64,000 nucleotides of DNA. Source: Flagellimonas profundi (GTDB lineage Bacteria > Bacteroidota > Bacteroidia > Flavobacteriales > Flavobacteriaceae). Below are positions 1 through 64,000 of the stretch, in pieces. How positions within the stretch are numbered: position 1 is the first letter of the stretch; every line of letters begins with the position of its first letter. Where the stretch lies: contig NZ_JAFLNM010000001.1 of NCBI RefSeq assembly GCF_017313275.1, positions 248,001 to 312,000 on the forward strand, read 5' to 3'. Both the position numbers and the translations under genes were made by a program. Below the pieces are notes generated by a model. It was not told the origin of the DNA, ran no database searches, and saw nothing but the letters and a program-made list of their open reading frames with translations.

Positions 1-1
1 G

Positions 2-1213
2 GAAAAAATGGATTATGTAGTGGAAAATCCTGTGGCACATACCACACCTGAGTGGTATGCAAACTCCAAAGTATATGGAAACATGGCTCCCGCCTCCGAG
101 GTACATCCAGAATTCGAAAATGCCCTTCAATATAGATTCCAATGGTGGGCATATAACCAAAAAAACGAGCCATGGTACGGCATGTTCAACTACGGGGATG
201 GCAAAAGTTATTTCTATAATGGCAAGTGGGTACAATGGACCAATAATGAACCCACGGTGGATTTCATGCTGTGGACCAATTTTATGCGTACGGGCCAACC
301 CAAATATTTTGAATTGGCCAAAGCCATGAGTAGGCACACCATGGATGTGGATAATATTCATTGGCCCAAAAAGAGAACCTATTATGGGGAGATCAACGAT
401 GCCATAGATTTTTGGGATTATGAAGATGAACCGGAGTCCACACCTTACTTAGGTATCGGCAGAAGACACGCAAATGAACATTGGTATGCACTTTTAAGCG
501 CACATGTATGGATTCAAGGATGGATCGCTGATTATTATTTGTCAGCAGACCACAGGGCATTGGAAGTGGCAAAAATGACGGGGGACACCTATATCAAAAG
601 GATTTGGGGAGAACATGATTTAAGGGGGAGACGATTGTACCTTTCTGTTTTGAACCTAGTGGAGCTCTATGATGCCACTAAATTGAAAAAATATAAAGAT
701 GAGTTGGACGAAAGAGTGCGATTGATGTTGGAGTTCCAAGAACGGCAAGGGGGGAACTTGTTGCTGGACAGATATGGATATTCCCAAACTTATGTCGCTC
801 AAGGGTTGTACAAATATCAACAGATAACAGGTGATGAAGATGTCCGTAAAGCGCTTTTGAAACATGCTAGATGGGTGCGTGATGTGCCACCATTGAACCA
901 TGAAATGGAATCCTATTTGGCCACCATTTACCCCTTGTTACTGGGATACGAAATAAGTGGTGAAAGAGTCTATTTGGACGAAGCTTTGGCCAGGGCCGAG
1001 GTACTCAAGATCGGTGAATTGCCCAAAAAGCCCGAAGCATATGAGTCTGCCGCTGCATATAGTGAGGACCTTTTGAAAATTTCCAATTTGCCCATGAGCA
1101 AGGGACGTTTTACCAATTGGCAAACCAACCAAGGGCTTCGTGTTTTTGGATGGACCCATGCCTATAATATTCCTTATTTGCTCTATTGGATGGATAAGGA
1201 AAATATCGACTAA
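2..1213 (+). CDS. Exo-rhamnogalacturonan lyase-like protein (PcRGLX/YetA type), C-terminal part, 5' truncated
   Basis: The reading frame is already open at the first complete codon, so the start lies outside the window; an in-frame ATG at 8 is probably internal. The visible ~400 residues look like the alpha/alpha-toroid C-terminal domain of PcRGLX/YetA-like proteins, with Trp/Tyr/His-rich stretches such as EPWYGMFNYGDGK, AMSRHTMDVDN and PYLGIGRRHANEHW. In the full family this follows a RIFT-barrel N-terminal domain, and some members cleave rhamnogalacturonan or related uronic-acid polymers. I recognise the family by sequence style only; the substrate is inferred. A hairpin terminator follows at 1230, and a transporter gene follows on the same strand. 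A hexuronate catabolic locus 19 kb downstream could receive its products, but it is not the same operon. Confidence 0.62.
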   Translation, partial: EKMDYVVENPVAHTTPEWYANSKVYGNMAPASEVHPEFENALQYRFQWWAYNQKNEPWYGMFNYGDGKSYFYNGKWVQWTNNEPTVDFMLWTNFMRTGQPKYFELAKAMSRHTMDVDNIHWPKKRTYYGEINDAIDFWDYEDEPESTPYLGIGRRHANEHWYALLSAHVWIQGWIADYYLSADHRALEVAKMTGDTYIKRIWGEHDLRGRRLYLSVLNLVELYDATKLKKYKDELDERVRLMLEFQERQGGNLLLDRYGYSQTYVAQGLYKYQQITGDEDVRKALLKHARWVRDVPPLNHEMESYLATIYPLLLGYEISGERVYLDEALARAEVLKIGELPKKPEAYESAAAYSEDLLKISNLPMSKGRFTNWQTNQGLRVFGWTHAYNIPYLLYWMDKENID

Positions 1214-1229
1214 ATCAGGTAATCTTCGG

Positions 1230-1267
1230 AAAGGGGACGGTGCGCCTTGGCCACTGTCCCTTTTTAT
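1230..1267 (+). terminator. Rho-independent terminator after the lyase-like gene
   Basis: A GC-containing stem (left arm AAGGGGACGGTG, right arm CACTGTCCCTT, one wobble and one bulge) is followed by TTTTTATTTG. It begins 16 bases after the stop codon of the upstream gene and ends before the transporter start. Confidence 0.6.
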
Positions 1268-1294
1268 TTGTATATCATCTAACAAAGAAGCATT

Positions 1295-2728
1295 TTGCAC
1301 AAAAAAATTGGTTTTGTATTGGGGCCGCTATTGTTTACCCTGGTTCATTTATTTTTTCGAGTGGATGGACTGCCAAAGGAGGGTCAGGATATATTGGCCG
1401 CTACTTTATGGATAGCTGTCTGGTGGGTCTTCGAGGTAATTCCCATTGCAGCAACAGCCCTACTTCCCATAATACTGTTTCCCCTTTTGGATACAATCCC
1501 CTTGGGAGATACTACAGCAAGTTATGGACATAAATATGTTTTCCTATACATGGGAGGGTTTATGTTGGCCATGGCCATTGAAAAATGGAACCTCCATAAA
1601 AGGATAGCATTAAGGATTATTTGGGTCATTGGCACCAATATGTATACGATTGTACTTGGATTCATGGTCGCAACTGCCTTCCTTTCCATGTGGATTTCGA
1701 ATACGGCTACCACGGTAATGGTGCTGCCCATGGCAATCTCTATTGTAAAGCAGGTGACGGACAATCCAAAAACCTCCAAGAATGAAAATACGGTTTTTGG
1801 CAAGTTATTGATGCTGGCCATAGCTTATGCAGCATCCATAGGTGGAATTGCTACATTGATTGGTACGCCGCCCAATTTGGTTTTTGCCGGTTTTGTCCAA
1901 GAAGCATATGGTGTGGAAATAAGTTTTTGGCAATGGATGAAATTTGGTCTTCCCATATCTACTGTGCTATTGATATTGGCATGGTTATATCTAACTCGGT
2001 TGGCCTATCCATTGGACAAGGTACATTTTCCCGGAGGGAAACAAGAAATAAAAAGGCTAATTGCTGAATTGGGACCTATGGGAAAAGAGGAAAAAATTGT
2101 ACTGTCTGTATTTATACTAACAGCCTTTTGCTGGATATCGAGATCATTTCTACTACAAAAATTTGTTCCGGGCATTGATGATACCATGATTGCCATAGGT
2201 TCGGCCATTGTGCTATTTATTCTTCCTACGGGAACTAAGGGGCGCCCCATTTTAAAATGGAGCGAAGCTGTCCGGATTCCATGGGGCATTATTCTTCTAT
2301 TCGGTGGGGGTATGGCTATTGCCAAAGGGTTTCAGGATACCGGATTAGCGGTTTATTTAGGAGGTCAGATGACATTCTTTGATGGATTTTCATTATTGGG
2401 TATTCTACTTTTAGTTGTTGCATCCATCAATTTTTTGACTGAGGTCACTTCTAATTTGGCTACTACCGCTATGATGTTGCCTGTTTTGGCACCGTTGGCC
2501 ATATCCTTGGAGATTCCACCCTTTATGCTTATGGTGGCCTGCACTACAGCAGCATCCTGTGCCTTTATGTTACCGGTGGCAACTCCGCCCAATGCGGTGG
2601 TATTCGGATCCGGTTATCTAAGGATTCCAGATATGCTAAAAACCGGTTTTTTCATGAATATATTGTCGATTTTGTTAATGGCCTTGGCCGTCTACTTTAT
2701 ACTTCCGTTGACCATGGATTTTTCCTAA
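1295..2728 (+). CDS. SLC13/DASS-family sodium:carboxylate transporter
   Basis: A 477-residue polytopic inner-membrane protein with the two pseudo-symmetric hairpin signatures of the divalent anion:sodium symporters. The first is SNTATT near residues 135-140; the second is TSNLATTAMMLPV near 385-397. It ends in the family-typical segment PVATPPNAVVFGSGYLRIPDML. Members import di- or tricarboxylates or sulfate with sodium. The frame opens with TTG at 1295 after an A-rich AACAAAGAAG leader; no ATG fits the N-terminal helix better. The second motif has Leu where many relatives have Thr (SNT), which may affect substrate choice. Substrate cannot be assigned from sequence. Confidence 0.85.
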   Translation: MHKKIGFVLGPLLFTLVHLFFRVDGLPKEGQDILAATLWIAVWWVFEVIPIAATALLPIILFPLLDTIPLGDTTASYGHKYVFLYMGGFMLAMAIEKWNLHKRIALRIIWVIGTNMYTIVLGFMVATAFLSMWISNTATTVMVLPMAISIVKQVTDNPKTSKNENTVFGKLLMLAIAYAASIGGIATLIGTPPNLVFAGFVQEAYGVEISFWQWMKFGLPISTVLLILAWLYLTRLAYPLDKVHFPGGKQEIKRLIAELGPMGKEEKIVLSVFILTAFCWISRSFLLQKFVPGIDDTMIAIGSAIVLFILPTGTKGRPILKWSEAVRIPWGIILLFGGGMAIAKGFQDTGLAVYLGGQMTFFDGFSLLGILLLVVASINFLTEVTSNLATTAMMLPVLAPLAISLEIPPFMLMVACTTAASCAFMLPVATPPNAVVFGSGYLRIPDMLKTGFFMNILSILLMALAVYFILPLTMDFS

Positions 2729-2788
2729 GCAATAGAATTGCTGTCCATTAGATGTTATTAAGGAGAAGGTTTGAAACACGAACATGAA

Positions 2789-2876
2789 TGTCCCATAGGG
2801 TGTCACGGCAATTTTATCTGCTCGTTGATCGGTGTGATCTAGGATATTGTGGATTTGGGTTCTCATCGGGCCAGTA
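2789..2876 (+). repeat. Dispersed repeat, degraded copy A
   Basis: The segment keeps TGTCCCATAGGGTGTC at its left end and GGTTCTCATCGGGCCAGTA (2858-2876) at its right end. Both match the fuller copy at 61345-61460; the middle is diverged. It lies in the gap between the transporter and the Fic gene, which otherwise holds only the Fic upstream elements. Confidence 0.5.
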
Positions 2877-2936
2877 ATAAATTTTTGAATGATAGGGAAG
2901 TCGAATTTTGGGAGGTGATTTTAAATTTCAAACACG

Positions 2937-3018
2937 GGTAAAAATTACCTCAATAGTTTAAACAAGTGTAAAAAATGGTTATTTTTACCCTTGTAATTGA
3001 TTCAAGAGTAAATTTTAC
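2937..3018 (+). promoter_or_regulatory. Three GTAAA...TTTAC-type inverted elements upstream of fic
   Basis: Within 90 bp of the Fic start there are three related inverted elements: GGTAA-AAA-TTACC at 2937-2949, GTAAAAA...TTTTTAC at 2968-2988, and GTAAA-T-TTTAC at 3008-3018, ending six bases before the ATG. GTTTAAAC (2956-2963) lies between the first two. The Fic protein has a C-terminal winged-helix-like region, so autoregulation through these sites is a reasonable inference, not shown. Confidence 0.5.
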
Positions 3019-3024
3019 CCGCAT

Positions 3025-4110
3025 ATGGTTTCTTTCGATAAAACAAAACCGTTCAACAATTTGCCTCCACTTCCACCTAAGGAAGATTTGGAGACTAAAG
3101 TCATCCTTTCTAAGACCATAACTGCAAGTAGGGCCTTGGCACAGTTAAATGGAGCCATTAGGAATTTACCAAATCCAAGCTTGTTTTTGGATAGCTTGCA
3201 TCTTCAAGAAGCCAAGGCAAGTTCTGAAATAGAAAATATCATTACAACAAATGACGATTTGTACAAGGCAGTCGTTGCAGATAAAAAATTTGATAATCCA
3301 GCAACAAAAGAGGTTATAAAATATAAGGAAGCGATATGGCTTGGGCTTCAAAGGCTTGAAGAAAAACCCTTCATCACCACTAATTTATGTGTTGAAATTG
3401 TTCAATGTATCAAACAGAATACTTCTGGAATACGGACTTCAATAGGTACGACCCTATCCAACACAAAAGGGGAAATTATCTATACACCACCTTCAGGAGA
3501 GGAAATCATACGTGAAAAAATGGCCCATCTGGAAAAGTTTATCAATCAATATGATAAGATGGACCCCTTGATTAAAATGGCCATATCCCATTATCAATTC
3601 GAGGCAATTCATCCATTTTCGGATGGCAATGGGAGAACGGGAAGGATTTTATTGTTACTGCAATTAAAATTGGAGCAACTTTTAGATATACCAGCATTGT
3701 TCTTAAGTGACTATATTATTAAGCACAAGGAATTGTACTATCAGCATTTACGAAATGTAACGGAAAAAAATAATTGGACAGACTATATCTTGTATATGCT
3801 TGATATGATCGAGCAAACATCCATTCTAGGACTCAGTCGCTTGGAATCCATTGTTGCCCTGATGGAAACCACTGGACTTAAAATAAAGGAACAATTACCC
3901 AAAGTCTATTCAAAGGATTTGGTCGAAGTCTTGTTCAAGTTACCTTATACCAAGCGCCAAAACCTTATTGATATAGGTTTGGGTACTCCTAAAACAGTTG
4001 GAAACTATTTGATGGAATTGGAAGAGCAAGGTTTTTTGAAATCTATAAAAGTTGGAAAGGAAAAATTGTATTTGAACCATGAATTGATGAAAGTCTTGGA
4101 ACAAGGATAA
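3025..4110 (+). CDS. Fic family protein (class II, N-terminal inhibitory motif)
   Basis: A 361-residue protein. The N-terminal Fic_N region begins with a PPLPP stretch. The inhibitory helix motif S-x-x-x-E-N is at 66-71 (SSEIEN). The Fic core has the full catalytic signature HPFSDGNGRTGR at 196-207. The C-terminal ~70 residues read as a winged helix (RQNLIDIGLGTPKTVGNYLM, then EEQGFLKS). Fic proteins with an intact core usually transfer AMP to protein hydroxyls; the N-terminal motif normally keeps the enzyme off by blocking ATP gamma-phosphate placement. The target is unknown. It stands alone with its own upstream repeated elements. An HTH-bearing Fic may also act as a transcriptional regulator. 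Confidence 0.85.
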   Translation: MVSFDKTKPFNNLPPLPPKEDLETKVILSKTITASRALAQLNGAIRNLPNPSLFLDSLHLQEAKASSEIENIITTNDDLYKAVVADKKFDNPATKEVIKYKEAIWLGLQRLEEKPFITTNLCVEIVQCIKQNTSGIRTSIGTTLSNTKGEIIYTPPSGEEIIREKMAHLEKFINQYDKMDPLIKMAISHYQFEAIHPFSDGNGRTGRILLLLQLKLEQLLDIPALFLSDYIIKHKELYYQHLRNVTEKNNWTDYILYMLDMIEQTSILGLSRLESIVALMETTGLKIKEQLPKVYSKDLVEVLFKLPYTKRQNLIDIGLGTPKTVGNYLMELEEQGFLKSIKVGKEKLYLNHELMKVLEQG

Positions 4111-4448
4111 TTTTACAAAGAATGCGATTTGAGCCTAAAATGAGGATTTAAATGCATAAGGTTCAAATCGGGTCAGCACATATCCAAATCATTATATGGC
4201 AAACTCTTTTATACCTATACATATGCCAGATCGATGCAAAGGAAAATCAATTCTGGAAAGGGACCGGTGAACGACCTGTAATCACAACCCCAGGAGAAAA
4301 GATAGCTATGTAATCTAAGGTGCGCTGAACAAGTACGTCCAAAGGTTCACGTTTTTATAATTATTTTAAATAAGTCTAAATAAATTTGGGGTATTGGGAA
4401 GTGGAAAATATATTTGTCCAAAATTATTAATATTAAATCTAAATAAAA
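4111..4448 (+). other. Intergenic region between fic and the iron operon, with repeat copy E
   Basis: No convincing gene is seen. It contains a fragment of the dispersed repeat, GGTTCAAATCGGGTCAGCA at 4160-4178, and its right end holds the promoter of the downstream operon. Confidence 0.5.
4375..4447 (+). promoter_or_regulatory. Bacteroidota-type promoter with two TCTAAATAAA boxes
   Basis: TTTG at 4385-4388 and TATATTTG at 4409-4416 match the Bacteroidota -33 (TTTG/TTG) and -7 (TAnnTTTG) elements with a 20-base spacer. An exact TCTAAATAAA is repeated at 4375-4384, directly before the -33, and at 4438-4447, directly before the ATG. The repeated box is a candidate operator, perhaps iron-responsive given the operon content; that link is inference. 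Confidence 0.6.
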
Positions 4449-5672
4449 ATGATTTCAAGACAAATATTGGGGGTTGCTATGGTCCTTGCCGTATTAAATT
4501 CCTGCTCAAACGACAGTTCCGATGAGGTGGATCCAATAATGGCCATCGACAATCCTGAGACCTACAACTTTCAACGAAATGGTGAAAGTTCCGTTTATTT
4601 CGGAGGACAGACCACACGAATTTTGATGGCTGAGGAAATCATTGCCAAGCTGAAGGATGAGACCGCAACGGGCGATATCCTGAAGAGCATGTATGCTCAT
4701 CAAGAGGGAGGAACGGATTTTACAAATGCCGATCTGAACGCTTCCAACAAAAACCTAAAAGGTAAAACCGCTGCGTCATTTGATTTCTATTCCAATAATG
4801 CAACAGATCAGGCCTTGATCAGGGCAGATTTCGAAAATTGGATTCAGGTCCAGGTAGATGAGGTGTACCCCAACTGGAATACAGCAGCCTCTGCAGGAGT
4901 AGCTGGACAAATTGCCGATGGTTCTTCTACCAGGTACGTCACGGGCAAAGGATTGGAAATGAATCAAGTATTCAATAAGTCATTGATAGGGGCCTTGATG
5001 GTCGATCAGATCTTGAACAACTACATCAGTAATCGGTATTTGGATGCCGGGAACCAAAAATCGGACAATGATGAAGGAATATTGGTAGAGGGGCGTAACT
5101 ATACCACTATGGAACACTATTGGGATGAGGCATATGGCTACGCTTTTGGTGCATCACAGGATGTGGCCGATCCACGCCCGACCGTCGGTAGTGACGACGA
5201 GTTCTTGAATGAATATATAGGTGTTGTAGATCAGGACATTGATTTCCAGGGTATTGCCGATGACATATTCCAAGCCTACAAATTGGGACGTGCGGCCATA
5301 GTGGCCAAAGACTATACCGTGCGTGATGAACAGTCTGAAATCTTGAGGGGGTTGATATCCAAGGTGATCGCGATTCGGGCCGTACACTACCTACAGCAAG
5401 GCAAAAACATCTTGGAACAACCGGACCCAAATATTGGGGGTGTCTTTCATGACCTTTCCGAAGCCTATGGATTTATCTATAGTCTTCAATTTACGCGTAT
5501 GCCCAATTCAGACGAACCGTATTTTACCAAATCCGAAGTGGATGCATTCCTGGCAGATCTTCTTGATGATGGGGCTGACGGATTATGGGACGTGACACCG
5601 GAGACCCTGGATGCCATCTCCATATCTATTGCCGAAAGGTTTGAGTTCACATTGGAACAGGCGGCTGATTAA
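4449..5672 (+). CDS. DUF4856-domain lipoprotein
   Basis: A 407-residue secreted lipoprotein: residues 1-19 form a signal peptide with lipobox LNSC (Cys19), then a Ser/Asp-rich linker. The body, with segments such as TYNFQRNGESSVYFGGQT near the start and HYWDEAYGYAFGA in the middle, is the pattern of DUF4856 proteins. These occur beside imelysins in Bacteroidota and are thought to belong to the same helical superfamily. Here it is first in a four-gene unit (DUF4856, imelysin, HTTM, TonB receptor) whose make-up suggests outer-surface capture of iron or a related nutrient. No biochemical activity is known to me. The ATG follows an A-rich leader, and a promoter lies just upstream. Confidence 0.75.
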   Translation: MISRQILGVAMVLAVLNSCSNDSSDEVDPIMAIDNPETYNFQRNGESSVYFGGQTTRILMAEEIIAKLKDETATGDILKSMYAHQEGGTDFTNADLNASNKNLKGKTAASFDFYSNNATDQALIRADFENWIQVQVDEVYPNWNTAASAGVAGQIADGSSTRYVTGKGLEMNQVFNKSLIGALMVDQILNNYISNRYLDAGNQKSDNDEGILVEGRNYTTMEHYWDEAYGYAFGASQDVADPRPTVGSDDEFLNEYIGVVDQDIDFQGIADDIFQAYKLGRAAIVAKDYTVRDEQSEILRGLISKVIAIRAVHYLQQGKNILEQPDPNIGGVFHDLSEAYGFIYSLQFTRMPNSDEPYFTKSEVDAFLADLLDDGADGLWDVTPETLDAISISIAERFEFTLEQAAD

Positions 5673-5774
5673 AACGTATTGGTAATGTTGGACAGTAGCG
5701 GATGTTGGTGAATTTCCGGTTCATTGACTATCTTCGCACAATGTTTAATTGGAATAATTAAAAATAATTATAAG

Positions 5775-6917
5775 ATGGGTAGAAAATGGGTTGTTGTCAT
5801 AACGTTGACTTGGTTGGTGTGCGCTTGCTCTTCCGATAGTTCGGATATTCCTTCCCATGATAACGGTATTGATCAGGGTACTGACCTTTCCTTCGATAGA
5901 AAGGCCATGTTGGTCAACTGGACGGACAATATTATTGTTCCCTCCTACAAGGCCTTGCAAAGCGATATCATCGAGCTGAAAACCGCCTTCGAAGCATTTG
6001 TCACCGTTAAAAACGTGGATAATCTCGCGATCTTTAGGCAAGCTTGGGCAGATGCTTATTTGTCTTGGCAGGGTGTTGCCATGTTTGAGATAGGTCCCGC
6101 CGAGGCCAATGGCTATCGTTTGAACATGAACACTTTTCCTACCGATACCACCTTGATTGCCTCTTTCATCGATTCTGGAAGCTATGACCTTTCCTTGTCC
6201 TCGAATAGGGACGCAAAGGGCTTCCCGGCATTGGATTACCTTTTGAACGGTCTGGAGGACACTGACGATGCATTGGTGGCCAGATGGACCGAGGGTGCCG
6301 AAGCAGAGAATACCATGGACTTGATCGATGCCATATTGACGGATATGGTATCCTTGACCGATGCCGTGGTTTCCGGATGGGAGGATGGTTATCGCAATAC
6401 CTTTGTGGAAAATGATGGATCATCCGCTACGGCCTCCGTGGACCGTTTTGTGAACGATTACATCTTTTATTACGAAAGGTTCTTGAGGGCTGGAAAGATG
6501 GGTATCCCGTTGGGTGTGTTCTCGGGTACACCGCAGCCCGGAACCCTGGAGGTATATTACAGGCCAGAGCTCGGTAAATCAATGTTTTTGGCCGGAATGG
6601 GTGCCGTTCAGGATTTTTTCAACGGAAAGCATTATGGCTCCAATGCCTCTGGGGAGAGCCTTGCATCCTATTTAGATGACCTGAACACATTGAAGAACGG
6701 TGATGATCTATCCCAATTGATCAATGACCAATTTGATCTTGCCAGGGGGATGGTACAGGAATTGGGAAGCTTTAGGGAAGAAATCGAACTAAATTCGCCC
6801 CCCAGGGACATGTTACTTGCGTATGACGAAGTACAGCGCATAGTCCCTTACTTCAAAGTGGATATGGTGTCGGCCATGAGCATCAGTATCGATTTTGTAG
6901 ATGCCGACGGTGATTAA
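5775..6917 (+). CDS. Imelysin-family (peptidase M75-like) lipoprotein
   Basis: The ATG at 5775 is chosen over an upstream in-frame ATG at 5724 because it begins a standard lipoprotein signal (MGRKWVVVITLTWLVCAC). The mature part has imelysin features: an N-terminal helical region with AWADAYLSWQGVAMFEIGP, and KGFPALDYLLNGL near residue 149. The latter sits where classical imelysins carry the GxHxxE metal motif; here His is Pro and Glu is Asp, so that site is degenerate. Imelysins are envelope proteins linked to iron uptake. The stop codon abuts the next ATG (6918), indicating translational coupling. Peptidase activity should not be assumed. Confidence 0.85.
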   Translation: MGRKWVVVITLTWLVCACSSDSSDIPSHDNGIDQGTDLSFDRKAMLVNWTDNIIVPSYKALQSDIIELKTAFEAFVTVKNVDNLAIFRQAWADAYLSWQGVAMFEIGPAEANGYRLNMNTFPTDTTLIASFIDSGSYDLSLSSNRDAKGFPALDYLLNGLEDTDDALVARWTEGAEAENTMDLIDAILTDMVSLTDAVVSGWEDGYRNTFVENDGSSATASVDRFVNDYIFYYERFLRAGKMGIPLGVFSGTPQPGTLEVYYRPELGKSMFLAGMGAVQDFFNGKHYGSNASGESLASYLDDLNTLKNGDDLSQLINDQFDLARGMVQELGSFREEIELNSPPRDMLLAYDEVQRIVPYFKVDMVSAMSISIDFVDADGD

Positions 6918-8285
6918 ATGGCGCTGATTCCAAGAACATATCTCACAAGAAATACGGAGGCCGCCCCTTTGGCGGTCTTTCGAATTTGCTTTGGAATTGT
7001 TATGTTTGTTGGGATTCTCCGTTTTTGGGCCAATGGTTGGATTGAAAAATTATATCTAGAGCCCCGATTTCATTTTTCATATTATGGCTTTGAATGGATA
7101 AAGCCCTTGGGTACGGGGACTTACTTCCTATTTGTCCTCTGTGCTTTATCTACCATGGGAATTGCCTTGGGATATAGATATAGGATCTCCATAATCGTGT
7201 TCTTTTTGTCCTTTACCTATATCGAACTGATGGACAAAACCACCTATTTGAACCATTATTACTTTATTAGTATACTGTCCTTTTTAATGATGTTCCTCCC
7301 GGCCAATGTATATTATTCGGTGGATGCCAAAAAGGGCTATGTACAAACGCGTCAATTGATACCAAGATGGACCGTCGACAGTATCAAACTTCTTTTGGGC
7401 ATTGTTTATATCTATGCGGGATTGGCCAAACTCAATTCGGATTGGTTGATGGAAGCCGTTCCACTCAAGATTTGGTTGCCCTCCAAGTTCGATCTGCCCC
7501 TGATCGGGGATTGGTTGTCCAAGGAATGGGTTCAATATGGATTCAGTTGGGGAGGTGCCCTTTATGATTTGACGATACCTTTCCTGTTGCTTTATGGAAG
7601 GACCAGGTATTTCGGGTTTTTCCTGGTCGTATTTTTTCATGTGCTGACCCGGGTTTTGTTTCCCATTGGGATGTTCCCTTACATCATGATTGTATCCGCG
7701 CTCATATTTTTTGATGCCAGCCTGCACCATAGGGTTTTGGAGCTCTTATCAAGGATCTTGGGAATCGTCAAGAGTAAATTCGATAATGGCAAGGCCTTTG
7801 TTCCCAAGGCCGGCTTTATGACACACATAAAATATGGTACAATCGCTCTATTTTTCATGGTTCAACTATTGTTGCCATGGCGATACCTGTTGTATCCAGG
7901 CGAACTGTTCTGGACGGAAGAAGGTTATAGGTTTTCATGGCGGGTAATGCTCATGGAGAAATCAGGCTATGCCCAGTTCAAGATTGTGGACAAAGTTACC
8001 CAGAAGTGGTTTTACGTCGACAACAGTGATTTTTTGACCCCGTTCCAGGAAAAACAAATGGCATTCCAACCGGATTTTATCGTTCAATATGCACATTACC
8101 TTAAAAATCATTTTGAAAAGGACGGGCATCAAAATATCGCGGTCTACGTGGAATCGTGGGTTTCGCTTAACGGGCGCCTGAGTCAACCTTTTATCGATCC
8201 AAAGGTGGATTTAACTAAAGAAAAGGATATATGGGAACACAAAACATGGATATTACCATTTAATGATGAGATCAAGGGCATATAG
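6918..8285 (+). CDS. HTTM-domain (vitamin K gamma-carboxylase-like) membrane protein
   Basis: A 455-residue protein with several membrane helices in its N-terminal two thirds and a hydrophilic C-terminus. Typical HTTM segments are RNTEAAPLAVFRICFG at the start, LMDKTTYLNHYYF, and IYAGLAKLNSDWL in the middle. HTTM proteins resemble the membrane part of vitamin K-dependent gamma-glutamyl carboxylase; their bacterial role is unclear. The gene starts directly on the imelysin stop and overlaps the TonB receptor start by 23 bases, so the four genes are clearly one operon. It probably acts in the inner membrane in processing or transfer of the imported nutrient. Confidence 0.85.
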   Translation: MALIPRTYLTRNTEAAPLAVFRICFGIVMFVGILRFWANGWIEKLYLEPRFHFSYYGFEWIKPLGTGTYFLFVLCALSTMGIALGYRYRISIIVFFLSFTYIELMDKTTYLNHYYFISILSFLMMFLPANVYYSVDAKKGYVQTRQLIPRWTVDSIKLLLGIVYIYAGLAKLNSDWLMEAVPLKIWLPSKFDLPLIGDWLSKEWVQYGFSWGGALYDLTIPFLLLYGRTRYFGFFLVVFFHVLTRVLFPIGMFPYIMIVSALIFFDASLHHRVLELLSRILGIVKSKFDNGKAFVPKAGFMTHIKYGTIALFFMVQLLLPWRYLLYPGELFWTEEGYRFSWRVMLMEKSGYAQFKIVDKVTQKWFYVDNSDFLTPFQEKQMAFQPDFIVQYAHYLKNHFEKDGHQNIAVYVESWVSLNGRLSQPFIDPKVDLTKEKDIWEHKTWILPFNDEIKGI

Positions 8286-10737
8286 AAGTACGGTCGTTTT
8301 ATTCTTATTTACCATTTACGGTTGGGGCCAAGCGGTAGTTTCCGGGAGGGTCACGGATACTGCCAACCTGCCGGTTTCGGAGGCTGAAATATATTTATCG
8401 GAACTCCAACGGACGGTCTTGACCACGGAGACCGGGCGTTTTCAATTTGAGGATGTTCCATTGGGTACGTATACCTTAATGGCTTTTGCATATGGTTCAA
8501 AACTATACAGCCGTAATCTTGATGTAAGATCGGACAGGGAAATCCAAATATCAATGGAACCATTGGGGGAAACGTTGTCCGAGGTGGTTTTGACCAACCA
8601 ACGGGAACAGATATTCAGGCTCCAATCCTTGAAGAAAGTAGAGGGAACGGCCATTTATGCAGCTAAGAAAAGTGAAGTGGTCCTGGTCGATAACCTCACT
8701 GCTAACCTGGCCGCCAACAACCCTAGACAAATCTACGGTCAAGTAGTAGGGCTGAACATTTATGAAAATGGTGATGCTGGGCTGCAATTGAACATCGGGG
8801 GTAGGGGGTTGGACCCCAATCGAACTGCAAATTTCAATGTTCGACAGAATGGTTATGATATCAGTGCCGATGCCCTTGGATACCCGGAAAGTTATTATAC
8901 CCCACCTGCCGAGGCCCTAAGGGAGATCCAAGTAGTCCGGGGAGCTGCCTCTTTACAGTATGGGCCTCAGTTTGGTGGATTGGTCAATTTTAAGTTCAAA
9001 CGGCCCAATCCCTCAAAAAAAATGGAAATAATCTCCAGACAGACATTGGGCTCATATAATCTTTATACTAGTTTCAACAGTTTGAGTGGTACGGTAGGGG
9101 ATTTTAGCTACTATACGTACTTTAACTATAAGGAAGGTGATGGTTTTCGGCCCAATATGGTTTTTAATAGCAGGAACTTTCATGGACACTTTGCTTATAA
9201 AATCAATGAACGGACCAATTTGGCCTTGGAAACCACTTTTTTCAATTACCTGACCAAACAGCCCGGTGGATTGACCGATGCCCAGTTTTTGGAGGACCCA
9301 TCGTTCAGCAATAGGGAGCGGAATTGGTTCCAGGTGGATTGGAAGCTGTTTTCCCTTCGTTTGGAACATCAATTTTCCGCAGACACGGATTTCAGTCTGA
9401 ACCTTTTTACCCTGGATGCTTCACGTAGTGCCTTGGGCTTTAGAACCAATCGCGTATCACAACCGGATGACCCAACTGAACCCCGTGAACTTTTACATGA
9501 CAATTTTTCCAATTGGGGAGCCGAAGGTCGTTTGCTGACTCGTTACAAAATGGGGGACAAGGATAATGCACTATTGCTGGGTGCCAAATATTACCAGTCT
9601 TCCAATTCACAAAGGCAAGGACCGGGAAGTGCTGCCGAAGGCCCTGACTTTATGTTTGCCGATGATAGGTATCCCAATTATGAAAGACAATCACAATATG
9701 AATTTCCCAACCTGAATCTAGCGGTTTTCGGGGAGAATATCTTTACCATTTCCGATAAGCTATCTGTCACTCCCGGATTTCGATATGAATATATCAAGAC
9801 GCGGGGAACAGGGAGTTACAAAAACATTGTTTTGGATCTAGCGGGAAATCCACTCCTCAATGAAGATGTGCCCGAAGATAGGGTGTTCGAGCGTAGTTTT
9901 CTGCTTTTGGGGGCGGGCCTGAGCTATGAACTTGGGGCCAATAGGGAACTCTATGCCAATTTTTCCCAGAACTACCGATCCGTCACCTTTAATGATATCC
10001 GCGTAGTCAACCCTACCTTTCAGGTGGACGAAAATATCTCCGATGAGAATGGATTTACGGCCGACCTGGGGACCAGGGGGCAATGGAAAAAATATTTGAA
10101 ATATGATTTAAGTGTCTTTGGGCTGCTATACGACGACCGACTGGGTGAAGTGCTCCGTAATGAAACACAGGTCAATGTCGATGGTGAGACTGTCGAAACC
10201 GGCCGTATCGTCCGTTTTAGGGGGAATATAGGAACAGCCTTTTTATATGGGCTCGAATCTTTTGCCGATGTCAATGTGAAATCACTGCTGTTTAGGAAGA
10301 ATGACAATTTGAAGCTCAATTATTTTGTAAACTTGGCCCTTACCGGTTCTGAATATATTTCTTCTGAAGAGAATAACGTCGAGGGTAACCAAGTGGAATT
10401 TATACCCGAGGTAAACCTTAAGACAGGGGTCAACATCGGTTATGGCAACTTTTTGGGAAGCATACAATATACGTATCTGTCGGAACAATTTACCGATGCG
10501 ACCAATGCGCCCCGTGATGTCAACGATAATCAGAGGGGGATTGAAGGGACAATTCCAGCTTATGATATCATGGACCTATCGCTTTCCTATGCCTTTGATA
10601 GGTTCAAAATAGAAACAGGGGTGAATAATCTATTGAATAGTTCCTATTTTACTCGGAGGGCCACAGGTTATCCGGGTCCTGGAATCATTCCTGCCGAACC
10701 AAGGACTTTTTACATGACTTTTCAGATTAAATTGTGA
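8263..10737 (+). CDS. TonB-dependent outer-membrane receptor
   Basis: An 824-residue receptor. A signal peptide ends near residue 22 (IYGWGQ). A carboxypeptidase-regulatory-like beta domain covers about 24-100 (VVSGRVTDTANLPVSEAEIYL... through FEDVPLGTYTL). A plug follows at about 115-240 (LNIGGRGLDPNRTANFNVRQNG, then IQVVRGAASLQYGPQFGG). A 22-strand type barrel ends with FYMTFQIKL. The overall layout resembles FecA-type ferric-chelate receptors. It is the last gene of the imelysin/HTTM operon, which supports an iron-chelate or haem-like substrate, but the ligand is not identifiable. The start overlaps the HTTM gene; a tandem ATGATG makes the exact initiation codon uncertain by one residue. 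Confidence 0.88.
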   Translation: MMRSRAYRSTVVLFLFTIYGWGQAVVSGRVTDTANLPVSEAEIYLSELQRTVLTTETGRFQFEDVPLGTYTLMAFAYGSKLYSRNLDVRSDREIQISMEPLGETLSEVVLTNQREQIFRLQSLKKVEGTAIYAAKKSEVVLVDNLTANLAANNPRQIYGQVVGLNIYENGDAGLQLNIGGRGLDPNRTANFNVRQNGYDISADALGYPESYYTPPAEALREIQVVRGAASLQYGPQFGGLVNFKFKRPNPSKKMEIISRQTLGSYNLYTSFNSLSGTVGDFSYYTYFNYKEGDGFRPNMVFNSRNFHGHFAYKINERTNLALETTFFNYLTKQPGGLTDAQFLEDPSFSNRERNWFQVDWKLFSLRLEHQFSADTDFSLNLFTLDASRSALGFRTNRVSQPDDPTEPRELLHDNFSNWGAEGRLLTRYKMGDKDNALLLGAKYYQSSNSQRQGPGSAAEGPDFMFADDRYPNYERQSQYEFPNLNLAVFGENIFTISDKLSVTPGFRYEYIKTRGTGSYKNIVLDLAGNPLLNEDVPEDRVFERSFLLLGAGLSYELGANRELYANFSQNYRSVTFNDIRVVNPTFQVDENISDENGFTADLGTRGQWKKYLKYDLSVFGLLYDDRLGEVLRNETQVNVDGETVETGRIVRFRGNIGTAFLYGLESFADVNVKSLLFRKNDNLKLNYFVNLALTGSEYISSEENNVEGNQVEFIPEVNLKTGVNIGYGNFLGSIQYTYLSEQFTDATNAPRDVNDNQRGIEGTIPAYDIMDLSLSYAFDRFKIETGVNNLLNSSYFTRRATGYPGPGIIPAEPRTFYMTFQIKL

Positions 10738-10763
10738 CATGGGCATCTTGATGCGCCCATCTT
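10738..10763 (+). terminator. Possible weak terminator hairpin
   Basis: ATGGGC and GCCCAT pair around ATCTTGATGC immediately after the receptor stop. It is followed by a mixed TCTTATC tract rather than a clean T-run. Confidence 0.3.
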
Positions 10764-11010
10764 ATCATCCTGACGCAATGGGTTTTGAAACAATCCAAAA
10801 TAGGTAATATCACTGGAGAATCAGTTGGTTACATATTATTTGATTCCATCTGATTTCCTTTAAAAATTGTTAAAAAGTGACCTGTTCGTTTACCTTAAGG
10901 GTGCGGCGACCGACGAACCAAGCTCATTTTCTTCATTAACTCGGTAACCCATCAGCATTTGACTTTTACCTCGATTTGACTTTCAAAACAAAATCGAGTG
11001 TTCATCTAAA

Positions 11011-11245
11011 ATGAGAGCCCATTCGTGTTTCAACAACTTTTAGTGTACATTATTGGCTCAATATGGCCAAGGAAAAGATGGTTTAACTCCCGTTTATGCA
11101 AGTGTTATCCTGGATGGAAAACGCGCTGAATTCAGTCTTAAACGCATGACCTAATCAATTTTTTGGGATCCAAAAGCAATAAAAACAGTGAGGATATGGA
11201 AGGGCTTCGTTCAGAACTAAAAAATATTTTCCGTAATGATGCTGT
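11011..11245 (+). pseudogene. Relic of a Bacteroidota tyrosine integrase (Arm DNA-binding region)
   Basis: From the ATG at 11011 the frame reads MRAHSCFNNF, a stop, then GKDGLTPVYASVILDGKRAE, FSLKRM, a stop, and FWDPKA. Past a frameshift near 11188 it continues SEDMEGLRSELKNIF. This matches the N-terminal Arm domain of Bacteroidota phage-type integrases (KKDGxTPVYxRxxLDGKRAEFSLKR...WDPK). Two in-frame stops and a frameshift show it is dead. The remaining gap (10764-11010 and 11246-11589) has no intact gene; 11330-11440 may contain further decayed integrase sequence (VKVLKRNHEKYKNI), but this is weak. Confidence 0.7.
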
Positions 11246-11589
11246 ATTTGTTTAAGGAAGGAGTATGCTGGTTTTCATTGGTAATAGCGGTTTGGGACAT
11301 TTAAGCCAATAATGGTACATGCGCATTGCATTGTAAAGGTTTTGAAACGGAATCATGAAAAATATAAAAATATCCTCATTACCAACGTACATATTGACAT
11401 AACATTTTGATCATAAAATGGATGTGACTTACATAGATTTTGAATCAGCAATGACACCTTTGGCATTTGTTTATAGAGAAGGGATATGTTCTTTGCAACT
11501 GGTCGATTTTTTGATGTATTGGGTCAGATATGAAAATAACCTAAAGAAGTTGTAGACTTATCGGATTTGTGACGGTATTGTAAAAATCA

Positions 11590-11799
11590 TCAATTACAGC
11601 AACCAGTACCCGATTGGACGGGTGGGCACGCAACTGTACCATAGGAACAAAAAACACAACAATCCTTCTCTTTGGGTTTTAGTATTTTATTGCAGTTTTC
11701 ACAGTCGTAAAGGAATTGGCAGGCCTTCGTTGGCATCTCTTCCTCTTTTTGGTAACCGCAGTGCGGACAGGTAACAATAGATTTTAATACCACCTCCAT
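11590..11799 (-). CDS. GDCCVxC-type small cysteine-rich protein
   Basis: A 69-residue protein with four cysteine groups: CPHCG near the N-terminus, CENCN in the middle, the signature KDCCVFC, and a C-terminal GTGCC. Proteins of the GDCCVxC family are found in mercury-resistance contexts and are presumed metal-binding. The start codon overlaps the MerTP stop by one base, so the two are coupled. It is the last gene of the ArsR-MerTP unit. The usual GDCCVxC glycine is Lys here. No enzyme activity is implied. Confidence 0.75.
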   Translation of the reverse strand: MEVVLKSIVTCPHCGYQKEEEMPTKACQFLYDCENCNKILKPKEKDCCVFCSYGTVACPPVQSGTGCCN

Positions 11800-12401
11800 T
11801 ATTCCATGATTTTGTAACCTGTCTTTCCAATGGCGGTCTTTATTTCGTCTGGAGTTATCGTACCCCTGTCATACTTTACAAAAGTACTGGATGTATCATA
11901 GTCCGCATTAACTTCCAAAATACCCTCCAATTGATTGACTTCGTGTTCGATATGGGCTTCACAACCTGCACACGTCATCCCCTGGATTGAATAGTTCAAC
12001 TCACCTACATTTCTTTCGGATACATAAATGACCTGATTCTCAATATTTGAATTGGGATAAAATAAATGTGAGTAATATGGAAAAGCCAACATGAAACCAG
12101 AAAAAATGGTCACAAAAAATAGAAACGCTTTTGATTGGATGAATTTAGGCTTGTGATCTCCACAGACACAATTAATATCTTGTGTGAGTGGTTTTGTTCT
12201 TTGGTACCAGGCAAAACCAAGGATCAAAAGGGTCAGGCCTATTAAAATTGGCCTGTACGGCTCTATCCAAGAAAAGGTGGCGGCAATACCTGTGGCACCC
12301 GAAAACAATGCCAATACGGGGGTGATACAACATAGAGAGGCCACAATCGCCGAGAAAAGGCCAGCAAAAGCACCTTGATTGGAGATTCTCGTCTTCTTCA
12401 T
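11799..12401 (-). CDS. merTP: MerTP: fused mercuric-type transporter and periplasmic-type metal-binding domain
   Basis: About 200 residues if started at MKKTRISNQG (12401), chosen because it lies just after the regulator's stop; an upstream in-frame ATG at 12431 would overlap the regulator. The MerT part has a first helix with the CC pair (Cys24-Cys25, SLCCITPV), further membrane helices, and a cytoplasmic CVC pair (78-80). A C-terminal HMA domain carries GMTCAGC (141-147) as in MerP. Such fusions bind and import Hg(II), handing it to a reductase. No merA is present here, so either the reductase is elsewhere or the real substrate is another thiophilic metal. Confidence 0.85.
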   Translation of the reverse strand: MKKTRISNQGAFAGLFSAIVASLCCITPVLALFSGATGIAATFSWIEPYRPILIGLTLLILGFAWYQRTKPLTQDINCVCGDHKPKFIQSKAFLFFVTIFSGFMLAFPYYSHLFYPNSNIENQVIYVSERNVGELNYSIQGMTCAGCEAHIEHEVNQLEGILEVNADYDTSSTFVKYDRGTITPDEIKTAIGKTGYKIME

Positions 12402-12402
12402 T

Positions 12403-12774
12403 TTATGCAATTTTTCTTTTGGATTGTACATTGGTTAAAATGGCGGCAAAAAATGATTCGTTCTTCTTTGAAATGTGATAAAATATGGTCTGGCCCTCCC
12501 TTCGGGCACCAATGATCTTAGCATCCTTCATTTTACGTAAATGTTGTGAAACAGCGGGAACGCTCATTTCCAAAATATCTGCAAAGTCACAGGGGCATAA
12601 TTCAAACTCCTTTTGCAATAAGAACAATATTTTGAAACGAACTTCATTACCTGCAAGTGCCATCAATCTACTAATATCCTCTATGGAATCAGCATTGCTG
12701 TTAAGACTTTCTTTACAACGAAGGATTTGTTGATGGTCTGCTTCTGCTCTGGTACAGCTAACTTCGAGTTTCAT
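12403..12774 (-). CDS. ArsR/SmtB-family metalloregulator of the MerTP operon
   Basis: A 123-residue winged-helix repressor. The recognition region is EMSVPAVSQHLRKMKDAKII, with a beta-wing (REGQTIFYHI). A thiol metal site of the ELCPCDFADIL type (Cys60, Cys62) sits at the N-terminus of the DNA-reading region, and Cys7 and Cys20 could complete it. Members release DNA upon binding soft metals such as As, Cd, Pb or Hg. The gene leads the operon with merTP and the GDCCVxC gene, and a perfect inverted repeat lies 27 bases upstream of its ATG. Confidence 0.85.
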   Translation of the reverse strand: MKLEVSCTRAEADHQQILRCKESLNSNADSIEDISRLMALAGNEVRFKILFLLQKEFELCPCDFADILEMSVPAVSQHLRKMKDAKIIGARREGQTIFYHISKKNESFFAAILTNVQSKRKIA

Positions 12775-12800
12775 TGGATGAATTTGGTATAAATGTATAA

Positions 12801-12824
12801 TTATTTAAGCAAATACTTAAATAA
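12801..12824 (-). promoter_or_regulatory. Inverted repeat, likely ArsR-type operator
   Basis: Perfect 9-base arms TTATTTAAG and CTTAAATAA flank a 6-base spacer, 27 bases before the regulator start. The spacing and AT-rich palindrome fit ArsR/SmtB operators; binding by the adjacent regulator is inferred. Confidence 0.6.
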
Positions 12825-13096
12825 ATATGATAAATACTTCTTTCAATTGAACTTAAACTACAAGTTTGTCCTATCAGCTATATGCTATCTAGAATAATAC
12901 TATGCGACTTAATTGACATCCATTCCATAGCTGCAATCAGTTGTTGGTTAGAAGTGATTTTGAACAAATATGGGAATTCCCATGAACCTTAAAATTGAAT
13001 ATTTTAACCATTTAATGGTATGCAGTCAGGTCTAGTAAGGAAGGAACGAGCCTCATGAAAGGAACCGCAAAGGTATTCAAAAACAACTATTGTTGG
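12825..13096. other. Intergenic region without a gene
   Basis: Between the metal operon and the potassium operon's 3' end nothing coding is convincing. One perfect 14-base palindrome, ATGGGAATTCCCAT, lies at 12970-12983; it has no following T-run, and no role can be given. Confidence 0.4.
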
Positions 13097-13390
13097 CTAT
13101 GGCTTTTTATGAATAGGGTTGCTGCAGTTTCCCTTGTGGGCCATGAATCCAAATGCGGAGTTGGCATCGGGCTTTTCTTTGTAAATCAGGTATTCACATC
13201 CTTCGTACGAAATGGTCTCGAATTTATTTTGTGGAATTTTGGATGTTTTTCCCTCAATGGTGCTTTCCAATGAATCCTGTACCCTCTCTTGTTCCAATAA
13301 TCTTTGCTCATATGCTTTATCCTTACAGGAAACGATTCCAAGTGTAATTGCTGAAATCAAACAAATGCATACGGTCCTAATTTCAATCAT
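13097..13390 (-). CDS. Small lipoprotein of unknown function in the potassium operon
   Basis: A 97-residue predicted lipoprotein: a hydrophobic signal with lipobox GIVSC (Cys22), a charged coiled-coil-like stretch (YEQRLLEQERVQDSLES), then a small domain with CEYLIYKE and NCSNPIHKK. Its ATG overlaps the end of the ktrA-like gene by 8 bases, so it is translated with the potassium-uptake genes. I do not recognise the family. A role beside the transporter is suggested only by position. Confidence 0.7.
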   Translation of the reverse strand: MIEIRTVCICLISAITLGIVSCKDKAYEQRLLEQERVQDSLESTIEGKTSKIPQNKFETISYEGCEYLIYKEKPDANSAFGFMAHKGNCSNPIHKKP

Positions 13391-14069
13391 CTTTTATAAA
13401 TTTTTTAATGTCCATGTTAGCGCCATAGACCACGATAATGTCATCTTCGCTAAGTAGGCTATCGGGGTTTGCCACCCCCCTGACTTTAGTGACATTCCTT
13501 GTTTTTCCGATTATAGCCCTTTCTTCTGTATTGGCTATTGTTGTAAGGACCAATAAATTATAGCGCTCTCTGATTTTGCTTTCCTTTATGCTCTTTCCAT
13601 TTAATTTGGATGGTACCGTAACTTCTACGATACTGTAATCATCATTTAATTCAAATGAATCCACCACACCCTTTAAGCAAAGTTTTTTGGCCCATCGTTC
13701 AGCGGATTCCTCTTCAGGGTGAACGATTTCATCCACCCCAATGGCCTGTAACACTTTTTCGTGAAGTGCATCGATGGACCTGCTGATCAATCGCTTGACC
13801 TTAAAATTTTTGAACAAGGCAGTCGCCATGATACTGGCACCTTTGTCCTCTCCAATGGCCACTATGACCATATCGGTTTCTTTAAGGGGTAGCCCACTCA
13901 CAGTAAACTCATCCGTGGCATCCATACAAATGGTGTGGGATATATGCTCTTTGTAATGATCAACCCTATCCATATTGTTGTCGATACCGATGACTTCATT
14001 TCCATCTGCTGTCAGTTTCATCGACAAGGAAGCGCCAAAGCTGCCCAGTCCAACTATTATATACTTCAT
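13383..14069 (-). CDS. ktrA: TrkA/KtrA-type cytoplasmic regulator of potassium uptake
   Basis: A 228-residue RCK protein. The N-terminal RCK_N Rossmann domain starts with the nucleotide-binding motif IIVGLGSFGASL and an acidic residue ending the second strand (VIGID). The RCK_C domain covers about 140-220 (LNGKSIKESKIRERYNLLVLTT). It forms the gating ring on a TrkH/KtrB channel, which is the immediately upstream gene with a four-base gap. The single-RCK length fits KtrA rather than the doubled TrkA. Confidence 0.9.
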   Translation of the reverse strand: MKYIIVGLGSFGASLSMKLTADGNEVIGIDNNMDRVDHYKEHISHTICMDATDEFTVSGLPLKETDMVIVAIGEDKGASIMATALFKNFKVKRLISRSIDALHEKVLQAIGVDEIVHPEEESAERWAKKLCLKGVVDSFELNDDYSIVEVTVPSKLNGKSIKESKIRERYNLLVLTTIANTEERAIIGKTRNVTKVRGVANPDSLLSEDDIIVVYGANMDIKKFIKDD

Positions 14070-14073
14070 ATTT

Positions 14074-15861
14074 TTAGGTTATGGTTAGTTCCTCAACAGG
14101 GTATTTATAGTTTTTCTCTTTTACTTTTTTAAATATGGCTATCAGTAAAGTCAACATGCTTACCCGTCCAATGAACATGATTCCTATCAAAACAAATTTA
14201 CTGGCAGGACTCAGTGTGCTGGTAATACCCAAACTCAACCCTACGGTACTATAGGCCGAAAAGCATTCAAATGCGATGTCCAACAATTTTTTTCGACTAT
14301 CAAAAACAGAGATCAGGATAATTCCTGTGCCGATGACCAACAATGATAAGGATATGACCGCAAAGGCACGCCTGACGGATATTTCAGAAATCTCCCTTCT
14401 ATATACTTCAATCTTGCTTTTTCCCTTGGCCAAACTCAAAAAGTTAAGGGTGGCAATGGCGAAGGTGTTGGTCTTTATGCCTCCACCTGTCGATGCTGGG
14501 GAAGCCCCTACCCACATTAACAGAAAGACCATCATAACCGTTGAAAAATCCAAAGCCCCCATATCCACTGAATTAAAGCCAGCTGTCCTAGGGGTTGCAG
14601 CACCGAATACGGCAGTGACCACTTTTCCCATACCTTGATGTTCTGTAAGGGTGTTGTTGTATTCGTTGATATAAAAGAAAACACTCCCCATTATGGTCAA
14701 TGTTGCGGTAGTCCAAAGGGTAATGCGACTGTTCAAGGTCAAGACCCAAGGTTTATGGACCAACTGCTTCCCTCTGATCCGGAAGAGTTTCTTGATAATT
14801 GAATACCTTATATATTTAATAATGTTGACCACTATTGGGAATCCCAGGCCTCCTAAAATGAATGTAGTAATGATAATGCCTTGGAATATATAGTTGTACC
14901 GAAAACCTGTTTCATATAAACTATTAGGCAGGGTAGAGAAGCCCGCATTGCAAAATGCCGATATGGCATGGAACAACGAGAAGAATGTCCTTTCAAATAA
15001 TGAATTGAAAAATTCCCTGTCCAGACTTGTAAAGATTAATAGACCAGACACAAGCTCAATTGAAAATGTGATAAACAGGATTCGCTTTAAAGTGGAGAAC
15101 ACTTCACCGAGCGTACTGCTCCCGGTCATGTCACTCAAGGTCAATTGGTTTTCATATGAGGCCCCATCCTTAAAAAAGTAACTGAAATAACTTGCAATGG
15201 TCAAGATACCAATGCCGCCAGCCTGGATAAGGCATAAAATGATGGATTGACCAAAAAGGGTGAAATAGCTTCCGGTATCCACCACAATAAGCCCTGTTAC
15301 GCAAACCGCACTTGTGGAGGTGAACAGGGCATCCATAAAGGACAGTCCTTCATATGTTGCATTGGGCAACATCAATAGCATCGCCCCGATCAATATTATG
15401 GCCAAGAAGCTTGCAACGAACAATTGAGCGGGATTCAGTAACGTTCGCTTATAGTTTATGTCCTGTTCAGAAAACTCTCTGATAAATGTAAGGATAATGG
15501 CAAATTTCACCCAATTATCCGAATATAGGAATGATATGTGCTTATGGGCTTCCTCACCTAAAAAGTGGGCATATAGAATTGCCAAGGTTGCAAAAATGGT
15601 CAATAAATCAAAAATAACCACAGAACGTTTGAACTGTTTGGTCCCCTTGGTGTAGCGTAAAACGGTAGCCAAAATTCCCAGGGCGATCACAACAAAATAA
15701 AAGGTGTTGAACCCTATTTGTATCTGCCTTGACTTATCGAAACCAAAGTCCACAATAAAAAGACAAACCCCGATAATACTGGTGTAGAACGCAATCTGAA
15801 AAAATTGGTCAGAATACTTCCGATTTTTAAAACCAAATCTTTCCAAGTTGAAAGGTGACAT
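14074..15861 (-). CDS. TrkH/KtrB potassium channel-transporter subunit
   Basis: A 595-residue membrane protein, longer than typical KtrB (about 450) because of an N-terminal extension with extra helices (VCLFIVDFGFDK through IALGILATVLRYT). The core has the four pore-loop repeats; recognisable pieces are TSTSAVCVTGLIVVDTG, HAISAFCNAGFSTLPNS, GAATPRTAGFNSVD and SAYSTVGLSLGITS, each with the selectivity glycine. It moves K+ (possibly with Na+) inward under control of the KtrA-like ring. A 15-bp element shared with the upstream sensor-kinase promoter lies 46 bases before its start. Confidence 0.9.
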   Translation of the reverse strand: MSPFNLERFGFKNRKYSDQFFQIAFYTSIIGVCLFIVDFGFDKSRQIQIGFNTFYFVVIALGILATVLRYTKGTKQFKRSVVIFDLLTIFATLAILYAHFLGEEAHKHISFLYSDNWVKFAIILTFIREFSEQDINYKRTLLNPAQLFVASFLAIILIGAMLLMLPNATYEGLSFMDALFTSTSAVCVTGLIVVDTGSYFTLFGQSIILCLIQAGGIGILTIASYFSYFFKDGASYENQLTLSDMTGSSTLGEVFSTLKRILFITFSIELVSGLLIFTSLDREFFNSLFERTFFSLFHAISAFCNAGFSTLPNSLYETGFRYNYIFQGIIITTFILGGLGFPIVVNIIKYIRYSIIKKLFRIRGKQLVHKPWVLTLNSRITLWTTATLTIMGSVFFYINEYNNTLTEHQGMGKVVTAVFGAATPRTAGFNSVDMGALDFSTVMMVFLLMWVGASPASTGGGIKTNTFAIATLNFLSLAKGKSKIEVYRREISEISVRRAFAVISLSLLVIGTGIILISVFDSRKKLLDIAFECFSAYSTVGLSLGITSTLSPASKFVLIGIMFIGRVSMLTLLIAIFKKVKEKNYKYPVEELTIT

Positions 15862-15906
15862 ATGAAACTATGATTGGTTAACAACGTGTAAAAGTAGAAA
15901 GAGAGT

Positions 15907-15921
15907 TATAAAGATTTTATA
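15907..15921 (-). promoter_or_regulatory. Shared 15-bp element upstream of trkH
   Basis: On the minus strand the sequence is TATAAAATCTTTATA, within a tandem ATCTTTATAA repeat of 11-base period. The same 15 bases occur at 17752-17766 upstream of the kinase gene. The AT-rich direct repeats resemble KdpE-type boxes; regulation by the adjacent response regulator is inferred. Confidence 0.6.
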
Positions 15922-15971
15922 AAGATTAGCGCACTGACTGTAATGTGAAAATTTACCATTATTAAAAGGAT

Positions 15972-16649
15972 TTATTGAAATCGATAGCCTACACCACTTT
16001 CTGTAATAATATGTTGAGGGTGGTTGGGGCTGTCCTCTATTTTCTTTCTTAGTGTACCCACGAATACTCTTAGGTATTGGGTCTCCGTATTATGTCCATG
16101 GCCCCAGACCTGGTTCAAAATTTGTTGGTGCGTAAGGACCTTTCCCTCATTCTTTGCGAAAAGGACCAAAAGGTTATACTCGGTCTGGGTAAGCTTGACA
16201 ATCGCACCTCTCTTTTTTGTTGTTCTGGCTACGAGGTCGATTTCAAGATCTCCACAAACAATAGTTGTGTTTGGCCCAATATCATGACTTCTCCTTAGTG
16301 CAGACCGAATACGTGCCAAAAGCTCTCCTGTCCTAAAAGGTTTGGTGAGGTAATCCGTTGCTCCATTGTCCAAGGCTTTGATTATATCCGCTTCATTGTC
16401 CTGAACCGACAAGATGATAATGGGCTTATGGTACCATTCCCTGATTTCTACCAAAAGGTCATGTCCACTTTTATCGGGTAGACCGATGTCCAGTAGTATC
16501 GCATCTGGCAAGTGGCTCCCGGCTAGGGCAACACCTTCTTTGGCACTAACCGCCTGTATGGTCCTATAATCATTACTTTCCAGATTGATCCGTAGCAATT
16601 TTCGAATCTGGGGTTCGTCATCAATAATCAATATTTGGGCTTTATCCAT
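15972..16649 (-). CDS. KdpE-like OmpR-family response regulator
   Basis: A 225-residue regulator: a receiver domain (acidic pair Asp10-Asp11, phospho-acceptor Asp54 in ILLDIGLP, Lys in YLTKPF), then a Trans_reg_C winged helix (LTQTEYNLLVLFAKNEGKVLTH, ESGVGYRFQ). It overlaps the upstream kinase by 8 bases, so they form a pair. Similarity and linkage to potassium genes point to KdpE. It probably controls the trkH-ktrA unit instead of kdpFABC, which is absent from the window. Confidence 0.88.
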   Translation of the reverse strand: MDKAQILIIDDEPQIRKLLRINLESNDYRTIQAVSAKEGVALAGSHLPDAILLDIGLPDKSGHDLLVEIREWYHKPIIILSVQDNEADIIKALDNGATDYLTKPFRTGELLARIRSALRRSHDIGPNTTIVCGDLEIDLVARTTKKRGAIVKLTQTEYNLLVLFAKNEGKVLTHQQILNQVWGHGHNTETQYLRVFVGTLRKKIEDSPNHPQHIITESGVGYRFQ

Positions 16650-17721
16650 TTACGTTCGTGTTTATCAGGGAGGTCTCGGATGGGATGGAAAGAGTGAACA
16701 GCGCCCCGCCCTTCTTTCTGTTTTCCAGGGTCACTTTTCCGTCCATGGCTTCGATAAAGCCCTTGACAATGGAAAGGCCCAGTCCTGTTCCACCAGTGGT
16801 ATGCTCCAGGCGGTAGAATTTTAAGAATACGGAGTCCAATTCATTTTTGGGAAAGCCATTTCCATTGTCCGAGATCATGATGATACAACCCTCCTTGGAA
16901 CGAGAGGCTCTTATGGTCAGGATTGAGTTTTTCGGTGTGTGCTGAAGACCGTTGTGGAGAATATTGTGGAGAACCTGCTCTAACAGCCCACCATCCAACT
17001 TAAACAATGGGAGGCCTTCTTTGGGCTCAAATACGAGCTTGTGGTCCGCAGCATCTTCTTGGTTCCTTCTAATGACGGAAAAAATGATTTCATTGATGTC
17101 ACACCAATCTTTTTTGGGTTTGATGAACCCAGCTTCCAGTCTGCTCATACTTAAAAGGTTCTCCACTTGTCTATTTAACCGGAGTCCGGCAATCCCTATT
17201 TCTGAATAAAGCTCATTTTTATTTTCTTCGGAGAGCCTGGAACTGTTTTCTTTGATAGTGTCCACAGCACCGATAATGGTTGCGATCGGTGTCCGTAATT
17301 CATGTGATAAGGAGTTTAACAAAGTATTGTACAGTGCTATGGATTTGATTCGTTCTTCCTCATCCCGTTGTTTCTTTTCAAATTCTCTGATCTTAAAAGT
17401 GAGTACGGCATTTATGGATGCAATCACGAAGTACATCAAAAACATAAGACCGTCCTCAGGAGTGTCGATATGGAAAGTCATGGTGGGTGGAATAAAGAAA
17501 AAGTTCCATATGAGAGCACTCAAAAGAGCCGATACCATGACGGGAAAAATATCAAAAAAGATGGCATTGAGGGAAACCGCCATCAATAAAATTAAAGCAA
17601 CGGCACCATAGCCTATAAAATTCACCAAAAAGAAACACAATATGGATGTGCACACAATAAGTAAGAGACTTATGGTATACTGCTTCTCTCTGTTGTAATT
17701 CCTTGTCCTGAGAAAGTCCAA
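16642..17721 (-). CDS. KdpD-like sensor histidine kinase with DUF4118, lacking the KdpD N-terminal domains
   Basis: A 359-residue kinase. Four membrane helices (about 17-110) form a DUF4118 domain like that of KdpD, including FDIFPVMVSALLSALIWNFFFIPP. Then come a HisKA domain (SLSHELRTPIAT, His140) and an HATPase_c domain (NILHNGLQH, DNGNGFP, GGTGLGLSIVKGF). Full KdpD carries a large N-terminal KdpD/UspA region that is missing here, so this is a minimal sensor. It overlaps the response regulator gene and has the shared 15-bp element 31 bases upstream, suggesting autoregulation. Confidence 0.88.
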   Translation of the reverse strand: MDFLRTRNYNREKQYTISLLLIVCTSILCFFLVNFIGYGAVALILLMAVSLNAIFFDIFPVMVSALLSALIWNFFFIPPTMTFHIDTPEDGLMFLMYFVIASINAVLTFKIREFEKKQRDEEERIKSIALYNTLLNSLSHELRTPIATIIGAVDTIKENSSRLSEENKNELYSEIGIAGLRLNRQVENLLSMSRLEAGFIKPKKDWCDINEIIFSVIRRNQEDAADHKLVFEPKEGLPLFKLDGGLLEQVLHNILHNGLQHTPKNSILTIRASRSKEGCIIMISDNGNGFPKNELDSVFLKFYRLEHTTGGTGLGLSIVKGFIEAMDGKVTLENRKKGGALFTLSIPSETSLINTNVNG

Positions 17722-17751
17722 ACCCTTTTTTGGTAAAGTTAGCTAGAACGA

Positions 17752-17766
17752 TATAAAGATTTTATA
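17752..17766 (-). promoter_or_regulatory. Shared 15-bp element upstream of the kinase gene
   Basis: An exact match to the element before trkH (TATAAAATCTTTATA on the minus strand), followed on the plus strand by GGATTTATAT. It lies in the divergent region shared with terC, so it could also influence that gene. Confidence 0.6.
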
Positions 17767-17854
17767 TGGATTTATATCAATACTGAATTTAGGCAACCTT
17801 TTTTTTACCTGACGTTGTACTTTATCTATTTTAGAACCTTAAAGTTTAATTTAT

Positions 17855-18790
17855 ATGTTGGTTTGGGCCCTTTTTCTTTTAGGCATCTTTTTTTTCTTGG
17901 CATTGGATCTTGGGGTTTTCAATAGAAAGGCCCATATCATCAGTGTAAGGGAGGCATCTTTATGGACAGGGATCTGGGTTACGTTGTCCATGTTGTTCTC
18001 CGGCGTCATTTATTGGTTGTATGCAACGGGAAAGATGGATAACGTGGATTCTTTGAAACCTATGGATTCAAGTCTGAAATATATTACGGGCTACCTTATC
18101 GAACTCTCCTTGAGTGTGGATAATATTTTTGTCATTGCTGTTATTTTTGGTTCATTCAACATACCCCAAAAATACCAGCACCGTGTCTTGTTTTGGGGCA
18201 TCTTGGGAGCTATAATTTTTAGGGCTCTAATGATTTTTTTTGGGGTTGCTTTAATTAAAAAATTCAGTTTTACGACTTACATCTTCGGTGCTTTCTTGAT
18301 TTTTACGGCCATAAAGATGTTGGTGTCACAGCAAAAGGTATTTAATCCCAAAAAGTCATTTATTTATAGGAACCTTAGAAAGTTTTTGCCCATTACCTCA
18401 AACATGCAAGGACAGAAGTTCTTTATTAAATTGCGCTATATAACAGCGGCCACTCCGTTGTTTATCGCTTTGGTCATTATTGAATTTACGGATATTCTCT
18501 TTGCTTTGGACAGTGTTCCGGCCATATTGGCCATCACCTCTGATCCATTTTTGGTGTTCAGTTCCAATATATTTGCCATTTTGGGACTTCGATCCATGTA
18601 TTTTTTCTTGGCACACATGATAAACAAGTTTTACCACTTAAAATATAGTTTGGTTGCCATATTGAGCTTCGTAGGGGTAAAATTGATTTTGGCCCATTAT
18701 TATACTTTTCCTGAATGGTTCTCTTTAAGTTTTATCGGATTGGCCTTGCTCCTCGGGATTATAGCCTCAACAAGGAACGAGAAAGAGTAA
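17855..18790 (+). CDS. TerC/Alx-family membrane protein
   Basis: A 311-residue polytopic protein of the TerC family, with about nine helices. Family motifs are LALDLGVFNRKAHIISVREASLWTG split across helices 1-2, ELSLSVDNIFVIAVIF, and EFTDILFALDSVPAILAIT. The conserved acidic residues in these motifs line the presumed metal path. Members are linked to tellurite resistance and to manganese export (Alx, YkoY). No yybP-ykoY riboswitch was recognisable in the 130 bp upstream. It is divergent from the KdpDE-like pair. Confidence 0.88.
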   Translation: MLVWALFLLGIFFFLALDLGVFNRKAHIISVREASLWTGIWVTLSMLFSGVIYWLYATGKMDNVDSLKPMDSSLKYITGYLIELSLSVDNIFVIAVIFGSFNIPQKYQHRVLFWGILGAIIFRALMIFFGVALIKKFSFTTYIFGAFLIFTAIKMLVSQQKVFNPKKSFIYRNLRKFLPITSNMQGQKFFIKLRYITAATPLFIALVIIEFTDILFALDSVPAILAITSDPFLVFSSNIFAILGLRSMYFFLAHMINKFYHLKYSLVAILSFVGVKLILAHYYTFPEWFSLSFIGLALLLGIIASTRNEKE

Positions 18791-19391
18791 TACAATAGCA
18801 ATTATCATCCGTTAATTTTAAATTTATTGTTCCAACGGGTCGGTTAAGCTGTTCAATAGGAGCGATTAATTACCTTAAGCAAGAATCATTGTCATTTTTT
18901 AATTACTACCAACGATCTTCGATATGCGCCGTAGTGCACTTATAAAAACTAAATTTAGACTTAGTACAACTCTTAAATATACGAAAAAGCCAGAGATGAG
19001 GCACATACTCCGCTATGCTGCAATTGGAGTGTATATTCCAAATTCACTCGAGAAATTTCTATATGTGAACTCTGATTTTGTCCTGGCAGCCAAATGATTT
19101 TCATAAGCTATTTTTAGGCTTAAGTAGGTTAAATTGATTTTAAGACAAAATTAAAAAAATACTGCTGAGACATAAGATAATTAATTCCAATGGATTTCTA
19201 TTAATAATCATTAAATGAGTTTTATAAAACATAAGAATGCCAGCCTGGTTTAAGTAAAAAGAATTTGGAAAAATAGAATGATATTTACGGGGTTTAGTGG
19301 TCTTTAAAAAATCAAAATGGGTGTAAAAATTTGTTTTGATTTATATATGCAGAAGTGCCATTATCATAATCAAAACTCCACTCGAAGAGAA
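18791..19391. other. 600-bp AT-rich region without an established gene
   Basis: No protein family is recognised. The only open stretch of note is the 57-residue frame at 18924-19097, listed separately. The rest is AT-rich sequence without strong hairpins. Confidence 0.4.
18924..19097 (+). CDS. Possible small basic protein, unknown
   Basis: An ATG-started open frame of 57 codons. It is rich in Lys/Arg in its first half (MRRSALIKTKFRL, YTKKPEMRHILRY) and has an amphipathic hydrophobic second half (AAIGVYIPNSLEKFLYVNSD). Codon composition is unlike noise but not strongly gene-like, and there is no homology I can name. Confidence 0.2.
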   Translation: MRRSALIKTKFRLSTTLKYTKKPEMRHILRYAAIGVYIPNSLEKFLYVNSDFVLAAK

Positions 19392-20090
19392 TTATGGCTT
19401 TTTCGCCGTAGGGTTATCATAAAGTATTGGCCCTCCCTTTACTCCCGCTTTTACCTCTCCAGTGCTTTTAAGGATCCCCATCTGGAAAATTCGTTTTCTA
19501 AAATTTCGTTTGTCCAGTTCAAGCCCTAGAATATCTTCATAAAGACCCTGTAGTTCCGACAACGTGAATTTTTTTGGGAGCAATTCCCCCATGACCAATC
19601 TGTCCTTGAGGTTGTTCTTGAGGTACATATGGGCATCATGGATGATTTGGGCATGGTCAAAACCTAAATTTTTGGGAATCTCATCCAAATCGAACCAAGC
19701 AATCTGTTCCACGTTGCCCTTTAGAAAAAGAGGATGGTTTTCTGGTCGTACCAAAGCATAAAACGAAACGGTGACAACTCGTTTTATAGGGTGTCTGTTT
19801 ATGTTGGAATAGACCTTCACTTGTTCAAAATGGATGTTCTTTACACCAGTCAGCGCAAAAAGGACTTTATGGGTACAATCTTCAATATTTTCATGGGCTT
19901 CCATTACTCCGCCCGGTAACATCCAATGGTCGGTGAACTCACCGACGGACCTTTTGGTCAGCAATAGCTTCAATCGATGGTCAACATAGCCGAAAACCGC
20001 AATATCTGCCGTTATCGAACATTCGAATGAATCAGCTTTTACTGTTATATTTTGTAAAATCCGTTGTTCAGACACCTTTTTATTGCGCAT
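19392..20090 (-). CDS. NUDIX-domain transcriptional regulator (NrtR/AraR-like) of hexuronate genes
   Basis: A 232-residue protein: a NUDIX-fold N-terminal domain (about 25-150) plus a winged-helix C-terminal domain (FTLSELQGLYEDILGLELDKRNFRKRIFQMGIL). The NUDIX box is damaged: after GGVMEAHE the expected REUxEExG reads HKVLFALTG, so the catalytic glutamates are missing and hydrolysis is unlikely. This is the pattern of NUDIX-related regulators that sense a metabolite. Position supports the role: it is divergent from the uxuB-uxuA-TRAP operon, with a perfect inverted repeat between them. The effector is probably a pathway intermediate; that is inference. Confidence 0.82.
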   Translation of the reverse strand: MRNKKVSEQRILQNITVKADSFECSITADIAVFGYVDHRLKLLLTKRSVGEFTDHWMLPGGVMEAHENIEDCTHKVLFALTGVKNIHFEQVKVYSNINRHPIKRVVTVSFYALVRPENHPLFLKGNVEQIAWFDLDEIPKNLGFDHAQIIHDAHMYLKNNLKDRLVMGELLPKKFTLSELQGLYEDILGLELDKRNFRKRIFQMGILKSTGEVKAGVKGGPILYDNPTAKKP

Positions 20091-20127
20091 TTGATTTTTT
20101 TATAATTATAAAACTTATAAATTAGCA

Positions 20128-20148
20128 TCTGTGTCAAAAGTACACAGA
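20128..20148. promoter_or_regulatory. Inverted repeat, candidate operator of the NUDIX regulator
   Basis: Perfect 7-base arms TCTGTGT and ACACAGA are separated by CAAAAGT. On the minus strand TACTTTTG within it fits a Bacteroidota -7 element, so binding here could block the regulator's own promoter. A second palindrome, TTATAATTATAA, lies nearby at about 20099-20110. Confidence 0.6.
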
Positions 20149-20200
20149 AACAACAAATTTTAAACAGAATGAATCAAAGATTTTGATTCTAAATGCAGGG

Positions 20201-21019
20201 ATGGGCAATACCTTATTCGATATTACAGGAAAAGTAATTTTAATCACAGGAGGTACCGGTGTGCTGGGCAGTAGTATGGCCGAGTATCTACTTTCTGAAA
20301 AGGCCAAGGTCGTTCTTATGGGGCAGACCCGAACCAAGGTGGAAGACAAGTTAAACGAGCTAAAACAGAAATACTCCTATGTCCTAGGATTTTCCGGTAG
20401 TGTATTGGACAATCATTTCTTGATGGAAGTAAAAAACCAAGTTGTGAATACTTGGGGAAGGATTGATGTGCTCATCAATGCAGCAGGTGGCAACATGCCC
20501 GGCGCAGTAATAGGAGAGGACCAGACCATTTTCGATTTAAATATGGAGGACTTTAGAAAAGTATCTGAATTAAACTTGGATGGCTCGGTGATTCCCTCCT
20601 TGGTTTTCGGAAAACAAATGGCGGAACAAGGACATGGTTGCATTCTCAATGTATCGTCCATGGCAGCCACTCAAGCACTTACACGCGTTGTGGGATATTC
20701 GGCCTCCAAGGCGGCCATTGATAATTTTACCAAATGGATGGCAACCGAACTGGCCCTGAAATTTGGGGAAGGTCTTCGGGTAAACGCGATTGCCCCGGGG
20801 TTTTTTATCAGCAATCAAAACAGGAGGTTGCTTTTAAATGAAGATGGCAGCTATACCGACCGTGGCAAAACAATTATCGACAATACGCCCATGAAACGCT
20901 TTGGAAATGCCAATGAGCTGCATGGAGCCGTTCATTGGCTTATTAGCGATGCTGCCAGTTTTGTAACTGGCGCCATCATTCCTATTGATGGTGGATTTAG
21001 TGCTTTTAGTGGTGTATAA
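20201..21019 (+). CDS. uxuB: SDR-family D-mannonate (fructuronate) oxidoreductase
   Basis: About 272 residues starting at [12 protein letters not shown]; a TTG at 20183 is an in-frame alternative but adds nothing conserved. A classical short-chain dehydrogenase: [11 protein letters not shown] cofactor loop, NAAGG, catalytic Ser in [13 protein letters not shown] with Tyr and Lys, and an [10 protein letters not shown] end. It interconverts D-fructuronate and D-mannonate with NAD(P)H. The assignment rests on SDR type plus position directly before uxuA; it is not homologous to the long-chain E. coli UxuB. First gene of the hexuronate operon. Confidence 0.82.
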
Positions 21020-21026
21020 AGAAGAG

Positions 21027-22217
21027 ATGGACATAGGATTGGAACAAACATGGCGATGGTATGGGGCAGATGATACCGTTTCCTTGGCAGATATTAAAAT
21101 GGCCGGCGCAACTGGTATTGTTACTGCCCTGCACCATATTCCAAATGGGGAAACCTGGTCAATGGATGAAATTGAAAAAAGGAAAAATGAAATAGAATCC
21201 ATGGGACTCACATGGTCCGTTGTGGAAAGTATTCCAGTACATGAGGATATTAAAAGACGAGTAGGGGATTTTGAATTTTACATCGAGAATTACAAAAAAA
21301 GTATAGAGAACTTGGGCCATTGTGGTATCGATACGGTTTGCTACAATTTTATGCCCGTTCTGGACTGGACACGCACAAATTTGGCTTATGAGCTTCCAGA
21401 TGGTTCAAAAGCATTGTATTTTAATCGTGTTGAGCTCGCTGTTTTTGAACTTTTTCTTTTGAAGCGCAACGAAGCTTTTCAAAAATATACCGAACCAGAG
21501 ATTGATGATGCCCGAAAACATTTTGAAAAAATGGACGATTATCAGAAGAACCAACTGATCTCCAATATTATTGCAGGGCTACCAGGTGCGGAAGAAGGTT
21601 ATTCACTGGACCAATTCAGAAATGCCTTGGCAGCTTATAATGGCATTGGGGAAGAGGAATTACGGGCAAATCTGTATGATTTTATCCGGCAGATTACACC
21701 AACTGCAGAAAAAGAGGGCGTCTATCTGGCCATTCATCCAGATGATCCACCATATCCCATTCTGGGCTTGCCCAGGGTCGTAAGTACGGAATCTGACGCC
21801 CGAGCGCTTTTGGAAGCCTATGAAAGCCCGAACAATGGACTTTGTTTTTGTACGGGTTCCTATGGTGTTCGGATGGATAATGATTTGGTCGGGATGGCAA
21901 AACGCATGGCGGGCCACATTAATTTTGTTCATTTAAGAAGTACCAAAAGGGATGATGAGGGTAATTTTTGCGAAGCAGATCATTTGGATGGTGATGTGGA
22001 TATGTATGGTGTGATGAAGGCGCTCATGGAAGAACAGGTAAGGCGTAAAAGTAGTGGGAATGGTCGCACAAGAATGCCCATGCGTCCCGACCATGGGCAC
22101 CAAATGCTGGACGATTTAAAAAAACAGACCAATCCCGGTTACTCGGCTATTGGTCGTCTCCGGGGATTGGCAGAATTAAGGGGTTTGATGTTGGGTATTG
22201 AAAAATCTTTGGGGTGA
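21027..22217 (+). CDS. uxuA: Mannonate dehydratase
   Basis: About 396 residues starting at [13 protein letters not shown] (21027), seven bases after the uxuB stop; an earlier in-frame start at 20985 lies inside uxuB. Family landmarks are [36 protein letters not shown] and MRPDHGHQM. It dehydrates D-mannonate to 2-keto-3-deoxy-D-gluconate using a divalent metal held by His, Cys and Asp residues in these motifs. Length matches UxuA. Position between uxuB and the uronate transporter is as expected. Confidence 0.93.
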
Positions 22218-22278
22218 GGCTAAAAGGAACTTTGAATTTTTCCATGGGGAACAAAATCTATATCAAGAAAATTGGGGT

Positions 22279-23259
22279 ATGAAACTAGTCAGGACTGTTT
22301 TATGGGGCGTCTTTCTTGTACAGTTTTCGGGCTGTATGCAGGATGATGGGGCAAAAACAATCCGGTTGGCCCATGGCTTGGATGTAAACCACTCCGTGCA
22401 TAGGGCCATGGTGAAAATGGGTGAAGACCTTGATAGTATTTCCGGAGGTAAGCTCCACGTGGAGATTTATCCCAACCAACAATTGGGTACCGAACGTGAA
22501 ATTTTGGAATTGATTCAACTCGGCAGTCTCGATATGACCAAGGTATCCGTCGCTACTTTGGAGAATTTTGCTCCCAAGACCAGGATTTTGGGGTTGCCCT
22601 ATCTTTTCGAAAGTAGGGAACATGCCTTTAACGTACTGGATGGACCCATCGGCCAAGCATTGTTGGACAATTCCGAAGAATTTAGATTGAAAGGATTAGG
22701 GTATTACGATGCAGGGTTCAGGAGTTTTTATACAGAAAAAGAACCAGTAAACTCCCCGGAAGATTTGAAAGGGCTCAAAATAAGGGTCATGGAAAGTGTG
22801 ACTGCCGTGGACATGGTTAAAAGTCTTGGGGGCTCGCCAACACCAATTTCGTGGGGAGAGCTCTATACCTCGTTACAGCAAGGTGTTGTGGATGGGGCGG
22901 AGAATAATCTCCCTAGTTTTTACCTATCAAGACATTATGAAGTGTGTCCCTATTATTCGTTGGACGAACATACCTTCTCTCCGGATGTATTGATTGTGGG
23001 CACCTCATTTTGGGACAAGCTTACAGCGAAGGAAAAGGAATGGGTGCAAGAAGCGGTAAAACGGTCCCTAAAACATCAAAGAAAGTTATGGGCGTTATCA
23101 GAAGCCGAGGCTTTGGAAGAGGTGCAGAAAGCCGGCGTAAAGATTTCGTATCCGGACAAAGAGCCATTCATCCAAATGACAAAGGAAATGTACAGTACCT
23201 ATGAAAATGATGAAGAATTGAATAAAATGATACAACAAATCAAATCAATGGCAGACTGA
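22279..23259 (+). CDS. dctP: TRAP transporter substrate-binding lipoprotein (DctP)
   Basis: About 326 residues started at MKLVRTVLWGVFLV (22279), which gives a lipoprotein signal with Cys19; an in-frame ATG at 22198 lies inside uxuA. The body shows DctP hallmarks: QLGTEREILELIQLGSLDM, GLKIRVMES with the Arg that contacts substrate carboxylate, and QGVVDGAENN. It binds an organic acid, here most likely a uronate, and delivers it to DctQM. Most DctP proteins are free in the periplasm; this one is predicted to be membrane-anchored. The stop overlaps the next start by one base. Confidence 0.9.
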   Translation: MKLVRTVLWGVFLVQFSGCMQDDGAKTIRLAHGLDVNHSVHRAMVKMGEDLDSISGGKLHVEIYPNQQLGTEREILELIQLGSLDMTKVSVATLENFAPKTRILGLPYLFESREHAFNVLDGPIGQALLDNSEEFRLKGLGYYDAGFRSFYTEKEPVNSPEDLKGLKIRVMESVTAVDMVKSLGGSPTPISWGELYTSLQQGVVDGAENNLPSFYLSRHYEVCPYYSLDEHTFSPDVLIVGTSFWDKLTAKEKEWVQEAVKRSLKHQRKLWALSEAEALEEVQKAGVKISYPDKEPFIQMTKEMYSTYENDEELNKMIQQIKSMAD

Positions 23260-23717
23260 TGGGGTTCAAAAAAACATTGGAACATATTTTGGCCTACACG
23301 CTTGTGTTGCTGATGGGCCTAATGGTCTTGAATGTGCTTTGGCAGGTACTCAGTAGATATGTTATGGGAGAACCAAGCGCCTTTACCGATGAGCTCGCCC
23401 GGTTTTTGATGATCTGGTTGGGATTGTTGGGAGCGGCCTATGTATCCGGAAAAGGAGGCCACGTGGCCATCGATGTATTGGCCAAACGGGCCAGTACCAA
23501 AAATCAGATATTGTTGAAAAGAATGGTCTCTGGCTTCATTATCCTCTTTTGTATTGCGGCCATGGTTACAGGAGGTGGTTGGCTGGTCTATACCACATAT
23601 GAACTAAAACAGTATTCCCCGGCATTGGGTTTGCCCTTGGCCTATGTGTACGTCGTAATTCCCTTGAGTGGATTGATAGTGGTTTACAATAAAATAATTG
23701 ATATCATATCGGATTAA
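23259..23717 (+). CDS. dctQ: TRAP transporter small permease (DctQ)
   Basis: A 152-residue protein with four membrane helices. The family segments LMVLNVLWQVLSRYVMG, FTDELARFLMIWLGLLGAAY and GGHVAIDVL are present. It partners with DctM to form the sodium-driven TRAP permease. It begins on the last base of the dctP stop codon and is followed after five bases by dctM. Confidence 0.92.
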   Translation: MGFKKTLEHILAYTLVLLMGLMVLNVLWQVLSRYVMGEPSAFTDELARFLMIWLGLLGAAYVSGKGGHVAIDVLAKRASTKNQILLKRMVSGFIILFCIAAMVTGGGWLVYTTYELKQYSPALGLPLAYVYVVIPLSGLIVVYNKIIDIISD

Positions 23718-23722
23718 ACGCC

Positions 23723-25018
23723 ATGGAATATATACCCTTACTTGTTTTGATCATCAGTTTTGTGGGCCTTTTGGCCATAGGGACACCTGTGGCCTGGAGT
23801 ATTGCCATTTCATCCATGCTGACGTTATTGGTGAGTGTTCCCACATTACCGGCCTTGGCCACCATATCCCAGCGGATGGCCACTGGTTTGGATAGCTTTG
23901 CCCTGTTGGCCATTCCATTTTTTATTTTATCGGGAGAATTGATGAACCAAGGAGGGATAGCCCACAGATTGATCGCTTTTGCCAAAACTTTGGTAGGGGC
24001 TTTGCCAGGAGGTCTTGCTTTGATCAACATTATCTCCGCAATGTTTATGGGAGCCATAGCAGGATCGGCAATGGCATCGGCATCGGCAATGGGAAGTATT
24101 CTAGGACCGGAAATGGAAAAAGAAGGATATGATAGGGAATTTGCAGCAGCAGTCAATATCACCTCTGCCACAACAGGATTGGTGATTCCGCCAAGTAATA
24201 TTTTGATTGTGTATTCCTTGGCAAGCGGCGGGGCATCGATTGCCGCTCTTTTTTTGGCAGGATACATTCCCGGACTGATAACTGGTCTGTTGCTCATGGT
24301 GGTTGCCATGTTGTGGGCCAAAAAGAAAGGATATGGCACGGGACAACGAAGCTCCTTGGGCAAGGTTGTTAAAACCTTCATTGATGCGGTTCCAAGCCTA
24401 TTTTTGTTGGTTTTGGTCATCGGGGGCATCGTCGCTGGTATTTTTACAGCAACGGAAGCATCTGCCATTGCTGTGCTATACAGTCTTTTGTTGGGTTTTG
24501 TCTATAAGGAGTTAACTTTTAAAAAATTGCCCCATATCTTTTTGAATGCTTCGACCACCACAGCTGTTGTTATGTTGCTGATTGCAGCTTCCATGAGTAT
24601 GTCATGGGCGCTTTCCTTTGAACATATTCCGCAGGATATCAGCTCAGGACTATTGTCCATTACCGATAACAAGATTGGCTTGTTGCTTATCATAAACCTG
24701 ATATTGTTGGTGGTGGGTATTTTTATGGATATCACCCCGGCCGTACTCATATTCACTCCTATTTTTTTACCCATTGTGACGAAATTGGGAATAGATCCCG
24801 TGCATTTTGGTATCATCATGATCCTGAACCTTTGCATTGGTTTGTGTACACCACCTGTGGGTTCGGTTCTCTTTGTGGGGGTAGGTATTGCAAAGACATC
24901 CATAGAAAAAGTGATCAAGCCCTTACTGCCCCTATTTGTGGCGATGATTTTGGCATTGTTTCTCATTACCTACATACCAGAGTTGGCCCTATGGCTTCCC
25001 GGTTTGTTTGGACTTTAA
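23723..25018 (+). CDS. dctM: TRAP transporter large permease (DctM)
   Basis: A 431-residue protein of about 12 helices. Landmarks are the start TPVAWSIAISSMLTLL, the first hairpin FFILSGELMNQGGIAHRL, the GSAMASASAMGSILGPEM loop, TSATTGLVIPPSN, and DITPAVLIFTPIFLPI. It is the channel subunit of the TRAP transporter. With dctP and dctQ it makes a complete importer embedded in a glucuronate catabolic operon, so a hexuronate is the probable cargo. Confidence 0.93.
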   Translation: MEYIPLLVLIISFVGLLAIGTPVAWSIAISSMLTLLVSVPTLPALATISQRMATGLDSFALLAIPFFILSGELMNQGGIAHRLIAFAKTLVGALPGGLALINIISAMFMGAIAGSAMASASAMGSILGPEMEKEGYDREFAAAVNITSATTGLVIPPSNILIVYSLASGGASIAALFLAGYIPGLITGLLLMVVAMLWAKKKGYGTGQRSSLGKVVKTFIDAVPSLFLLVLVIGGIVAGIFTATEASAIAVLYSLLLGFVYKELTFKKLPHIFLNASTTTAVVMLLIAASMSMSWALSFEHIPQDISSGLLSITDNKIGLLLIINLILLVVGIFMDITPAVLIFTPIFLPIVTKLGIDPVHFGIIMILNLCIGLCTPPVGSVLFVGVGIAKTSIEKVIKPLLPLFVAMILALFLITYIPELALWLPGLFGL

Positions 25019-25044
25019 TCGATTTGTAAAGTAAATTTTAAAAT

Positions 25045-26421
25045 ATGACACATAAAATGAACAAACTAACATATGGTGCACTGGCGCTTCTATTATGCTG
25101 GGCCTGTGCCAAAGCTCCCAAGGACGATACACCTTGGACCGATTTATACGATGGGACCCTCAACGGATGGAATCAAAAGGGAGGTGAAGCCAATTATACC
25201 GTTAACGGGGAGGAAATTGTAGGGGCAACGGTTCATGATACACCCAATTCCTTTTTGACAACGGATAAAATGTATGGGGACTTTATTTTAGAGTTGGACT
25301 ATAAAGTTGACTCAACCATGAATTCGGGGATACAGATTCGAAGCAATAGTATCCCGTATTACCAAAATGGTCGGGTCCATGGGTATCAGATTGAAATCGA
25401 TCCATCCGATAGGGCATGGAGTGCCGGTATTTATGATGAAGGCAGAAGAGGTTGGCTTGTTACCTTGGACAACAATCCAGAGGCACAAAAAGCCTTCAAA
25501 CAAAACGATTGGAACCATTATCGTATCGAGGCCCTTGGCGATACTATTAAAACTTGGATCAACGGTGTGCCGGCAGCCCATTTGATCGATGATAAAACGT
25601 CAAGTGGCTTTATAGCCCTTCAGGTACACAGTATTGGAAAAGACCAAAAGGAAGGAACCGAGATTGCTTGGCGCAACATCAAAATTTTGACCGATAGCCT
25701 TTCAAAATATGCTAAACCAATGCCTTTGGCAGCGGTGGAGACCAAAAACCATGTTAATGTGGATGAGGCCAAAAATGGTTGGAAGTTGTTGTGGGATGGT
25801 AAGACCACAAATGGTTGGCGCGGAGCCCGATTGGACGATTTTCCAGATAAAGGTTGGGTCATTGAAAATGGCGAATTAACTGTTTTGTCCTCGGGAGGAG
25901 AGGAATCGGCAGCTGGAGGGGATATTGTCACCACCGATGTATATGGGGATTTTGAACTTATGGTAGATTTTAAACTGACCAGGGGAGCCAATAGCGGCAT
26001 CAAATATTATGTAAACACCGATTTGAACAAGGGCCCAGGATCATCCATTGGATTGGAATATCAAATATTGGACGATGCCGTCCACCCGGATGCCAAATTG
26101 GGCAACCATGAAGGTAGCCGAACCTTGGCCTCTCTCTATGACCTTATAAAGGCCGACCCCAACAAGCCTGCAAATGCTATTGGGGAATGGAACACGGCCC
26201 ATATAATTTCCAAAGGCTCGCATGTGGAGCATTGGCTCAACGGAATGAAAGTCTTGGAATATGAAAGGGGAAGCGATGCATTCAAAAAATTGGTTTCCGA
26301 GAGCAAGTATAAGGTATGGCCCTATTTTGGAGAGGCGCCGACAGGCCCCATCTTGTTGCAAGACCATGGGGACAGGGTCAATTTCAGGAACATTAAGATA
26401 AAAACCACCGAAAAGCAGTAA
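25045..26421 (+). CDS. Two-domain DUF1080 (3-keto-disaccharide hydrolase type) lipoprotein
   Basis: A 458-residue lipoprotein (lipobox LCWAC) with two tandem concanavalin-like DUF1080 domains, about 28-215 and 245-455. Each begins with the same pattern (WTDLYDGTLNGWNQKGG; WKLLWDGKTTNGWRGA) and each contains an N-S-G-I segment (MNSGIQIRSN; ANSGIKYYVN). Members studied elsewhere act on 3-keto-glycosides by elimination/hydration. Tandem duplication in one chain is less common than the single-domain form. The two following Gfo/Idh oxidoreductases could make the 3-keto substrate, but no substrate is proven. Confidence 0.85.
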   Translation: MTHKMNKLTYGALALLLCWACAKAPKDDTPWTDLYDGTLNGWNQKGGEANYTVNGEEIVGATVHDTPNSFLTTDKMYGDFILELDYKVDSTMNSGIQIRSNSIPYYQNGRVHGYQIEIDPSDRAWSAGIYDEGRRGWLVTLDNNPEAQKAFKQNDWNHYRIEALGDTIKTWINGVPAAHLIDDKTSSGFIALQVHSIGKDQKEGTEIAWRNIKILTDSLSKYAKPMPLAAVETKNHVNVDEAKNGWKLLWDGKTTNGWRGARLDDFPDKGWVIENGELTVLSSGGEESAAGGDIVTTDVYGDFELMVDFKLTRGANSGIKYYVNTDLNKGPGSSIGLEYQILDDAVHPDAKLGNHEGSRTLASLYDLIKADPNKPANAIGEWNTAHIISKGSHVEHWLNGMKVLEYERGSDAFKKLVSESKYKVWPYFGEAPTGPILLQDHGDRVNFRNIKIKTTEKQ

Positions 26422-26425
26422 AATC

Positions 26426-27754
26426 ATGACCACAAGACGCGATTTCATAAAAAAAACAACAACGGGAACCGCAGCCGTAACATTGGGCAGCATGGTATTT
26501 CCTTCTTGGGCCAATGCCCGCATTCTGGGAGCCAACGATCAAATCAATTGCGCGGTTATCGGTATACGGAGCCGAGGTAAGGCCCATGTATTGGCCATCC
26601 ATCAAGATCCAAATGCCAAGATTTTATATAGTTGCGATGTTGATGATAAGATTCTTGAAGAACACAATACATGGTGCAAAAAACATATAGGCTACGTACC
26701 AAAGGTGGAAAAGGATTTTCGAAAGGTATTGGAAGATAAGGATGTGGACGCCATTTTTATCGCAACTCCCGAGCATTGGCATGCTCCCATGGCCATAATG
26801 GGCCTGCAAGCGGGAAAGCATGTTTATGTGGAGAAGCCCTGTAGCCACAATCCCTATGAAAACGACCTTTTGTTAGCTGCACGGAACAGGTATGGAAAAA
26901 ATGTGCAAATGGGAAATCAACAACGATCGGCCAAAACTTCCAAAATGGCTATTGAGGATATCAAAAAGGGAGTGATTGGCAACGTGTTCAAAGGAGAGGC
27001 TTATTACTCCAACAATCGTGGGTCCATAGGCCACGGAAAGTTGATGGATGTACCCAAAACCCTAGACTGGGAACTATGGCAAGGTCCGGCCCCCCGTGAG
27101 GATTACAGAGATAATATCCACCCTTACAATTGGCATTGGTTCCGGAACTGGGGTACGGGAGAGATTCATAACAACGGTACCCATGAGATTGATATTTGCC
27201 GATGGGCCTTGGGCGTGGATCTGCCCGAAACGGTGACCGCCTTTGGCGGAAAGTATACTTATGATGATGATTGGGAATACCCGGACAATCAACAAGTGAC
27301 CTATTCTTTTCCAGGAAATAAATTCATCACTTGGACCTCCCATAGCCGAGGTATCATGAAACCGGAAAGACCCGGACGGGGCATAACGATCTACGGCAGC
27401 AAAGGTGTTATGGAATTGAGTAGAAACTTTTACAAATTATATGGTTTGGATGGCAAGTTGTTGAAACAGGAAGATGAAGCTACCATTAGTGCCACCCTTA
27501 ATACTCAAGGCATCGGCGGCTTGGATGTGGATCATGTGGCCAACTTTTTCAATGCCATCCGAAAAGACGCCTCCCTGAATTCCGATATTAGGGATGCCAG
27601 TGTTTCCACCATGCTCTGCCATTTGGGGAATATGGCTTACGATGCCGGACATACCATCGAAATAGATACCCAAACGGGCAAGGTGTTGAACAGTGAAAAA
27701 GCCATGCAAAGCTGGAAGAGGGATTATGAAAATGGATGGGAACCTAAACTATAG
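26426..27754 (+). CDS. Secreted-type Gfo/Idh/MocA oxidoreductase 1
   Basis: A 442-residue protein with a twin-arginine-like leader (TTRRDFIKKTTTGTAAVTLG) and mature start near residue 30. The Rossmann half begins INCAVIGIRSRGKAHV and holds EKPCSHNP with the conserved Lys-Pro; the C-terminal half has GTHEIDICRWALG with the catalytic-type Asp/His. These NAD(P)-dependent enzymes oxidise or reduce sugars. It follows the DUF1080 gene by four bases and precedes a second paralogue, fitting a keto-sugar pathway in the envelope. The sugar is not known. Confidence 0.87.
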   Translation: MTTRRDFIKKTTTGTAAVTLGSMVFPSWANARILGANDQINCAVIGIRSRGKAHVLAIHQDPNAKILYSCDVDDKILEEHNTWCKKHIGYVPKVEKDFRKVLEDKDVDAIFIATPEHWHAPMAIMGLQAGKHVYVEKPCSHNPYENDLLLAARNRYGKNVQMGNQQRSAKTSKMAIEDIKKGVIGNVFKGEAYYSNNRGSIGHGKLMDVPKTLDWELWQGPAPREDYRDNIHPYNWHWFRNWGTGEIHNNGTHEIDICRWALGVDLPETVTAFGGKYTYDDDWEYPDNQQVTYSFPGNKFITWTSHSRGIMKPERPGRGITIYGSKGVMELSRNFYKLYGLDGKLLKQEDEATISATLNTQGIGGLDVDHVANFFNAIRKDASLNSDIRDASVSTMLCHLGNMAYDAGHTIEIDTQTGKVLNSEKAMQSWKRDYENGWEPKL

Positions 27755-27760
27755 ATAAAG

Positions 27761-28957
27761 ATGAAACGAAGGGAATTTTTAGTAAAGGGTAGTTTGGCTG
27801 GTTCAGCGGCCCTATATGCTCCTACAGTCTTAGGGTTTGGAACACCAAGTGCCAATGAAACCATCAATGTCGGGGTAATTGGAACAGGAGACCGAGGCGG
27901 TGGACTAATCCCTTTCATCAATCAAATCCCGAATATGAGAGTGGTGGCCTGTAGTGATATCATACCTTTCAGGTTAAGCTCCGGCCTTTCCAAAGTGGAA
28001 GGTAAGGCCAAGGGCTATTCGGACTATAGAAAATTGTTGGAAGACAAGAACGTAGATGCCGTATTGGTGGCAACCCCGTTCAGTACGCATTCCCAAATTG
28101 TGGTCGAAGCCCTGAAAGCGGGCAAACATGTGTATGGGGAAAAAACCATGGCAAAGGGCTATGATGGGATAAAATCCATAGTCCACGCATCCGAAAATTC
28201 AGGAACCATTTTCCAAGCAGGTCACCAGTACCATAGTTCCCGTTTGTACACCCATATTGTAGATGAAATCAAAAAGGGCAAAATTGGCAAAATAACCGCT
28301 TTTGAATGCCAATGGAACAGAAACAATAATTGGCGAAGACCTGTGCCCGATCCCAAATGGGAGCGCATGATCAATTGGCGGATGTATCGGGAATTTTCGG
28401 GTGGGCTTTTGGCCGAACTTTGTTCACACCAATTGGATTTTGCCAATTGGGTACTCGGTTCCATGCCCGAAAGAGTGATGGGGATAGGTGGTATTGATTA
28501 TTGGAAAGACGGCAGGGAAACGTATGATAACATCCATCTTATTTATAGCTACCCCGAAGGTGTGAGGACATCTTTCACATGTTTGACCAGTAATGCCATG
28601 GGCGATTATAAAGTAAAGGTAATGGGGGACAAAGGTGCCTATATTTTGGATTATGTAAAAGCATGGTATTACCCGGAAGGTAGTTATCAAAAAGAAATAG
28701 GCGAGGTCGATGGCGTTTCGGGGGCAACCCTGAACTGGGACCAAGGCAGGGGCATACCTGTAAAATTTGACCATGAGGACCCCAGTAAACAAGCCTTGAT
28801 CGATTTTAGGGACAATATCGTGAACAACACCCTACCCATATCCAATGCAAAAACAGGAGCCATGGCCGCACTTTGTGTACAGATGGGCCTCGATGCCATG
28901 TATGGGAATACCATTGTGGAAACGGATGATAAAATGATTCATGAAATATTGGGATAG
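27761..28957 (+). CDS. Secreted-type Gfo/Idh/MocA oxidoreductase 2
   Basis: A 398-residue protein with a twin-arginine-like leader (MKRREFLVKGSLAGSAALYAP). The nucleotide-binding start is INVGVIGTGDRGGGLI, followed by GEKTMAKGYDG in place of the usual EKP motif (Pro replaced by Thr), and LLAELCSHQLDFANWVLG for the catalytic region. Six bases separate it from the previous oxidoreductase. The changed EKP motif suggests the two paralogues have different substrates or directions. Confidence 0.86.
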   Translation: MKRREFLVKGSLAGSAALYAPTVLGFGTPSANETINVGVIGTGDRGGGLIPFINQIPNMRVVACSDIIPFRLSSGLSKVEGKAKGYSDYRKLLEDKNVDAVLVATPFSTHSQIVVEALKAGKHVYGEKTMAKGYDGIKSIVHASENSGTIFQAGHQYHSSRLYTHIVDEIKKGKIGKITAFECQWNRNNNWRRPVPDPKWERMINWRMYREFSGGLLAELCSHQLDFANWVLGSMPERVMGIGGIDYWKDGRETYDNIHLIYSYPEGVRTSFTCLTSNAMGDYKVKVMGDKGAYILDYVKAWYYPEGSYQKEIGEVDGVSGATLNWDQGRGIPVKFDHEDPSKQALIDFRDNIVNNTLPISNAKTGAMAALCVQMGLDAMYGNTIVETDDKMIHEILG

Positions 28958-28995
28958 CCTGGAAATCTGCTGGAAGCAGCAATAATCAACCGAAC

Positions 28996-30423
28996 ATGGA
29001 AAAGAAGTTGAAGCAGAATTTTATAACGGATAATTTTTTACTGCATAACAAATATGCTGAAGAATTGTATCATGAATATGCGGCGAAGCAGCCCATCATT
29101 GACTATCACTGTCATCTTTCCCCGGCCCAAATTGCAAAAGATCATATTTTTGAGAACCTTACCCAGGCTTGGATTCAGGGCGACCATTATAAATGGCGGG
29201 CCATGCGAGCCGCAGGTGTCAATGAAAGGTATATTACCGGTAGTGCCGATGATAGGGAAAAATTTCAGGGATGGGCAGCCACAGTTCCATATACCTTAAG
29301 AAATCCACTATATCATTGGACGCATTTGGAACTCAAGCGATATTTTGATATTGATTTGTTACTCAACAATGATACGGCCCATGAAATTTACCAAGAAACA
29401 TCCGTAAAATTGAAAAGTGGGGCCTACAGTTGCCAAAACCTTATTCAAGACATGAATGTTGAGGTAGTCTGTACCACGGAGGATCCAACAGATACGTTGG
29501 AGCATCATCAACAACTTGCAAAAAGTGGATATGAGGTTCATATAAACACTTCATTCAGACCGGATAAGGCCTTACTGATTTCACATGAAGGATATAATTC
29601 ATATCTGGATGTACTCGGAGAGATAAGTGGTATGGAAATAACATCCTATAAAACTTTATGTGATGCATTGGCCAAACGGATTGCCTATTTTCATGAAAAT
29701 GGATGTCGGTTATCAGACCATGGATTGAATTATATTCCATTTGTGGAAGCTTCGACCCATGAGCTGGAATCAATTTTTACCAAGAGTAGAAAAGAAGAAA
29801 ATCTGACTCGTGACGAAGTTGATAAGTACCAAACCGCACTCTTGTTGTTTTTGGGAGAACAGTACCATGCCAAAGGTTGGGTACAGCAATTTCACTTGGG
29901 GGCACTTCGCAACAACAACTCCCGTAAGTTTAGGGAATTGGGACCGGATACCGGATGGGATTCCATAGGGGATTATCCACAGGCTTATACACTGTCCCGC
30001 TACTTGGATGCATTGGATACCGACGACAACCTTGCAAAAACAATACTTTATAATCTGAATCCGGCAGACAACGAAATGTTGGCCGCTATGATTGGTAATT
30101 TTAACGACGGCAGTATAAAAGGAAAGATGCAATTTGGGTCTGGTTGGTGGTTCTTGGACCAAAAAGATGGTATTACAAAACAGTTGAACGCACTTTCCAA
30201 TATGGGACTGTTAAGTTGTTTTATTGGCATGCTCACCGATTCTAGAAGTTTTCTTTCCTATCCACGACATGAATATTTTAGAAGGGTGCTCTGTAATATT
30301 TTGGGTGAAGAGATGCAGAAAGGTGAATTGCCCGAGGAAATGGATTTAATTGGGAAAATGGTGGTGGACATCTGCTATCAAAATGCGAAAGAATATTTTA
30401 AATTTAATGCAATACATAAATGA
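28996..30423 (+). CDS. uxaC: Glucuronate isomerase
   Basis: A 475-residue protein of the UxaC family: IDYHCHLSPAQIAKDH near residue 35 with the metal-binding His-x-His, LYHWTHLELKRYF, the VCTTEDPTDTLEHHQ region, and WVQQFHLGALRNNN. It isomerises D-glucuronate to D-fructuronate (and D-galacturonate to D-tagaturonate). Length matches family members (about 465-475). It feeds the SDR at the other end of the operon. Confidence 0.94.
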   Translation: MEKKLKQNFITDNFLLHNKYAEELYHEYAAKQPIIDYHCHLSPAQIAKDHIFENLTQAWIQGDHYKWRAMRAAGVNERYITGSADDREKFQGWAATVPYTLRNPLYHWTHLELKRYFDIDLLLNNDTAHEIYQETSVKLKSGAYSCQNLIQDMNVEVVCTTEDPTDTLEHHQQLAKSGYEVHINTSFRPDKALLISHEGYNSYLDVLGEISGMEITSYKTLCDALAKRIAYFHENGCRLSDHGLNYIPFVEASTHELESIFTKSRKEENLTRDEVDKYQTALLLFLGEQYHAKGWVQQFHLGALRNNNSRKFRELGPDTGWDSIGDYPQAYTLSRYLDALDTDDNLAKTILYNLNPADNEMLAAMIGNFNDGSIKGKMQFGSGWWFLDQKDGITKQLNALSNMGLLSCFIGMLTDSRSFLSYPRHEYFRRVLCNILGEEMQKGELPEEMDLIGKMVVDICYQNAKEYFKFNAIHK

Positions 30424-30487
30424 TGGTCGAAACCATTGACCATAGGATAATGGGCGCAGGAAAGAATAATTGGAGAAACAGTAAATT

Positions 30488-31528
30488 ATGAATAAGGTAG
30501 TTACATTCGGAGAGATCATGTTGCGGTTGTCACCTCCCGGTTTTTTGAGATTTTCACAAACCAATTCGTTTGATGTGGTCTATGGGGGAGGAGAGTCCAA
30601 TGTGGCGGTCTCCTTGGCCAATTATGGTATTCCAGTGGATTTTGTTACGAGGTTGCCCAAGAACGATATTGGGGAATGTGCACTTATGGAAATGCGAAAG
30701 CGTGGTGTAGGTGTGGATAAAATTGTTTTTGGTGGAGACCGCTTGGGCATATACTTTTTGGAAACCGGGGCAGTAAGTAGGGGCAGCAAGGTAATTTATG
30801 ATAGGGCCCATTCCGCCATGGCCGAAATTCAAAAAGGCATGATAGATTGGGACTTTGTGTTTGATGGGGTCTCATGGTTCCATTGGACAGGGATTACCCC
30901 AGCCATCTCACAAGGTGCCGCCGACGCTTGTCTGGAAGCTGTACAGACTGCAAAGAAACGTGGCATCACTGTATCCACCGATCTGAATTACAGGGCCAAA
31001 CTTTGGAAATACGGTGTGGAACCAGAAGCCATAATGACCGAGCTTACTTCCTATTGCGATATTATTTTGGGTAACGAGGAAGATGCCGAAAAGCATTTCG
31101 GTATAAAACCAGAAGGGCTGGATATCACTACCCAGGGAGAACATGTAAAAGCGGAAGCATTTCTTTCTGTTTGTAAGCAGATGATGAAGAAATTTCCCTA
31201 TGCCAAAAAAGTGATAACGACCCTTCGCGGGTCAATAAGTGCTTCCCATAACACATGGGCTGGCGTACTGTACGACGGAAAAAAGATGTATAAATCGCCG
31301 GAATACCAAATTACCCATATTGTGGACAGGGTTGGTGGAGGAGACTCGTTTATGGGTGGCCTTATATACGGGCTGCTAAACTATCCGAACGATGATCAAA
31401 AGGCACTGAATTTTGCGGTGGCCGCTTCCTGTTTGAAGCATACCATAATGGGAGACGCCAACTTGGTGACCGTGGAAGAAGTGGAAAAATTGATGGGAGG
31501 CGATGCCTCCGGAAGAGTGGCGAGATAA
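30488..31528 (+). CDS. kdgK: 2-keto-3-deoxygluconate kinase (PfkB family)
   Basis: A 346-residue ribokinase-family protein. An N-terminal substrate region (GEIMLRLSPPGFLRFSQ, YGGGESNVAVSLANYG) is followed by the PfkB C-terminal signature DRVGGGDSFMGGLIYGLL with the catalytic Asp. It phosphorylates 2-keto-3-deoxygluconate to KDPG. The role is set by position between uxaC and the KDPG aldolase; other hexose-type kinases share the fold. Confidence 0.9.
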   Translation: MNKVVTFGEIMLRLSPPGFLRFSQTNSFDVVYGGGESNVAVSLANYGIPVDFVTRLPKNDIGECALMEMRKRGVGVDKIVFGGDRLGIYFLETGAVSRGSKVIYDRAHSAMAEIQKGMIDWDFVFDGVSWFHWTGITPAISQGAADACLEAVQTAKKRGITVSTDLNYRAKLWKYGVEPEAIMTELTSYCDIILGNEEDAEKHFGIKPEGLDITTQGEHVKAEAFLSVCKQMMKKFPYAKKVITTLRGSISASHNTWAGVLYDGKKMYKSPEYQITHIVDRVGGGDSFMGGLIYGLLNYPNDDQKALNFAVAASCLKHTIMGDANLVTVEEVEKLMGGDASGRVAR

Positions 31529-31539
31529 ATTAAGAAACT

Positions 31540-32211
31540 ATGGCAAAATATTCAAGAATTGAGGTGGCACTCGCAATGGAAGACACCGGTATGGTACCGC
31601 TATTTTACCACCCAGATGTGGAATTGGGAAAAAAGGTGCTCAAAGCCTGCTACGAAGGAGGTTCTCGATTGATGGAGTTTACGGCAAGAGGCGATTTCGC
31701 TTTCGAGAGTTTCCTTGAACTGAGCAAATATGCATTGCAGGAACTCCCGGGAATGATCATGGGTGTGGGATCGATTACCGATGCCGCGGCGGCCTCAATG
31801 TTCATCCAGATGGGAGCAAACTTTGTAGTCACACCTTCGTTAAGGGAAGATATAGCAATTACGTGTAACCGAAAAAAGATATTGTACTTACCGGGCTGTG
31901 GCAGTTTAACAGAAATTAATCGTGCAGAGGAACTAGGGTGTGAGATTGTAAAGCTTTTTCCTGGGTCTGTTTATGCCCCGGGATTTGTAAAGGCGATCAA
32001 AGGCCCACAACCCTGGACCAAGGTAATGCCAACCGGAGGTGTCGACATTAATGAGGAGAATCTTAGGGAATGGTTCAAGGCAGGTGTTACCTGTGTAGGC
32101 ATTGGATCCAAGCTGATAAGCAAGGAAATTTTGGAATCGGGAGATTTTGATAGCTTGAGAGAAAGGGTCAAAATTTCTTTGGCGACCATAACAAAGATTA
32201 GAAACGCATAA
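31540..32211 (+). CDS. kdgA: KDPG aldolase
   Basis: A 223-residue class I aldolase of the Eda family. Motifs are LMEFTARGDF with the catalytic Glu, VTPSLRED, LPGCGSLTEI, and EIVKLFPG with the Schiff-base Lys, ending with GGVDINEENL. It splits 2-keto-3-deoxy-6-phosphogluconate into pyruvate and glyceraldehyde-3-phosphate, completing the pathway. It starts 11 bases after kdgK and is the last gene of the operon. Confidence 0.93.
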   Translation: MAKYSRIEVALAMEDTGMVPLFYHPDVELGKKVLKACYEGGSRLMEFTARGDFAFESFLELSKYALQELPGMIMGVGSITDAAAASMFIQMGANFVVTPSLREDIAITCNRKKILYLPGCGSLTEINRAEELGCEIVKLFPGSVYAPGFVKAIKGPQPWTKVMPTGGVDINEENLREWFKAGVTCVGIGSKLISKEILESGDFDSLRERVKISLATITKIRNA

Positions 32212-32259
32212 GAAAACCATTAAATTTCATCGCTTTTTGAACTTTAATATCTTTTAGGT

Positions 32260-32403
32260 TTAGAGATTTTGAATTTCATTCCAGTCTAATTTAGTGATTG
32301 TATTTCCTTTCAATATTAGGATATAGGCCTCTTTATCTTTTGCTGTTCCATAATAATCCATATTTATTAAAGTGTATGTGTAGCATTCGCTAAAAATGTA
32401 GCC
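32260..32403 (-). pseudogene. Possible coding remnant of unknown origin
   Basis: The minus strand has 47 sense codons ending at TAA (32260-32262), preceded by an in-frame stop just upstream. The residues (SECYTYTLINMDYYGTAKDK, then EAYILILKGNTITKLDW) look protein-like, but only a late internal ATG is available. It may be the tail of a decayed gene. I do not recognise it. Confidence 0.22.
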
Positions 32404-32518
32404 TTACCCTTTTTAGGGATGCCTATAAATCAGCTTGCTCAGTAATTCAATAAGAGAAACTCTTTCCGAACTCAATCCAAGATGCTCCAAATTGGTTAGA
32501 GCAGCATAACAACTGTAT

Positions 32519-32755
32519 ATGGATAATACAAAAACTGAAATACCTAATAGAACTTTGATTATTCACAATGATTTATTAACAGTCCTCCATGTTTGGTTCG
32601 CTTGCTTAGGGTTATCAACAATGGTAATTAAAACCTTAAATGACAATAAGCACAGGATAAGACCGTTTATTTTATTAAAGTTTCATTTATTAGGAAATAT
32701 CTTACTTGTAATTAATGTTTTTTCAGCTACAGAAATGTCGATGATTCATTTATAA
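32519..32755 (+). CDS. Possible small membrane protein upstream of a sensor kinase
   Basis: A 78-residue frame ending five bases before the kinase ATG, on the same strand. It has two hydrophobic stretches (LLTVLHVWFACLGLSTMVI and FHLLGNILLVINVFSA) separated by a basic loop. No family is recognised. The close spacing favours a real gene; composition alone does not prove it. Upstream, 32404-32518 holds nothing recognisable. Confidence 0.35.
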   Translation: MDNTKTEIPNRTLIIHNDLLTVLHVWFACLGLSTMVIKTLNDNKHRIRPFILLKFHLLGNILLVINVFSATEMSMIHL

Positions 32756-32759
32756 TCTT

Positions 32760-33857
32760 ATGTTTAAAAACATATTTACTCAAACTGACATGAAACAAAC
32801 ACCAAAAAAAAGATTCTCAGAGTTGGAACAACAAAAAAACGCATTGGACCAATCTGCAATGGTGGCCATCACTGACACTAGTGGTAACATTACTTATGTT
32901 AATAATAAGTTCTGTGAGGTTTCTCAATATACTAGCCAGGAATTAATTGGACAAAACCATAGAATAATCAATTCTGGGTTGCATGACAATTCTTTTTTCA
33001 GAAACCTTTGGAGAACTATCTCAAGTGGTAACACTTGGCAAGGGGAAATTAGAAATCAGGCCAAGGATAATTCATATTACTGGGTGTACACGACTATAGT
33101 TCCCTTTCTTGACGAAAATGGCCAGCCATACCAATACGTTTCAATACGTTTTGATATTACTAATCAAAAAAAGCAAGAGTTGGAACTGCTTCATCGAAAC
33201 GAACAATTGGCAGATTTCTGTTCTATTGTTTCCCATAACCTTAGGGCGCCCCTTTCAAACCTCATACTTTTAACTTCAATGATAGAGAAATCTAACGATG
33301 TCAATGAACAAAAAGAACTAGTGGAAATGATATCCAAACCGGTAAACCTCTTAAATGAGACTTTCAATGAATTAGTCGAGTCCATCCAAGTTTTGAATAA
33401 TCCTAAAATTCAAAAGGAAGAACTTTATTTTCAAGATTGTTTCGACCAAGTTATTGGTACCCTTAATGTTAAACAGTTATTTCCGGAGATTGTTATTATT
33501 ACAAATTTCAATGATGCATCCCATATTATCTATCCCAAAAACTACTTGATCAGCATCTTTCATAACTTAATAAGCAATGCCATCAAATATCGATCACCCA
33601 ATAGAACATTGATTATCAAAATTGCCACATACAAAGCGAATTCATCAATTTGGTTGAAGGTAGCTGACAATGGCTTGGGAATAGATTTAGAAGCATATGG
33701 AAATAAATTATTCGGATTGCAGAAGACTTTTCATGGAAACGAGGATGCCAAAGGTTTTGGGTTGTTTATGACCAAAACACAGGTTCAATCCATGGGCGGT
33801 ATCATTTTTGCAGAAAGTGAACCAGACTTGGGCAGCACATTTTATGTCAAATTTTAA
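32760..33857 (+). CDS. PAS-domain sensor histidine kinase
   Basis: A 365-residue soluble kinase. The PAS domain covers about 28-140 (AMVAITDTSGNITYVNNKFC, SQELIGQNHRIINSG, YYWVYTTIVPFLDENG). A HisKA-like region carries SIVSHNLRAPLSN (His159), and an HATPase domain carries NLISNAIKY, DNGLGID and GFGLFMTK. There are no membrane helices, so it senses an internal cue. No cofactor-binding residue is identifiable. A single-domain receiver gene follows after 12 bases. An internal ATG at 32790 is an alternative start. Confidence 0.86.
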   Translation: MFKNIFTQTDMKQTPKKRFSELEQQKNALDQSAMVAITDTSGNITYVNNKFCEVSQYTSQELIGQNHRIINSGLHDNSFFRNLWRTISSGNTWQGEIRNQAKDNSYYWVYTTIVPFLDENGQPYQYVSIRFDITNQKKQELELLHRNEQLADFCSIVSHNLRAPLSNLILLTSMIEKSNDVNEQKELVEMISKPVNLLNETFNELVESIQVLNNPKIQKEELYFQDCFDQVIGTLNVKQLFPEIVIITNFNDASHIIYPKNYLISIFHNLISNAIKYRSPNRTLIIKIATYKANSSIWLKVADNGLGIDLEAYGNKLFGLQKTFHGNEDAKGFGLFMTKTQVQSMGGIIFAESEPDLGSTFYVKF

Positions 33858-33869
33858 ATATTTCATTTT

Positions 33870-34277
33870 ATGAATGCAATAGATACTCTATACTTGATTG
33901 ATGATGATGATACTTATCAATTCATTGTGAAAAAAACCATTTCATCGACCAGATTGGTCAAAAGCATTAAAATATTTTCCAATGGTAAATTGGCCATCGA
34001 TTTTTTAGAATCAGTATTGGGAAATGTAAATGAAATTCCCGATGTTATTTTACTTGATTTATCAATGCCAGTGATGGATGGATGGCAATTTTTAGAGCGT
34101 TATTTCTTATTGAAGCCTAGAATTGCGAAAAAAATAGTTGTCTATATTGTTTCATCCTCAATTGACCCTAGTGATGTAGAGAGGGCAAAAAGCATTAGTG
34201 AAGTGACCGATTATTTTGTCAAACCTTTGACAAAGGAAAAATTGATATTAATGCTTGAAAGTATTCAACTATCTTGA
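33870..34277 (+). CDS. Single-domain response regulator (receiver only)
   Basis: A 135-residue receiver with Asp11-Asp14 acidic cluster, phospho-acceptor Asp63 (ILLDLSMPVMDGW), Ser/Thr in YIVSSS and Lys in YFVKPL. There is no output domain, so it passes the phosphate onward or acts by protein contact, as is common in Bacteroidota PAS-kinase pairs. It is partner to the kinase just upstream. Confidence 0.87.
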   Translation: MNAIDTLYLIDDDDTYQFIVKKTISSTRLVKSIKIFSNGKLAIDFLESVLGNVNEIPDVILLDLSMPVMDGWQFLERYFLLKPRIAKKIVVYIVSSSIDPSDVERAKSISEVTDYFVKPLTKEKLILMLESIQLS

Positions 34278-34296
34278 TTAAAGTGAATTTCACTTT

Positions 34297-34617
34297 TCAT
34301 AGGGGTGAAAATTGACAAAAAATGGCCATGAAATTCTCCTGAATGCTTTTGAAGTGGATTCCCTTCTTTTCAAAATCTTCGATGAGTTTAATGAGATGTG
34401 AAAGGCTTCTGGCGATTCGGTCCAGTTTCCAGACTACAAGAGTGTCACCTTCACGCAAAATGGATAAAAGTTCATCAAGACCCTTTTTTTTCGCTTTTGC
34501 CCGAGATGAAATATCCGCATAGATGTTCTTGGGTTTGATACCTTCCTTTAAAAAGGCATCCACCTGTAAATCGTGTTTCTGTGATTTTGTGCTCACTCTT
34601 GCATAACCGAACTTCAT
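34297..34617 (-). pseudogene. Truncated serine recombinase (resolvase N-terminal domain)
   Basis: A 106-residue fragment of a small resolvase/invertase. The catalytic domain is well kept (KFGYARVSTKSQ with Ser9; VVWKLDRIARSL) up to GIHFKSIQEN. There the usual continuation (phage-like helix and Hin-type HTH) is lost and 11 unrelated residues end the frame. The normal length is about 180-200. Neither alternative frame restores it, so this is a deletion rather than a single indel. Copies of the dispersed repeat lie just upstream, marking a rearranged spot. Confidence 0.75.
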
Positions 34618-34814
34618 CTTAGGTGTAAAAAAGGGTATATAAGGTAAACTATTTAAGTGTACCGAAAAGTAAACTCTTTAGAATCAGTAGACTCATTTTT
34701 ACAATGAAAGTTCAATAAAACGGTGGATTAATGATTATTAAGAGGAGAAATAGTTGGATACTATAAGTGGGATATTTTTCTATCTCATTTAGTTATAATT
34801 CCGTATTTTTAAAA

Positions 34815-34855
34815 TTGAAAGTCCAAAAATCACGGGGAAGTTCCTATAGGGTGCC
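34815..34855 (+). repeat. Dispersed repeat, left half (copy B)
   Basis: AATTGAAAGTCCAAAAATCAC followed by GGGGAAGTTCCTATAGGGTG matches the left half of the full copy at 61345-61390 with few differences. The right half is found 190 bp further on (copy C), as if an insertion split the element. Confidence 0.6.
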
Positions 34856-34974
34856 TTTTTTTGGATGGTCGAGAAAAAACTCTGGCAACATAAGGGGTTA
34901 TAGATGATTGGTTAAAACTGCCGCCCCGACTAAAAAATAGTCTCATTTGATATTAAATGGGACCATAAATAATT

Positions 34975-35008
34975 AAAAACCAGAAAATTAATATTTTCTG
35001 GTTTTTTT
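34975..35008. terminator. Hairpin with A/T flanks (bidirectional-type terminator)
   Basis: The arms CCAGAAAAT and ATTTTCTGG are perfect around loop TAAT. The stem extends through AAAAA on the left and TTTTTTT on the right. It sits between repeat copies B and C in the 34618-35374 gap, where no gene is evident. Confidence 0.55.
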
Positions 35009-35041
35009 ATGCCCGAATTTAATTTGGACTAAAGACGTATT

Positions 35042-35122
35042 TTAGGGTGTCCTATTTTTATCCAAAATCCCCAGACCTAGTTTCATTATTGGGGTTTAAA
35101 GTTTTGGTTCTAATCCATTAAG
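35042..35122 (+). repeat. Dispersed repeat, right half (copy C)
   Basis: It starts TTAGGGTGTCCTATTTTTATC and continues with CAGACCT, CATTATTGGGG and GGTTCTAATC, parallel to 61379-61452 of the full copy, but loses the terminal CGGGTCAGTA. Apart from copies B and C and the hairpin at 34975, the 34618-35374 gap shows nothing gene-like. Confidence 0.6.
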
Positions 35123-35374
35123 GATCTAGGTGCAAATATTCAATGGGTTAAATACAATTAATATGAAATCTCTCCAAAATTTATTCATTTGCCCAATGAA
35201 AACATATCGAAACAGTAAAAACACCTATTAGGTTACCTTTTTTGAAAAAAAGTAATGTTTTGGTTTAAAGTTGGGCACTGAAAATTTTTAGTCAGTCAAG
35301 CTTAAAAATATCCAGATTTCTGGATTTGATCATAAAAAAACAGGGTGTTCTTTTTGACAGTTTTCTGTCCTTGC

Positions 35375-35668
35375 TCAGATGAATTGTATTTTAGATTCCA
35401 CAGCCATTATGACTAGCGCCTTCAACTCTTTTAGGACCGTCAGTGTATGTTCTTTTTGAGCAGGAATGATAGATACATCACCTAGGCCTATTTTATATTC
35501 GGTATCTGGCATTTTTATCAACGCTTCCCCTTGTTTGACCACAAGAACCACTTCTCCGGTACTATGGTGAGGTGGCATGATCATGCCATTAAGCCCTGTT
35601 ATCTCCAGAACCTTATATGTTGTCCCTACGGTCATATCCTTTATTTGGGGTCTGTTCATTGTTTCCAT
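35375..35668 (-). CDS. Small cupin-domain protein
   Basis: About 97 residues started at METMNRPQIKDM (35668), which overlaps the tryptophan dioxygenase end by four bases; an upstream in-frame ATG lies deeper inside that gene. A single beta-barrel cupin: PPHHSTGEVVLVVKQGEAL has the first-motif histidines and GLGDVSIIPAQKEHTL the second. Cupins of this size bind a metal or small ligand. The linkage to tryptophan dioxygenase may be functional, but no reaction can be assigned. Confidence 0.8.
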   Translation of the reverse strand: METMNRPQIKDMTVGTTYKVLEITGLNGMIMPPHHSTGEVVLVVKQGEALIKMPDTEYKIGLGDVSIIPAQKEHTLTVLKELKALVIMAVESKIQFI

Positions 35669-35670
35669 AA

Positions 35671-36582
35671 TCAATTGTTTTTGATTTCTCCCCATTGTTC
35701 CTTTTCAATATCGCTCCAAAGTGTTGGGAAGAATTTACGCTGTTGGAATCTTGGATGTAAGTATTTTTTCCATTGTGACCCTCCAGTGGCCATCTTCTGC
35801 TTATTGTCACGTTCTAGATAATGGCTAGCGGTCGTTAAGTGTACCATGGGCCATTTCACATTATAGAGGAGATCAAACTCCTTGAGAGCATCGAGTAGTA
35901 GAGCCGATATGCCCTTCATTTCTCCGATTCGGTCCTGTAGGGTTCGTCCATCCATTTTTTTTGCAAAGGTTATGAGATCGTCCAGATATCTTTCCTCAAA
36001 TCTTTGTAATGTCCAGGTCTTTTTTTGGCTCGTACGGTCATGGCCTGCATCCTTCCAATAGATATGTTCAAAATAATCCGAAATGGAAGGGTTTTTGGGC
36101 AACCTTTTCCTGCCTTCCCTGTTAATAAGGTTTTTCAAAGGGGTGCACAGGATTTCTATATATCGGAATTGAACACTCTGGAAACCACTGGCAGGCGTTA
36201 ATGTCTTTCGAAACTCTTGGTATTCCCCATAGTCCATTCCATCTTTCATGATATCAAAAGAATTGATGAGCATGGAAGTGTATCGTGTGCAACGTTTGAT
36301 TTTTGTGAGCATATAATGTTCATTGATCTCATCCCTGTCCACAAGTTGTTCCAGTTCATGGCGTATCATCTTTAAAAAGAGCTCCGTGACTTGATGATAC
36401 ATGATAAAGATGGTTTCATCCTTGAAAGGGGTGCGTGGCTTTTGCAGGCTCAATAAAGTATCAACTTCGATATAGTCCCAATAGGTGATGGGGTTGGCAT
36501 GGAGCAATCCTTCCAAATAAGTTTCTGGGTTTTCACCCATTTCCAGGTATTTGTCCATGAGCCGGTCGATGGTATTCGACAT
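35671..36582 (-). CDS. Tryptophan 2,3-dioxygenase family protein
   Basis: A 303-residue all-helical haem protein of the TDO family. Recognisable segments are YWDYIEVDTLLSLQKPR, ETIFIMYHQVTELFLKMIRHEL and SGFQSVQFRYIE, with the conserved His, Arg and aromatic residues of the tryptophan pocket; WPMVHLTTASHYLE near residue 245 carries the likely haem-ligand His. It opens the indole ring to N-formylkynurenine. No other kynurenine genes are nearby. A 28-bp palindrome lies 182 bases upstream of its start. Confidence 0.86.
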   Translation of the reverse strand: MSNTIDRLMDKYLEMGENPETYLEGLLHANPITYWDYIEVDTLLSLQKPRTPFKDETIFIMYHQVTELFLKMIRHELEQLVDRDEINEHYMLTKIKRCTRYTSMLINSFDIMKDGMDYGEYQEFRKTLTPASGFQSVQFRYIEILCTPLKNLINREGRKRLPKNPSISDYFEHIYWKDAGHDRTSQKKTWTLQRFEERYLDDLITFAKKMDGRTLQDRIGEMKGISALLLDALKEFDLLYNVKWPMVHLTTASHYLERDNKQKMATGGSQWKKYLHPRFQQRKFFPTLWSDIEKEQWGEIKNN

Positions 36583-36943
36583 ATTTTGAATTTAGTAAGG
36601 TTACTGTCCAAAAAATAATTGACCCCCTATGGTATGGTGAGTCCTTCAAAAATCATCGTTATGTGCCAATGACTTTTTGAGATCCAGTATAGGCTCCTTG
36701 TACCAAGTGTCCGATATTATCTGGCACTTTAATGGCAGGTCGTTAGCAAATATAACACTAAAATTATTTCGGATAAAATTATCCGAAATAAATATTACGC
36801 TTGTATTGTTCCTTGGGAAAGGAGGGGTGTTTTGGCATAAAAAGAGGATGTTAATTGAGTTACTACAAAGGAAGAGATTTGCTGCTGTATGGTGATTTAG
36901 GATAGGTTCATTGGAATCAATGGGGATGATCCAAGAGGGTAGT
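36583..36943. other. Intergenic region with a 28-bp palindrome
   Basis: No gene is convincing here. The main feature is the long perfect inverted repeat at 36764-36791, listed separately. Confidence 0.45.
36764..36791. promoter_or_regulatory. Perfect 28-bp palindrome with GGATAA/TTATCC core
   Basis: The arms TTATTTCGGATAA and TTATCCGAAATAA are perfectly complementary over 13 bases around AA. The core matches the GGAYAA...TTRTCC elements found before the folate ligase gene (37728), RIC (51461) and an Rrf2 gene (51973). It is a candidate operator for an Rrf2-type regulator. It lacks a following T-run, so terminator function is less likely. Confidence 0.55.
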
Positions 36944-37246
36944 TTACCTAAAGGTCACGTTTTCAGTTTCAATATCAAAGATATCCTGTTTTAAGGTAGA
37001 GCGGAGGTAGACAATGATATCTTTTTTAGTAAAGTTCGATCTATACTCAAATCTTACGCTGCTACTGTTGGCATAGCATAGGGTGTTTTCCTTGGAGCTA
37101 TTTGATATATAGGATATGTTATAATACCGAGCCAATCGTTGTATGAATTCCTTTTTTATTTCAAGGGTCATCAACTCATCCTTGGAATAAAAGGATTGAC
37201 TGGACTTCTCGATAAATATTTCCGAAAGTATGACCTTCATAGGCAT
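36944..37246 (-). CDS. Hypothetical protein coupled to the truncated haemoglobin gene
   Basis: A 100-residue protein of unknown family (MPMKVILSEIFIEKS... ending DIETENVTFR) with mixed charge and no signal or membrane segment. Its ATG falls on the base after the stop that the haemoglobin gene would use if its frameshift were repaired. That supports both the gene and the coupling. The second Met (37240) is an equally good start. Confidence 0.55.
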   Translation of the reverse strand: MPMKVILSEIFIEKSSQSFYSKDELMTLEIKKEFIQRLARYYNISYISNSSKENTLCYANSSSVRFEYRSNFTKKDIIVYLRSTLKQDIFDIETENVTFR

Positions 37247-37629
37247 TTATGTATTGTCTCGGTTGAAATATTCGATTTTCAATTGGAACATCTCTGCCAT
37301 TTTTGCGGCCCTGATTTTGGCTTCTTCAGCTTTTTACCGATAAAGTTCTCATCAATGGTCTCAAAAAAAAGATGCTTCCAACGCTCGAAGTGTTTCCCTT
37401 CCACCGCTAGTTTGAGATGAGGAGCGAATGGGCTGCCATGGTAGGTGTGGTCCTCCAAGAGCACGGTTTGCCAAAAGCTGTACATTTTTTCCAAATGGTT
37501 GGGCCAATTGTCCTGTATCACCTCATTGAAAATATGGGCGAGCAAGTCATCCTTGCGAACTTTTCCATAAAAGCTGTCGACCAGTTGTTGGATTTCTTCC
37601 AAACTTTCAATCTGTTTCATTGCTGTCAA
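37247..37629 (-). pseudogene. Group III truncated haemoglobin, interrupted by a single-base frameshift
   Basis: The frame from 37629 reads a group III truncated globin (IQQLVDSFYGKVRKDDLLAHIF, HLEKMYSFWQTVLL, HGSPFAPHLKLAVEGKHFERW with the proximal His region). It runs up to DENFIGKK, then leaves the family and stops near 37279. The other frame continues AEEAKIRAAKMAEMFQLKIE and ends at 37247, exactly the expected C-terminus. One extra A in the A5 run at 37331-37335 restores a 127-residue protein. These globins bind O2 and NO. The gene sits in an NO-related region, and a sequencing error is quite possible. Confidence 0.85.
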
Positions 37630-37687
37630 TTATTTTAGGGGGTTGTAAGTGATGCTCCCTTTGTACCATATGATCCGTTGATAAGTG

Positions 37688-37741
37688 GGATAAAACATCC
37701 AAAGTTAAAAAGAATCCAAAATAACTAGGATAAATTTGTCC
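37688..37741. promoter_or_regulatory. Two GGATAA-type inverted elements between haemoglobin and folate ligase genes
   Basis: GGATAAAACATCC (37688-37700) and AGGATAAATTTGTCC (37727-37741). The second contains TAAATTTG, a fit to the -7 element for the plus-strand gene starting at 37759. A repressor bound there would block that promoter. Both face the divergent globin gene as well. Confidence 0.5.
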
Positions 37742-37758
37742 GAAAATAAACGGTTCAA

Positions 37759-38337
37759 ATGAAGTCGGCTATTCGAACACAGAAACAAACCATAAGAAAT
37801 CAGATGTTGAGGTATAGGGATCAGATGCCCAAATCACAAAAATTGGTTTATGATGAATGGATATGTGTAAGCCTATGGGAAGAGGTGGTATCCCGTCAGG
37901 TCAAAACATTGCACGCATATTTGCCCATGGGCTCTGAAATTGATATTAGTCCCTTTATAGAACAATGTCTTGAGAAGGGGCTTGTGGTAGTAGTACCAAA
38001 AACCTTACCGAAAAGAAGGTTCGAAAATTTAATCCTGACTTCCTTGCAAGCGTTGGAGAATGGTGTGTTCGGGACGAGATTCCCTTCAGGAAACCATATT
38101 TTTCAAGGAGTGTATGATATGATGATCATACCTGGATTGGCCTATGATTCAAAAGGCTATCGACTTGGGTATGGGGGTGGATATTACGATACTTTCTTGG
38201 CAAAGCAAAACAACGCATTCAAAATCGGAATTTGCTACCCTTTTCAAAAAATGGAAAGCCTACCGAAAGAGTCCCACGATATCCAATTGGATAAGGTGCT
38301 GAGCACCTTTGATATCGAAGATGGACAAAATAGGTAG
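37759..38337 (+). CDS. 5-formyltetrahydrofolate cyclo-ligase
   Basis: A 192-residue enzyme of the 5-FCL/MTHFS family. Visible motifs are the N-terminal KQTIRNQMLRYRDQM, YLPMGSEIDISPF, and the C-terminal nucleotide/folate motif IIPGLAYDSKGYRLGYGGGYYDTFL. It uses ATP to turn 5-formyl-THF into 5,10-methenyl-THF. It stands between the globin gene and the NO reductase, and its promoter carries a palindrome also found before NO-detoxification genes. Confidence 0.92.
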   Translation: MKSAIRTQKQTIRNQMLRYRDQMPKSQKLVYDEWICVSLWEEVVSRQVKTLHAYLPMGSEIDISPFIEQCLEKGLVVVVPKTLPKRRFENLILTSLQALENGVFGTRFPSGNHIFQGVYDMMIIPGLAYDSKGYRLGYGGGYYDTFLAKQNNAFKIGICYPFQKMESLPKESHDIQLDKVLSTFDIEDGQNR

Positions 38338-38591
38338 CCACTTGTATGTATCAGGGTTGTTTCATTAATGATCAGGTTTTAATGCTCGATTCACTCCTAT
38401 TGCCAAGCGGTACATAAGGTAGCCATGGAATAAAAGAGGGAAAAAATACATGTATTGGATAATATCCCTGAGATTTTATTGAGGACAGTGGAACTGTACA
38501 GTATTTGATTTCCTATTTAACCCATTTTGTCTATCATTTTAAAGAAGTGATAAGAATTAAATTTTCAGTAATACGTCTTTACTAATAAAAT
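38338..38591. other. Intergenic sequence without a recognisable gene
   Basis: AT-rich spacer upstream of the NO reductase promoter. No open frame or hairpin stands out. Confidence 0.4.
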
Positions 38592-38628
38592 ATAAAAAGG
38601 TCATTTAATATTATATTAAATAAATTTG
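38592..38628 (+). promoter_or_regulatory. NO reductase promoter region with shared 15-mer and palindrome
   Basis: ATAAAAAGGTCATTT (38592-38606) also occurs on the minus strand upstream of nrdG (49777-49791), in the same orientation relative to the gene. Next is a palindrome ATTTAATAT-T-ATATTAAAT (38603-38621), then TAAATTTG (38621-38628) as a likely -7 element. No TTTG is at the -33 position, which suggests an activator-dependent promoter. Confidence 0.5.
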
Positions 38629-38735
38629 TTTTATTTTGGGGCCGAGATTTTTGTTTCGAACCATTCATACGAAAGGGGAGGAGCGAAACTCTTGATCGTA
38701 TCATTGACCAATCAAAAACTTTAAGTGTGTGTAAC

Positions 38736-41102
38736 ATGAAGAACAAAAAAGCGGTTTCAGATAAAAAGGGTTTCAAAAAGAACATTGATTATTGGATGAA
38801 TACCAAAAATTGGTGGGGGCCATTATTGTTCATATTGATCATAAGCTTGGCAGGCGTTGGCATGATCGGGTTTCAAACGTACAACGATGCACCACCTATG
38901 ACAGGTTTCCAGAACCAGGATGGAACACTGCTGATAAGCAAGACGGACATAGAAAAGGGTCAGATCGTCTTCCATAAGTATGCGCTGATGGAATATGGGG
39001 CCTTCTTTGGGGATGGGGCACAACGAGGCCCTGATTTTACTGCTGAGGCCCTTCATCAGATAACCATACATGTCAATGATTACTATCAAAAGCAATACCT
39101 GGTTGAAAATGGTCGCCCCGCTTATCTCGATGAACAAAAAGTAATTGCCGAAAGGGTGAAACGGGAGCTCAAGAATAATGGTTATGACAGTACAGAGGAT
39201 ATTGTTGTATTGAGCGATGCCTACGTGTATGCTTTGGAAAAAGTCAGGAATTACTATTTAAATGTTTTCTTGGATACTTCCAGTGAGAGTTCTTTTCCCT
39301 TGAAGAATTATATAACCGATAAAGAGGAGCTTCTTCATCTTTCCAATTTCTTTTTTTGGGGGGCATGGGTTTGTGTCACCGAAAGACCGGGCGAGGATTT
39401 TAGTTACACGCATAATTGGCCCTATGATGAAGAGGCAGGCAATACCCCAACTTCCCCAGTGGTTTTGTGGAGTGTGTTGGGGTTGTTGGCCTTTGTGCTT
39501 ATGTGTGGGGTGGTATTGTACTTCATAGGACAGTACAATCAGTTGTCGAACAAATTTTTCAAACCTTCCGCCAAAGAATTATTGACGGCCAGAAGTGTCA
39601 GGGACTTTGTGCCTACTAAAACCCAAAGAGCGTCGTACAAATTTTTCTTTGTGGCCATTGTTTTGTTTTTTGTACAGGTATCAAGTGGTTTTGTGACCAT
39701 TAATGAATTTGTGGATTATCTGGGTTTTTTTGGTGTTGACCTCTCGGAATCTTTCCCTATCACGGTTTCCAGAAGTTGGCACTTGATGCTCTCTCTATAT
39801 TGGATATCGACTTGCTGGATTGCTTCTTCCATTTTCATTCTACCGATTTTGGCCAAAAAGGAAGTGGAACATCAGCTTCGACTGATCAATTTGCTTTTTG
39901 TTCTTTTAGTGGTTCTGGTCGCTGGTTCCCTAACAGGCATGGTCATGGGCCCTATGGGACTTTTAGGGGATTGGTGGCATGCTTTGGGACATCAAGGATG
40001 GGAGTTCGTTGATTTCGGACAGGCTTTCCAGATACTGCTCATGCTTATCTTTGTGCTATGGAGCATTGTGGTGTTCAGAGGTATCAGACCTGCATTTGTC
40101 AAGGGGATGCCCTGGAATCTTCCCAATTGGATCATGTATTCCATAATTGGTATTCCCCTATTGTTTATCTCTGGTTTTGTGGCCCGACCGGAAACCAATT
40201 TTGTTATTGCCGATTTTTGGAGATGGATGGTGGTACATATGTGGGTAGAGGCATTTTTTGAAGTGTTCATTACCGTTATCGTGAGCTACCTTATGGTGTT
40301 GATGGGGCTTGTGAGTAGAAATGCCGCCATAAGGGTCATCTATTTTGCCACCATTCTATTTTTGGGCACTGGTCTTTTGGGGATTTCCCACAATTTTTAT
40401 TGGAATGCCAAGCCTGTGGCGACGATGGCCTTGGGCAGTATATTTTCCACATTACAATTCGTACCCCTTATTTTATTGACCGTAGAGGCTTGGCGGTTCA
40501 AGAACATGCCCCGAATTGCCCTTGAGGGAATCAAGCCGAGCGAATTGGGTGATTTCGGGTTTTCAGAGGTGTTTTTGTTTTTGATCGCAGTGAATTTTTG
40601 GAACTTCTTTGGGGCGGGAGTATTGGGAATCATTATCAATTTGCCCATAATGAACTATTATGAGCACGGCACGTATCTAACCGTAAACCATGCCCATGCC
40701 GCTCTGATGGGGGTATATGGGAACATTTCGCTCGCGGCCATGTTATTTGCCTCCAAACTGTTGTTCAAAAGTAAGCGATGGAATAAAAAATTGGTCAAGG
40801 TTTCTTTTTGGTCCATTAATATTGGTTTGATGCTGATGGTGGTCTTGGACCTTCTTCCAGCAGGTACCATTCAATTCAAAGCGGTGGTCGAGAATGGACT
40901 TTGGTTTGCCAGGTCCGATGAGTTCATTGGTGGTGGGGTGTTCCAATCCCTGACCTGGTTGAGAGGTATAGGGGCCTGTGTTTTTCTTTTTGGGGGAGTA
41001 GTTCCCTTACTGTTGTTCATCATATCAAGGGCGAGTTCCTTGAAACGTTCCGGGGACACAGAAACAAGTTTGATACAAATATCAAGACATGATAATATGT
41101 AA
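38736..41102 (+). CDS. norB: Quinol-dependent nitric oxide reductase (qNOR/NorZ type)
   Basis: About 788 residues; ATG 38736 is preferred to a GTG at 38727. The protein has an N-terminal helix and a long periplasmic domain (about 40-230) as in single-subunit qNOR, then 12 helices of the haem-copper family. Haem/metal-ligand segments are seen in SRSWHLMLSLYWI, VVHMWVEAFFEVF, GISHNFYW and VNHAHAALMGVYGN. It reduces 2 NO to N2O with quinol electrons in the inner membrane. It lies in a cluster with NosZ, RIC and Rrf2 regulators. Its 3' end overlaps queD by 14 bases. Confidence 0.9.
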   Translation: MKNKKAVSDKKGFKKNIDYWMNTKNWWGPLLFILIISLAGVGMIGFQTYNDAPPMTGFQNQDGTLLISKTDIEKGQIVFHKYALMEYGAFFGDGAQRGPDFTAEALHQITIHVNDYYQKQYLVENGRPAYLDEQKVIAERVKRELKNNGYDSTEDIVVLSDAYVYALEKVRNYYLNVFLDTSSESSFPLKNYITDKEELLHLSNFFFWGAWVCVTERPGEDFSYTHNWPYDEEAGNTPTSPVVLWSVLGLLAFVLMCGVVLYFIGQYNQLSNKFFKPSAKELLTARSVRDFVPTKTQRASYKFFFVAIVLFFVQVSSGFVTINEFVDYLGFFGVDLSESFPITVSRSWHLMLSLYWISTCWIASSIFILPILAKKEVEHQLRLINLLFVLLVVLVAGSLTGMVMGPMGLLGDWWHALGHQGWEFVDFGQAFQILLMLIFVLWSIVVFRGIRPAFVKGMPWNLPNWIMYSIIGIPLLFISGFVARPETNFVIADFWRWMVVHMWVEAFFEVFITVIVSYLMVLMGLVSRNAAIRVIYFATILFLGTGLLGISHNFYWNAKPVATMALGSIFSTLQFVPLILLTVEAWRFKNMPRIALEGIKPSELGDFGFSEVFLFLIAVNFWNFFGAGVLGIIINLPIMNYYEHGTYLTVNHAHAALMGVYGNISLAAMLFASKLLFKSKRWNKKLVKVSFWSINIGLMLMVVLDLLPAGTIQFKAVVENGLWFARSDEFIGGGVFQSLTWLRGIGACVFLFGGVVPLLLFIISRASSLKRSGDTETSLIQISRHDNM

Positions 41103-41445
41103 ACATTTCAGCTTTGATTCGGCCCACTTTTTACCGAAGGTGCCAGAGGGGCATAAATGTAGGGGGATTCATGGCCATACCTACCGATTGACCTTGTATT
41201 TTGAAGGTAAATTGGATAATGAATTTGGATGGGTCATGGATTTCACGGACATAAAAGAAGCGGTCAACCCAATAATTGAGCGTGTTGACCACAAACTGTT
41301 GAATAATATAGCGGGACTGGAAAACCCCACATGCGAGCATATTGCAATTTGGTTGTGGAATAAGATCAAGGACAAAGTTCCACAGCTCAGCAGGATTAGA
41401 CTGTATGAAACCCCTACATCTGGGGTTGTTTATGAAGGCGTATAG
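41089..41445 (+). CDS. queD: 6-pyruvoyl-tetrahydropterin synthase / QueD family
   Basis: A 118-residue T-fold enzyme. The Zn ligands are His13 (FSFDSAHF) and His28 and His30 (GIHGHTY); the catalytic Cys24 is in KCRGIHGH; TCEHIAIWLW and RLYETPTSG complete the family. It makes 6-carboxy-tetrahydropterin for queuosine, or a related pterin. The overlap with the NO reductase gene is odd for queuosine synthesis and suggests coexpression. No other que genes are nearby. Confidence 0.9.
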   Translation: MIICKHFSFDSAHFLPKVPEGHKCRGIHGHTYRLTLYFEGKLDNEFGWVMDFTDIKEAVNPIIERVDHKLLNNIAGLENPTCEHIAIWLWNKIKDKVPQLSRIRLYETPTSGVVYEGV

Positions 41446-41485
41446 ACGATAGGGAAAAAGCAATGTTTCGATTTTTCGATAATGA

Positions 41486-41938
41486 TCATCTTGACAAATC
41501 GATTCCTTTTAGGGAAATGATCATCCCGTTCTCTTCCATCTCTGTAACAAGTTTAGCAATGGACTTGTCCTTAAAATTACGGAGGATCTCTTCCTTGAAG
41601 GGTGATACTATATGGTGGACTGGACAGGGATTTTCATTGTTGCACTTGGAAAGCCCCAAAAAACAATCATCAAAGATATATTCACCATCTATGCAGGAAA
41701 CAACTTGCCAAAGCGTATTTTCCATATTTCCTTCGTCCAAAAAAAAGCCTCCTCCCGGCCCCTTGCTTGAGGAAACCAATTTATTTGTGGTCAGGTTACG
41801 CAGCAGTTGTGCCAAAAAAGGTTGTGGCACTTCAAGCTCCTCAGCTATTTTTTTTGCTCCGATTTTATTGTTCACAGTACTATGGATAGCTAAATACACT
41901 ACGGCACGGATAGCATACTTACAAGCATTGGTCAGCAT
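41486..41938 (-). CDS. Rrf2-family Fe-S type regulator 1
   Basis: A 150-residue Rrf2 regulator. The winged-helix N-terminus is MLTNACKYAIRAVVYLAI, followed by the KGPGGGFFL wing, and three cysteines spaced C-x6-C-x5-C (CFLGLSKCNNENPC) that would hold an Fe-S cluster. IscR and NsrR use the same region to sense cluster status or NO. Convergent with queD and divergent from nadA. An AAAGATAA/TTATCTTT inverted repeat lies upstream. One of three paralogues in this window. Confidence 0.88.
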   Translation of the reverse strand: MLTNACKYAIRAVVYLAIHSTVNNKIGAKKIAEELEVPQPFLAQLLRNLTTNKLVSSSKGPGGGFFLDEGNMENTLWQVVSCIDGEYIFDDCFLGLSKCNNENPCPVHHIVSPFKEEILRNFKDKSIAKLVTEMEENGMIISLKGIDLSR

Positions 41939-41962
41939 ATGGCGATCATGTTTTATATCTGT

Positions 41963-41991
41963 AAAGATAATAAAAAGATGATTTTATCTTT
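41963..41991. promoter_or_regulatory. Inverted repeat between Rrf2-1 and nadA
   Basis: Perfect 8-base arms AAAGATAA (41963-41970) and TTATCTTT (41984-41991) with an internal second AAAGAT. It is 25 bases before the Rrf2-1 start and 125 before nadA. A further hairpin GGCGAA...TTCGCC lies at 42021-42041. Confidence 0.45.
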
Positions 41992-42115
41992 AATTGTGAT
42001 ATTTATCATTTTTTACCATTGGCGAAGTAGCTAGTTTCGCCCCGCGAACAACCTTTTATAAACTTCGGGTATCACTAAATTTAAAGAACGGTGGCCGATA
42101 ATGAAATAGCATACC

Positions 42116-43081
42116 ATGAACATGGGACAACATATTGATATTTTTGCACCTGAAATTGAGCTTTACCAGGAAATCCAAAGACTTAAAAGAGAAAAAAATG
42201 CGGTACTGCTCTCTCATTATTATCAACGTCCTGAAATACAGGATGTTGCTGATTACGTAGGGGATAGCCTGGACCTTTCACGGGCAGCTGCCAGCACTGA
42301 TGCGGATATTATCGTATTTGCAGGAGTGCATTTTATGGCAGAAACGGCCAAGATTCTAAATCCGACCAAAAAGGTATTGTTGCCGGATCTGGCTGCAGGT
42401 TGTTCACTGGCCGACTCCTGCCCACCAGAAGCTTTTGAGCCCTTTGTGAAAGCGCATCCGAATCACGTTGTGGTCACGTACGTCAACTGTTCGGCAGAGA
42501 TCAAGGCTATGAGCGATTATGTGTGTACCTCTTCCAATGCCCTTAAAATCATTTCAGCGATTCCTGGAACCGTTCCCATAATATTTGCGCCGGACAAGAA
42601 CCTGGGCAGTTATCTGATTGAACAGACCGGAAGGGATATGTTGTTGTGGGATGGCAGCTGTATGGTCCACGAAGCTTTCTGTATCGACAAATTGTTGGAT
42701 TTATGGAGAATGCACCCGGATGCAAAAGTTATTGCCCATCCTGAATCCGAAAAACATATCTTGAAAATAGCAAACTATATCGGTTCCACTTCTGCAATGA
42801 TAGCCTATGCAAAGCACCACCCTAAGGAAAAATATATTGTAGCTACCGAGGCCGGTATCCTTCACGAGATGCAAAAGGAAGTCCCGAACACCATACTGAT
42901 TCCCGCCCCGGCAATGGAGGACAATCATTGTGCCTGTAGCGAATGTGCTTTCATGAAAACAAATACCCTTCAAAAAACATACCGTTGTCTCAGGGATGAG
43001 ACCCCTGAGGTTGAAGTTCGGGAAACCATTGTGGAAAAAGCTTTGATCCCCATAGAACGGATGTTGAAACTTTCCAAATAA
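42116..43081 (+). CDS. nadA: Quinolinate synthase
   Basis: A 321-residue 4Fe-4S enzyme. The cluster cysteines are in [21 protein letters not shown] and [31 protein letters not shown] is the N-terminal signature. It condenses iminoaspartate with dihydroxyacetone phosphate to quinolinate for NAD. It pairs with nadB seven bases downstream. Its oxygen- and NO-sensitive cluster fits with the Fe-S regulator gene divergent from it. Confidence 0.94.
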
Positions 43082-43088
43082 GTCAAGA

Positions 43089-44657
43089 ATGGTTTCAACA
43101 GACTACCTAGTGATAGGTTCGGGAATTGCCGGATTGTCTTTTGCCCTAAAGATGGCACATAAATTTCCCGACCGTACCGTATGCATCACGACCAAATCCG
43201 ACGCAGGGGATTCCAACACAAAACATGCCCAAGGAGGTATTGCGGCAGTATCCGATTTGGAAACAGACTCTTTTCAAAAACATATATCCGATACCTTGGT
43301 CGCAGGGGATGGACTATGTGATCCCTCTATAGTGGGGATGGTGGTAAGGAGAGGTCCTGAACGAATAAAGGAATTGATGTCTTGTGGTGTTCCTTTTGAT
43401 AAGGGAAAGAATGGTCAATTGGCCTTAGGACGGGAGGGAGGCCATGCAGAATCCCGCATTGTACACCATAAGGACCATACGGGACAAGAGATAGCATCCA
43501 CCCTTTTAGATCAAGTATATGGACGGCACAACATTACAGTCTTTGAGCACCATTTTGCCATAGACCTTATAACGGAGTACCGGATTTATGGAACCAAACC
43601 AAGTAAACCGACTTGTTTTGGAGCTTATATGCTTGACCAAAATACGGGTAAAGTGCGGACCTTTCGAGCAAGGAACACGGTTTTGGCCACTGGTGGGATC
43701 GGAACAATCTATGGTCATACCACAAATCCCTCGGTGGCCACTGGGGATGGTATTGCCATGGCCTACAGGGCAGGGGCGCAGATTCAAGATATGGAGTTTG
43801 TCCAATTTCACCCTACAGTACTTTACGAAGGCAAGGCTGGCCAGTCATTTTTGATCTCGGAGGCCATAAGGGGTTTTGGTGCATATTTAAGAAACCAAAA
43901 AGGACATCGTTTTATGCCCGATTACGATTCAAGAGCGGAGCTTGCACCCCGGGATATTGTTTCCAGAAGTATTGACCAAGAGCTCAAAAAATATGACGAT
44001 CCCTTCGTATATCTGGACTGTACACATCTAAATTCAAAAGCGCTCAGGGTACGGTTTCCCAACATTTATGAAGCATGTCGGAAGCGGCAAATCAAGCTTG
44101 AAACGGATTGGATACCCATTGTTCCAGCCGCACATTACCTCTGTGGTGGCATTATGGTGGATTCAAACGGAAGAACGACCATAACCAATCTTTTTGCCTG
44201 TGGCGAATGCTCCAGGACTGGATTGCACGGGGCCAATAGATTGGCATCCAACTCCTTATTGGAAGCCTTGGTGTATGCCCATAATATTTTTGAGTATTTG
44301 GGATACCAGAAGCTATTTTCACCCTCGGTCGTTATGCCCGAATGGGAGGGTATGGGAGTTGATGCTATCCAGGATGGAAACCCTGTCGGACAATACAGGG
44401 ATCGATTACAGCTACTTATGCAGGATGATGTGGGGATTGTCCGAAGTACCGCGCGTATGCAAAAAGCAATCAAACAATTGGATACGATGTACAGCGAAAT
44501 AGAGGAACTATATCGGACAACAAAAATGAACGTAGCCCTTTGTGAATTGCGGAATATGGTCCATGTGGCCCGTCTCATTGTCGAGCAGTGCCTGAGGAGA
44601 AAGGAAAATAAGGGCGGGTTCTACAATATTGATTTTGAGCTTGTCAGAAATGTTTAA
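43089..44657 (+). CDS. nadB: L-aspartate oxidase
   Basis: A 522-residue FAD protein: YLVIGSGIAGLSFALKMA dinucleotide motif, KHAQGGIAAV, GREGGHAESRIVHHKDHTG, and the catalytic-type segment RAELAPRDIVSRSID, then CGGIMVDSNGRTT and HGANRLASNSLLEALVY. It oxidises L-aspartate to iminoaspartate for NadA, using O2 or fumarate, so it can work without oxygen. Cotranscribed with nadA. Confidence 0.94.
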   Translation: MVSTDYLVIGSGIAGLSFALKMAHKFPDRTVCITTKSDAGDSNTKHAQGGIAAVSDLETDSFQKHISDTLVAGDGLCDPSIVGMVVRRGPERIKELMSCGVPFDKGKNGQLALGREGGHAESRIVHHKDHTGQEIASTLLDQVYGRHNITVFEHHFAIDLITEYRIYGTKPSKPTCFGAYMLDQNTGKVRTFRARNTVLATGGIGTIYGHTTNPSVATGDGIAMAYRAGAQIQDMEFVQFHPTVLYEGKAGQSFLISEAIRGFGAYLRNQKGHRFMPDYDSRAELAPRDIVSRSIDQELKKYDDPFVYLDCTHLNSKALRVRFPNIYEACRKRQIKLETDWIPIVPAAHYLCGGIMVDSNGRTTITNLFACGECSRTGLHGANRLASNSLLEALVYAHNIFEYLGYQKLFSPSVVMPEWEGMGVDAIQDGNPVGQYRDRLQLLMQDDVGIVRSTARMQKAIKQLDTMYSEIEELYRTTKMNVALCELRNMVHVARLIVEQCLRRKENKGGFYNIDFELVRNV

Positions 44658-44677
44658 AAACTAAATATGGTAATTAT

Positions 44678-45286
44678 ATGTCACAAAATGTAAAAAATAT
44701 GATTCAAGGCGGAATCGAAAATGGGATGGATTATATTGAATATGTCACCATGCTGAACGTCCTAGTCGCAAAGGGAAAAACCACCGGGTCAGAACAGAGT
44801 GAGCAACGGATCGCCAACACCAAATTAAACGCATCCAGGATACGAAGGATAGATAAAAAGGTATCCATTGCAGAGGACCAACTGAAGGTGTTCCAGAACA
44901 TTTCCGAAAAACAGGTTTGGTTGGTACTGTTGGAGAGTTGGTGCTCGGATGGTGCACAAGCTATACCTGTTTTCAACAAGTTGGCCAAATCGACCCCGAA
45001 CATTGAGTTGAAAATTATCATGAGGGATGAGAACCCAAAACTCATGGATCGTTTTCTAACCAACGGGACACGCTCCATTCCCAAACTCCTTGTATCGAAC
45101 GAGGAGGGTGATCTATTGCATATTTGGGGACCGAGACCTGAAGTGGCCGCTAAGATGGTCGAAGCGTATAAAGAACAATATGGGAAAGTGGATGAAAAGT
45201 TTAAAAGGGAGCTACAGATCTGGTATAATAAAGACGGTGGCAAAACCATAGTGGACGAACTTATCAGGATGGTAAGTCCACTATGA
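44678..45286 (+). CDS. Thioredoxin-family protein with single-cysteine SWCSDG motif
   Basis: A 202-residue cytoplasmic protein with a thioredoxin fold at about 65-175. The active-site loop reads ESWCSDGAQ, keeping only the first cysteine of CxxC; TRSIPKLLV supplies the cis-Pro. An N-terminal helical region (about 1-60) and a C-terminal helix (FKRELQIWYN) flank it. Such Thioredoxin_9-like proteins are common in Bacteroidota; the function is not established. It follows nadB by 20 bases. Confidence 0.78.
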   Translation: MSQNVKNMIQGGIENGMDYIEYVTMLNVLVAKGKTTGSEQSEQRIANTKLNASRIRRIDKKVSIAEDQLKVFQNISEKQVWLVLLESWCSDGAQAIPVFNKLAKSTPNIELKIIMRDENPKLMDRFLTNGTRSIPKLLVSNEEGDLLHIWGPRPEVAAKMVEAYKEQYGKVDEKFKRELQIWYNKDGGKTIVDELIRMVSPL

Positions 45287-45383
45287 TATCAGTGCTGGTA
45301 ATTTGGGCAAAAGACAGCAAGGCATTGACATCTAAAACCCAGCTCCTTTGTCTGGCTTCAATAGGGGCAAGGTTGAAAAAGCA

Positions 45384-47195
45384 TCATTGACGTGCCATTT
45401 CCTTCAAATGAAGCATATGGTCTGATATGCCATCCAGAATTGATTTGAAATCCACCAAAACCCTTAATGTTTGCGAGTTGTTGTAAAGGTCCTTGTTTGC
45501 CCTTCCAAATAGGTTTTGATAATAAGAAATCCCTTCGTGCAAATTATCGGTAAAATTGGATAAGTAAGTTATTTCCTTGTCCGTTATGGGCCCCGTTACT
45601 TCCGCGATCTTATCTTTTAGAAAATCCACATAAATTTTAAGTTCCTTGATGAACATATGGGGCCGATCGGTTCTCTTGATCAAGTTGGATTTCCCGTATA
45701 TATGTTGCATCATTTCCTTAAGGCTGGCAATTTTTGAAAAATAGGCCATGTTCGGTCCTGGACAAATGGAAACACCATTCCCTTCGGTCTTGGTATCCAA
45801 CCCATGCTTTATTAGGGCTGAAGTACCCAGTCCCACACATGCACATGATTTCTCGACAATTTTATCATAGGCCCGTTGGTATGTTTCTGGGGGAAGGTTC
45901 TTGTTGTCCAATTCCTGTATTTTTAAATGTTGGTATTGTCGTGATGCCGTACATATACCTTCATTGGTGAATTCCTTGTTCATGGCCACGTATTTTTTTG
46001 GACAGGCACTACCAGGTCTGTTCTTATGTATGTTCGCCTTTTTTTCCAAATCTTTGGTATTTCCCCTAAGGCTATTGAAGGGAACGCCCAAAGGAGAGAT
46101 ATCGCTCAAGTAAAGGTCTTTCTCTTTGGCCTGTGCCAATTTGGTCAAGGTCGTGTCGTCCACCGTTGTAGCTTCGGGTACCAAAAGAAAGGGGGATCCC
46201 CAGCCCACGGAATCCAATTTGTAGTGTTCCAACAGAAAATCATGTTCTTCCGAGGTTCCCACCCCACCTTGGGCACTGACCTTAACGGGTAAGATAAATT
46301 GTGGAACATGTCGCTTTCTATGTGAAAGTGCACGAACCAGTATATTGTGGATTTCCGATACCAGGTCTTCTTTATTGTCTCGAAATTGTGCCAATATAGG
46401 TCCCATGAGATGACCATCTGTGGCAAAGGCATGTCCGCCACAGTTCAATCCCGATTCTATTCTATATTCCGATACCCATAACCCTTTCTTTGCAAGGAAC
46501 TTTCCCTGGATCAATGCCGATCTGTAATCACTGACCTTAAGGATTATTTTCTTTTTTATATTCCCGTTTTCATCTGGATAAAAATCATCAAATTCCTCGA
46601 TATATCCGTACAATCTGGGATTCATGCCCGCCGAAAAGATGACCGAGGAGCTAAGGGTGCTATTTGCATACCCCCTTAGGGCTGCATGGGCATCATTGTA
46701 CTTGTTGGATAATGGTATTTTTTTACGATAATTCCCCTTATCCAATTTGGTCATGATGTTGACCTCGATACTGCCCATGGAAAGATTGGTATCAAGAAAT
46801 GCTTGAAGAGCGGCCCTATGATTGTTTTTTTTGGTCAATTCGATAAACCGTTGCTTTAGCACTGAAGTGTCGGGCAACATATCGAAATATTGTTTTAAAC
46901 CTTCGCCATAACCGTTTGTGACATCCTTAAGTTGTTCAAATCTTTTTTCTGCCAGTTCCTTAATAAGATTGAGATATGAGGTGATTCTTTTGGCCCTGAA
47001 ATCTTTGGTGTTCTCATTGATTTCATGGTAGGGCATTTCAAACTTTTTGCAATATGCCTTTCTCAGTTTTTCCAAAAGGATGTCATCGACCAATGAAATG
47101 GCCGAGTCTATGCCCAAATGTGAAACTTTCAATGGTGTATCAATGGTGAATGCAATTCCCATGACAGGAATATGGAAGGAGTGTGGTGTTGTCAT
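45384..47195 (-). CDS. Large uncharacterised protein, TIM-barrel (nitronate monooxygenase/FabK-like) with cysteine-rich region
   Basis: A 603-residue soluble protein that I cannot place in a named family. The N-terminus (PVMGIAFTIDTPLKVSHLGID) reads like the opening strand of a flavin TIM barrel. GGHAFATDGH (about 253-262), SAQGGVGTSEEHDFLLEH (about 307-324) and VGWGSPFLLVPEAT (about 330-343) resemble the phosphate-binding end of 2-nitropropane dioxygenase/FabK enzymes. Cysteines at about 398, 415, 451, 453 and 478 could bind a cluster. The C-terminal ~120 residues are helical. It sits next to anaerobic ribonucleotide reductase on the same strand. A redox flavoenzyme is the best guess; substrate unknown. 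Confidence 0.6.
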   Translation of the reverse strand: MTTPHSFHIPVMGIAFTIDTPLKVSHLGIDSAISLVDDILLEKLRKAYCKKFEMPYHEINENTKDFRAKRITSYLNLIKELAEKRFEQLKDVTNGYGEGLKQYFDMLPDTSVLKQRFIELTKKNNHRAALQAFLDTNLSMGSIEVNIMTKLDKGNYRKKIPLSNKYNDAHAALRGYANSTLSSSVIFSAGMNPRLYGYIEEFDDFYPDENGNIKKKIILKVSDYRSALIQGKFLAKKGLWVSEYRIESGLNCGGHAFATDGHLMGPILAQFRDNKEDLVSEIHNILVRALSHRKRHVPQFILPVKVSAQGGVGTSEEHDFLLEHYKLDSVGWGSPFLLVPEATTVDDTTLTKLAQAKEKDLYLSDISPLGVPFNSLRGNTKDLEKKANIHKNRPGSACPKKYVAMNKEFTNEGICTASRQYQHLKIQELDNKNLPPETYQRAYDKIVEKSCACVGLGTSALIKHGLDTKTEGNGVSICPGPNMAYFSKIASLKEMMQHIYGKSNLIKRTDRPHMFIKELKIYVDFLKDKIAEVTGPITDKEITYLSNFTDNLHEGISYYQNLFGRANKDLYNNSQTLRVLVDFKSILDGISDHMLHLKEMARQ

Positions 47196-47367
47196 ATGGA
47201 TGTATTTGATCGTATGTGGTGTCCTTTTAATGTTGATCTAATAGGCCCCGGCATTTGATTATGTTGATTGGTGTGAACCTGGGGCGAGAACGTCCCAATA
47301 TATTGCCGCTGTAATAGCAATGTCATCATATATCAAAATATGGGGCAATTGAAAGGACCACTACATT

Positions 47368-49221
47368 TTACTGATTCATTGCTTCTTGTGTTCTTAGTTT
47401 ATCGGACAGCATATCCGCCCTTTTATTTGATAAGGAACGACTGGCCTGTTGTAAATGGTAATGTCGCAGTCCATGCTCTTTTTGTCTTCCGGAACTGAAG
47501 TTGGAGACGCGTTTGAGATAACCGATAACCCGGGTGGCGTGGTCCACGTTGCTCGAATGACAGTCACTGCATTCAAAAAGTGTTTTCTTGTCAATATGGG
47601 AACAATCATTACAAATGGTGATGCGGATATTGAAACAAAAATAATTGCATCCTGCCTTAGCGGTGGCATGGATCAATTTTTTAAAACCTTCCCGGTTCGG
47701 GGCCTCTTCCAGGTTCAGGTGCAGTGCCGATCCCCCATCCAGATATTGTATGGTTTCGGAACCATGTAATATGATTTTGTCCAACGCATTTATACTCTCG
47801 TCCTCAACAATATAAAAGTACGAGTTATAACAGTCCCTGGGCACGAAAAAGCCGTCTTCACGATCCCATTTCGCATTTTTCACGCCCAGGTTTTCCGCAG
47901 GGACAAATTCCGTATTGAACATATAGCCATAGTGTTCACGGGCTTGCCTGTTTTCTTGATAGATATTTTTGAGGTGGTGGTTTACAAATTCCTTATAGTC
48001 ATCGTTGTTGCCCACTTTTATTCCTTGGCTTTCTGCAGCTTCGGCCATACCGTTGATTCCAATGGTAAGGAATTGTTTGTCCAAGGAAATTAGACCGGCA
48101 TGGTACACGGGCAACATACCGGCTTTTTTATACTCATCTATCAATTTTCTAAAGGCCACCTGATATTTATGTACTTTTCGGACTTCTTTTACGATATCCG
48201 CCCCTTGTTGAATCAATCGGTTCATGTTCAAAGTGATGACGTTGATCGATCCCGTGGCAACCCCACCGGCACCCAAGGAATAACTAAAGGTATGGTCGCT
48301 GATTTCGTTTCGTAAACGACAGCAGGACGCCAAACTATCGGCATTTTCGGATTGGTATATGAAAAATGAGTTTCCATTGCTCAGTTCCCTTGCACACATT
48401 TCGGTGAATTCCGAATCGACCGGGGCACCGTCCTTGGTCAACATGGCCGCGGTCACCACGGGAAAGGTCAAAATGGCCTTGGTACGTTCCTCGTTGAACC
48501 ATTCCATAAAAAAGGCTTGCAGTTTTTTTAAACTCTCCCATTGGGGTCGTCCCATTTCCGGGAATATAAAATCCCCGAACATACTGTCAAAATAAGGTTT
48601 GTCATAAAGGGAAATGTTCCAGAAAACGGATTGGTATCCCCGTGCCGCTGCAGGTTGATTGATAGCATAAACCACATGTTGCAAATGGTTGGCAATACTG
48701 GTTTTATGGGTTTTTAGGTAATCAGGTCCATAGTCTTTTGAAGCAAAATAATCGAAGTACATCAAAAATTCAACCGTGGCCAAAGCCCCAGCAAACTGAG
48801 AGCTTACGGCAAAAACCAAATTGACAAATTCGCCACAAAAACTCTCCAAATGTTTAGGGGCCCTACTTTCACCACCTAGCTTGGTAAGTCCGTCCAACAA
48901 GAAGGGGTACATGCTAATGGATGCACAATAGGGCTTAAGGGAAGTTTCATCGTGCACATATATTTCATGGGATTCAATTTGACGGACATACTCTTCTGCC
49001 AGGTCATCGCCGAACAATGAGGATATCTTTTGTTGTATCAGGGCCCGGTTCACCTGTATATTGATGTCCTTGTTGAGTTCCGCCTCCATGGTGGCGATAT
49101 TTTTGGAAGTCACATTGGCATTGGCATCTACCTTCGAACCATTGGCGGCGTTGCTGGAGTGAAGATAGTGGTCGATAAACGAGATTTTTTCTGCGATTTG
49201 TGCCTTGGTGAGTCGTATCAT
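47368..49221 (-). CDS. nrdD: Anaerobic ribonucleoside-triphosphate reductase, no ATP-cone
   Basis: A 617-residue class III reductase. Substrate-domain segments include GGSALHLNLEEAPN and YMFNTEFVPAENLGVKNAKWD. The C-terminal Zn site has CNDC and CSDC, and the glycyl-radical loop is RVIGYL. About 95 residues shorter than E. coli NrdD: the N-terminal ATP-cone is missing, so the usual dATP feedback site is absent. It makes dNTPs without oxygen using formate or a thiol reductant. nrdG lies just upstream in the same unit. Confidence 0.93.
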   Translation of the reverse strand: MIRLTKAQIAEKISFIDHYLHSSNAANGSKVDANANVTSKNIATMEAELNKDINIQVNRALIQQKISSLFGDDLAEEYVRQIESHEIYVHDETSLKPYCASISMYPFLLDGLTKLGGESRAPKHLESFCGEFVNLVFAVSSQFAGALATVEFLMYFDYFASKDYGPDYLKTHKTSIANHLQHVVYAINQPAAARGYQSVFWNISLYDKPYFDSMFGDFIFPEMGRPQWESLKKLQAFFMEWFNEERTKAILTFPVVTAAMLTKDGAPVDSEFTEMCARELSNGNSFFIYQSENADSLASCCRLRNEISDHTFSYSLGAGGVATGSINVITLNMNRLIQQGADIVKEVRKVHKYQVAFRKLIDEYKKAGMLPVYHAGLISLDKQFLTIGINGMAEAAESQGIKVGNNDDYKEFVNHHLKNIYQENRQAREHYGYMFNTEFVPAENLGVKNAKWDREDGFFVPRDCYNSYFYIVEDESINALDKIILHGSETIQYLDGGSALHLNLEEAPNREGFKKLIHATAKAGCNYFCFNIRITICNDCSHIDKKTLFECSDCHSSNVDHATRVIGYLKRVSNFSSGRQKEHGLRHYHLQQASRSLSNKRADMLSDKLRTQEAMNQ

Positions 49222-49227
49222 AAGGAA

Positions 49228-49677
49228 TTATTTAGAGATGAATAAATGATTGAGTATTGTATTGGTCCGTAGATCAAGGAAAACCTGATTGGTACGCTTA
49301 CTTTCCAACCCGCCCCGGGAGGGGTCCCACTTTCCCGTTTTAAGAAAGGTCAGGTGATTGCATATATGTGATGATATTTTCTCTTGACCCGTATAAAGAC
49401 AGGTTTTGTAGCCTTGGTCTTGAGCATGTTGAAGGTATTCGGTCAAGATGCGATGGTGCCATTCGCCCCCCATAAAAACGACACAGGTGGCAAAACCGAC
49501 ATATTGGTTCAAAAGGGCTTTAAAATATTCAGGGGTCAGCTCATGCCCATTTCCTTCCTTCCATAAAAAAGGGGAATGACAGCCATGACATCGAAGCGGA
49601 CATCCCGAAATCGAAAAACAAAGGCTGATTTCACCGGGAACTTCTTGGAGTACTACCTGAAAGTCATGATAAAACAT
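49228..49677 (-). CDS. nrdG: Anaerobic ribonucleotide reductase activating enzyme
   Basis: A 149-residue radical SAM protein with the CxxxCxxC cluster motif (Cys26, Cys30, Cys33 in GCPLRCHGCH) and VVFMGGEW for SAM binding. It uses a 4Fe-4S cluster and SAM to make the glycyl radical on NrdD. It is upstream of nrdD with a six-base gap; the order nrdG-nrdD is inverted compared with E. coli. Confidence 0.92.
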   Translation of the reverse strand: MFYHDFQVVLQEVPGEISLCFSISGCPLRCHGCHSPFLWKEGNGHELTPEYFKALLNQYVGFATCVVFMGGEWHHRILTEYLQHAQDQGYKTCLYTGQEKISSHICNHLTFLKTGKWDPSRGGLESKRTNQVFLDLRTNTILNHLFISK

Positions 49678-49696
49678 AAAGAAAGCGATTGATTTT

Positions 49697-49791
49697 TTGT
49701 CCGTTATAAAATTAGGACAAGGGTTTTTCGGATAACAGGGACACTGTAAAAGTTATAAAAAGACTTATTAACAATAAAATGACCTTTTTAT
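49697..49791 (-). promoter_or_regulatory. nrdG upstream region with shared 15-mer and TTGTCC/GGACAA repeat
   Basis: TTGTCC (49697-49702) and GGACAA (49715-49720) form an inverted pair 20 bases before the nrdG start. Further up, 49777-49791 read on the minus strand is ATAAAAAGGTCATTT, identical to a segment upstream of the NO reductase gene. It is overlapped by an AAATGA...TCATTT inverted repeat. Confidence 0.45.
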
Positions 49792-49938
49792 CATTTAATT
49801 ATTAAAAACGAAATATATGCTGAAGTCTTATTGATCGGTTCCTCGTGCCGTGCAAGGAGAGGAACATCACACAACCTTCCCCTGATGTAAGGCATGCAGG
49901 TTTTAATCAGGGCAGATTGTGCCATGTTTACGGAGAAA

Positions 49939-50226
49939 CTAAATGATATGGAATAGAATGACCATGGTATTGAATACAATACTTAGTATCAAAAGGTTAA
50001 AAGTGGTCAAAGGTTTCAATTGGGCAAGTACGGCACCGTTAAAGGCCATACAGAGTATGGTGACCAAAAAGAGCAAGATCATTTTTAAGACCATGTCCAT
50101 ACTGCCCATCAACAGTACCATGGCAGCAGCGGAGCCCAAGCAGCTCTGACCAATGATGGCAATGGTCGAATAACCCAATTGATTTTTTTTGAATTCATGG
50201 TACCCTCTGTCGTATATTTTTTTCAT
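49939..50226 (-). CDS. Small membrane protein in the haemerythrin/RIC group
   Basis: About 95 residues started at MKKIYDRGYHEFKKNQLGYS (50226), just after the haemerythrin stop; an upstream in-frame ATG at 50286 would overlap that gene. Three hydrophobic helices follow (CLGSAAAMVLLMGSMDMVL, ILLFLVTILCMAFNGAVLA, FNLLILSIVFNTMVILF). No family is recognised, and the function is unknown. Its place after two di-iron protein genes suggests a link to NO or oxygen stress. Confidence 0.65.
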   Translation of the reverse strand: MKKIYDRGYHEFKKNQLGYSTIAIIGQSCLGSAAAMVLLMGSMDMVLKMILLFLVTILCMAFNGAVLAQLKPLTTFNLLILSIVFNTMVILFHII

Positions 50227-50242
50227 TGCACTTGCTTTGTAT

Positions 50243-50704
50243 TTATTCCCAGAAAGGGTCCCTGAGATTGTCGTTGAATTTTTCATTACTGTGTTGTTTT
50301 TCTATGATATCCAATTGCTTTTTATTGGCCATTTCTTGAACATGGTTGAAAAGCTGTCTTTCCTCGAATCGAATATGTTGTTCCAATGTTTCTTCGATTT
50401 GTCCCAAAGTTTTCATGTCCGCCGTGGTCGATGTGAACAAGCGGATCAATCTTCTGTGATCGGAAAGTGCCTTTTTCACCCATGGATGATCGTTACCCAC
50501 TATGGGGAAGATATATGTTTCCTCGAGTTCGAAATGAGGAACCAAATAGGTCTCATAAAACCAGTCTACATAATCCTTGATACGTTCCATGGGAACATTT
50601 TTAGACAGTCCGGTCCTAATTTTCCAACAAAGGAGCAAACCGTGATGATGCTCACGGCTTACTCCCTGAAGAGCACTATGTCGTTTGATAGGAGTACGCC
50701 CCAT
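50243..50704 (-). CDS. Haemerythrin-domain protein
   Basis: A 153-residue four-helix di-iron protein: SREHHHGLLLCWKIRTG on helix 1, VPHFELEETYIFPI with His-x-x-x-Glu on helix 2, LSDHRRLIRLF on helix 3 and LEQHIRFEERQLFNHV on helix 4, supplying the expected His/Glu ligands. It binds O2 or NO, or protects iron centres. It follows the RIC gene by seven bases. Confidence 0.85.
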   Translation of the reverse strand: MGRTPIKRHSALQGVSREHHHGLLLCWKIRTGLSKNVPMERIKDYVDWFYETYLVPHFELEETYIFPIVGNDHPWVKKALSDHRRLIRLFTSTTADMKTLGQIEETLEQHIRFEERQLFNHVQEMANKKQLDIIEKQHSNEKFNDNLRDPFWE

Positions 50705-50711
50705 ATATGAA

Positions 50712-51440
50712 TCAATGGTTCTTCAATGTGTTTTCCAGTTTTTCGGATTTTGGAAAAAGAATATTGTTCTCCAAATGGATATGACGATGTAGGTCGTCCT
50801 CAAATTCCTGTAATAGGGAGAATGCTACCCGATAGGTATTGCAGGCATCCTCTGGAGGGGTATAATCATTGCTCAATTTTGCAATGGTACGGAATCGCTC
50901 CCCTTCATTGTCATGTTCTTCCATCATCATTTGGATGGGGTTGCTTACCGAGCCAAAATGGGGTTTCTCCAAGGCTTCGGACCCTGTTGGCCCAGCTACC
51001 ATCTTTCGGATATAGGGAAACAGGACCAATTCTTCTTTTTTCATGTGCATGCTCAGTTCCCCGGCCGAGGTATTGAATTGTTCAAAGATGTCAAAGAGTT
51101 CAGGGTGACGTTCACCATGTACCCTGCAAAGTTTGTTCAGGTACTGTTTTAGTACGGGAATTTGCTTTTCGACATAACGATGATGCGTTTTTTCGATATA
51201 GTCGATCAAAAGGTCCAATGGCCATGTCTTAAAATCAGGTAGGTTTTCCTGTCCATTGGACCTAACCGCTTCAAGTTCCTCCGAAATAGCTTCCAGGTTC
51301 AATCCTTTCTTAGTGGCAACTTCGGTCAAGGTCCTATTGCCTTTACAGCAAAAGTCTATTTTATGTGCTTTAAATACTTGAGCTGTCCTGTAATCCTCAG
51401 CGACAAGCTGTCCAATTGATTTTTCCAATGTATCATTCAT
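50712..51440 (-). CDS. ric: Iron-sulfur cluster repair di-iron protein (RIC/ScdA/YtfE)
   Basis: A 242-residue RIC protein. The N-terminal ScdA_N domain has VFKAHKIDFCCKGNRTL (Cys31-Cys32), and a haemerythrin-like domain follows with HHRYVEKQIP, HMKKEELVLFPYI, EEHDNEGERF and HIHLENNILFP. RIC repairs Fe-S clusters damaged by NO or peroxide. A palindrome AGGACA-AAAA-TGTCCT lies 20 bases before the start, fitting control by an NO-sensing Rrf2 regulator; one is encoded just upstream. Confidence 0.92.
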   Translation of the reverse strand: MNDTLEKSIGQLVAEDYRTAQVFKAHKIDFCCKGNRTLTEVATKKGLNLEAISEELEAVRSNGQENLPDFKTWPLDLLIDYIEKTHHRYVEKQIPVLKQYLNKLCRVHGERHPELFDIFEQFNTSAGELSMHMKKEELVLFPYIRKMVAGPTGSEALEKPHFGSVSNPIQMMMEEHDNEGERFRTIAKLSNDYTPPEDACNTYRVAFSLLQEFEDDLHRHIHLENNILFPKSEKLENTLKNH

Positions 51441-51459
51441 AGTAACTGATTTTATAAAT

Positions 51460-51475
51460 AGGACAAAAATGTCCT
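51460..51475. promoter_or_regulatory. Perfect palindrome before RIC
   Basis: AGGACA-AAAA-TGTCCT, with perfect 6-base arms, 20 bases before the RIC start. It resembles AGGATAAAATAGTCCT at 51972 and AGGATAAATTTGTCC at 37727. Confidence 0.6.
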
Positions 51476-51493
51476 TTATTAATGTAAATTTTT

Positions 51494-51931
51494 TTATCTC
51501 TTCAAATAGGTCAATCCCACTTCCAAGCCAGTGGCCAGTTCAAACAAACTCGTACTTATAAGCATTGTCCTGAGATTGGAACGGATATCGACGAACTTGT
51601 CATGGAGGGGACAGGGCTTCTGGGCATTACACTCCTTAAGTCCCAGTCCGCATCCCGTGTATATTTTATCTCCGTCAATGGCCTTGACGATCATGCTCAA
51701 TTTTACCGTATCCATATTCTCTCTATCGATTTCAAATCCACCGGTAGGCCCTTTTACGGAATGCACGATGTTGTTTCTGTTGAGCTGTTGCAGAATCTTT
51801 GCTGTAAAGGCGATAGGGGAATCTATTTCCTCCGCTATTTCGGAGACACTTACACGTCTACCGTCCAAAGATTGCAACGCAATATAGACCGCTGCACGTA
51901 TACCGTATTCACAAGCTTTGGAAAACATCAT
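51494..51931 (-). CDS. Rrf2-family regulator 2 (NsrR-like)
   Basis: A 145-residue Rrf2 protein: FSKACEYGIRAAVYIALQS, the recognition region and KGPTGGFEI wing, then C-x6-C-x5-C (CGLGLKECNAQKPC). It lies immediately before RIC and haemerythrin on the same strand, and an AGGA...TCCT element is 41 bases before it. That makes it the best candidate NO sensor for the island and probably autoregulated. Which of the three Rrf2 proteins reads the palindromes cannot be told from sequence. Confidence 0.88.
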   Translation of the reverse strand: MMFSKACEYGIRAAVYIALQSLDGRRVSVSEIAEEIDSPIAFTAKILQQLNRNNIVHSVKGPTGGFEIDRENMDTVKLSMIVKAIDGDKIYTGCGLGLKECNAQKPCPLHDKFVDIRSNLRTMLISTSLFELATGLEVGLTYLKR

Positions 51932-51971
51932 AGCGTTTTGATTTATTTACAAAGATACTATAAATTTAAAT

Positions 51972-51987
51972 AGGATAAAATAGTCCT
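51972..51987. promoter_or_regulatory. AGGATAAAATAGTCCT element before Rrf2-2
   Basis: Same length and outer bases as the palindrome before RIC, followed by TTTATTA in both. On the minus strand TATCTTTG (51957-51950) between it and the gene is a plausible -7 element. Confidence 0.5.
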
Positions 51988-52074
51988 TTATTATTTTTTC
52001 AAATAAATTCGTCCCATTGAAAAAGACAAATATATATCATCGCAGGTTTGGAACATATCCTGAATGCCAAAGCA

Positions 52075-53277
52075 TCAAGCATTTGGTCTTTTCTTTAACA
52101 ACATAAGGAATAGACTGAGGGGGATAAGGAGGGTGCTCAGAGCCAACACTTCGGTATATCCCGGAAATGTAGCGATACCCATCCAAGCAAATAGCCCTTT
52201 GGAAAAAATAAGGATTTCTGAAAGGATGAATCCCGATACATACCATAAGTAAGACTTTTTGGATATGTTCATTAGGCCAAAATAATCCATGAAAAAGAAG
52301 AGTCCCAAACTGATGACCCCAAGGAATGTCAAATGCAAATAACCTATGGTGAAATCTAGATATGTAGCGGCAATTCGGGTAAAATAGGGAATGACCGTCA
52401 ATAATTGCAGCATTACCTTAATCAGTCCCAAAGCTACACCTACTTTGAGAATGCCGGACTGTGTTCGGGATAGGGACAATACGGTAACATCATTCTTGGT
52501 ATGGGACCAAAAATAAGTCAATGCATAAAGTTGAGAGATGGCACCAATCCCGGATAGGATATAGAATACTGTGGGGGGGTCTGTCCATAAGGTGGATAGG
52601 AAAAAGGTGAATACAATGCCCAAGTTAAGGGATAGGAAAAAACGATTGAAACTCTTATTGGGGATTTCCAGACCACGCTGTTCCAATGCGTAAATAAACA
52701 AGCCGATCAAGGCAAGTATCATCCAGCCATTATACTGAAAGTGGAGGTAAAAATAAATGGATAACCGATACCAAATGGATTGTGCCCCTATGGTATTCAT
52801 TATAATGCCCAAAACCCAAGGCCCTATACTGGAAACCACCATAAAGACAAGGGCTGTCTTCACACATTTCAGCCCTTTACTGTCCTTAAGTTTTGGGTCA
52901 ATGTTCTTCCAAAAATGATAGGTGAAGAAGTAGGACATGATCAGAAAAAGGGTGGAAAAGATAATGGAAAACAAAGCATATCCTTGAAAGGGAAAAGTCA
53001 GTAACATACCGATTAAGGTGCCTTGGGTTCCCCAAAACAACTGTTTATACCTTTTACTGACGCTTTGCTTTTCCACAAAACCATAATGGAGCAAGGTAGT
53101 CAAGGCTACATACACCCAACCCAAGAGGGCAATATGGGAATGGGTATGGACCATATACCTGTAGTTGAACCTAAAGGAAAAGATCGGGTAGGAGCGGAGC
53201 AATAGGCCCAAGACTGCGGCAACGCAGAAATAGATGACGGCAATTCGTAGATGGTGACGATATACCTTGTCCTTCAT
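52075..53277 (-). CDS. Polytopic membrane protein resembling haem-copper oxidase subunit I, in the nos cluster
   Basis: A 400-residue protein with about 12 helices. Histidines lie within or beside helices: HTHSH at residues 44-48, LHFQYNGW mid-protein, and GYLHLTFLG towards the C-terminus. This spacing recalls the haem-ligand helices of subunit I of cbb3-type oxidases, and distantly NnrS. It lacks recognisable full catalytic motifs. It follows nosY by 24 bases on the same strand, so it is probably made with the nos proteins. A haem- or copper-related role is likely; nothing firmer can be said. Confidence 0.6.
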   Translation of the reverse strand: MKDKVYRHHLRIAVIYFCVAAVLGLLLRSYPIFSFRFNYRYMVHTHSHIALLGWVYVALTTLLHYGFVEKQSVSKRYKQLFWGTQGTLIGMLLTFPFQGYALFSIIFSTLFLIMSYFFTYHFWKNIDPKLKDSKGLKCVKTALVFMVVSSIGPWVLGIIMNTIGAQSIWYRLSIYFYLHFQYNGWMILALIGLFIYALEQRGLEIPNKSFNRFFLSLNLGIVFTFFLSTLWTDPPTVFYILSGIGAISQLYALTYFWSHTKNDVTVLSLSRTQSGILKVGVALGLIKVMLQLLTVIPYFTRIAATYLDFTIGYLHLTFLGVISLGLFFFMDYFGLMNISKKSYLWYVSGFILSEILIFSKGLFAWMGIATFPGYTEVLALSTLLIPLSLFLMLLKKRPNA

Positions 53278-53301
53278 AAAGAGCTCCTTCTTATGATGTT
53301 G

Positions 53302-54084
53302 TTAGAAATCTTTCCTTCTTGCTTTGTATCGCAATCCAAGGATGGGCAATACCGTCCATGCCAATAAGATGGCCATGGAGACCAAGAAACCCATATCGGT
53401 TCCAAAGAATTTTTTGAAGATGGCCCCTGTATACCCCAATAATGCGGAGATGTCCAATTTTAGCAATATCAATATTCGGGAAAGATCTATGGGGTTCAGT
53501 GAAGTGGCCACCAAAGAGAAAGTATCCAATGGGTATTCCTCGAACATGATAAGGGACATCAAGAAAAGTCCATCATAGACTACGGCCAAGAAAAGCCACA
53601 ACAAAACAGCATATCCAAAACCCTTGATCTTGTTTTCGTTGGAAATGGCTATCACAAAGGAAAGCCCCACGAAGATGAACGTCAAAAAAGCCCCAGTGAC
53701 CAGTAAGAGCGAGAAATCAAAAATAGCGTTGCTCCTCATTAGGCCATATAAAAGAAAAGGGATGCCCAGGCCCAAAACCAAACTCAGTGTCAATGAACCG
53801 GCCACACCAAAATACTGCCCCATAAATATGGAGGTTCGTTTAATGGGCTGTGCCAATAGAAGTTCGGTAAATTCACGGGAATTGTAATAGTACATCACCC
53901 CAAAGATGGTACCTATCAACGGAATCAGCACAATAATCACATTCATTAGGGTAATTACGGCCTTGGAAACATCATTGTTCAGGAACAACAGTACAAAGCC
54001 AAGTGCTAGATAAAACAAGAAATAAACGTAGCTCCAGCGGCTGCGGATAAGGTCGTAAAAACTATATTTTAAAATTTTAAGCAT
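53302..54084 (-). CDS. nosY: NosY, ABC permease of the nitrous oxide reductase maturation system
   Basis: About 260 residues from MLKILKYSFYDLIRSRW (54084), overlapping nosF by eight bases (ATGCTTAA); a longer in-frame start inside nosF is less likely. Six helices of the ABC-2 type. MYYYNSREFTELLLAQPIKRT is the typical coupling segment. With NosF and NosD it supplies copper or sulfur for the CuZ centre of NosZ. Confidence 0.88.
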   Translation of the reverse strand: MLKILKYSFYDLIRSRWSYVYFLFYLALGFVLLFLNNDVSKAVITLMNVIIVLIPLIGTIFGVMYYYNSREFTELLLAQPIKRTSIFMGQYFGVAGSLTLSLVLGLGIPFLLYGLMRSNAIFDFSLLLVTGAFLTFIFVGLSFVIAISNENKIKGFGYAVLLWLFLAVVYDGLFLMSLIMFEEYPLDTFSLVATSLNPIDLSRILILLKLDISALLGYTGAIFKKFFGTDMGFLVSMAILLAWTVLPILGLRYKARRKDF

Positions 54085-54790
54085 GGCTTCCTGTTGTTGT
54101 AATGGCCGCAATGGCATGTTCAAAATTGGTTTGTTCGGTTCTTTTCAGAAGTTCCTTGATGCTTCCTTTAAAGTATATCTCACCTTCCAAGAGATAGAGG
54201 ATTTCGTCGGCCATTTCCTCCACAATTTGCATAATATGCGAAGTGATCAAAATGGTCTTTCCTTTTGCTTTTTCTTTACGGATCAAGTCCTTTAAACTGA
54301 TCAAGGCCTTGGGGTCTAACCCCGTGGTGGGCTCATCAAGAATAATCAAGGGAGTGTCGAACATAAAGGTCAGTACAATGTTCACCTTTTGTTTGGTGCC
54401 TCCAGATAAGGTGGACAGCTTTTTATTCAGAAATGGTTCCAAGCCAAATAGGGCTATCAGTTCATCCTCGCAACTGGGGCTGTTCCTAAGGTCCTTGATC
54501 ATATGAATCAATTCCTTGACCTTGATGTTGGGAGGAAAATTGGCAATTTGGGGGAGGTAATCGATTTTTTTGCGATACTTCCAATTTTTTTTAATTGGCG
54601 TATCCAATACGGAGATTAAACCTTCATCGGGAATTACCATCCCTAGAATACTCTTGATCAAGGTGGTCTTTCCCGAACCATTGGGCCCAAGTATGGCATA
54701 AATCTGTCCTTGGTCGATGGTCAGGTCCACACCTTTCAATACCTGGTTTTTGCCGAATTGCTTATGTAGATTGTTGATTTCTATGGTCAT
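54077..54790 (-). CDS. nosF: NosF, ABC ATPase of the nitrous oxide reductase maturation system
   Basis: A 237-residue ATPase: Walker A GPNGSGKTT, Q-loop YLPQIANFPPN, signature LSGGTKQKVNI, Walker B LIILDEPTTGLDP and switch His in ITSHIM. It energises NosY and works with the periplasmic NosD. Overlaps nosD by four bases (ATGA). Confidence 0.92.
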   Translation of the reverse strand: MTIEINNLHKQFGKNQVLKGVDLTIDQGQIYAILGPNGSGKTTLIKSILGMVIPDEGLISVLDTPIKKNWKYRKKIDYLPQIANFPPNIKVKELIHMIKDLRNSPSCEDELIALFGLEPFLNKKLSTLSGGTKQKVNIVLTFMFDTPLIILDEPTTGLDPKALISLKDLIRKEKAKGKTILITSHIMQIVEEMADEILYLLEGEIYFKGSIKELLKRTEQTNFEHAIAAITTTGSHA

Positions 54791-56037
54791 GGCCGTATTT
54801 TCATTAGAGGTTGGGCATCTTTTAGGTTATCAGGGGTGAAAACAGGGGAGACCCTTTCTGAAAAATCAATGATATCCATGAATAGGCTCCGCAACAGCAC
54901 AATGGTCTCGGGGGTACGGTTCACGACATAGGAAAATAACTTTACAGGTCGATAAGGGACATCCCCAACACCATCCTTGTCTAGGTCATAACCCGTATAA
55001 CTGCTCCAAAAATTACCCTCGAACACATTATCGTTCAACTTGCTGTTGTATGAAATGTCAAAGGAATTATAGAGGAAATTATTGCCTTTGAAACTATTGG
55101 TGTAACAGGCTCCTACCACACGAATGGCCCAGCCGTTCCCTATAAAGTCGTTATCGATGTACTTTATTCGGTTGGATCCCTCGACATTGATTCCAATGGT
55201 ATTTTCCTCAAAAGTATTGTCGCTTATTTCCGCATCATTGATTTCTTTCAATAACATGCCATAAGCCGCCGTCCCCCAATTTTTTCGAAAAGTGTTGTTT
55301 TTCATGGTTATAAACTTTGAGAACATGACTGCAACCCCGGCACCATTGTTCTCAAAAGTATTGTTGGTATAGATATCATGGTTTGAAAACATGAAATGAA
55401 GTCCGTATCGAAGATTGTCCATACTTACATTATCGGTAATGGTAATTCGATCTGAAAATTCCAAATAGATACCATCTCGAGTACCTTGTACATGGTTTTT
55501 GCGCACTTCTACATCCGTGGAATACCAAAGCTGTATGCCATTGCCTGAATTATATTCGTCCACTGCATCTCCAATAATTCTATTGTGGTACACTTTGCCA
55601 TGTGATGATTTCTCTAAGTAGATACCAAAGAACAACTGTTCCAATACCATATTCTGGATACTGAAATTTTTACTCTGTACTACTCGTATGGCAGCGTTGT
55701 CCTTGGTATAACTAACCCCGACATTGATAATGAACAAACCGTCCAAGGTTACGTTATCTGATGTAATTCTGAAGATTTCCCCTTTTTTTTCGCCATCAAT
55801 GATGGGATACTCCATACCTTTTAATATCAAGGGTTTGTCGACCAAAATTTCAAATTCCCTATAGGTACCTTTTTGGATCAAGAGGGTATCATGGGCATTG
55901 GCCTCTTGAATGGTCTGTTTTATGGAACTATGCTCACAAGTCGGGCAAACCGTCCATGTCCTTGCCCAGACCAAGTGCCCCAAGAATAGCATAAACATTG
56001 CTAGGATATATTTGCAGTGTGGATGGTAAAATGTCAT
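54787..56037 (-). CDS. nosD: NosD, periplasmic beta-helix protein for NosZ maturation
   Basis: A 416-residue protein with a signal peptide (to about residue 25, ending VWARTW) and a right-handed beta-helix of parallel repeats rich in N-x-F/I units (ISDNTFEENTIGINVEGSN, YIDNDFIGNGWAIRV). The C-terminal segment YNSKLNDNVFEGNFWSSYTGYDLDKDGVGDVPYRP is the NosD signature. It binds NosFY at the membrane and helps deliver the CuZ centre. Confidence 0.93.
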   Translation of the reverse strand: MTFYHPHCKYILAMFMLFLGHLVWARTWTVCPTCEHSSIKQTIQEANAHDTLLIQKGTYREFEILVDKPLILKGMEYPIIDGEKKGEIFRITSDNVTLDGLFIINVGVSYTKDNAAIRVVQSKNFSIQNMVLEQLFFGIYLEKSSHGKVYHNRIIGDAVDEYNSGNGIQLWYSTDVEVRKNHVQGTRDGIYLEFSDRITITDNVSMDNLRYGLHFMFSNHDIYTNNTFENNGAGVAVMFSKFITMKNNTFRKNWGTAAYGMLLKEINDAEISDNTFEENTIGINVEGSNRIKYIDNDFIGNGWAIRVVGACYTNSFKGNNFLYNSFDISYNSKLNDNVFEGNFWSSYTGYDLDKDGVGDVPYRPVKLFSYVVNRTPETIVLLRSLFMDIIDFSERVSPVFTPDNLKDAQPLMKIRP

Positions 56038-56101
56038 GATGTTTATCTAATTAACGTACACATGGGTATCCTGAAAAAAGGAAAGAACCAACTTTCTTTT
56101 T

Positions 56102-56401
56102 TTACCGGATTATCAAAAATTTGGCATCTTTTTTTGCCCTGACCCAATGTTCCACGTTCTTGGAAAAACTAAAATGCTGTTGTGCCTTCAAATTAATACA
56201 TTGGTTTTCAATATAAAAATCGATGGATCCCTCCAATACAATCAAATGGGCATCTTTTGGGGATGTATGTTTTGGAAAGATTGTATTCTTTGCCAAGCTG
56301 ATGCTCAATATTTCCAAAGAGGTGTTTTTTACCAGCTGTTCAATCTGTAAACCATTAAAAGGTTGTTGGGCAATGGTATTGTCAATATCTATCATATACA
56401 T
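56102..56401 (-). CDS. Small cupin in the nos cluster
   Basis: A 99-residue single-domain cupin: FPKHTSPKDAHLIVLEGSIDF as first motif (two His and a Glu) and FSFSKNVEHWVRAKKDAKFL as second. It is between nosL and nosD, 13 bases from nosL. No signal peptide, so cytoplasmic. It could be a metal-dependent sensor or scavenger; its exact role is unknown. Confidence 0.8.
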   Translation of the reverse strand: MYMIDIDNTIAQQPFNGLQIEQLVKNTSLEILSISLAKNTIFPKHTSPKDAHLIVLEGSIDFYIENQCINLKAQQHFSFSKNVEHWVRAKKDAKFLIIR

Positions 56402-56414
56402 GGATTTACATTTT

Positions 56415-56849
56415 TTATTGGTTATATTGTTCTTTTAATTCTGACCAGGTAAGGAGTTCACCATCATTGGCTTCCAATGTATGTTGGGCCGCTTCTTTTT
56501 CAGAAAATGCACTTAGAAATGCCCCCATCGGGCTGGGAATGTTCTCGCTGATCAAATAGGTGGCCTTTTTAGCATCCACTAGTTCCCCCGGGCTTTCAAA
56601 ATCATTGACCAGGAAGAGGCCCATAGTGGATTCATCCCAATCTTTTAATTGGTTCATCATACATTCCACGGCATCAAAATTGTAAACCTTGCCCTTTTTG
56701 GTCACCAGCTGTGCAGCATGTTGTTTATCCACAATGGTCATACTGCAATAGTGGCAGCCTACATGACCATAATCAATGGGTTTTGGGCTGACGGAGCACC
56801 CTATGTTTAAACCAAGAATAGCAAGAAGTATAATAACAAATGGTCTCAT
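56415..56849 (-). CDS. nosL: NosL, copper-binding lipoprotein
   Basis: A 144-residue lipoprotein: lipobox LNIGC, then CHYCSMTI near residues 32-39, the Cu(I)-binding core of NosL, and FDAVECMMNQL. It carries Cu(I) to the NosDFY machinery for assembly of NosZ copper centres. It follows the membrane-protein gene by ten bases. Confidence 0.92.
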   Translation of the reverse strand: MRPFVIILLAILGLNIGCSVSPKPIDYGHVGCHYCSMTIVDKQHAAQLVTKKGKVYNFDAVECMMNQLKDWDESTMGLFLVNDFESPGELVDAKKATYLISENIPSPMGAFLSAFSEKEAAQHTLEANDGELLTWSELKEQYNQ

Positions 56850-56859
56850 AGCGGATATT

Positions 56860-57471
56860 TTATTGTTTTTTGGTTTTCTGCCATCCCATAAAGCCTGCGG
56901 TCAATGTGAGCATCATCCCAATGAACATTAACCATCCGCCAGTAGAAGGCATGGAGGTCACATCAAAATTCAGCATTTTCACATGTCCCAATAACGGGGG
57001 TTTATAAGTCATCGGAGTTCCGTCGGGATTGGTCAATTTCATAATGGCATTGGGGTCTAAATTGGTCCCATAGTCCACCAACCATTCATTGAAATCGTAC
57101 ATGCCCAAAATGCCCAAAACGGACATCAGAACAAACCATCCGAGAAACCATTTGTAACTTATTTTATTGAGGTATCCCAACAATCCAATCAATACCCCCA
57201 AGGCGACCATGAACCCAATGATCATGGGAAAGGTACCGAACTCCCACATATCTTCTGGTTTTGGGAGCGTGTGCATGCCAATATAATGGTTTAGGCCATC
57301 AATGTTCTGAATATCAAATTCATTCACACCTTTTAAACCGTTGATATGGATATTCAAACCCAGGGGGTCTGGATATTGTGGAGCTCCCAGCATGATATTC
57401 CAGAGAGGAAAAACATATAATCCCAATAAGAAGAGAGGGCCAATGATCATTAGTAAACTAGCCTTTTTCAT
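56860..57471 (-). CDS. Conserved nos-cluster membrane protein of unknown function
   Basis: A 203-residue protein: one N-terminal helix, a ~70-residue extracytoplasmic segment (NIHINGLKGVNEFDIQNIDGLNHYIGMHTLPKPEDMWE with His and Met residues split by loops), then three to four helices. Its last 50 residues contain KMLNFDVTSMPSTGGWL. I remember similar genes beside nosZ and nosL in Bacteroidota clade II clusters, but know no function. The His/Met-rich loop hints at copper or haem handling. Confidence 0.7.
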   Translation of the reverse strand: MKKASLLMIIGPLFLLGLYVFPLWNIMLGAPQYPDPLGLNIHINGLKGVNEFDIQNIDGLNHYIGMHTLPKPEDMWEFGTFPMIIGFMVALGVLIGLLGYLNKISYKWFLGWFVLMSVLGILGMYDFNEWLVDYGTNLDPNAIMKLTNPDGTPMTYKPPLLGHVKMLNFDVTSMPSTGGWLMFIGMMLTLTAGFMGWQKTKKQ

Positions 57472-57541
57472 TTTTTTCTATTTAAGCGTTACAAACTGAG
57501 TGTGGTTTTTTGGTCGATGGTTGTTTTTCAATTTGTAAAAG

Positions 57542-57573
57542 AAAGCGGGCAGGTCATGGACACAGCCCGCTTT
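57542..57573 (-). terminator. Hairpin after nosZ
   Basis: Perfect 9-base arms AAAGCGGGC and GCCCGCTTT around a 14-base loop, followed on the minus strand by CTTTTAC. It lies 24 bases beyond the nosZ stop and may stop or reduce read-through into the maturation genes, or protect the nosZ mRNA end. Confidence 0.65.
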
Positions 57574-57596
57574 GTTCCTCGGTGAATCAATCCGAA

Positions 57597-59549
57597 CTAT
57601 TCACCAAGGGACCATTTCAATGCTATGTTTGAATTGGCCGGGGAAACCCTAACATACCCTTGCATTTCTTGGTGCAGGGCAGAACAGAAATCCGTACAGT
57701 AGAATGGCCATACACCGACTTGCTTGGGCTCCCAGACCGAAGTTTTGGTCTGGCCTGGCATGACAAGAAGCTCGGAAGTGTTCTGGCCAATCATGGCAAA
57801 ACCGTGCGGTACATCGAAATCCTGTTCGTGATTGGTTATGTGAAAGTATACCTTGTCTCCGACCTTGACCCCTTCTATGTTGTCGGGGGTAAAGTGGCTC
57901 CTGATGGTGGACATATAGATATGTACCTCATTTCCATCCCGTACCACCTTGGCATCTGTTGGGGTTTTGACGGCATAGGGGTGCTTGTTTTCATCCAATC
58001 GGTAAATTTTCTGTGACTTTGGCGCCAATATTTCAGCGGGTATTCCAGCTGCATAATGGGGTTCGCCATGGGTGGGGAAATCATAGATCAATTCCATTTT
58101 ATCCCCGGAGATGTCATATATCTGTGCAGAGTGTTCCATTTCCGGACCTGTGGGCAAATAACGGTCCTTGGTGATCTTGTTCATGGCCACCACGTACTTG
58201 CCAAATGGTTTTCTTGAGTTCCCTCCGGGAATCATCAAGTGACCGACCGAGTAGTAGGTTGGTTTTCTATCGATGACCTCCCAGGTGCCCAATTTCCATT
58301 TGACTACTTCGGAAGAGATGAAGAAGGTGGTATAGGCATTGCCATTTCCATCAAACTCGGTGTGCAATGGGCCGAGACCTCCACTTTTTACCTGTCCGGC
58401 CAATACATCCTCAAACTTCAAAATCGGGATTCCATAGGCTTCCCCATCAAATTTTTCACCCTCAATGGCAGCGATCATTTTATCAAAGGAGTGTACGGTC
58501 AAATCTGCTGACAGTTTACCGTTTCCAATGATGTATTGTCCAGTTGGATCTACATCACATCCATGTGGTGATTTTGGAGTTGGCAAGAAGTATACTGCTC
58601 CAGGAACTTTTAACGGATCTACCGTCAATACTTCTTTGTTCATGGTAGTTGTGGCCGTATGTGTGCCTTCATCATAAAGATTGTGTGCATAATTGGCCGG
58701 CATTTTGGTGCCTCCTCCATTATTAACGTATTCTTCGATTTTCTTCCAATTGACAGCGGCAATAAAGTCCTTGTCGTTTTGTGAGGCGTTCACCTCTTGT
58801 AAAGTGTGAGCTTCCTCCGTATTGTAGGTGGTAAAAAAGAACCAACCGTGGGATTTTCCCCTACCAGGGTGCGATAGGTCATAGTTGAAACCGGGCATCA
58901 ACAGTTGGAATTTTAAATCCATGTGACCATGTTCTGGGTCTACACTGATAAAGGACAATGATCCTTTAAAGTTGCTTTTATATTCATTTATGGGCATGTC
59001 CCTTTGTGGAATAGGAACAGAGAAACGGGTACCGGCCACTACGTATTCCGTGTTTTCTGTGATGAAAGAAGAGCTATGGTTACCTGCACTGTTGGGTACC
59101 TCTATGATTTCTTCGGTTTCAAAAGTGCTTAAATTGATACGGGCAATTCTAGGTGTATTGTTACCGTTGATGAATATCCAACGACCATCCAACTCCCCAT
59201 TGGTCTGGGATATGTCCGGGTGGTGGGCATCATCCCAAGGCACAAACCCATGGGATGTGTTGAGCATCGGTTTGGTTTCTTCTGAATAGCCGTAACCCGA
59301 AGTTGGGAATTGCGAGAACACAGGAATCTCCTTGAACATTCTACCAGATGGCAATCCATATACTGTTAGGTTACCACTGTATCCCCCAGATAGAAAAGCG
59401 TAAAACTCATCTTGCTCCCCAGGGGCGACATATACTTTTTCGGCAGCGCTGGATGACAGGGCCCCGTTCGAACTTTGGTTCTGTTGGCCACAGGAAACCA
59501 GCATTAGGGCCGCTCCCATGGTCACTATCAAATGGTTGTTAATTTTCAT
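57597..59549 (-). CDS. nosZ: Nitrous oxide reductase, Sec-type (clade II), lipoprotein
   Basis: A 650-residue N2O reductase. The leader has no twin arginines but a lipobox (LMLVSC, about Cys20), which marks clade II. The seven-bladed propeller supplies CuZ histidines in DDAHHPDISQ, YAHNLYDEG, SPHGCDVDPTG, LHTEFDGNG, MEHSAQ and GEPHYA. The C-terminal cupredoxin has the CuA motif Cys618-x3-Cys622-x3-His626-x2-Met629. It reduces N2O to N2. A cytochrome c and a fasciclin protein are encoded just upstream in the same operon and may form its electron supply and scaffold. Confidence 0.95.
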   Translation of the reverse strand: MKINNHLIVTMGAALMLVSCGQQNQSSNGALSSSAAEKVYVAPGEQDEFYAFLSGGYSGNLTVYGLPSGRMFKEIPVFSQFPTSGYGYSEETKPMLNTSHGFVPWDDAHHPDISQTNGELDGRWIFINGNNTPRIARINLSTFETEEIIEVPNSAGNHSSSFITENTEYVVAGTRFSVPIPQRDMPINEYKSNFKGSLSFISVDPEHGHMDLKFQLLMPGFNYDLSHPGRGKSHGWFFFTTYNTEEAHTLQEVNASQNDKDFIAAVNWKKIEEYVNNGGGTKMPANYAHNLYDEGTHTATTTMNKEVLTVDPLKVPGAVYFLPTPKSPHGCDVDPTGQYIIGNGKLSADLTVHSFDKMIAAIEGEKFDGEAYGIPILKFEDVLAGQVKSGGLGPLHTEFDGNGNAYTTFFISSEVVKWKLGTWEVIDRKPTYYSVGHLMIPGGNSRKPFGKYVVAMNKITKDRYLPTGPEMEHSAQIYDISGDKMELIYDFPTHGEPHYAAGIPAEILAPKSQKIYRLDENKHPYAVKTPTDAKVVRDGNEVHIYMSTIRSHFTPDNIEGVKVGDKVYFHITNHEQDFDVPHGFAMIGQNTSELLVMPGQTKTSVWEPKQVGVWPFYCTDFCSALHQEMQGYVRVSPANSNIALKWSLGE

Positions 59550-59588
59550 TGTTTTAGGATTTATTTGTTTTTATGGTTGTTGTATTGA

Positions 59589-60170
59589 TCATTGGGTAGG
59601 AGGTAGAATGACCTTGTCCACGACATGGACAATACCGTTTCCTGCTTTCACACTACCTATTATTTTGGCACCCCCGACAAAGACATCATCGCCCTTGACT
59701 TCAACCAGGACATTTTGGTCATTGGCCTGTCCCAATTTTTTGAAATTTTTCAAAAAGTCTTTGGAATAATTGCCTGGGGTTACGTGGTACTTGAGGATGT
59801 TGGCCAAAGCATCTTTGTTTTCCGGTTTTAAAAGATCTTCTACGGTTCCTTCGGGCAGTGCACTAAATGCATCATTGGTGGGGGCAAACACCATTAAAGG
59901 CCCTGCGTTGACCAAAACATTTTCCAATTGTGCAGCTTGTACAGCAGCAACAAGCGTTGTGTGGTCTTCGGATTGCAATGCTATCTGCAAAACGTTGGGT
60001 GTGGACTCGTCATCTTCAATAAAGGCCTGTCCCTTTGTATATTCTGAGGCAACAGTGGATTCATTTTGATTCAAGTCCTTTGTTTCGTTTTGAGGACCAT
60101 TTTTACAGCTACTGATGATTGTCAGTAGTGAGAATAGCCCCATCATACTAAGTTTAATGGATGATTTCAT
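59589..60170 (-). CDS. Fasciclin-domain lipoprotein
   Basis: A 193-residue lipoprotein (lipobox IISSC, about Cys22) with one fasciclin domain: NVLQIALQSEDHTTLVAAVQ, GPLMVFAPTNDAFSALP, ILKYHVTPGNYS, and the final GNGIVHVVDKVILPP. Fasciclin domains mediate protein contacts. Between the cytochrome c and nosZ genes it could help hold redox partners together in the envelope; this is inference from position. Confidence 0.88.
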   Translation of the reverse strand: MKSSIKLSMMGLFSLLTIISSCKNGPQNETKDLNQNESTVASEYTKGQAFIEDDESTPNVLQIALQSEDHTTLVAAVQAAQLENVLVNAGPLMVFAPTNDAFSALPEGTVEDLLKPENKDALANILKYHVTPGNYSKDFLKNFKKLGQANDQNVLVEVKGDDVFVGGAKIIGSVKAGNGIVHVVDKVILPPTQ

Positions 60171-60175
60171 ATGGC

Positions 60176-60688
60176 TTATTTTAAGGTTCTAAAGTATTCG
60201 AGTATTGCTCTAGCCTGCTCTTCTGTAAGTCCTTGGTTGGACATGGGGGAACCATTGAACTCTTGTAGCAAGTCTTTGGCCAGCGGGTCTTGTTGTACCA
60301 TTTCCTGTGGATTCAATATCATGTTCATTACCCACTCTGGGGTTCTTCGTTCCAGTACACCGTTGGGTGCAGGTCCTATGAATTTTTTTCCGACCCTGTG
60401 GCAGGCCAAGCATAATTGATCATAGACTTCTTTACCATTTGCAGCCATCTCTTGGTCAATTTCACCGGGCAATTCAATTGATTTGATAGGACCGACTCCT
60501 TTTGTGGTCAAATCAACACGTTCAGAAGCTTTTACTTTACTGGCTGTGTTGGTTTCAACGGGTTTTTCTGTTGGTGCTTTTTTACGTTGTACGCTGAAGC
60601 CCTCTTCTTTTTTTTCTTTGTCCTTTCCTCCGCAGCTTATCATGGTAAGAGCAAAGAGTAATGCTATTCCTTTTAGTATTGTCTTCAT
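60176..60688 (-). CDS. c-type cytochrome lipoprotein, first gene of the nos operon
   Basis: A 170-residue lipoprotein (lipobox MISC) with a charged, Lys-rich linker and one class I cytochrome c domain: CLACH haem motif near residue 94, axial Met probably in the PMSNQGLT segment, and a C-terminal helix AIRAILEYFRTLK pattern. It probably passes electrons to NosZ. It leads the operon and shares its upstream region with Rrf2-3. Confidence 0.9.
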   Translation of the reverse strand: MKTILKGIALLFALTMISCGGKDKEKKEEGFSVQRKKAPTEKPVETNTASKVKASERVDLTTKGVGPIKSIELPGEIDQEMAANGKEVYDQLCLACHRVGKKFIGPAPNGVLERRTPEWVMNMILNPQEMVQQDPLAKDLLQEFNGSPMSNQGLTEEQARAILEYFRTLK

Positions 60689-60760
60689 GTGATAAAGCGT
60701 TAAAATTTGGTACCAAAAGTATGTAGGGTAAAAGACCTATAACATGATATTGGTCATAAA

Positions 60761-60780
60761 AAGGATAAAAATATCTTTTA
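60761..60780. promoter_or_regulatory. AAGGATAAAAATATCTTTTA element between cytochrome c and Rrf2-3
   Basis: An inverted GATA-AAAA-TATC with AAAG/CTTT flanks in the divergent region of the nos operon and an Rrf2 gene. It combines the GGATAA half-site of the NO-type elements with the AAGATA half-site seen before Rrf2-1. Confidence 0.5.
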
Positions 60781-60803
60781 ATCTTTGTTTTATATTTTTC
60801 ACC

Positions 60804-61235
60804 ATGCTTTCCAATTCTTCCAAATATGCCATTAAAGGAGTGCTTTATTTAGCGTTGAACTCCAATGCCCACCATAAGGTCTTGGTAAGGGATATTTTTG
60901 AGATTGTTCATGTTCCAGAGGCTTATTTGGCCAAACTGTTACAAGAATTGTCTCGTCACAATATCATATCATCTACTAGAGGGCCAGGGGGAGGATTCTA
61001 TTTGAGTGAGAAAGACCGAAAACATACTTTGATGGATATTGTAAAGGTCATTGATGGTGAAAAAAGAGTGAATTCCTGTGTCATGGGCATTCGTAAATGC
61101 GACATGAACAATCCCTGTGTACTGCATAAACTTGTAGGGGCAAATAAAACCAAATTCATACAAGTTCTTGAAAGAACAACTATATTGGATCTGATAGAGG
61201 GGAAAGGGGATGTTGAAGAATACTTTCCAATTTAA
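60804..61235 (+). CDS. Rrf2-family regulator 3, divergent from the nos operon
   Basis: 143 residues from MLSNSSKYAIKGVLYLAL (60804); the in-frame ATG at 60744 would place the start inside the shared promoter. Winged helix, RGPGGGFYL wing, and C-x6-C-x5-C (CVMGIRKCDMNNPC) for an Fe-S cluster. Divergent placement suggests it governs the nos operon. Closest by eye to Rrf2-1 of this window. Confidence 0.87.
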   Translation: MLSNSSKYAIKGVLYLALNSNAHHKVLVRDIFEIVHVPEAYLAKLLQELSRHNIISSTRGPGGGFYLSEKDRKHTLMDIVKVIDGEKRVNSCVMGIRKCDMNNPCVLHKLVGANKTKFIQVLERTTILDLIEGKGDVEEYFPI

Positions 61236-61548
61236 TTATAGGTTTGATTGTCCCGAATAATTAGTTGGGCATAATGTTGTTTTTTATTTTGGTAATCAAG
61301 TAAAATAAATATTATAACCATTTACTTGTAATTCACTAGTTTTATAATTGAAAGTCCAAAACTCACACGGGGATGTCCTATAGGGTGTCCTATTTTTATC
61401 AAAACCACAGACCTCCCGTCAATATTGGGATTCAGTGGTTAGGTTCTAATCGGGTCAGTATGTTTGAAAGCTGTCTTTCCATTGTAATCGTTATTATTTC
61501 CTGGTTTGGACGGACAAATCCCAGAGGTGTCAACAAATCTGATTTGCG
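61236..61548. other. Intergenic region mostly occupied by the dispersed repeat
   Basis: It holds the fullest copy of the repeat (listed separately) and no gene that I can support. Confidence 0.5.
61345..61460 (+). repeat. Dispersed repeat, fullest copy (D)
   Basis: It runs from ATAATTGAAAGTCCAAAAC through GGATGTCCTATAGGGTGTCC and TATTTTTATCAAAACCAC to GGTTCTAATCGGGTCAGTA. Other copies or halves are at 2789-2876, 4160-4178, 34815-34855 and 35042-35122. No long open frame and no terminal inverted repeat are apparent, so it is not a recognised IS. Confidence 0.65.
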
Positions 61549-62036
61549 TTATAGCTTATGAAGTATGGAAGCCTCTTCTTCTAAAAGTGGCCCAATAACG
61601 TCTACCTTTCTTCCTCCATTTGCCAATACATCCCTAACAGGAAGTTCAAAAACCCAATTGGGGTCATTTCTACCTACAATTTGGTAATATGTTTTTTTGC
61701 TCAATCCATAGACAATTCTACCTATGCCGCTCCAGTAAATGGCAGATGTGCACATGGGACAAGGCTCATCACTGGTATAGATCGTACAATTGTTCAAAAT
61801 GCAATGATCATATTTTTTGCTTGCTGCCCTGATCAAATTAATTTCAGCATGGGCCAAACAATCTATATCGGTGGTAATGGTGTTTTTACCTTTTAAGAGT
61901 ACTTGACCATTCCCGGAGACCAGAATACAGCCAAAAGGTAAATTACCTTTCTTTTTGAAACACGAGCGGTTTCAATTGCCATTTTGACAAATTTTTTATG
62001 TGTCTCCATAGGTTGACTTTGTTTTTGGTCTGTCAT
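61549..62036 (-). pseudogene. Nucleoside/guanine deaminase, interrupted by a single-base frameshift
   Basis: The ATG at 62036 opens a deaminase N-terminus (THKKFVKMAIETARVSK). The frame is then lost at the AAAGG near 61948-61950. In the next frame the protein continues KGNLPFGCILVSGNGQVLL, CLAHAEINLIRAASKK (Zn-binding His and proton-shuttle Glu), DEPCPMCTSAIYWSG (Zn cysteines) and runs to 61549. One added A restores about 162 residues, the normal length. It is a CDA-fold purine-type deaminase. The same kind of A-run deletion affects the haemoglobin gene, so sequencing error is a real possibility. Confidence 0.85.
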
Positions 62037-62149
62037 CTTTTTTTTACTGGGGTTTTAATACGGCCTTTATGGATTTAATATCCAGTTATGTGTCTTGCCT
62101 TGTTCAGATTTTTCAAGATGTCAAGGAAGCCTATCGGCAACCATGTTCA

Positions 62150-63316
62150 TCAGCTTTTCAGTTCCGATAATTTCATCAAGGCATGTTCGTTCTTTGGATT
62201 CAGTTCAAGGGATTTTTCATAGTTGTCGATGGCCTTTTTCTTATCTCCAAGAGCTTCATAGGCTTCGCCCAGACTATCAAAAGCATTAAATGAGTTGGGG
62301 AAATTCTCCGTATTCAGGATAAAGTATGACAAGGCCGTGGGTTTATCATGACTATTCCGACTTCGAAGCAAGCTATAACCAATTCGATTGACCAGTTGTT
62401 CCGGTGGCCTAAAGTTCCAAGAAAGTCGTCTGGAAATCGACTGAAAATGCTGAATCAATTGTTCCTTGCTCTTCACCTCCCGATAAGATATTCCATAACC
62501 TTCGAATATGTTGGAGATGCCATTGTAAAAAGCTATTGGTGGCACGGAAGCATGGTTTTCATTTTCAAAATATTCCATTTTGGCAGGAAAGACACCTTCA
62601 CATTTGCTATTAAGCCCTTCAAATAATCTTACATGACGATCACGGTTTCTGATATTTCTCTTTCCCCAGTTCGCTGTGGCCAGATAAAAGTACCTTTTAA
62701 AAGATCGATCGGTAACAGCTTCCAACTTTTTATCCATGGTTTCCGCATCCCATGTGCCAAAACTGGGATCCACTGCAATAAAAGCGCTAAAAAGGGATTT
62801 TTCCTTCATATAGGCATGGGTGGTCAATAAAGCACTTAAGGAATGTCCAAAAAGAATTCGGTAAGGGGCGGTTCTATAATGGCTGTCCAATTCAGGAATC
62901 AGTTCGTCTTCCAAAAAGCTCAGAAATTTTTTACCTCCCCCTGAATTGTTCTCTCTTACAGTAATGACTTTATCGGGGGTATAGTCCCTTCTACGATCTA
63001 CATTCGTGATACCTACCACGATCATTTCCGGAATTTTCCAACTTCGGTACGCATCCGAACTCAGATAATTTACAACCCCAGTTATACTTTTAAAATGTAT
63101 GTTCCCATCGAGAACCATGAGTACTGGATAGCGTTTGTGGGATGATTGGTCATCATTGTAAGAATCTGGCAGGCTGATCCAATACCCTCTGTCCTCATTC
63201 AAGATATTGGAGTGGAGCATATGTTTTGTACCCAACATAATGGATTCGGTATCCTGGGACTTGATCTGGCCAATGCCCATGCATAAAAAAAGTAATACAA
63301 TAAGGTTTTTGTTCAT
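62150..63316 (-). CDS. Secreted esterase (EstD/Fes-like alpha/beta hydrolase) with C-terminal TPRs
   Basis: A 388-residue protein: signal peptide (about 1-20, ending GQIKSQ), a putative-esterase domain (about 25-280) with YPVLMVLDGNIHF, VVGITNVDRRRDYTP and nucleophile elbow FGHSLSALLT, catalytic acid and His likely in the DPSF region and NENHASVP. C-terminal tetratricopeptide units follow (AFDSLGEAYEALGDKKKAIDNYEKSLELNP). Such proteins hydrolyse small esters, sometimes siderophore-like. Substrate unknown. Confidence 0.87.
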   Translation of the reverse strand: MNKNLIVLLFLCMGIGQIKSQDTESIMLGTKHMLHSNILNEDRGYWISLPDSYNDDQSSHKRYPVLMVLDGNIHFKSITGVVNYLSSDAYRSWKIPEMIVVGITNVDRRRDYTPDKVITVRENNSGGGKKFLSFLEDELIPELDSHYRTAPYRILFGHSLSALLTTHAYMKEKSLFSAFIAVDPSFGTWDAETMDKKLEAVTDRSFKRYFYLATANWGKRNIRNRDRHVRLFEGLNSKCEGVFPAKMEYFENENHASVPPIAFYNGISNIFEGYGISYREVKSKEQLIQHFQSISRRLSWNFRPPEQLVNRIGYSLLRSRNSHDKPTALSYFILNTENFPNSFNAFDSLGEAYEALGDKKKAIDNYEKSLELNPKNEHALMKLSELKS

Positions 63317-63375
63317 TTGTTGATTTTTTAAAATCGGTATGGACCGTTGTTTTGCTCTTTGTTTTTTGAAAGACG

Positions 63376-64000
63376 TTATTGCTGCAAACGATACATCAGT
63401 TTGACATACCGTTCAATCTCAGTTTCAAAATCTTGATAAAGGGCTTTGTATTTTGGCGCCAGATCAGCCTTGACACGCAATAATGTTTGATTGGATTTCA
63501 TACCATTTTTATGGTCCGTAGAAACCTGCTTCCAAACAGTCGATAATAATTCCGTATCCCTGATTATTGCCTTTGCAGTCGTTGCTTTACCGTGTCCCGC
63601 TAAGACTATACTTGGGCTTAGATTTGCAATTTTATGAAGTGTATCAATCAAGTTTGGAACATTGCCGTGATCGGTAATCATGGGCATCCAATCGGAACTC
63701 ACTACATCTCCCCCGAATATAATTTTTTGTTCAGGCAACCAGATTAAAATATCCCCGGGTGAATGCGCCCCATTACTGAAAATAAATTCAACATCCACCC
63801 CTCCGAAATTACGTTTTTGTCCTTGATTTAATAATAGGTGGGGATACTTGAGTTGCGTGGTCCCGATTGTGCCATTGGTTACCTTGGCATAAAACTCAAC
63901 ATCCTCTTGACCATATTTTCTCATGGTTGCAACAGCTTGTTCACTTGCAATGATTTCAACTACGGTATCGGCAAATGCCGCATTGCCCAACCAATGATCT
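63376..64000 (-). CDS. MBL-fold metallo-hydrolase, 5' truncated by the window end
   Basis: The reading frame runs off the right edge: the last visible codons give DHWLGNAAFADTV, so the HxHxDHW motif lies at the boundary. The visible part has the later metal ligands: GAHSPGDI (His), IFGGDVVSSDW (Asp) and VLAGHGK (His), then a helical C-terminus. Likely a lactamase-fold hydrolase of the periplasmic/secreted type next to the esterase. The substrate cannot be told. Confidence 0.82.
   Translation of the reverse strand, partial: DHWLGNAAFADTVVEIIASEQAVATMRKYGQEDVEFYAKVTNGTIGTTQLKYPHLLLNQGQKRNFGGVDVEFIFSNGAHSPGDILIWLPEQKIIFGGDVVSSDWMPMITDHGNVPNLIDTLHKIANLSPSIVLAGHGKATTAKAIIRDTELLSTVWKQVSTDHKNGMKSNQTLLRVKADLAPKYKALYQDFETEIERYVKLMYRLQQ

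Follow-up and report, generated by a model that had tools for sequence, protein, structure and literature searches.

The window analysed here, a stretch of 64,000 nucleotides of Flagellimonas profundi DNA, encodes a 603-aa protein that belongs to a conserved, undescribed family. Based on profile and sequence comparisons, we conclude that the family shares common descent with the cluster-bearing FabX branch of the nitronate monooxygenase (NMO) superfamily but has a rearranged set of cluster ligands. As a result, the protein is regarded as a variant and not as a member of FabX, and it is very probably an FMN/Fe-S oxidoreductase of that branch. By analogy, it may also act as FabX does, as an acyl-thioester dehydrogenase/isomerase that starts unsaturated fatty acids without FabA or a desaturase; this fuller reading is tentative, though a serious contender. 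The computed evidence comprises the fold, the homology to the FabX group, the invariant histidine and cysteine residues, and the distribution of the family.

The protein is encoded by an uninterrupted minus-strand ORF of 603 codons (ATG at 47195, stop ending at 45384), while the plus-strand reading from 45384 contains 23 stops. The 4.0 Mb genome has one copy of the gene. As the initial annotation had noted, the gene adjoins an anaerobic ribonucleotide reductase: its immediate upstream neighbours, encoded on the same strand, are nrdD and nrdG, and 172 bp separate nrdD from the start codon of the 603-aa gene (Table 1). The NO genes that it had placed close by are found farther out in the window in the form of a NorB-like 791-aa protein, RIC (iron-sulfur repair), and a hemerythrin, together with two Rrf2 regulators. 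A 115-aa ORF between nrdG and the hemerythrin gene (49939-50286, minus strand) has no NCBIfam match. A 400-aa protein that is membrane-like by eye (52075-53277, minus strand) has no Pfam or NCBIfam match at the thresholds used. Its cluster is present in 9 of 57 neighbourhoods, 8 of which also contain RIC, and it is, besides the 603-aa gene, another gene without a name in the NO/anaerobic neighbourhood.

Table 1. Features of the 603-aa gene and its surroundings (window positions).
Feature	Position	Strand	Basis
603-aa FabX-like protein (P0001), putative FMN/[4Fe-4S] enzyme	45384..47195	-	ORF, model, profiles
Codons E247-H255 (ESGLNCGGH): invariant E247, C252, catalytic-type H255	46431..46457	-	alignments
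Codons C398-C478, five invariant cysteines, putative [4Fe-4S] subdomain	45762..46004	-	alignments, profiles
Codons of the C-terminal helical tail (residues about 503-603), outside the FabX-aligned part	45387..45689	-	model
nrdD, class III ribonucleotide reductase, upstream neighbour	47368..49221	-	TIGR02827
nrdG, activating enzyme	49228..49677	-	TIGR02826
Thioredoxin_9 protein, convergent neighbour	44678..45286	+	domain match
nadA and nadB, downstream, convergent	42116..44657	+	domain matches
TTGATTGGTGTGAA, differing from TTGAYN4RTCAA at one position, 68 bp ahead of the start codon	47264..47277	.	pattern match

The initial annotation could match the protein to no named family, and it is likewise without a significant match in Pfam, NCBIfam, PADLOC, or the PDB sequences. 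No Pfam or NCBIfam match exceeds a curated cut-off, the FabK equivalog TIGR03151 included; PADLOC gives no match at all, the best E value among PDB sequences is 1.6, and PHROGs give only weak matches (best E 0.012, in the tail). The family profile finds nothing in the PDB below E 0.2. The Pfam family of nitronate monooxygenase, PF03060, does not match the protein up to E 5 and is absent among the best 25 of 35 families matched by 49 members of the family at E 0.1, yet it does match one FabX orthologue, one 419-aa protein, and one 490-aa protein. The most common Pfam family among those listed is Apolipoprotein (10 of the 49 members, scanned singly; best E 6e-6). Apolipoprotein (E 0.2 in the PDB profile search), CFAP77, and a PHROG of unknown function (E 0.012, residues 488-573) have been attributed to noise from the helical tail or to chance. 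A defence gene was rejected because PADLOC has no match, and a mobile or phage gene because relatives are absent from viral contigs, plasmids, and phages at the sensitivity used; a viral structure library searched with the model gives nothing at E 0.001. A full-text search of open-licence PMC papers found no literature on the family.

The AlphaFold2 model (49-row alignment; pLDDT 89.1, pTM 0.91) predicts the TIM barrel of the nitronate-monooxygenase/FabK type that had been proposed from the sequence, and the helical tail proposed with it forms the last 100 residues. Foldseek returns 30 matches up to E 0.001, all of which are NMO-superfamily entries or yeast fatty acid synthase. The former comprise PfaD, FabX, trans-AT enoyl reductases, FabK, NMO, and the quinone reductase PA1024. 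PfaD is the first match. The TM-scores stay modest, at 0.40 on the query and 0.62 on FabX. A second structural aligner places Helicobacter pylori FabX on top in five entries, the best of which (7e1q) aligns over 330 residues with Z 29.3 and an rmsd of 3.1 Å; the corresponding Z values are 25.0 for PfaD and 24.1 for FabK. The structural match to FabX extends to residue 502, and the tail lies beyond it.

All of the nitronate-monooxygenase/FabK-like glycine motifs quoted in the initial annotation are present: (C)GGHAFATDGH (252-262), SAQGGVGTSEEH (307-318), and VGWGSPFLLVPEAT (330-343). The five cysteines that it had counted in about 80 residues (398, 415, 451, 453, and 478) fall within 81, and the protein has two further cysteines, C49 and C252, the latter three residues ahead of H255. 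Conservation was assessed in 69 aligned rows (68 distinct sequences) consisting of the query, 48 relatives from genome contigs, and 20 from a search of Bacteroidota genomes; one row (L057) is the window's own gene again. Alignment A1 was made without the near duplicates L001, L003, L012, L024, L030, L036, L053, and L054, and L036 was also excluded for an unknown residue and the lack of a start codon. All 69 rows keep the five clustered cysteines, C252, and H255 without exception, and likewise E247, N146, and G310/G311, while C49 is kept in just 26. The conservation of these cysteine and histidine residues is far beyond chance, and, given their invariance, the five clustered cysteines are real and constrained.

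Pairwise BLASTP of the protein against a FabX orthologue and against a 490-aa relative gave nothing usable, so that profiles were needed. The comparison sets, drawn from genomes, were four FabX orthologues (L131, L132, L140, L141; L131 has a PDB match to FabX at 3e-71), nineteen 419-aa FabX-like proteins, and four 490-aa relatives. The control sets, labelled by motif and length, were 20 FabK-type, 13 NMO-type, and one IMPDH-type. Against a combined profile of 16 FabX and FabX-like proteins (at most eight per group), the 603-aa family gives an hhalign E value, here always that of a single comparison, of 2.1e-11 with a probability of 97%. The four FabX orthologues alone give 2.3e-5 (76%), smaller sets give 0.0012 and 4.2e-9, and the FabX-like groups with FabK and NMO added give 2.1e-9; the 419-aa group (2.8e-3, 11%) and the 490-aa group (0.011) are weak alone. 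Nothing significant is obtained with the FabK (0.053), NMO (0.47), and IMPDH (0.39) controls, or with seven unrelated neighbour families (0.13 to 0.72).

The profile alignment begins ahead of N146, covers H255 and the glycine motifs, and reaches the C-x-C motif. H255 aligns with the GGH histidine of the FabX orthologues (FabX H182), and most of the FMN contacts of FabX may have counterparts, judged by motif: N99 would correspond to N146, E175 to E247 (with a one-residue shift), G220/G221 to G310/G311, and T243 to S/T334, while the position of Q240 is an invariant glycine. C451, the first cysteine of the C-x-C motif, is aligned with the fourth cysteine in the FabX orthologues. The four-ligand set of FabX (C300, C304, C308, C320) is otherwise without equivalents, since only the C320 position is matched (by C451), and the C-x3-C-x3-C motif is kept by all four orthologues examined.

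FabX (HP0773) is the acyl-ACP dehydrogenase/isomerase with which Helicobacter pylori begins the synthesis of unsaturated fats, and it contains FMN and a [4Fe-4S] cluster (PMC8626469). The 603-aa protein shares with it the NMO-type TIM barrel, the catalytic histidine, apparently most FMN-site positions, a cysteine-rich subdomain after the barrel with one aligned cluster cysteine (C320/C451), and, read by eye from the sequences, a similar G-x-N motif close to the subdomain's end. It differs in length (603 aa vs about 363 aa, with 19% identity in the structural alignment), in the spacing of the cysteines (C-x16-C-x35-C-x-C-x24-C vs C-x3-C-x3-C-x11-C), and in having a cysteine beside the catalytic histidine, a helical insert, the C-terminal helical tail, and a change from the GGMG motif to PVMG. 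FabX is further characterised by its ACP-binding residues (alpha7, R164) and by the dehydrogenation and isomerisation of decanoyl-ACP. Because the closest relative, FabX, has both cofactors, the 603-aa protein is best read as a redox enzyme with flavin and Fe-S. The initial annotation was largely right; the kinship with FabX and the possible lipid role lay beyond it.

The cysteines could instead bind zinc, or serve as structural or redox thiols, in a flavoenzyme without an iron-sulfur cluster. The ligand spacing unlike that of FabX is in keeping with such an arrangement, and an AlphaFold model cannot show a cluster; however, one cysteine occupies the position of a ligand in the FabX cluster, which is proven by structure, and other cysteines are common with the FabX-like group, which makes a protein devoid of the cluster quite improbable.

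The FabX-like group in question consists of 419-aa Bacteroidota proteins (L112 to L118 and relatives; PF03060) that are collinear with the 603-aa protein over the barrel and the cysteine tail. BLASTP of the window protein against one of them is collinear over 325 columns with 23% identity (E 0.003, single comparison) and pairs C451 with C358 and C453 with C360. By position, C319 and C332 are the counterparts of C398 and C415, so that four cysteines of the 419-aa proteins (C319/C332/C358/C360) match C398/C415/C451/C453. Unlike the 603-aa protein, the 419-aa proteins are shorter and have a Pfam NMO match, and among the matches listed they share none of 296 Bacteroidota genomes with the 603-aa family. 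The proteins L112 to L130 are 418-428 aa long, FabX-like, and have a cysteine-rich tail; the one that was scanned matches Pfam NMO. Four proteins of about 470-500 aa from other Bacteroidota families (L133, L134, L136, L137) have the NMO fold, a C-x-C tail, and weak similarity to FabX, and probably represent another undescribed cluster-bearing branch. NGO1024 (UfaA) of Neisseria gonorrhoeae is an anaerobic unsaturated fatty acid protein, and the role proposed for the 603-aa protein would be analogous.

Other enzymes of this fold work in the opposite direction to FabX, and the 603-aa protein could be an enoyl-thioester reductase of the FabK/PfaD kind, or a reductase of polyketide or polyunsaturated lipids. 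PfaD and FabK provide the next best folds, and PfaD heads the Foldseek list. PfaD and the trans-AT PKS enoyl reductases, which share the fold at about 13% identity, act with PUFA or polyketide synthases, but no such synthase gene has been recognised in the part of the neighbours of the 603-aa gene that was scanned. FabK, the enoyl-ACP reductase II (TIGR03151), shares the fold and the glycine-rich GGH and GG(I/V) motifs but lacks the cluster cysteines, and its profile match, at E 0.053 only, is not significant. It also has an NAD(P)H-binding motif (PMC8626469). Taken together, a reductase is an improbable assignment.

One scan of species genomes yielded 56 related loci with 96 to 42% identity, the closest, 96% identical, on a MAG contig with the title Muricauda sp. 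TMED12. By record titles, the loci belong to Flavobacteriaceae, Cyclobacteriaceae, Chitinophagaceae, Marinilabiliaceae, and Prolixibacteraceae, and to MAGs of Omnitrophota, Cloacimonadota, Neomarinimicrobiota, Chlorobiota, and Ignavibacteria. The family is present in 112 of 296 sampled Bacteroidota genomes (a count that includes one partial match, G290) and in 67 of 140 genera, nearly always as one copy. One genome has a second, broken copy with internal stops (G095:C1:4371179-4372865) besides an intact one.

At least 64 of the 296 Bacteroidota genomes have a strong FabX-like match (E below 1e-25, a cut-off picked after a gap was seen among the matches listed); those listed are 62 of the 419-aa type and two FabX orthologues. 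Strong FabA matches occur in 3 of the 296, one of them over the curated cut-off. Among the matches listed, no genome of the 296 contains two of the three, that is, the 603-aa family, a FabX-like protein, and FabA, and the distribution of the 603-aa family against FabX-like proteins by genome gives a Fisher value of 4e-16 (matches listed). Phylogeny confounds this exclusion, given that 62 of the 64 listed FabX-like genomes fall in two taxonomic families; at the genus level, the zero overlap of 6 with 67 of 140 genera has a probability of 0.018, again for the matches listed.

A survey of carriers covered 35 genomes picked across the 56 loci and the window's own genome (36 in total). A FabX orthologue is also present in 2 of the 35, which rules out FabX as an absolute alternative to the 603-aa family; the remainder have FabK-strength matches or none. 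Two longer open frames in carriers (G302, G313) were considered as 419-aa FabX-like proteins and rejected, as they have no C-x-C motif and look FabK-like. FabA over the cut-off is found in none of the 36 carriers, and the weak matches to the FabA model seen in 33 reach at most 42 bits, vs a cut-off of 238. The membrane desaturase family PF00487 is present in 21 of the 36, including the genome of the window. FabA, FabX, and the membrane desaturase are all undetected in 14 carriers, mostly MAGs by title; FabM, FabN, the 490-aa type, and other routes lie outside this count. Since none of the three routes is found in these 14, the 603-aa family is the only candidate recognised there.

The 'anaerobic' part of the initial reading, an anaerobic flavin/Fe-S redox enzyme, has only indirect support. 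Among the 19 Bacteroidota genomes with NrdD over the cut-off (a twentieth, weak one was left out), 9 have the 603-aa family, 8 have a FabX-like protein, and 2 have neither. Conversely, NrdD is found in only 9 of the 112 carriers of the 603-aa family, which also occurs in Chryseobacterium, an aerobic genus.

The neighbours of the 603-aa gene vary widely between lineages (survey without row L038), and no conserved fatty-acid operon is found. Because of this inconsistency no function has been taken from the neighbours, and an operon-based assignment was discarded. The clearest adjoining lipid gene is one acyltransferase directly upstream (L028). In four loci (L021-L024; two Flavobacterium and two other Bacteroidota MAGs) the 603-aa gene follows a COX1-family gene within 74 bp, which is itself preceded by a cytochrome c gene in L022-L024. 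Elsewhere the neighbours are housekeeping genes, and in Omnitrophota they include ThiC and radical SAM genes. In five loci of Omnitrophota and a related MAG (L034, L040, L042, L044, L052), the 603-aa gene lies beside a divergent run encoding a BATS-domain radical SAM protein, a thioredoxin-reductase-like protein, and a UbiE-type methyltransferase (domains scanned in L052), with ThiC beyond the run in four of the five.

Some of these settings fit an FMN/[4Fe-4S] oxidoreductase of the same fold that acts on a non-lipid substrate (nitronate, quinone, thiol, or a nitrogen-oxide-derived compound) in the response to NO or anaerobic stress. In the window the gene lies between nrdDG/RIC/hemerythrin and nadAB, near the NorB-like gene, the COX1-family and cytochrome c genes precede it in the loci above, and NMO-fold enzymes include nitronate and quinone oxidoreductases. 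However, profile similarity to the NMO type is nil while that to the FabX group is strong, and in many loci the neighbours, as far as they were scanned, have no link to NO. A non-lipid substrate is unlikely, although it deserves consideration.

Upstream of the family genes, the pattern TGAYN4RTCA, presumably a target of FNR/CRP-type regulators, occurs in 13 of 56 loci vs 1.2 in mononucleotide shuffles. It precedes 11 of 35 non-redundant family genes and 21 of 239 other genes of the same loci (Fisher 6e-4, uncorrected, six patterns tried). This test excluded 11 loci that were near duplicates, the window as well, and any gene with less than 80 bp of intergenic DNA, and its control set includes RIC and nadA cluster genes, as expected of one regulon, and some shared divergent regions. 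TGTN6ACA, CRP-like, HcpR-like, and strict TTGAN6TCAA boxes show no enrichment over mononucleotide shuffles. The window gene has no exact TTGAYN4RTCAA upstream, and its one-mismatch box (Table 1) is not significant alone, as 19 such matches occur in the window and 15.3 are expected.

The mechanism of FabX, as proposed in PMC8626469, provides the model for the steps of the 603-aa enzyme. The enzyme would be an NMO-fold flavoenzyme with FMN in the barrel and, presumably, one iron-sulfur cluster in the subdomain behind it. An acyl thioester, most likely a medium-chain acyl-ACP, would lose a proton and a hydride from its alpha and beta carbons (C2/C3) to H255 and FMN. The cluster would accept an electron from the flavin and park it, and the trans-2-enoyl product would isomerise to the cis-3 form, the start of an unsaturated fatty acid. 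In Flagellimonas profundi, whose genome also encodes a membrane desaturase, the 603-aa enzyme would serve at low oxygen, while carriers that lack other routes would depend mainly on it. This lipid role is favoured by the separate distribution from FabX-like proteins and FabA among the matches listed for the 296 genomes, by the FNR-like box ahead of 11 of 35 genes, and by the 14 carriers in which FabA, FabX, and the membrane desaturase are all undetected. The missing lipid operon, the 2 of 35 carriers with FabX, the 21 of 36 with a desaturase-family protein, and the rarity of NrdD among the 112 carriers count against it. The electron acceptor would not necessarily be O2. Some lineages with the 603-aa family are anaerobic, which together with the nrdD setting suggests an acceptor other than O2. 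For the anaerobic gonococcal homologue, the acceptor is given as unknown in PMC11300592.

A broader and rather doubtful proposal is that, in those Bacteroidota, Omnitrophota, and related phyla in which FabA and FabX are missing, the family starts unsaturated fatty acids independently of oxygen, as a widespread but unrecognised route with a different cysteine set for the cluster and a carrier other than O2. To our knowledge, the synthesis of unsaturated lipids without oxygen by bacteria that lack FabA is an open question. FabX answers the absence of FabA in some bacteria, with O2 as the only electron acceptor found so far (PMC8626469). The 603-aa family offers a concrete candidate, present in over a third of the Bacteroidota genomes sampled and in Omnitrophota. 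It suggests that the same barrel can carry a cluster site built in a second way. Through this family, many environmental bacteria may be able to form unsaturated fats when oxygen is absent.
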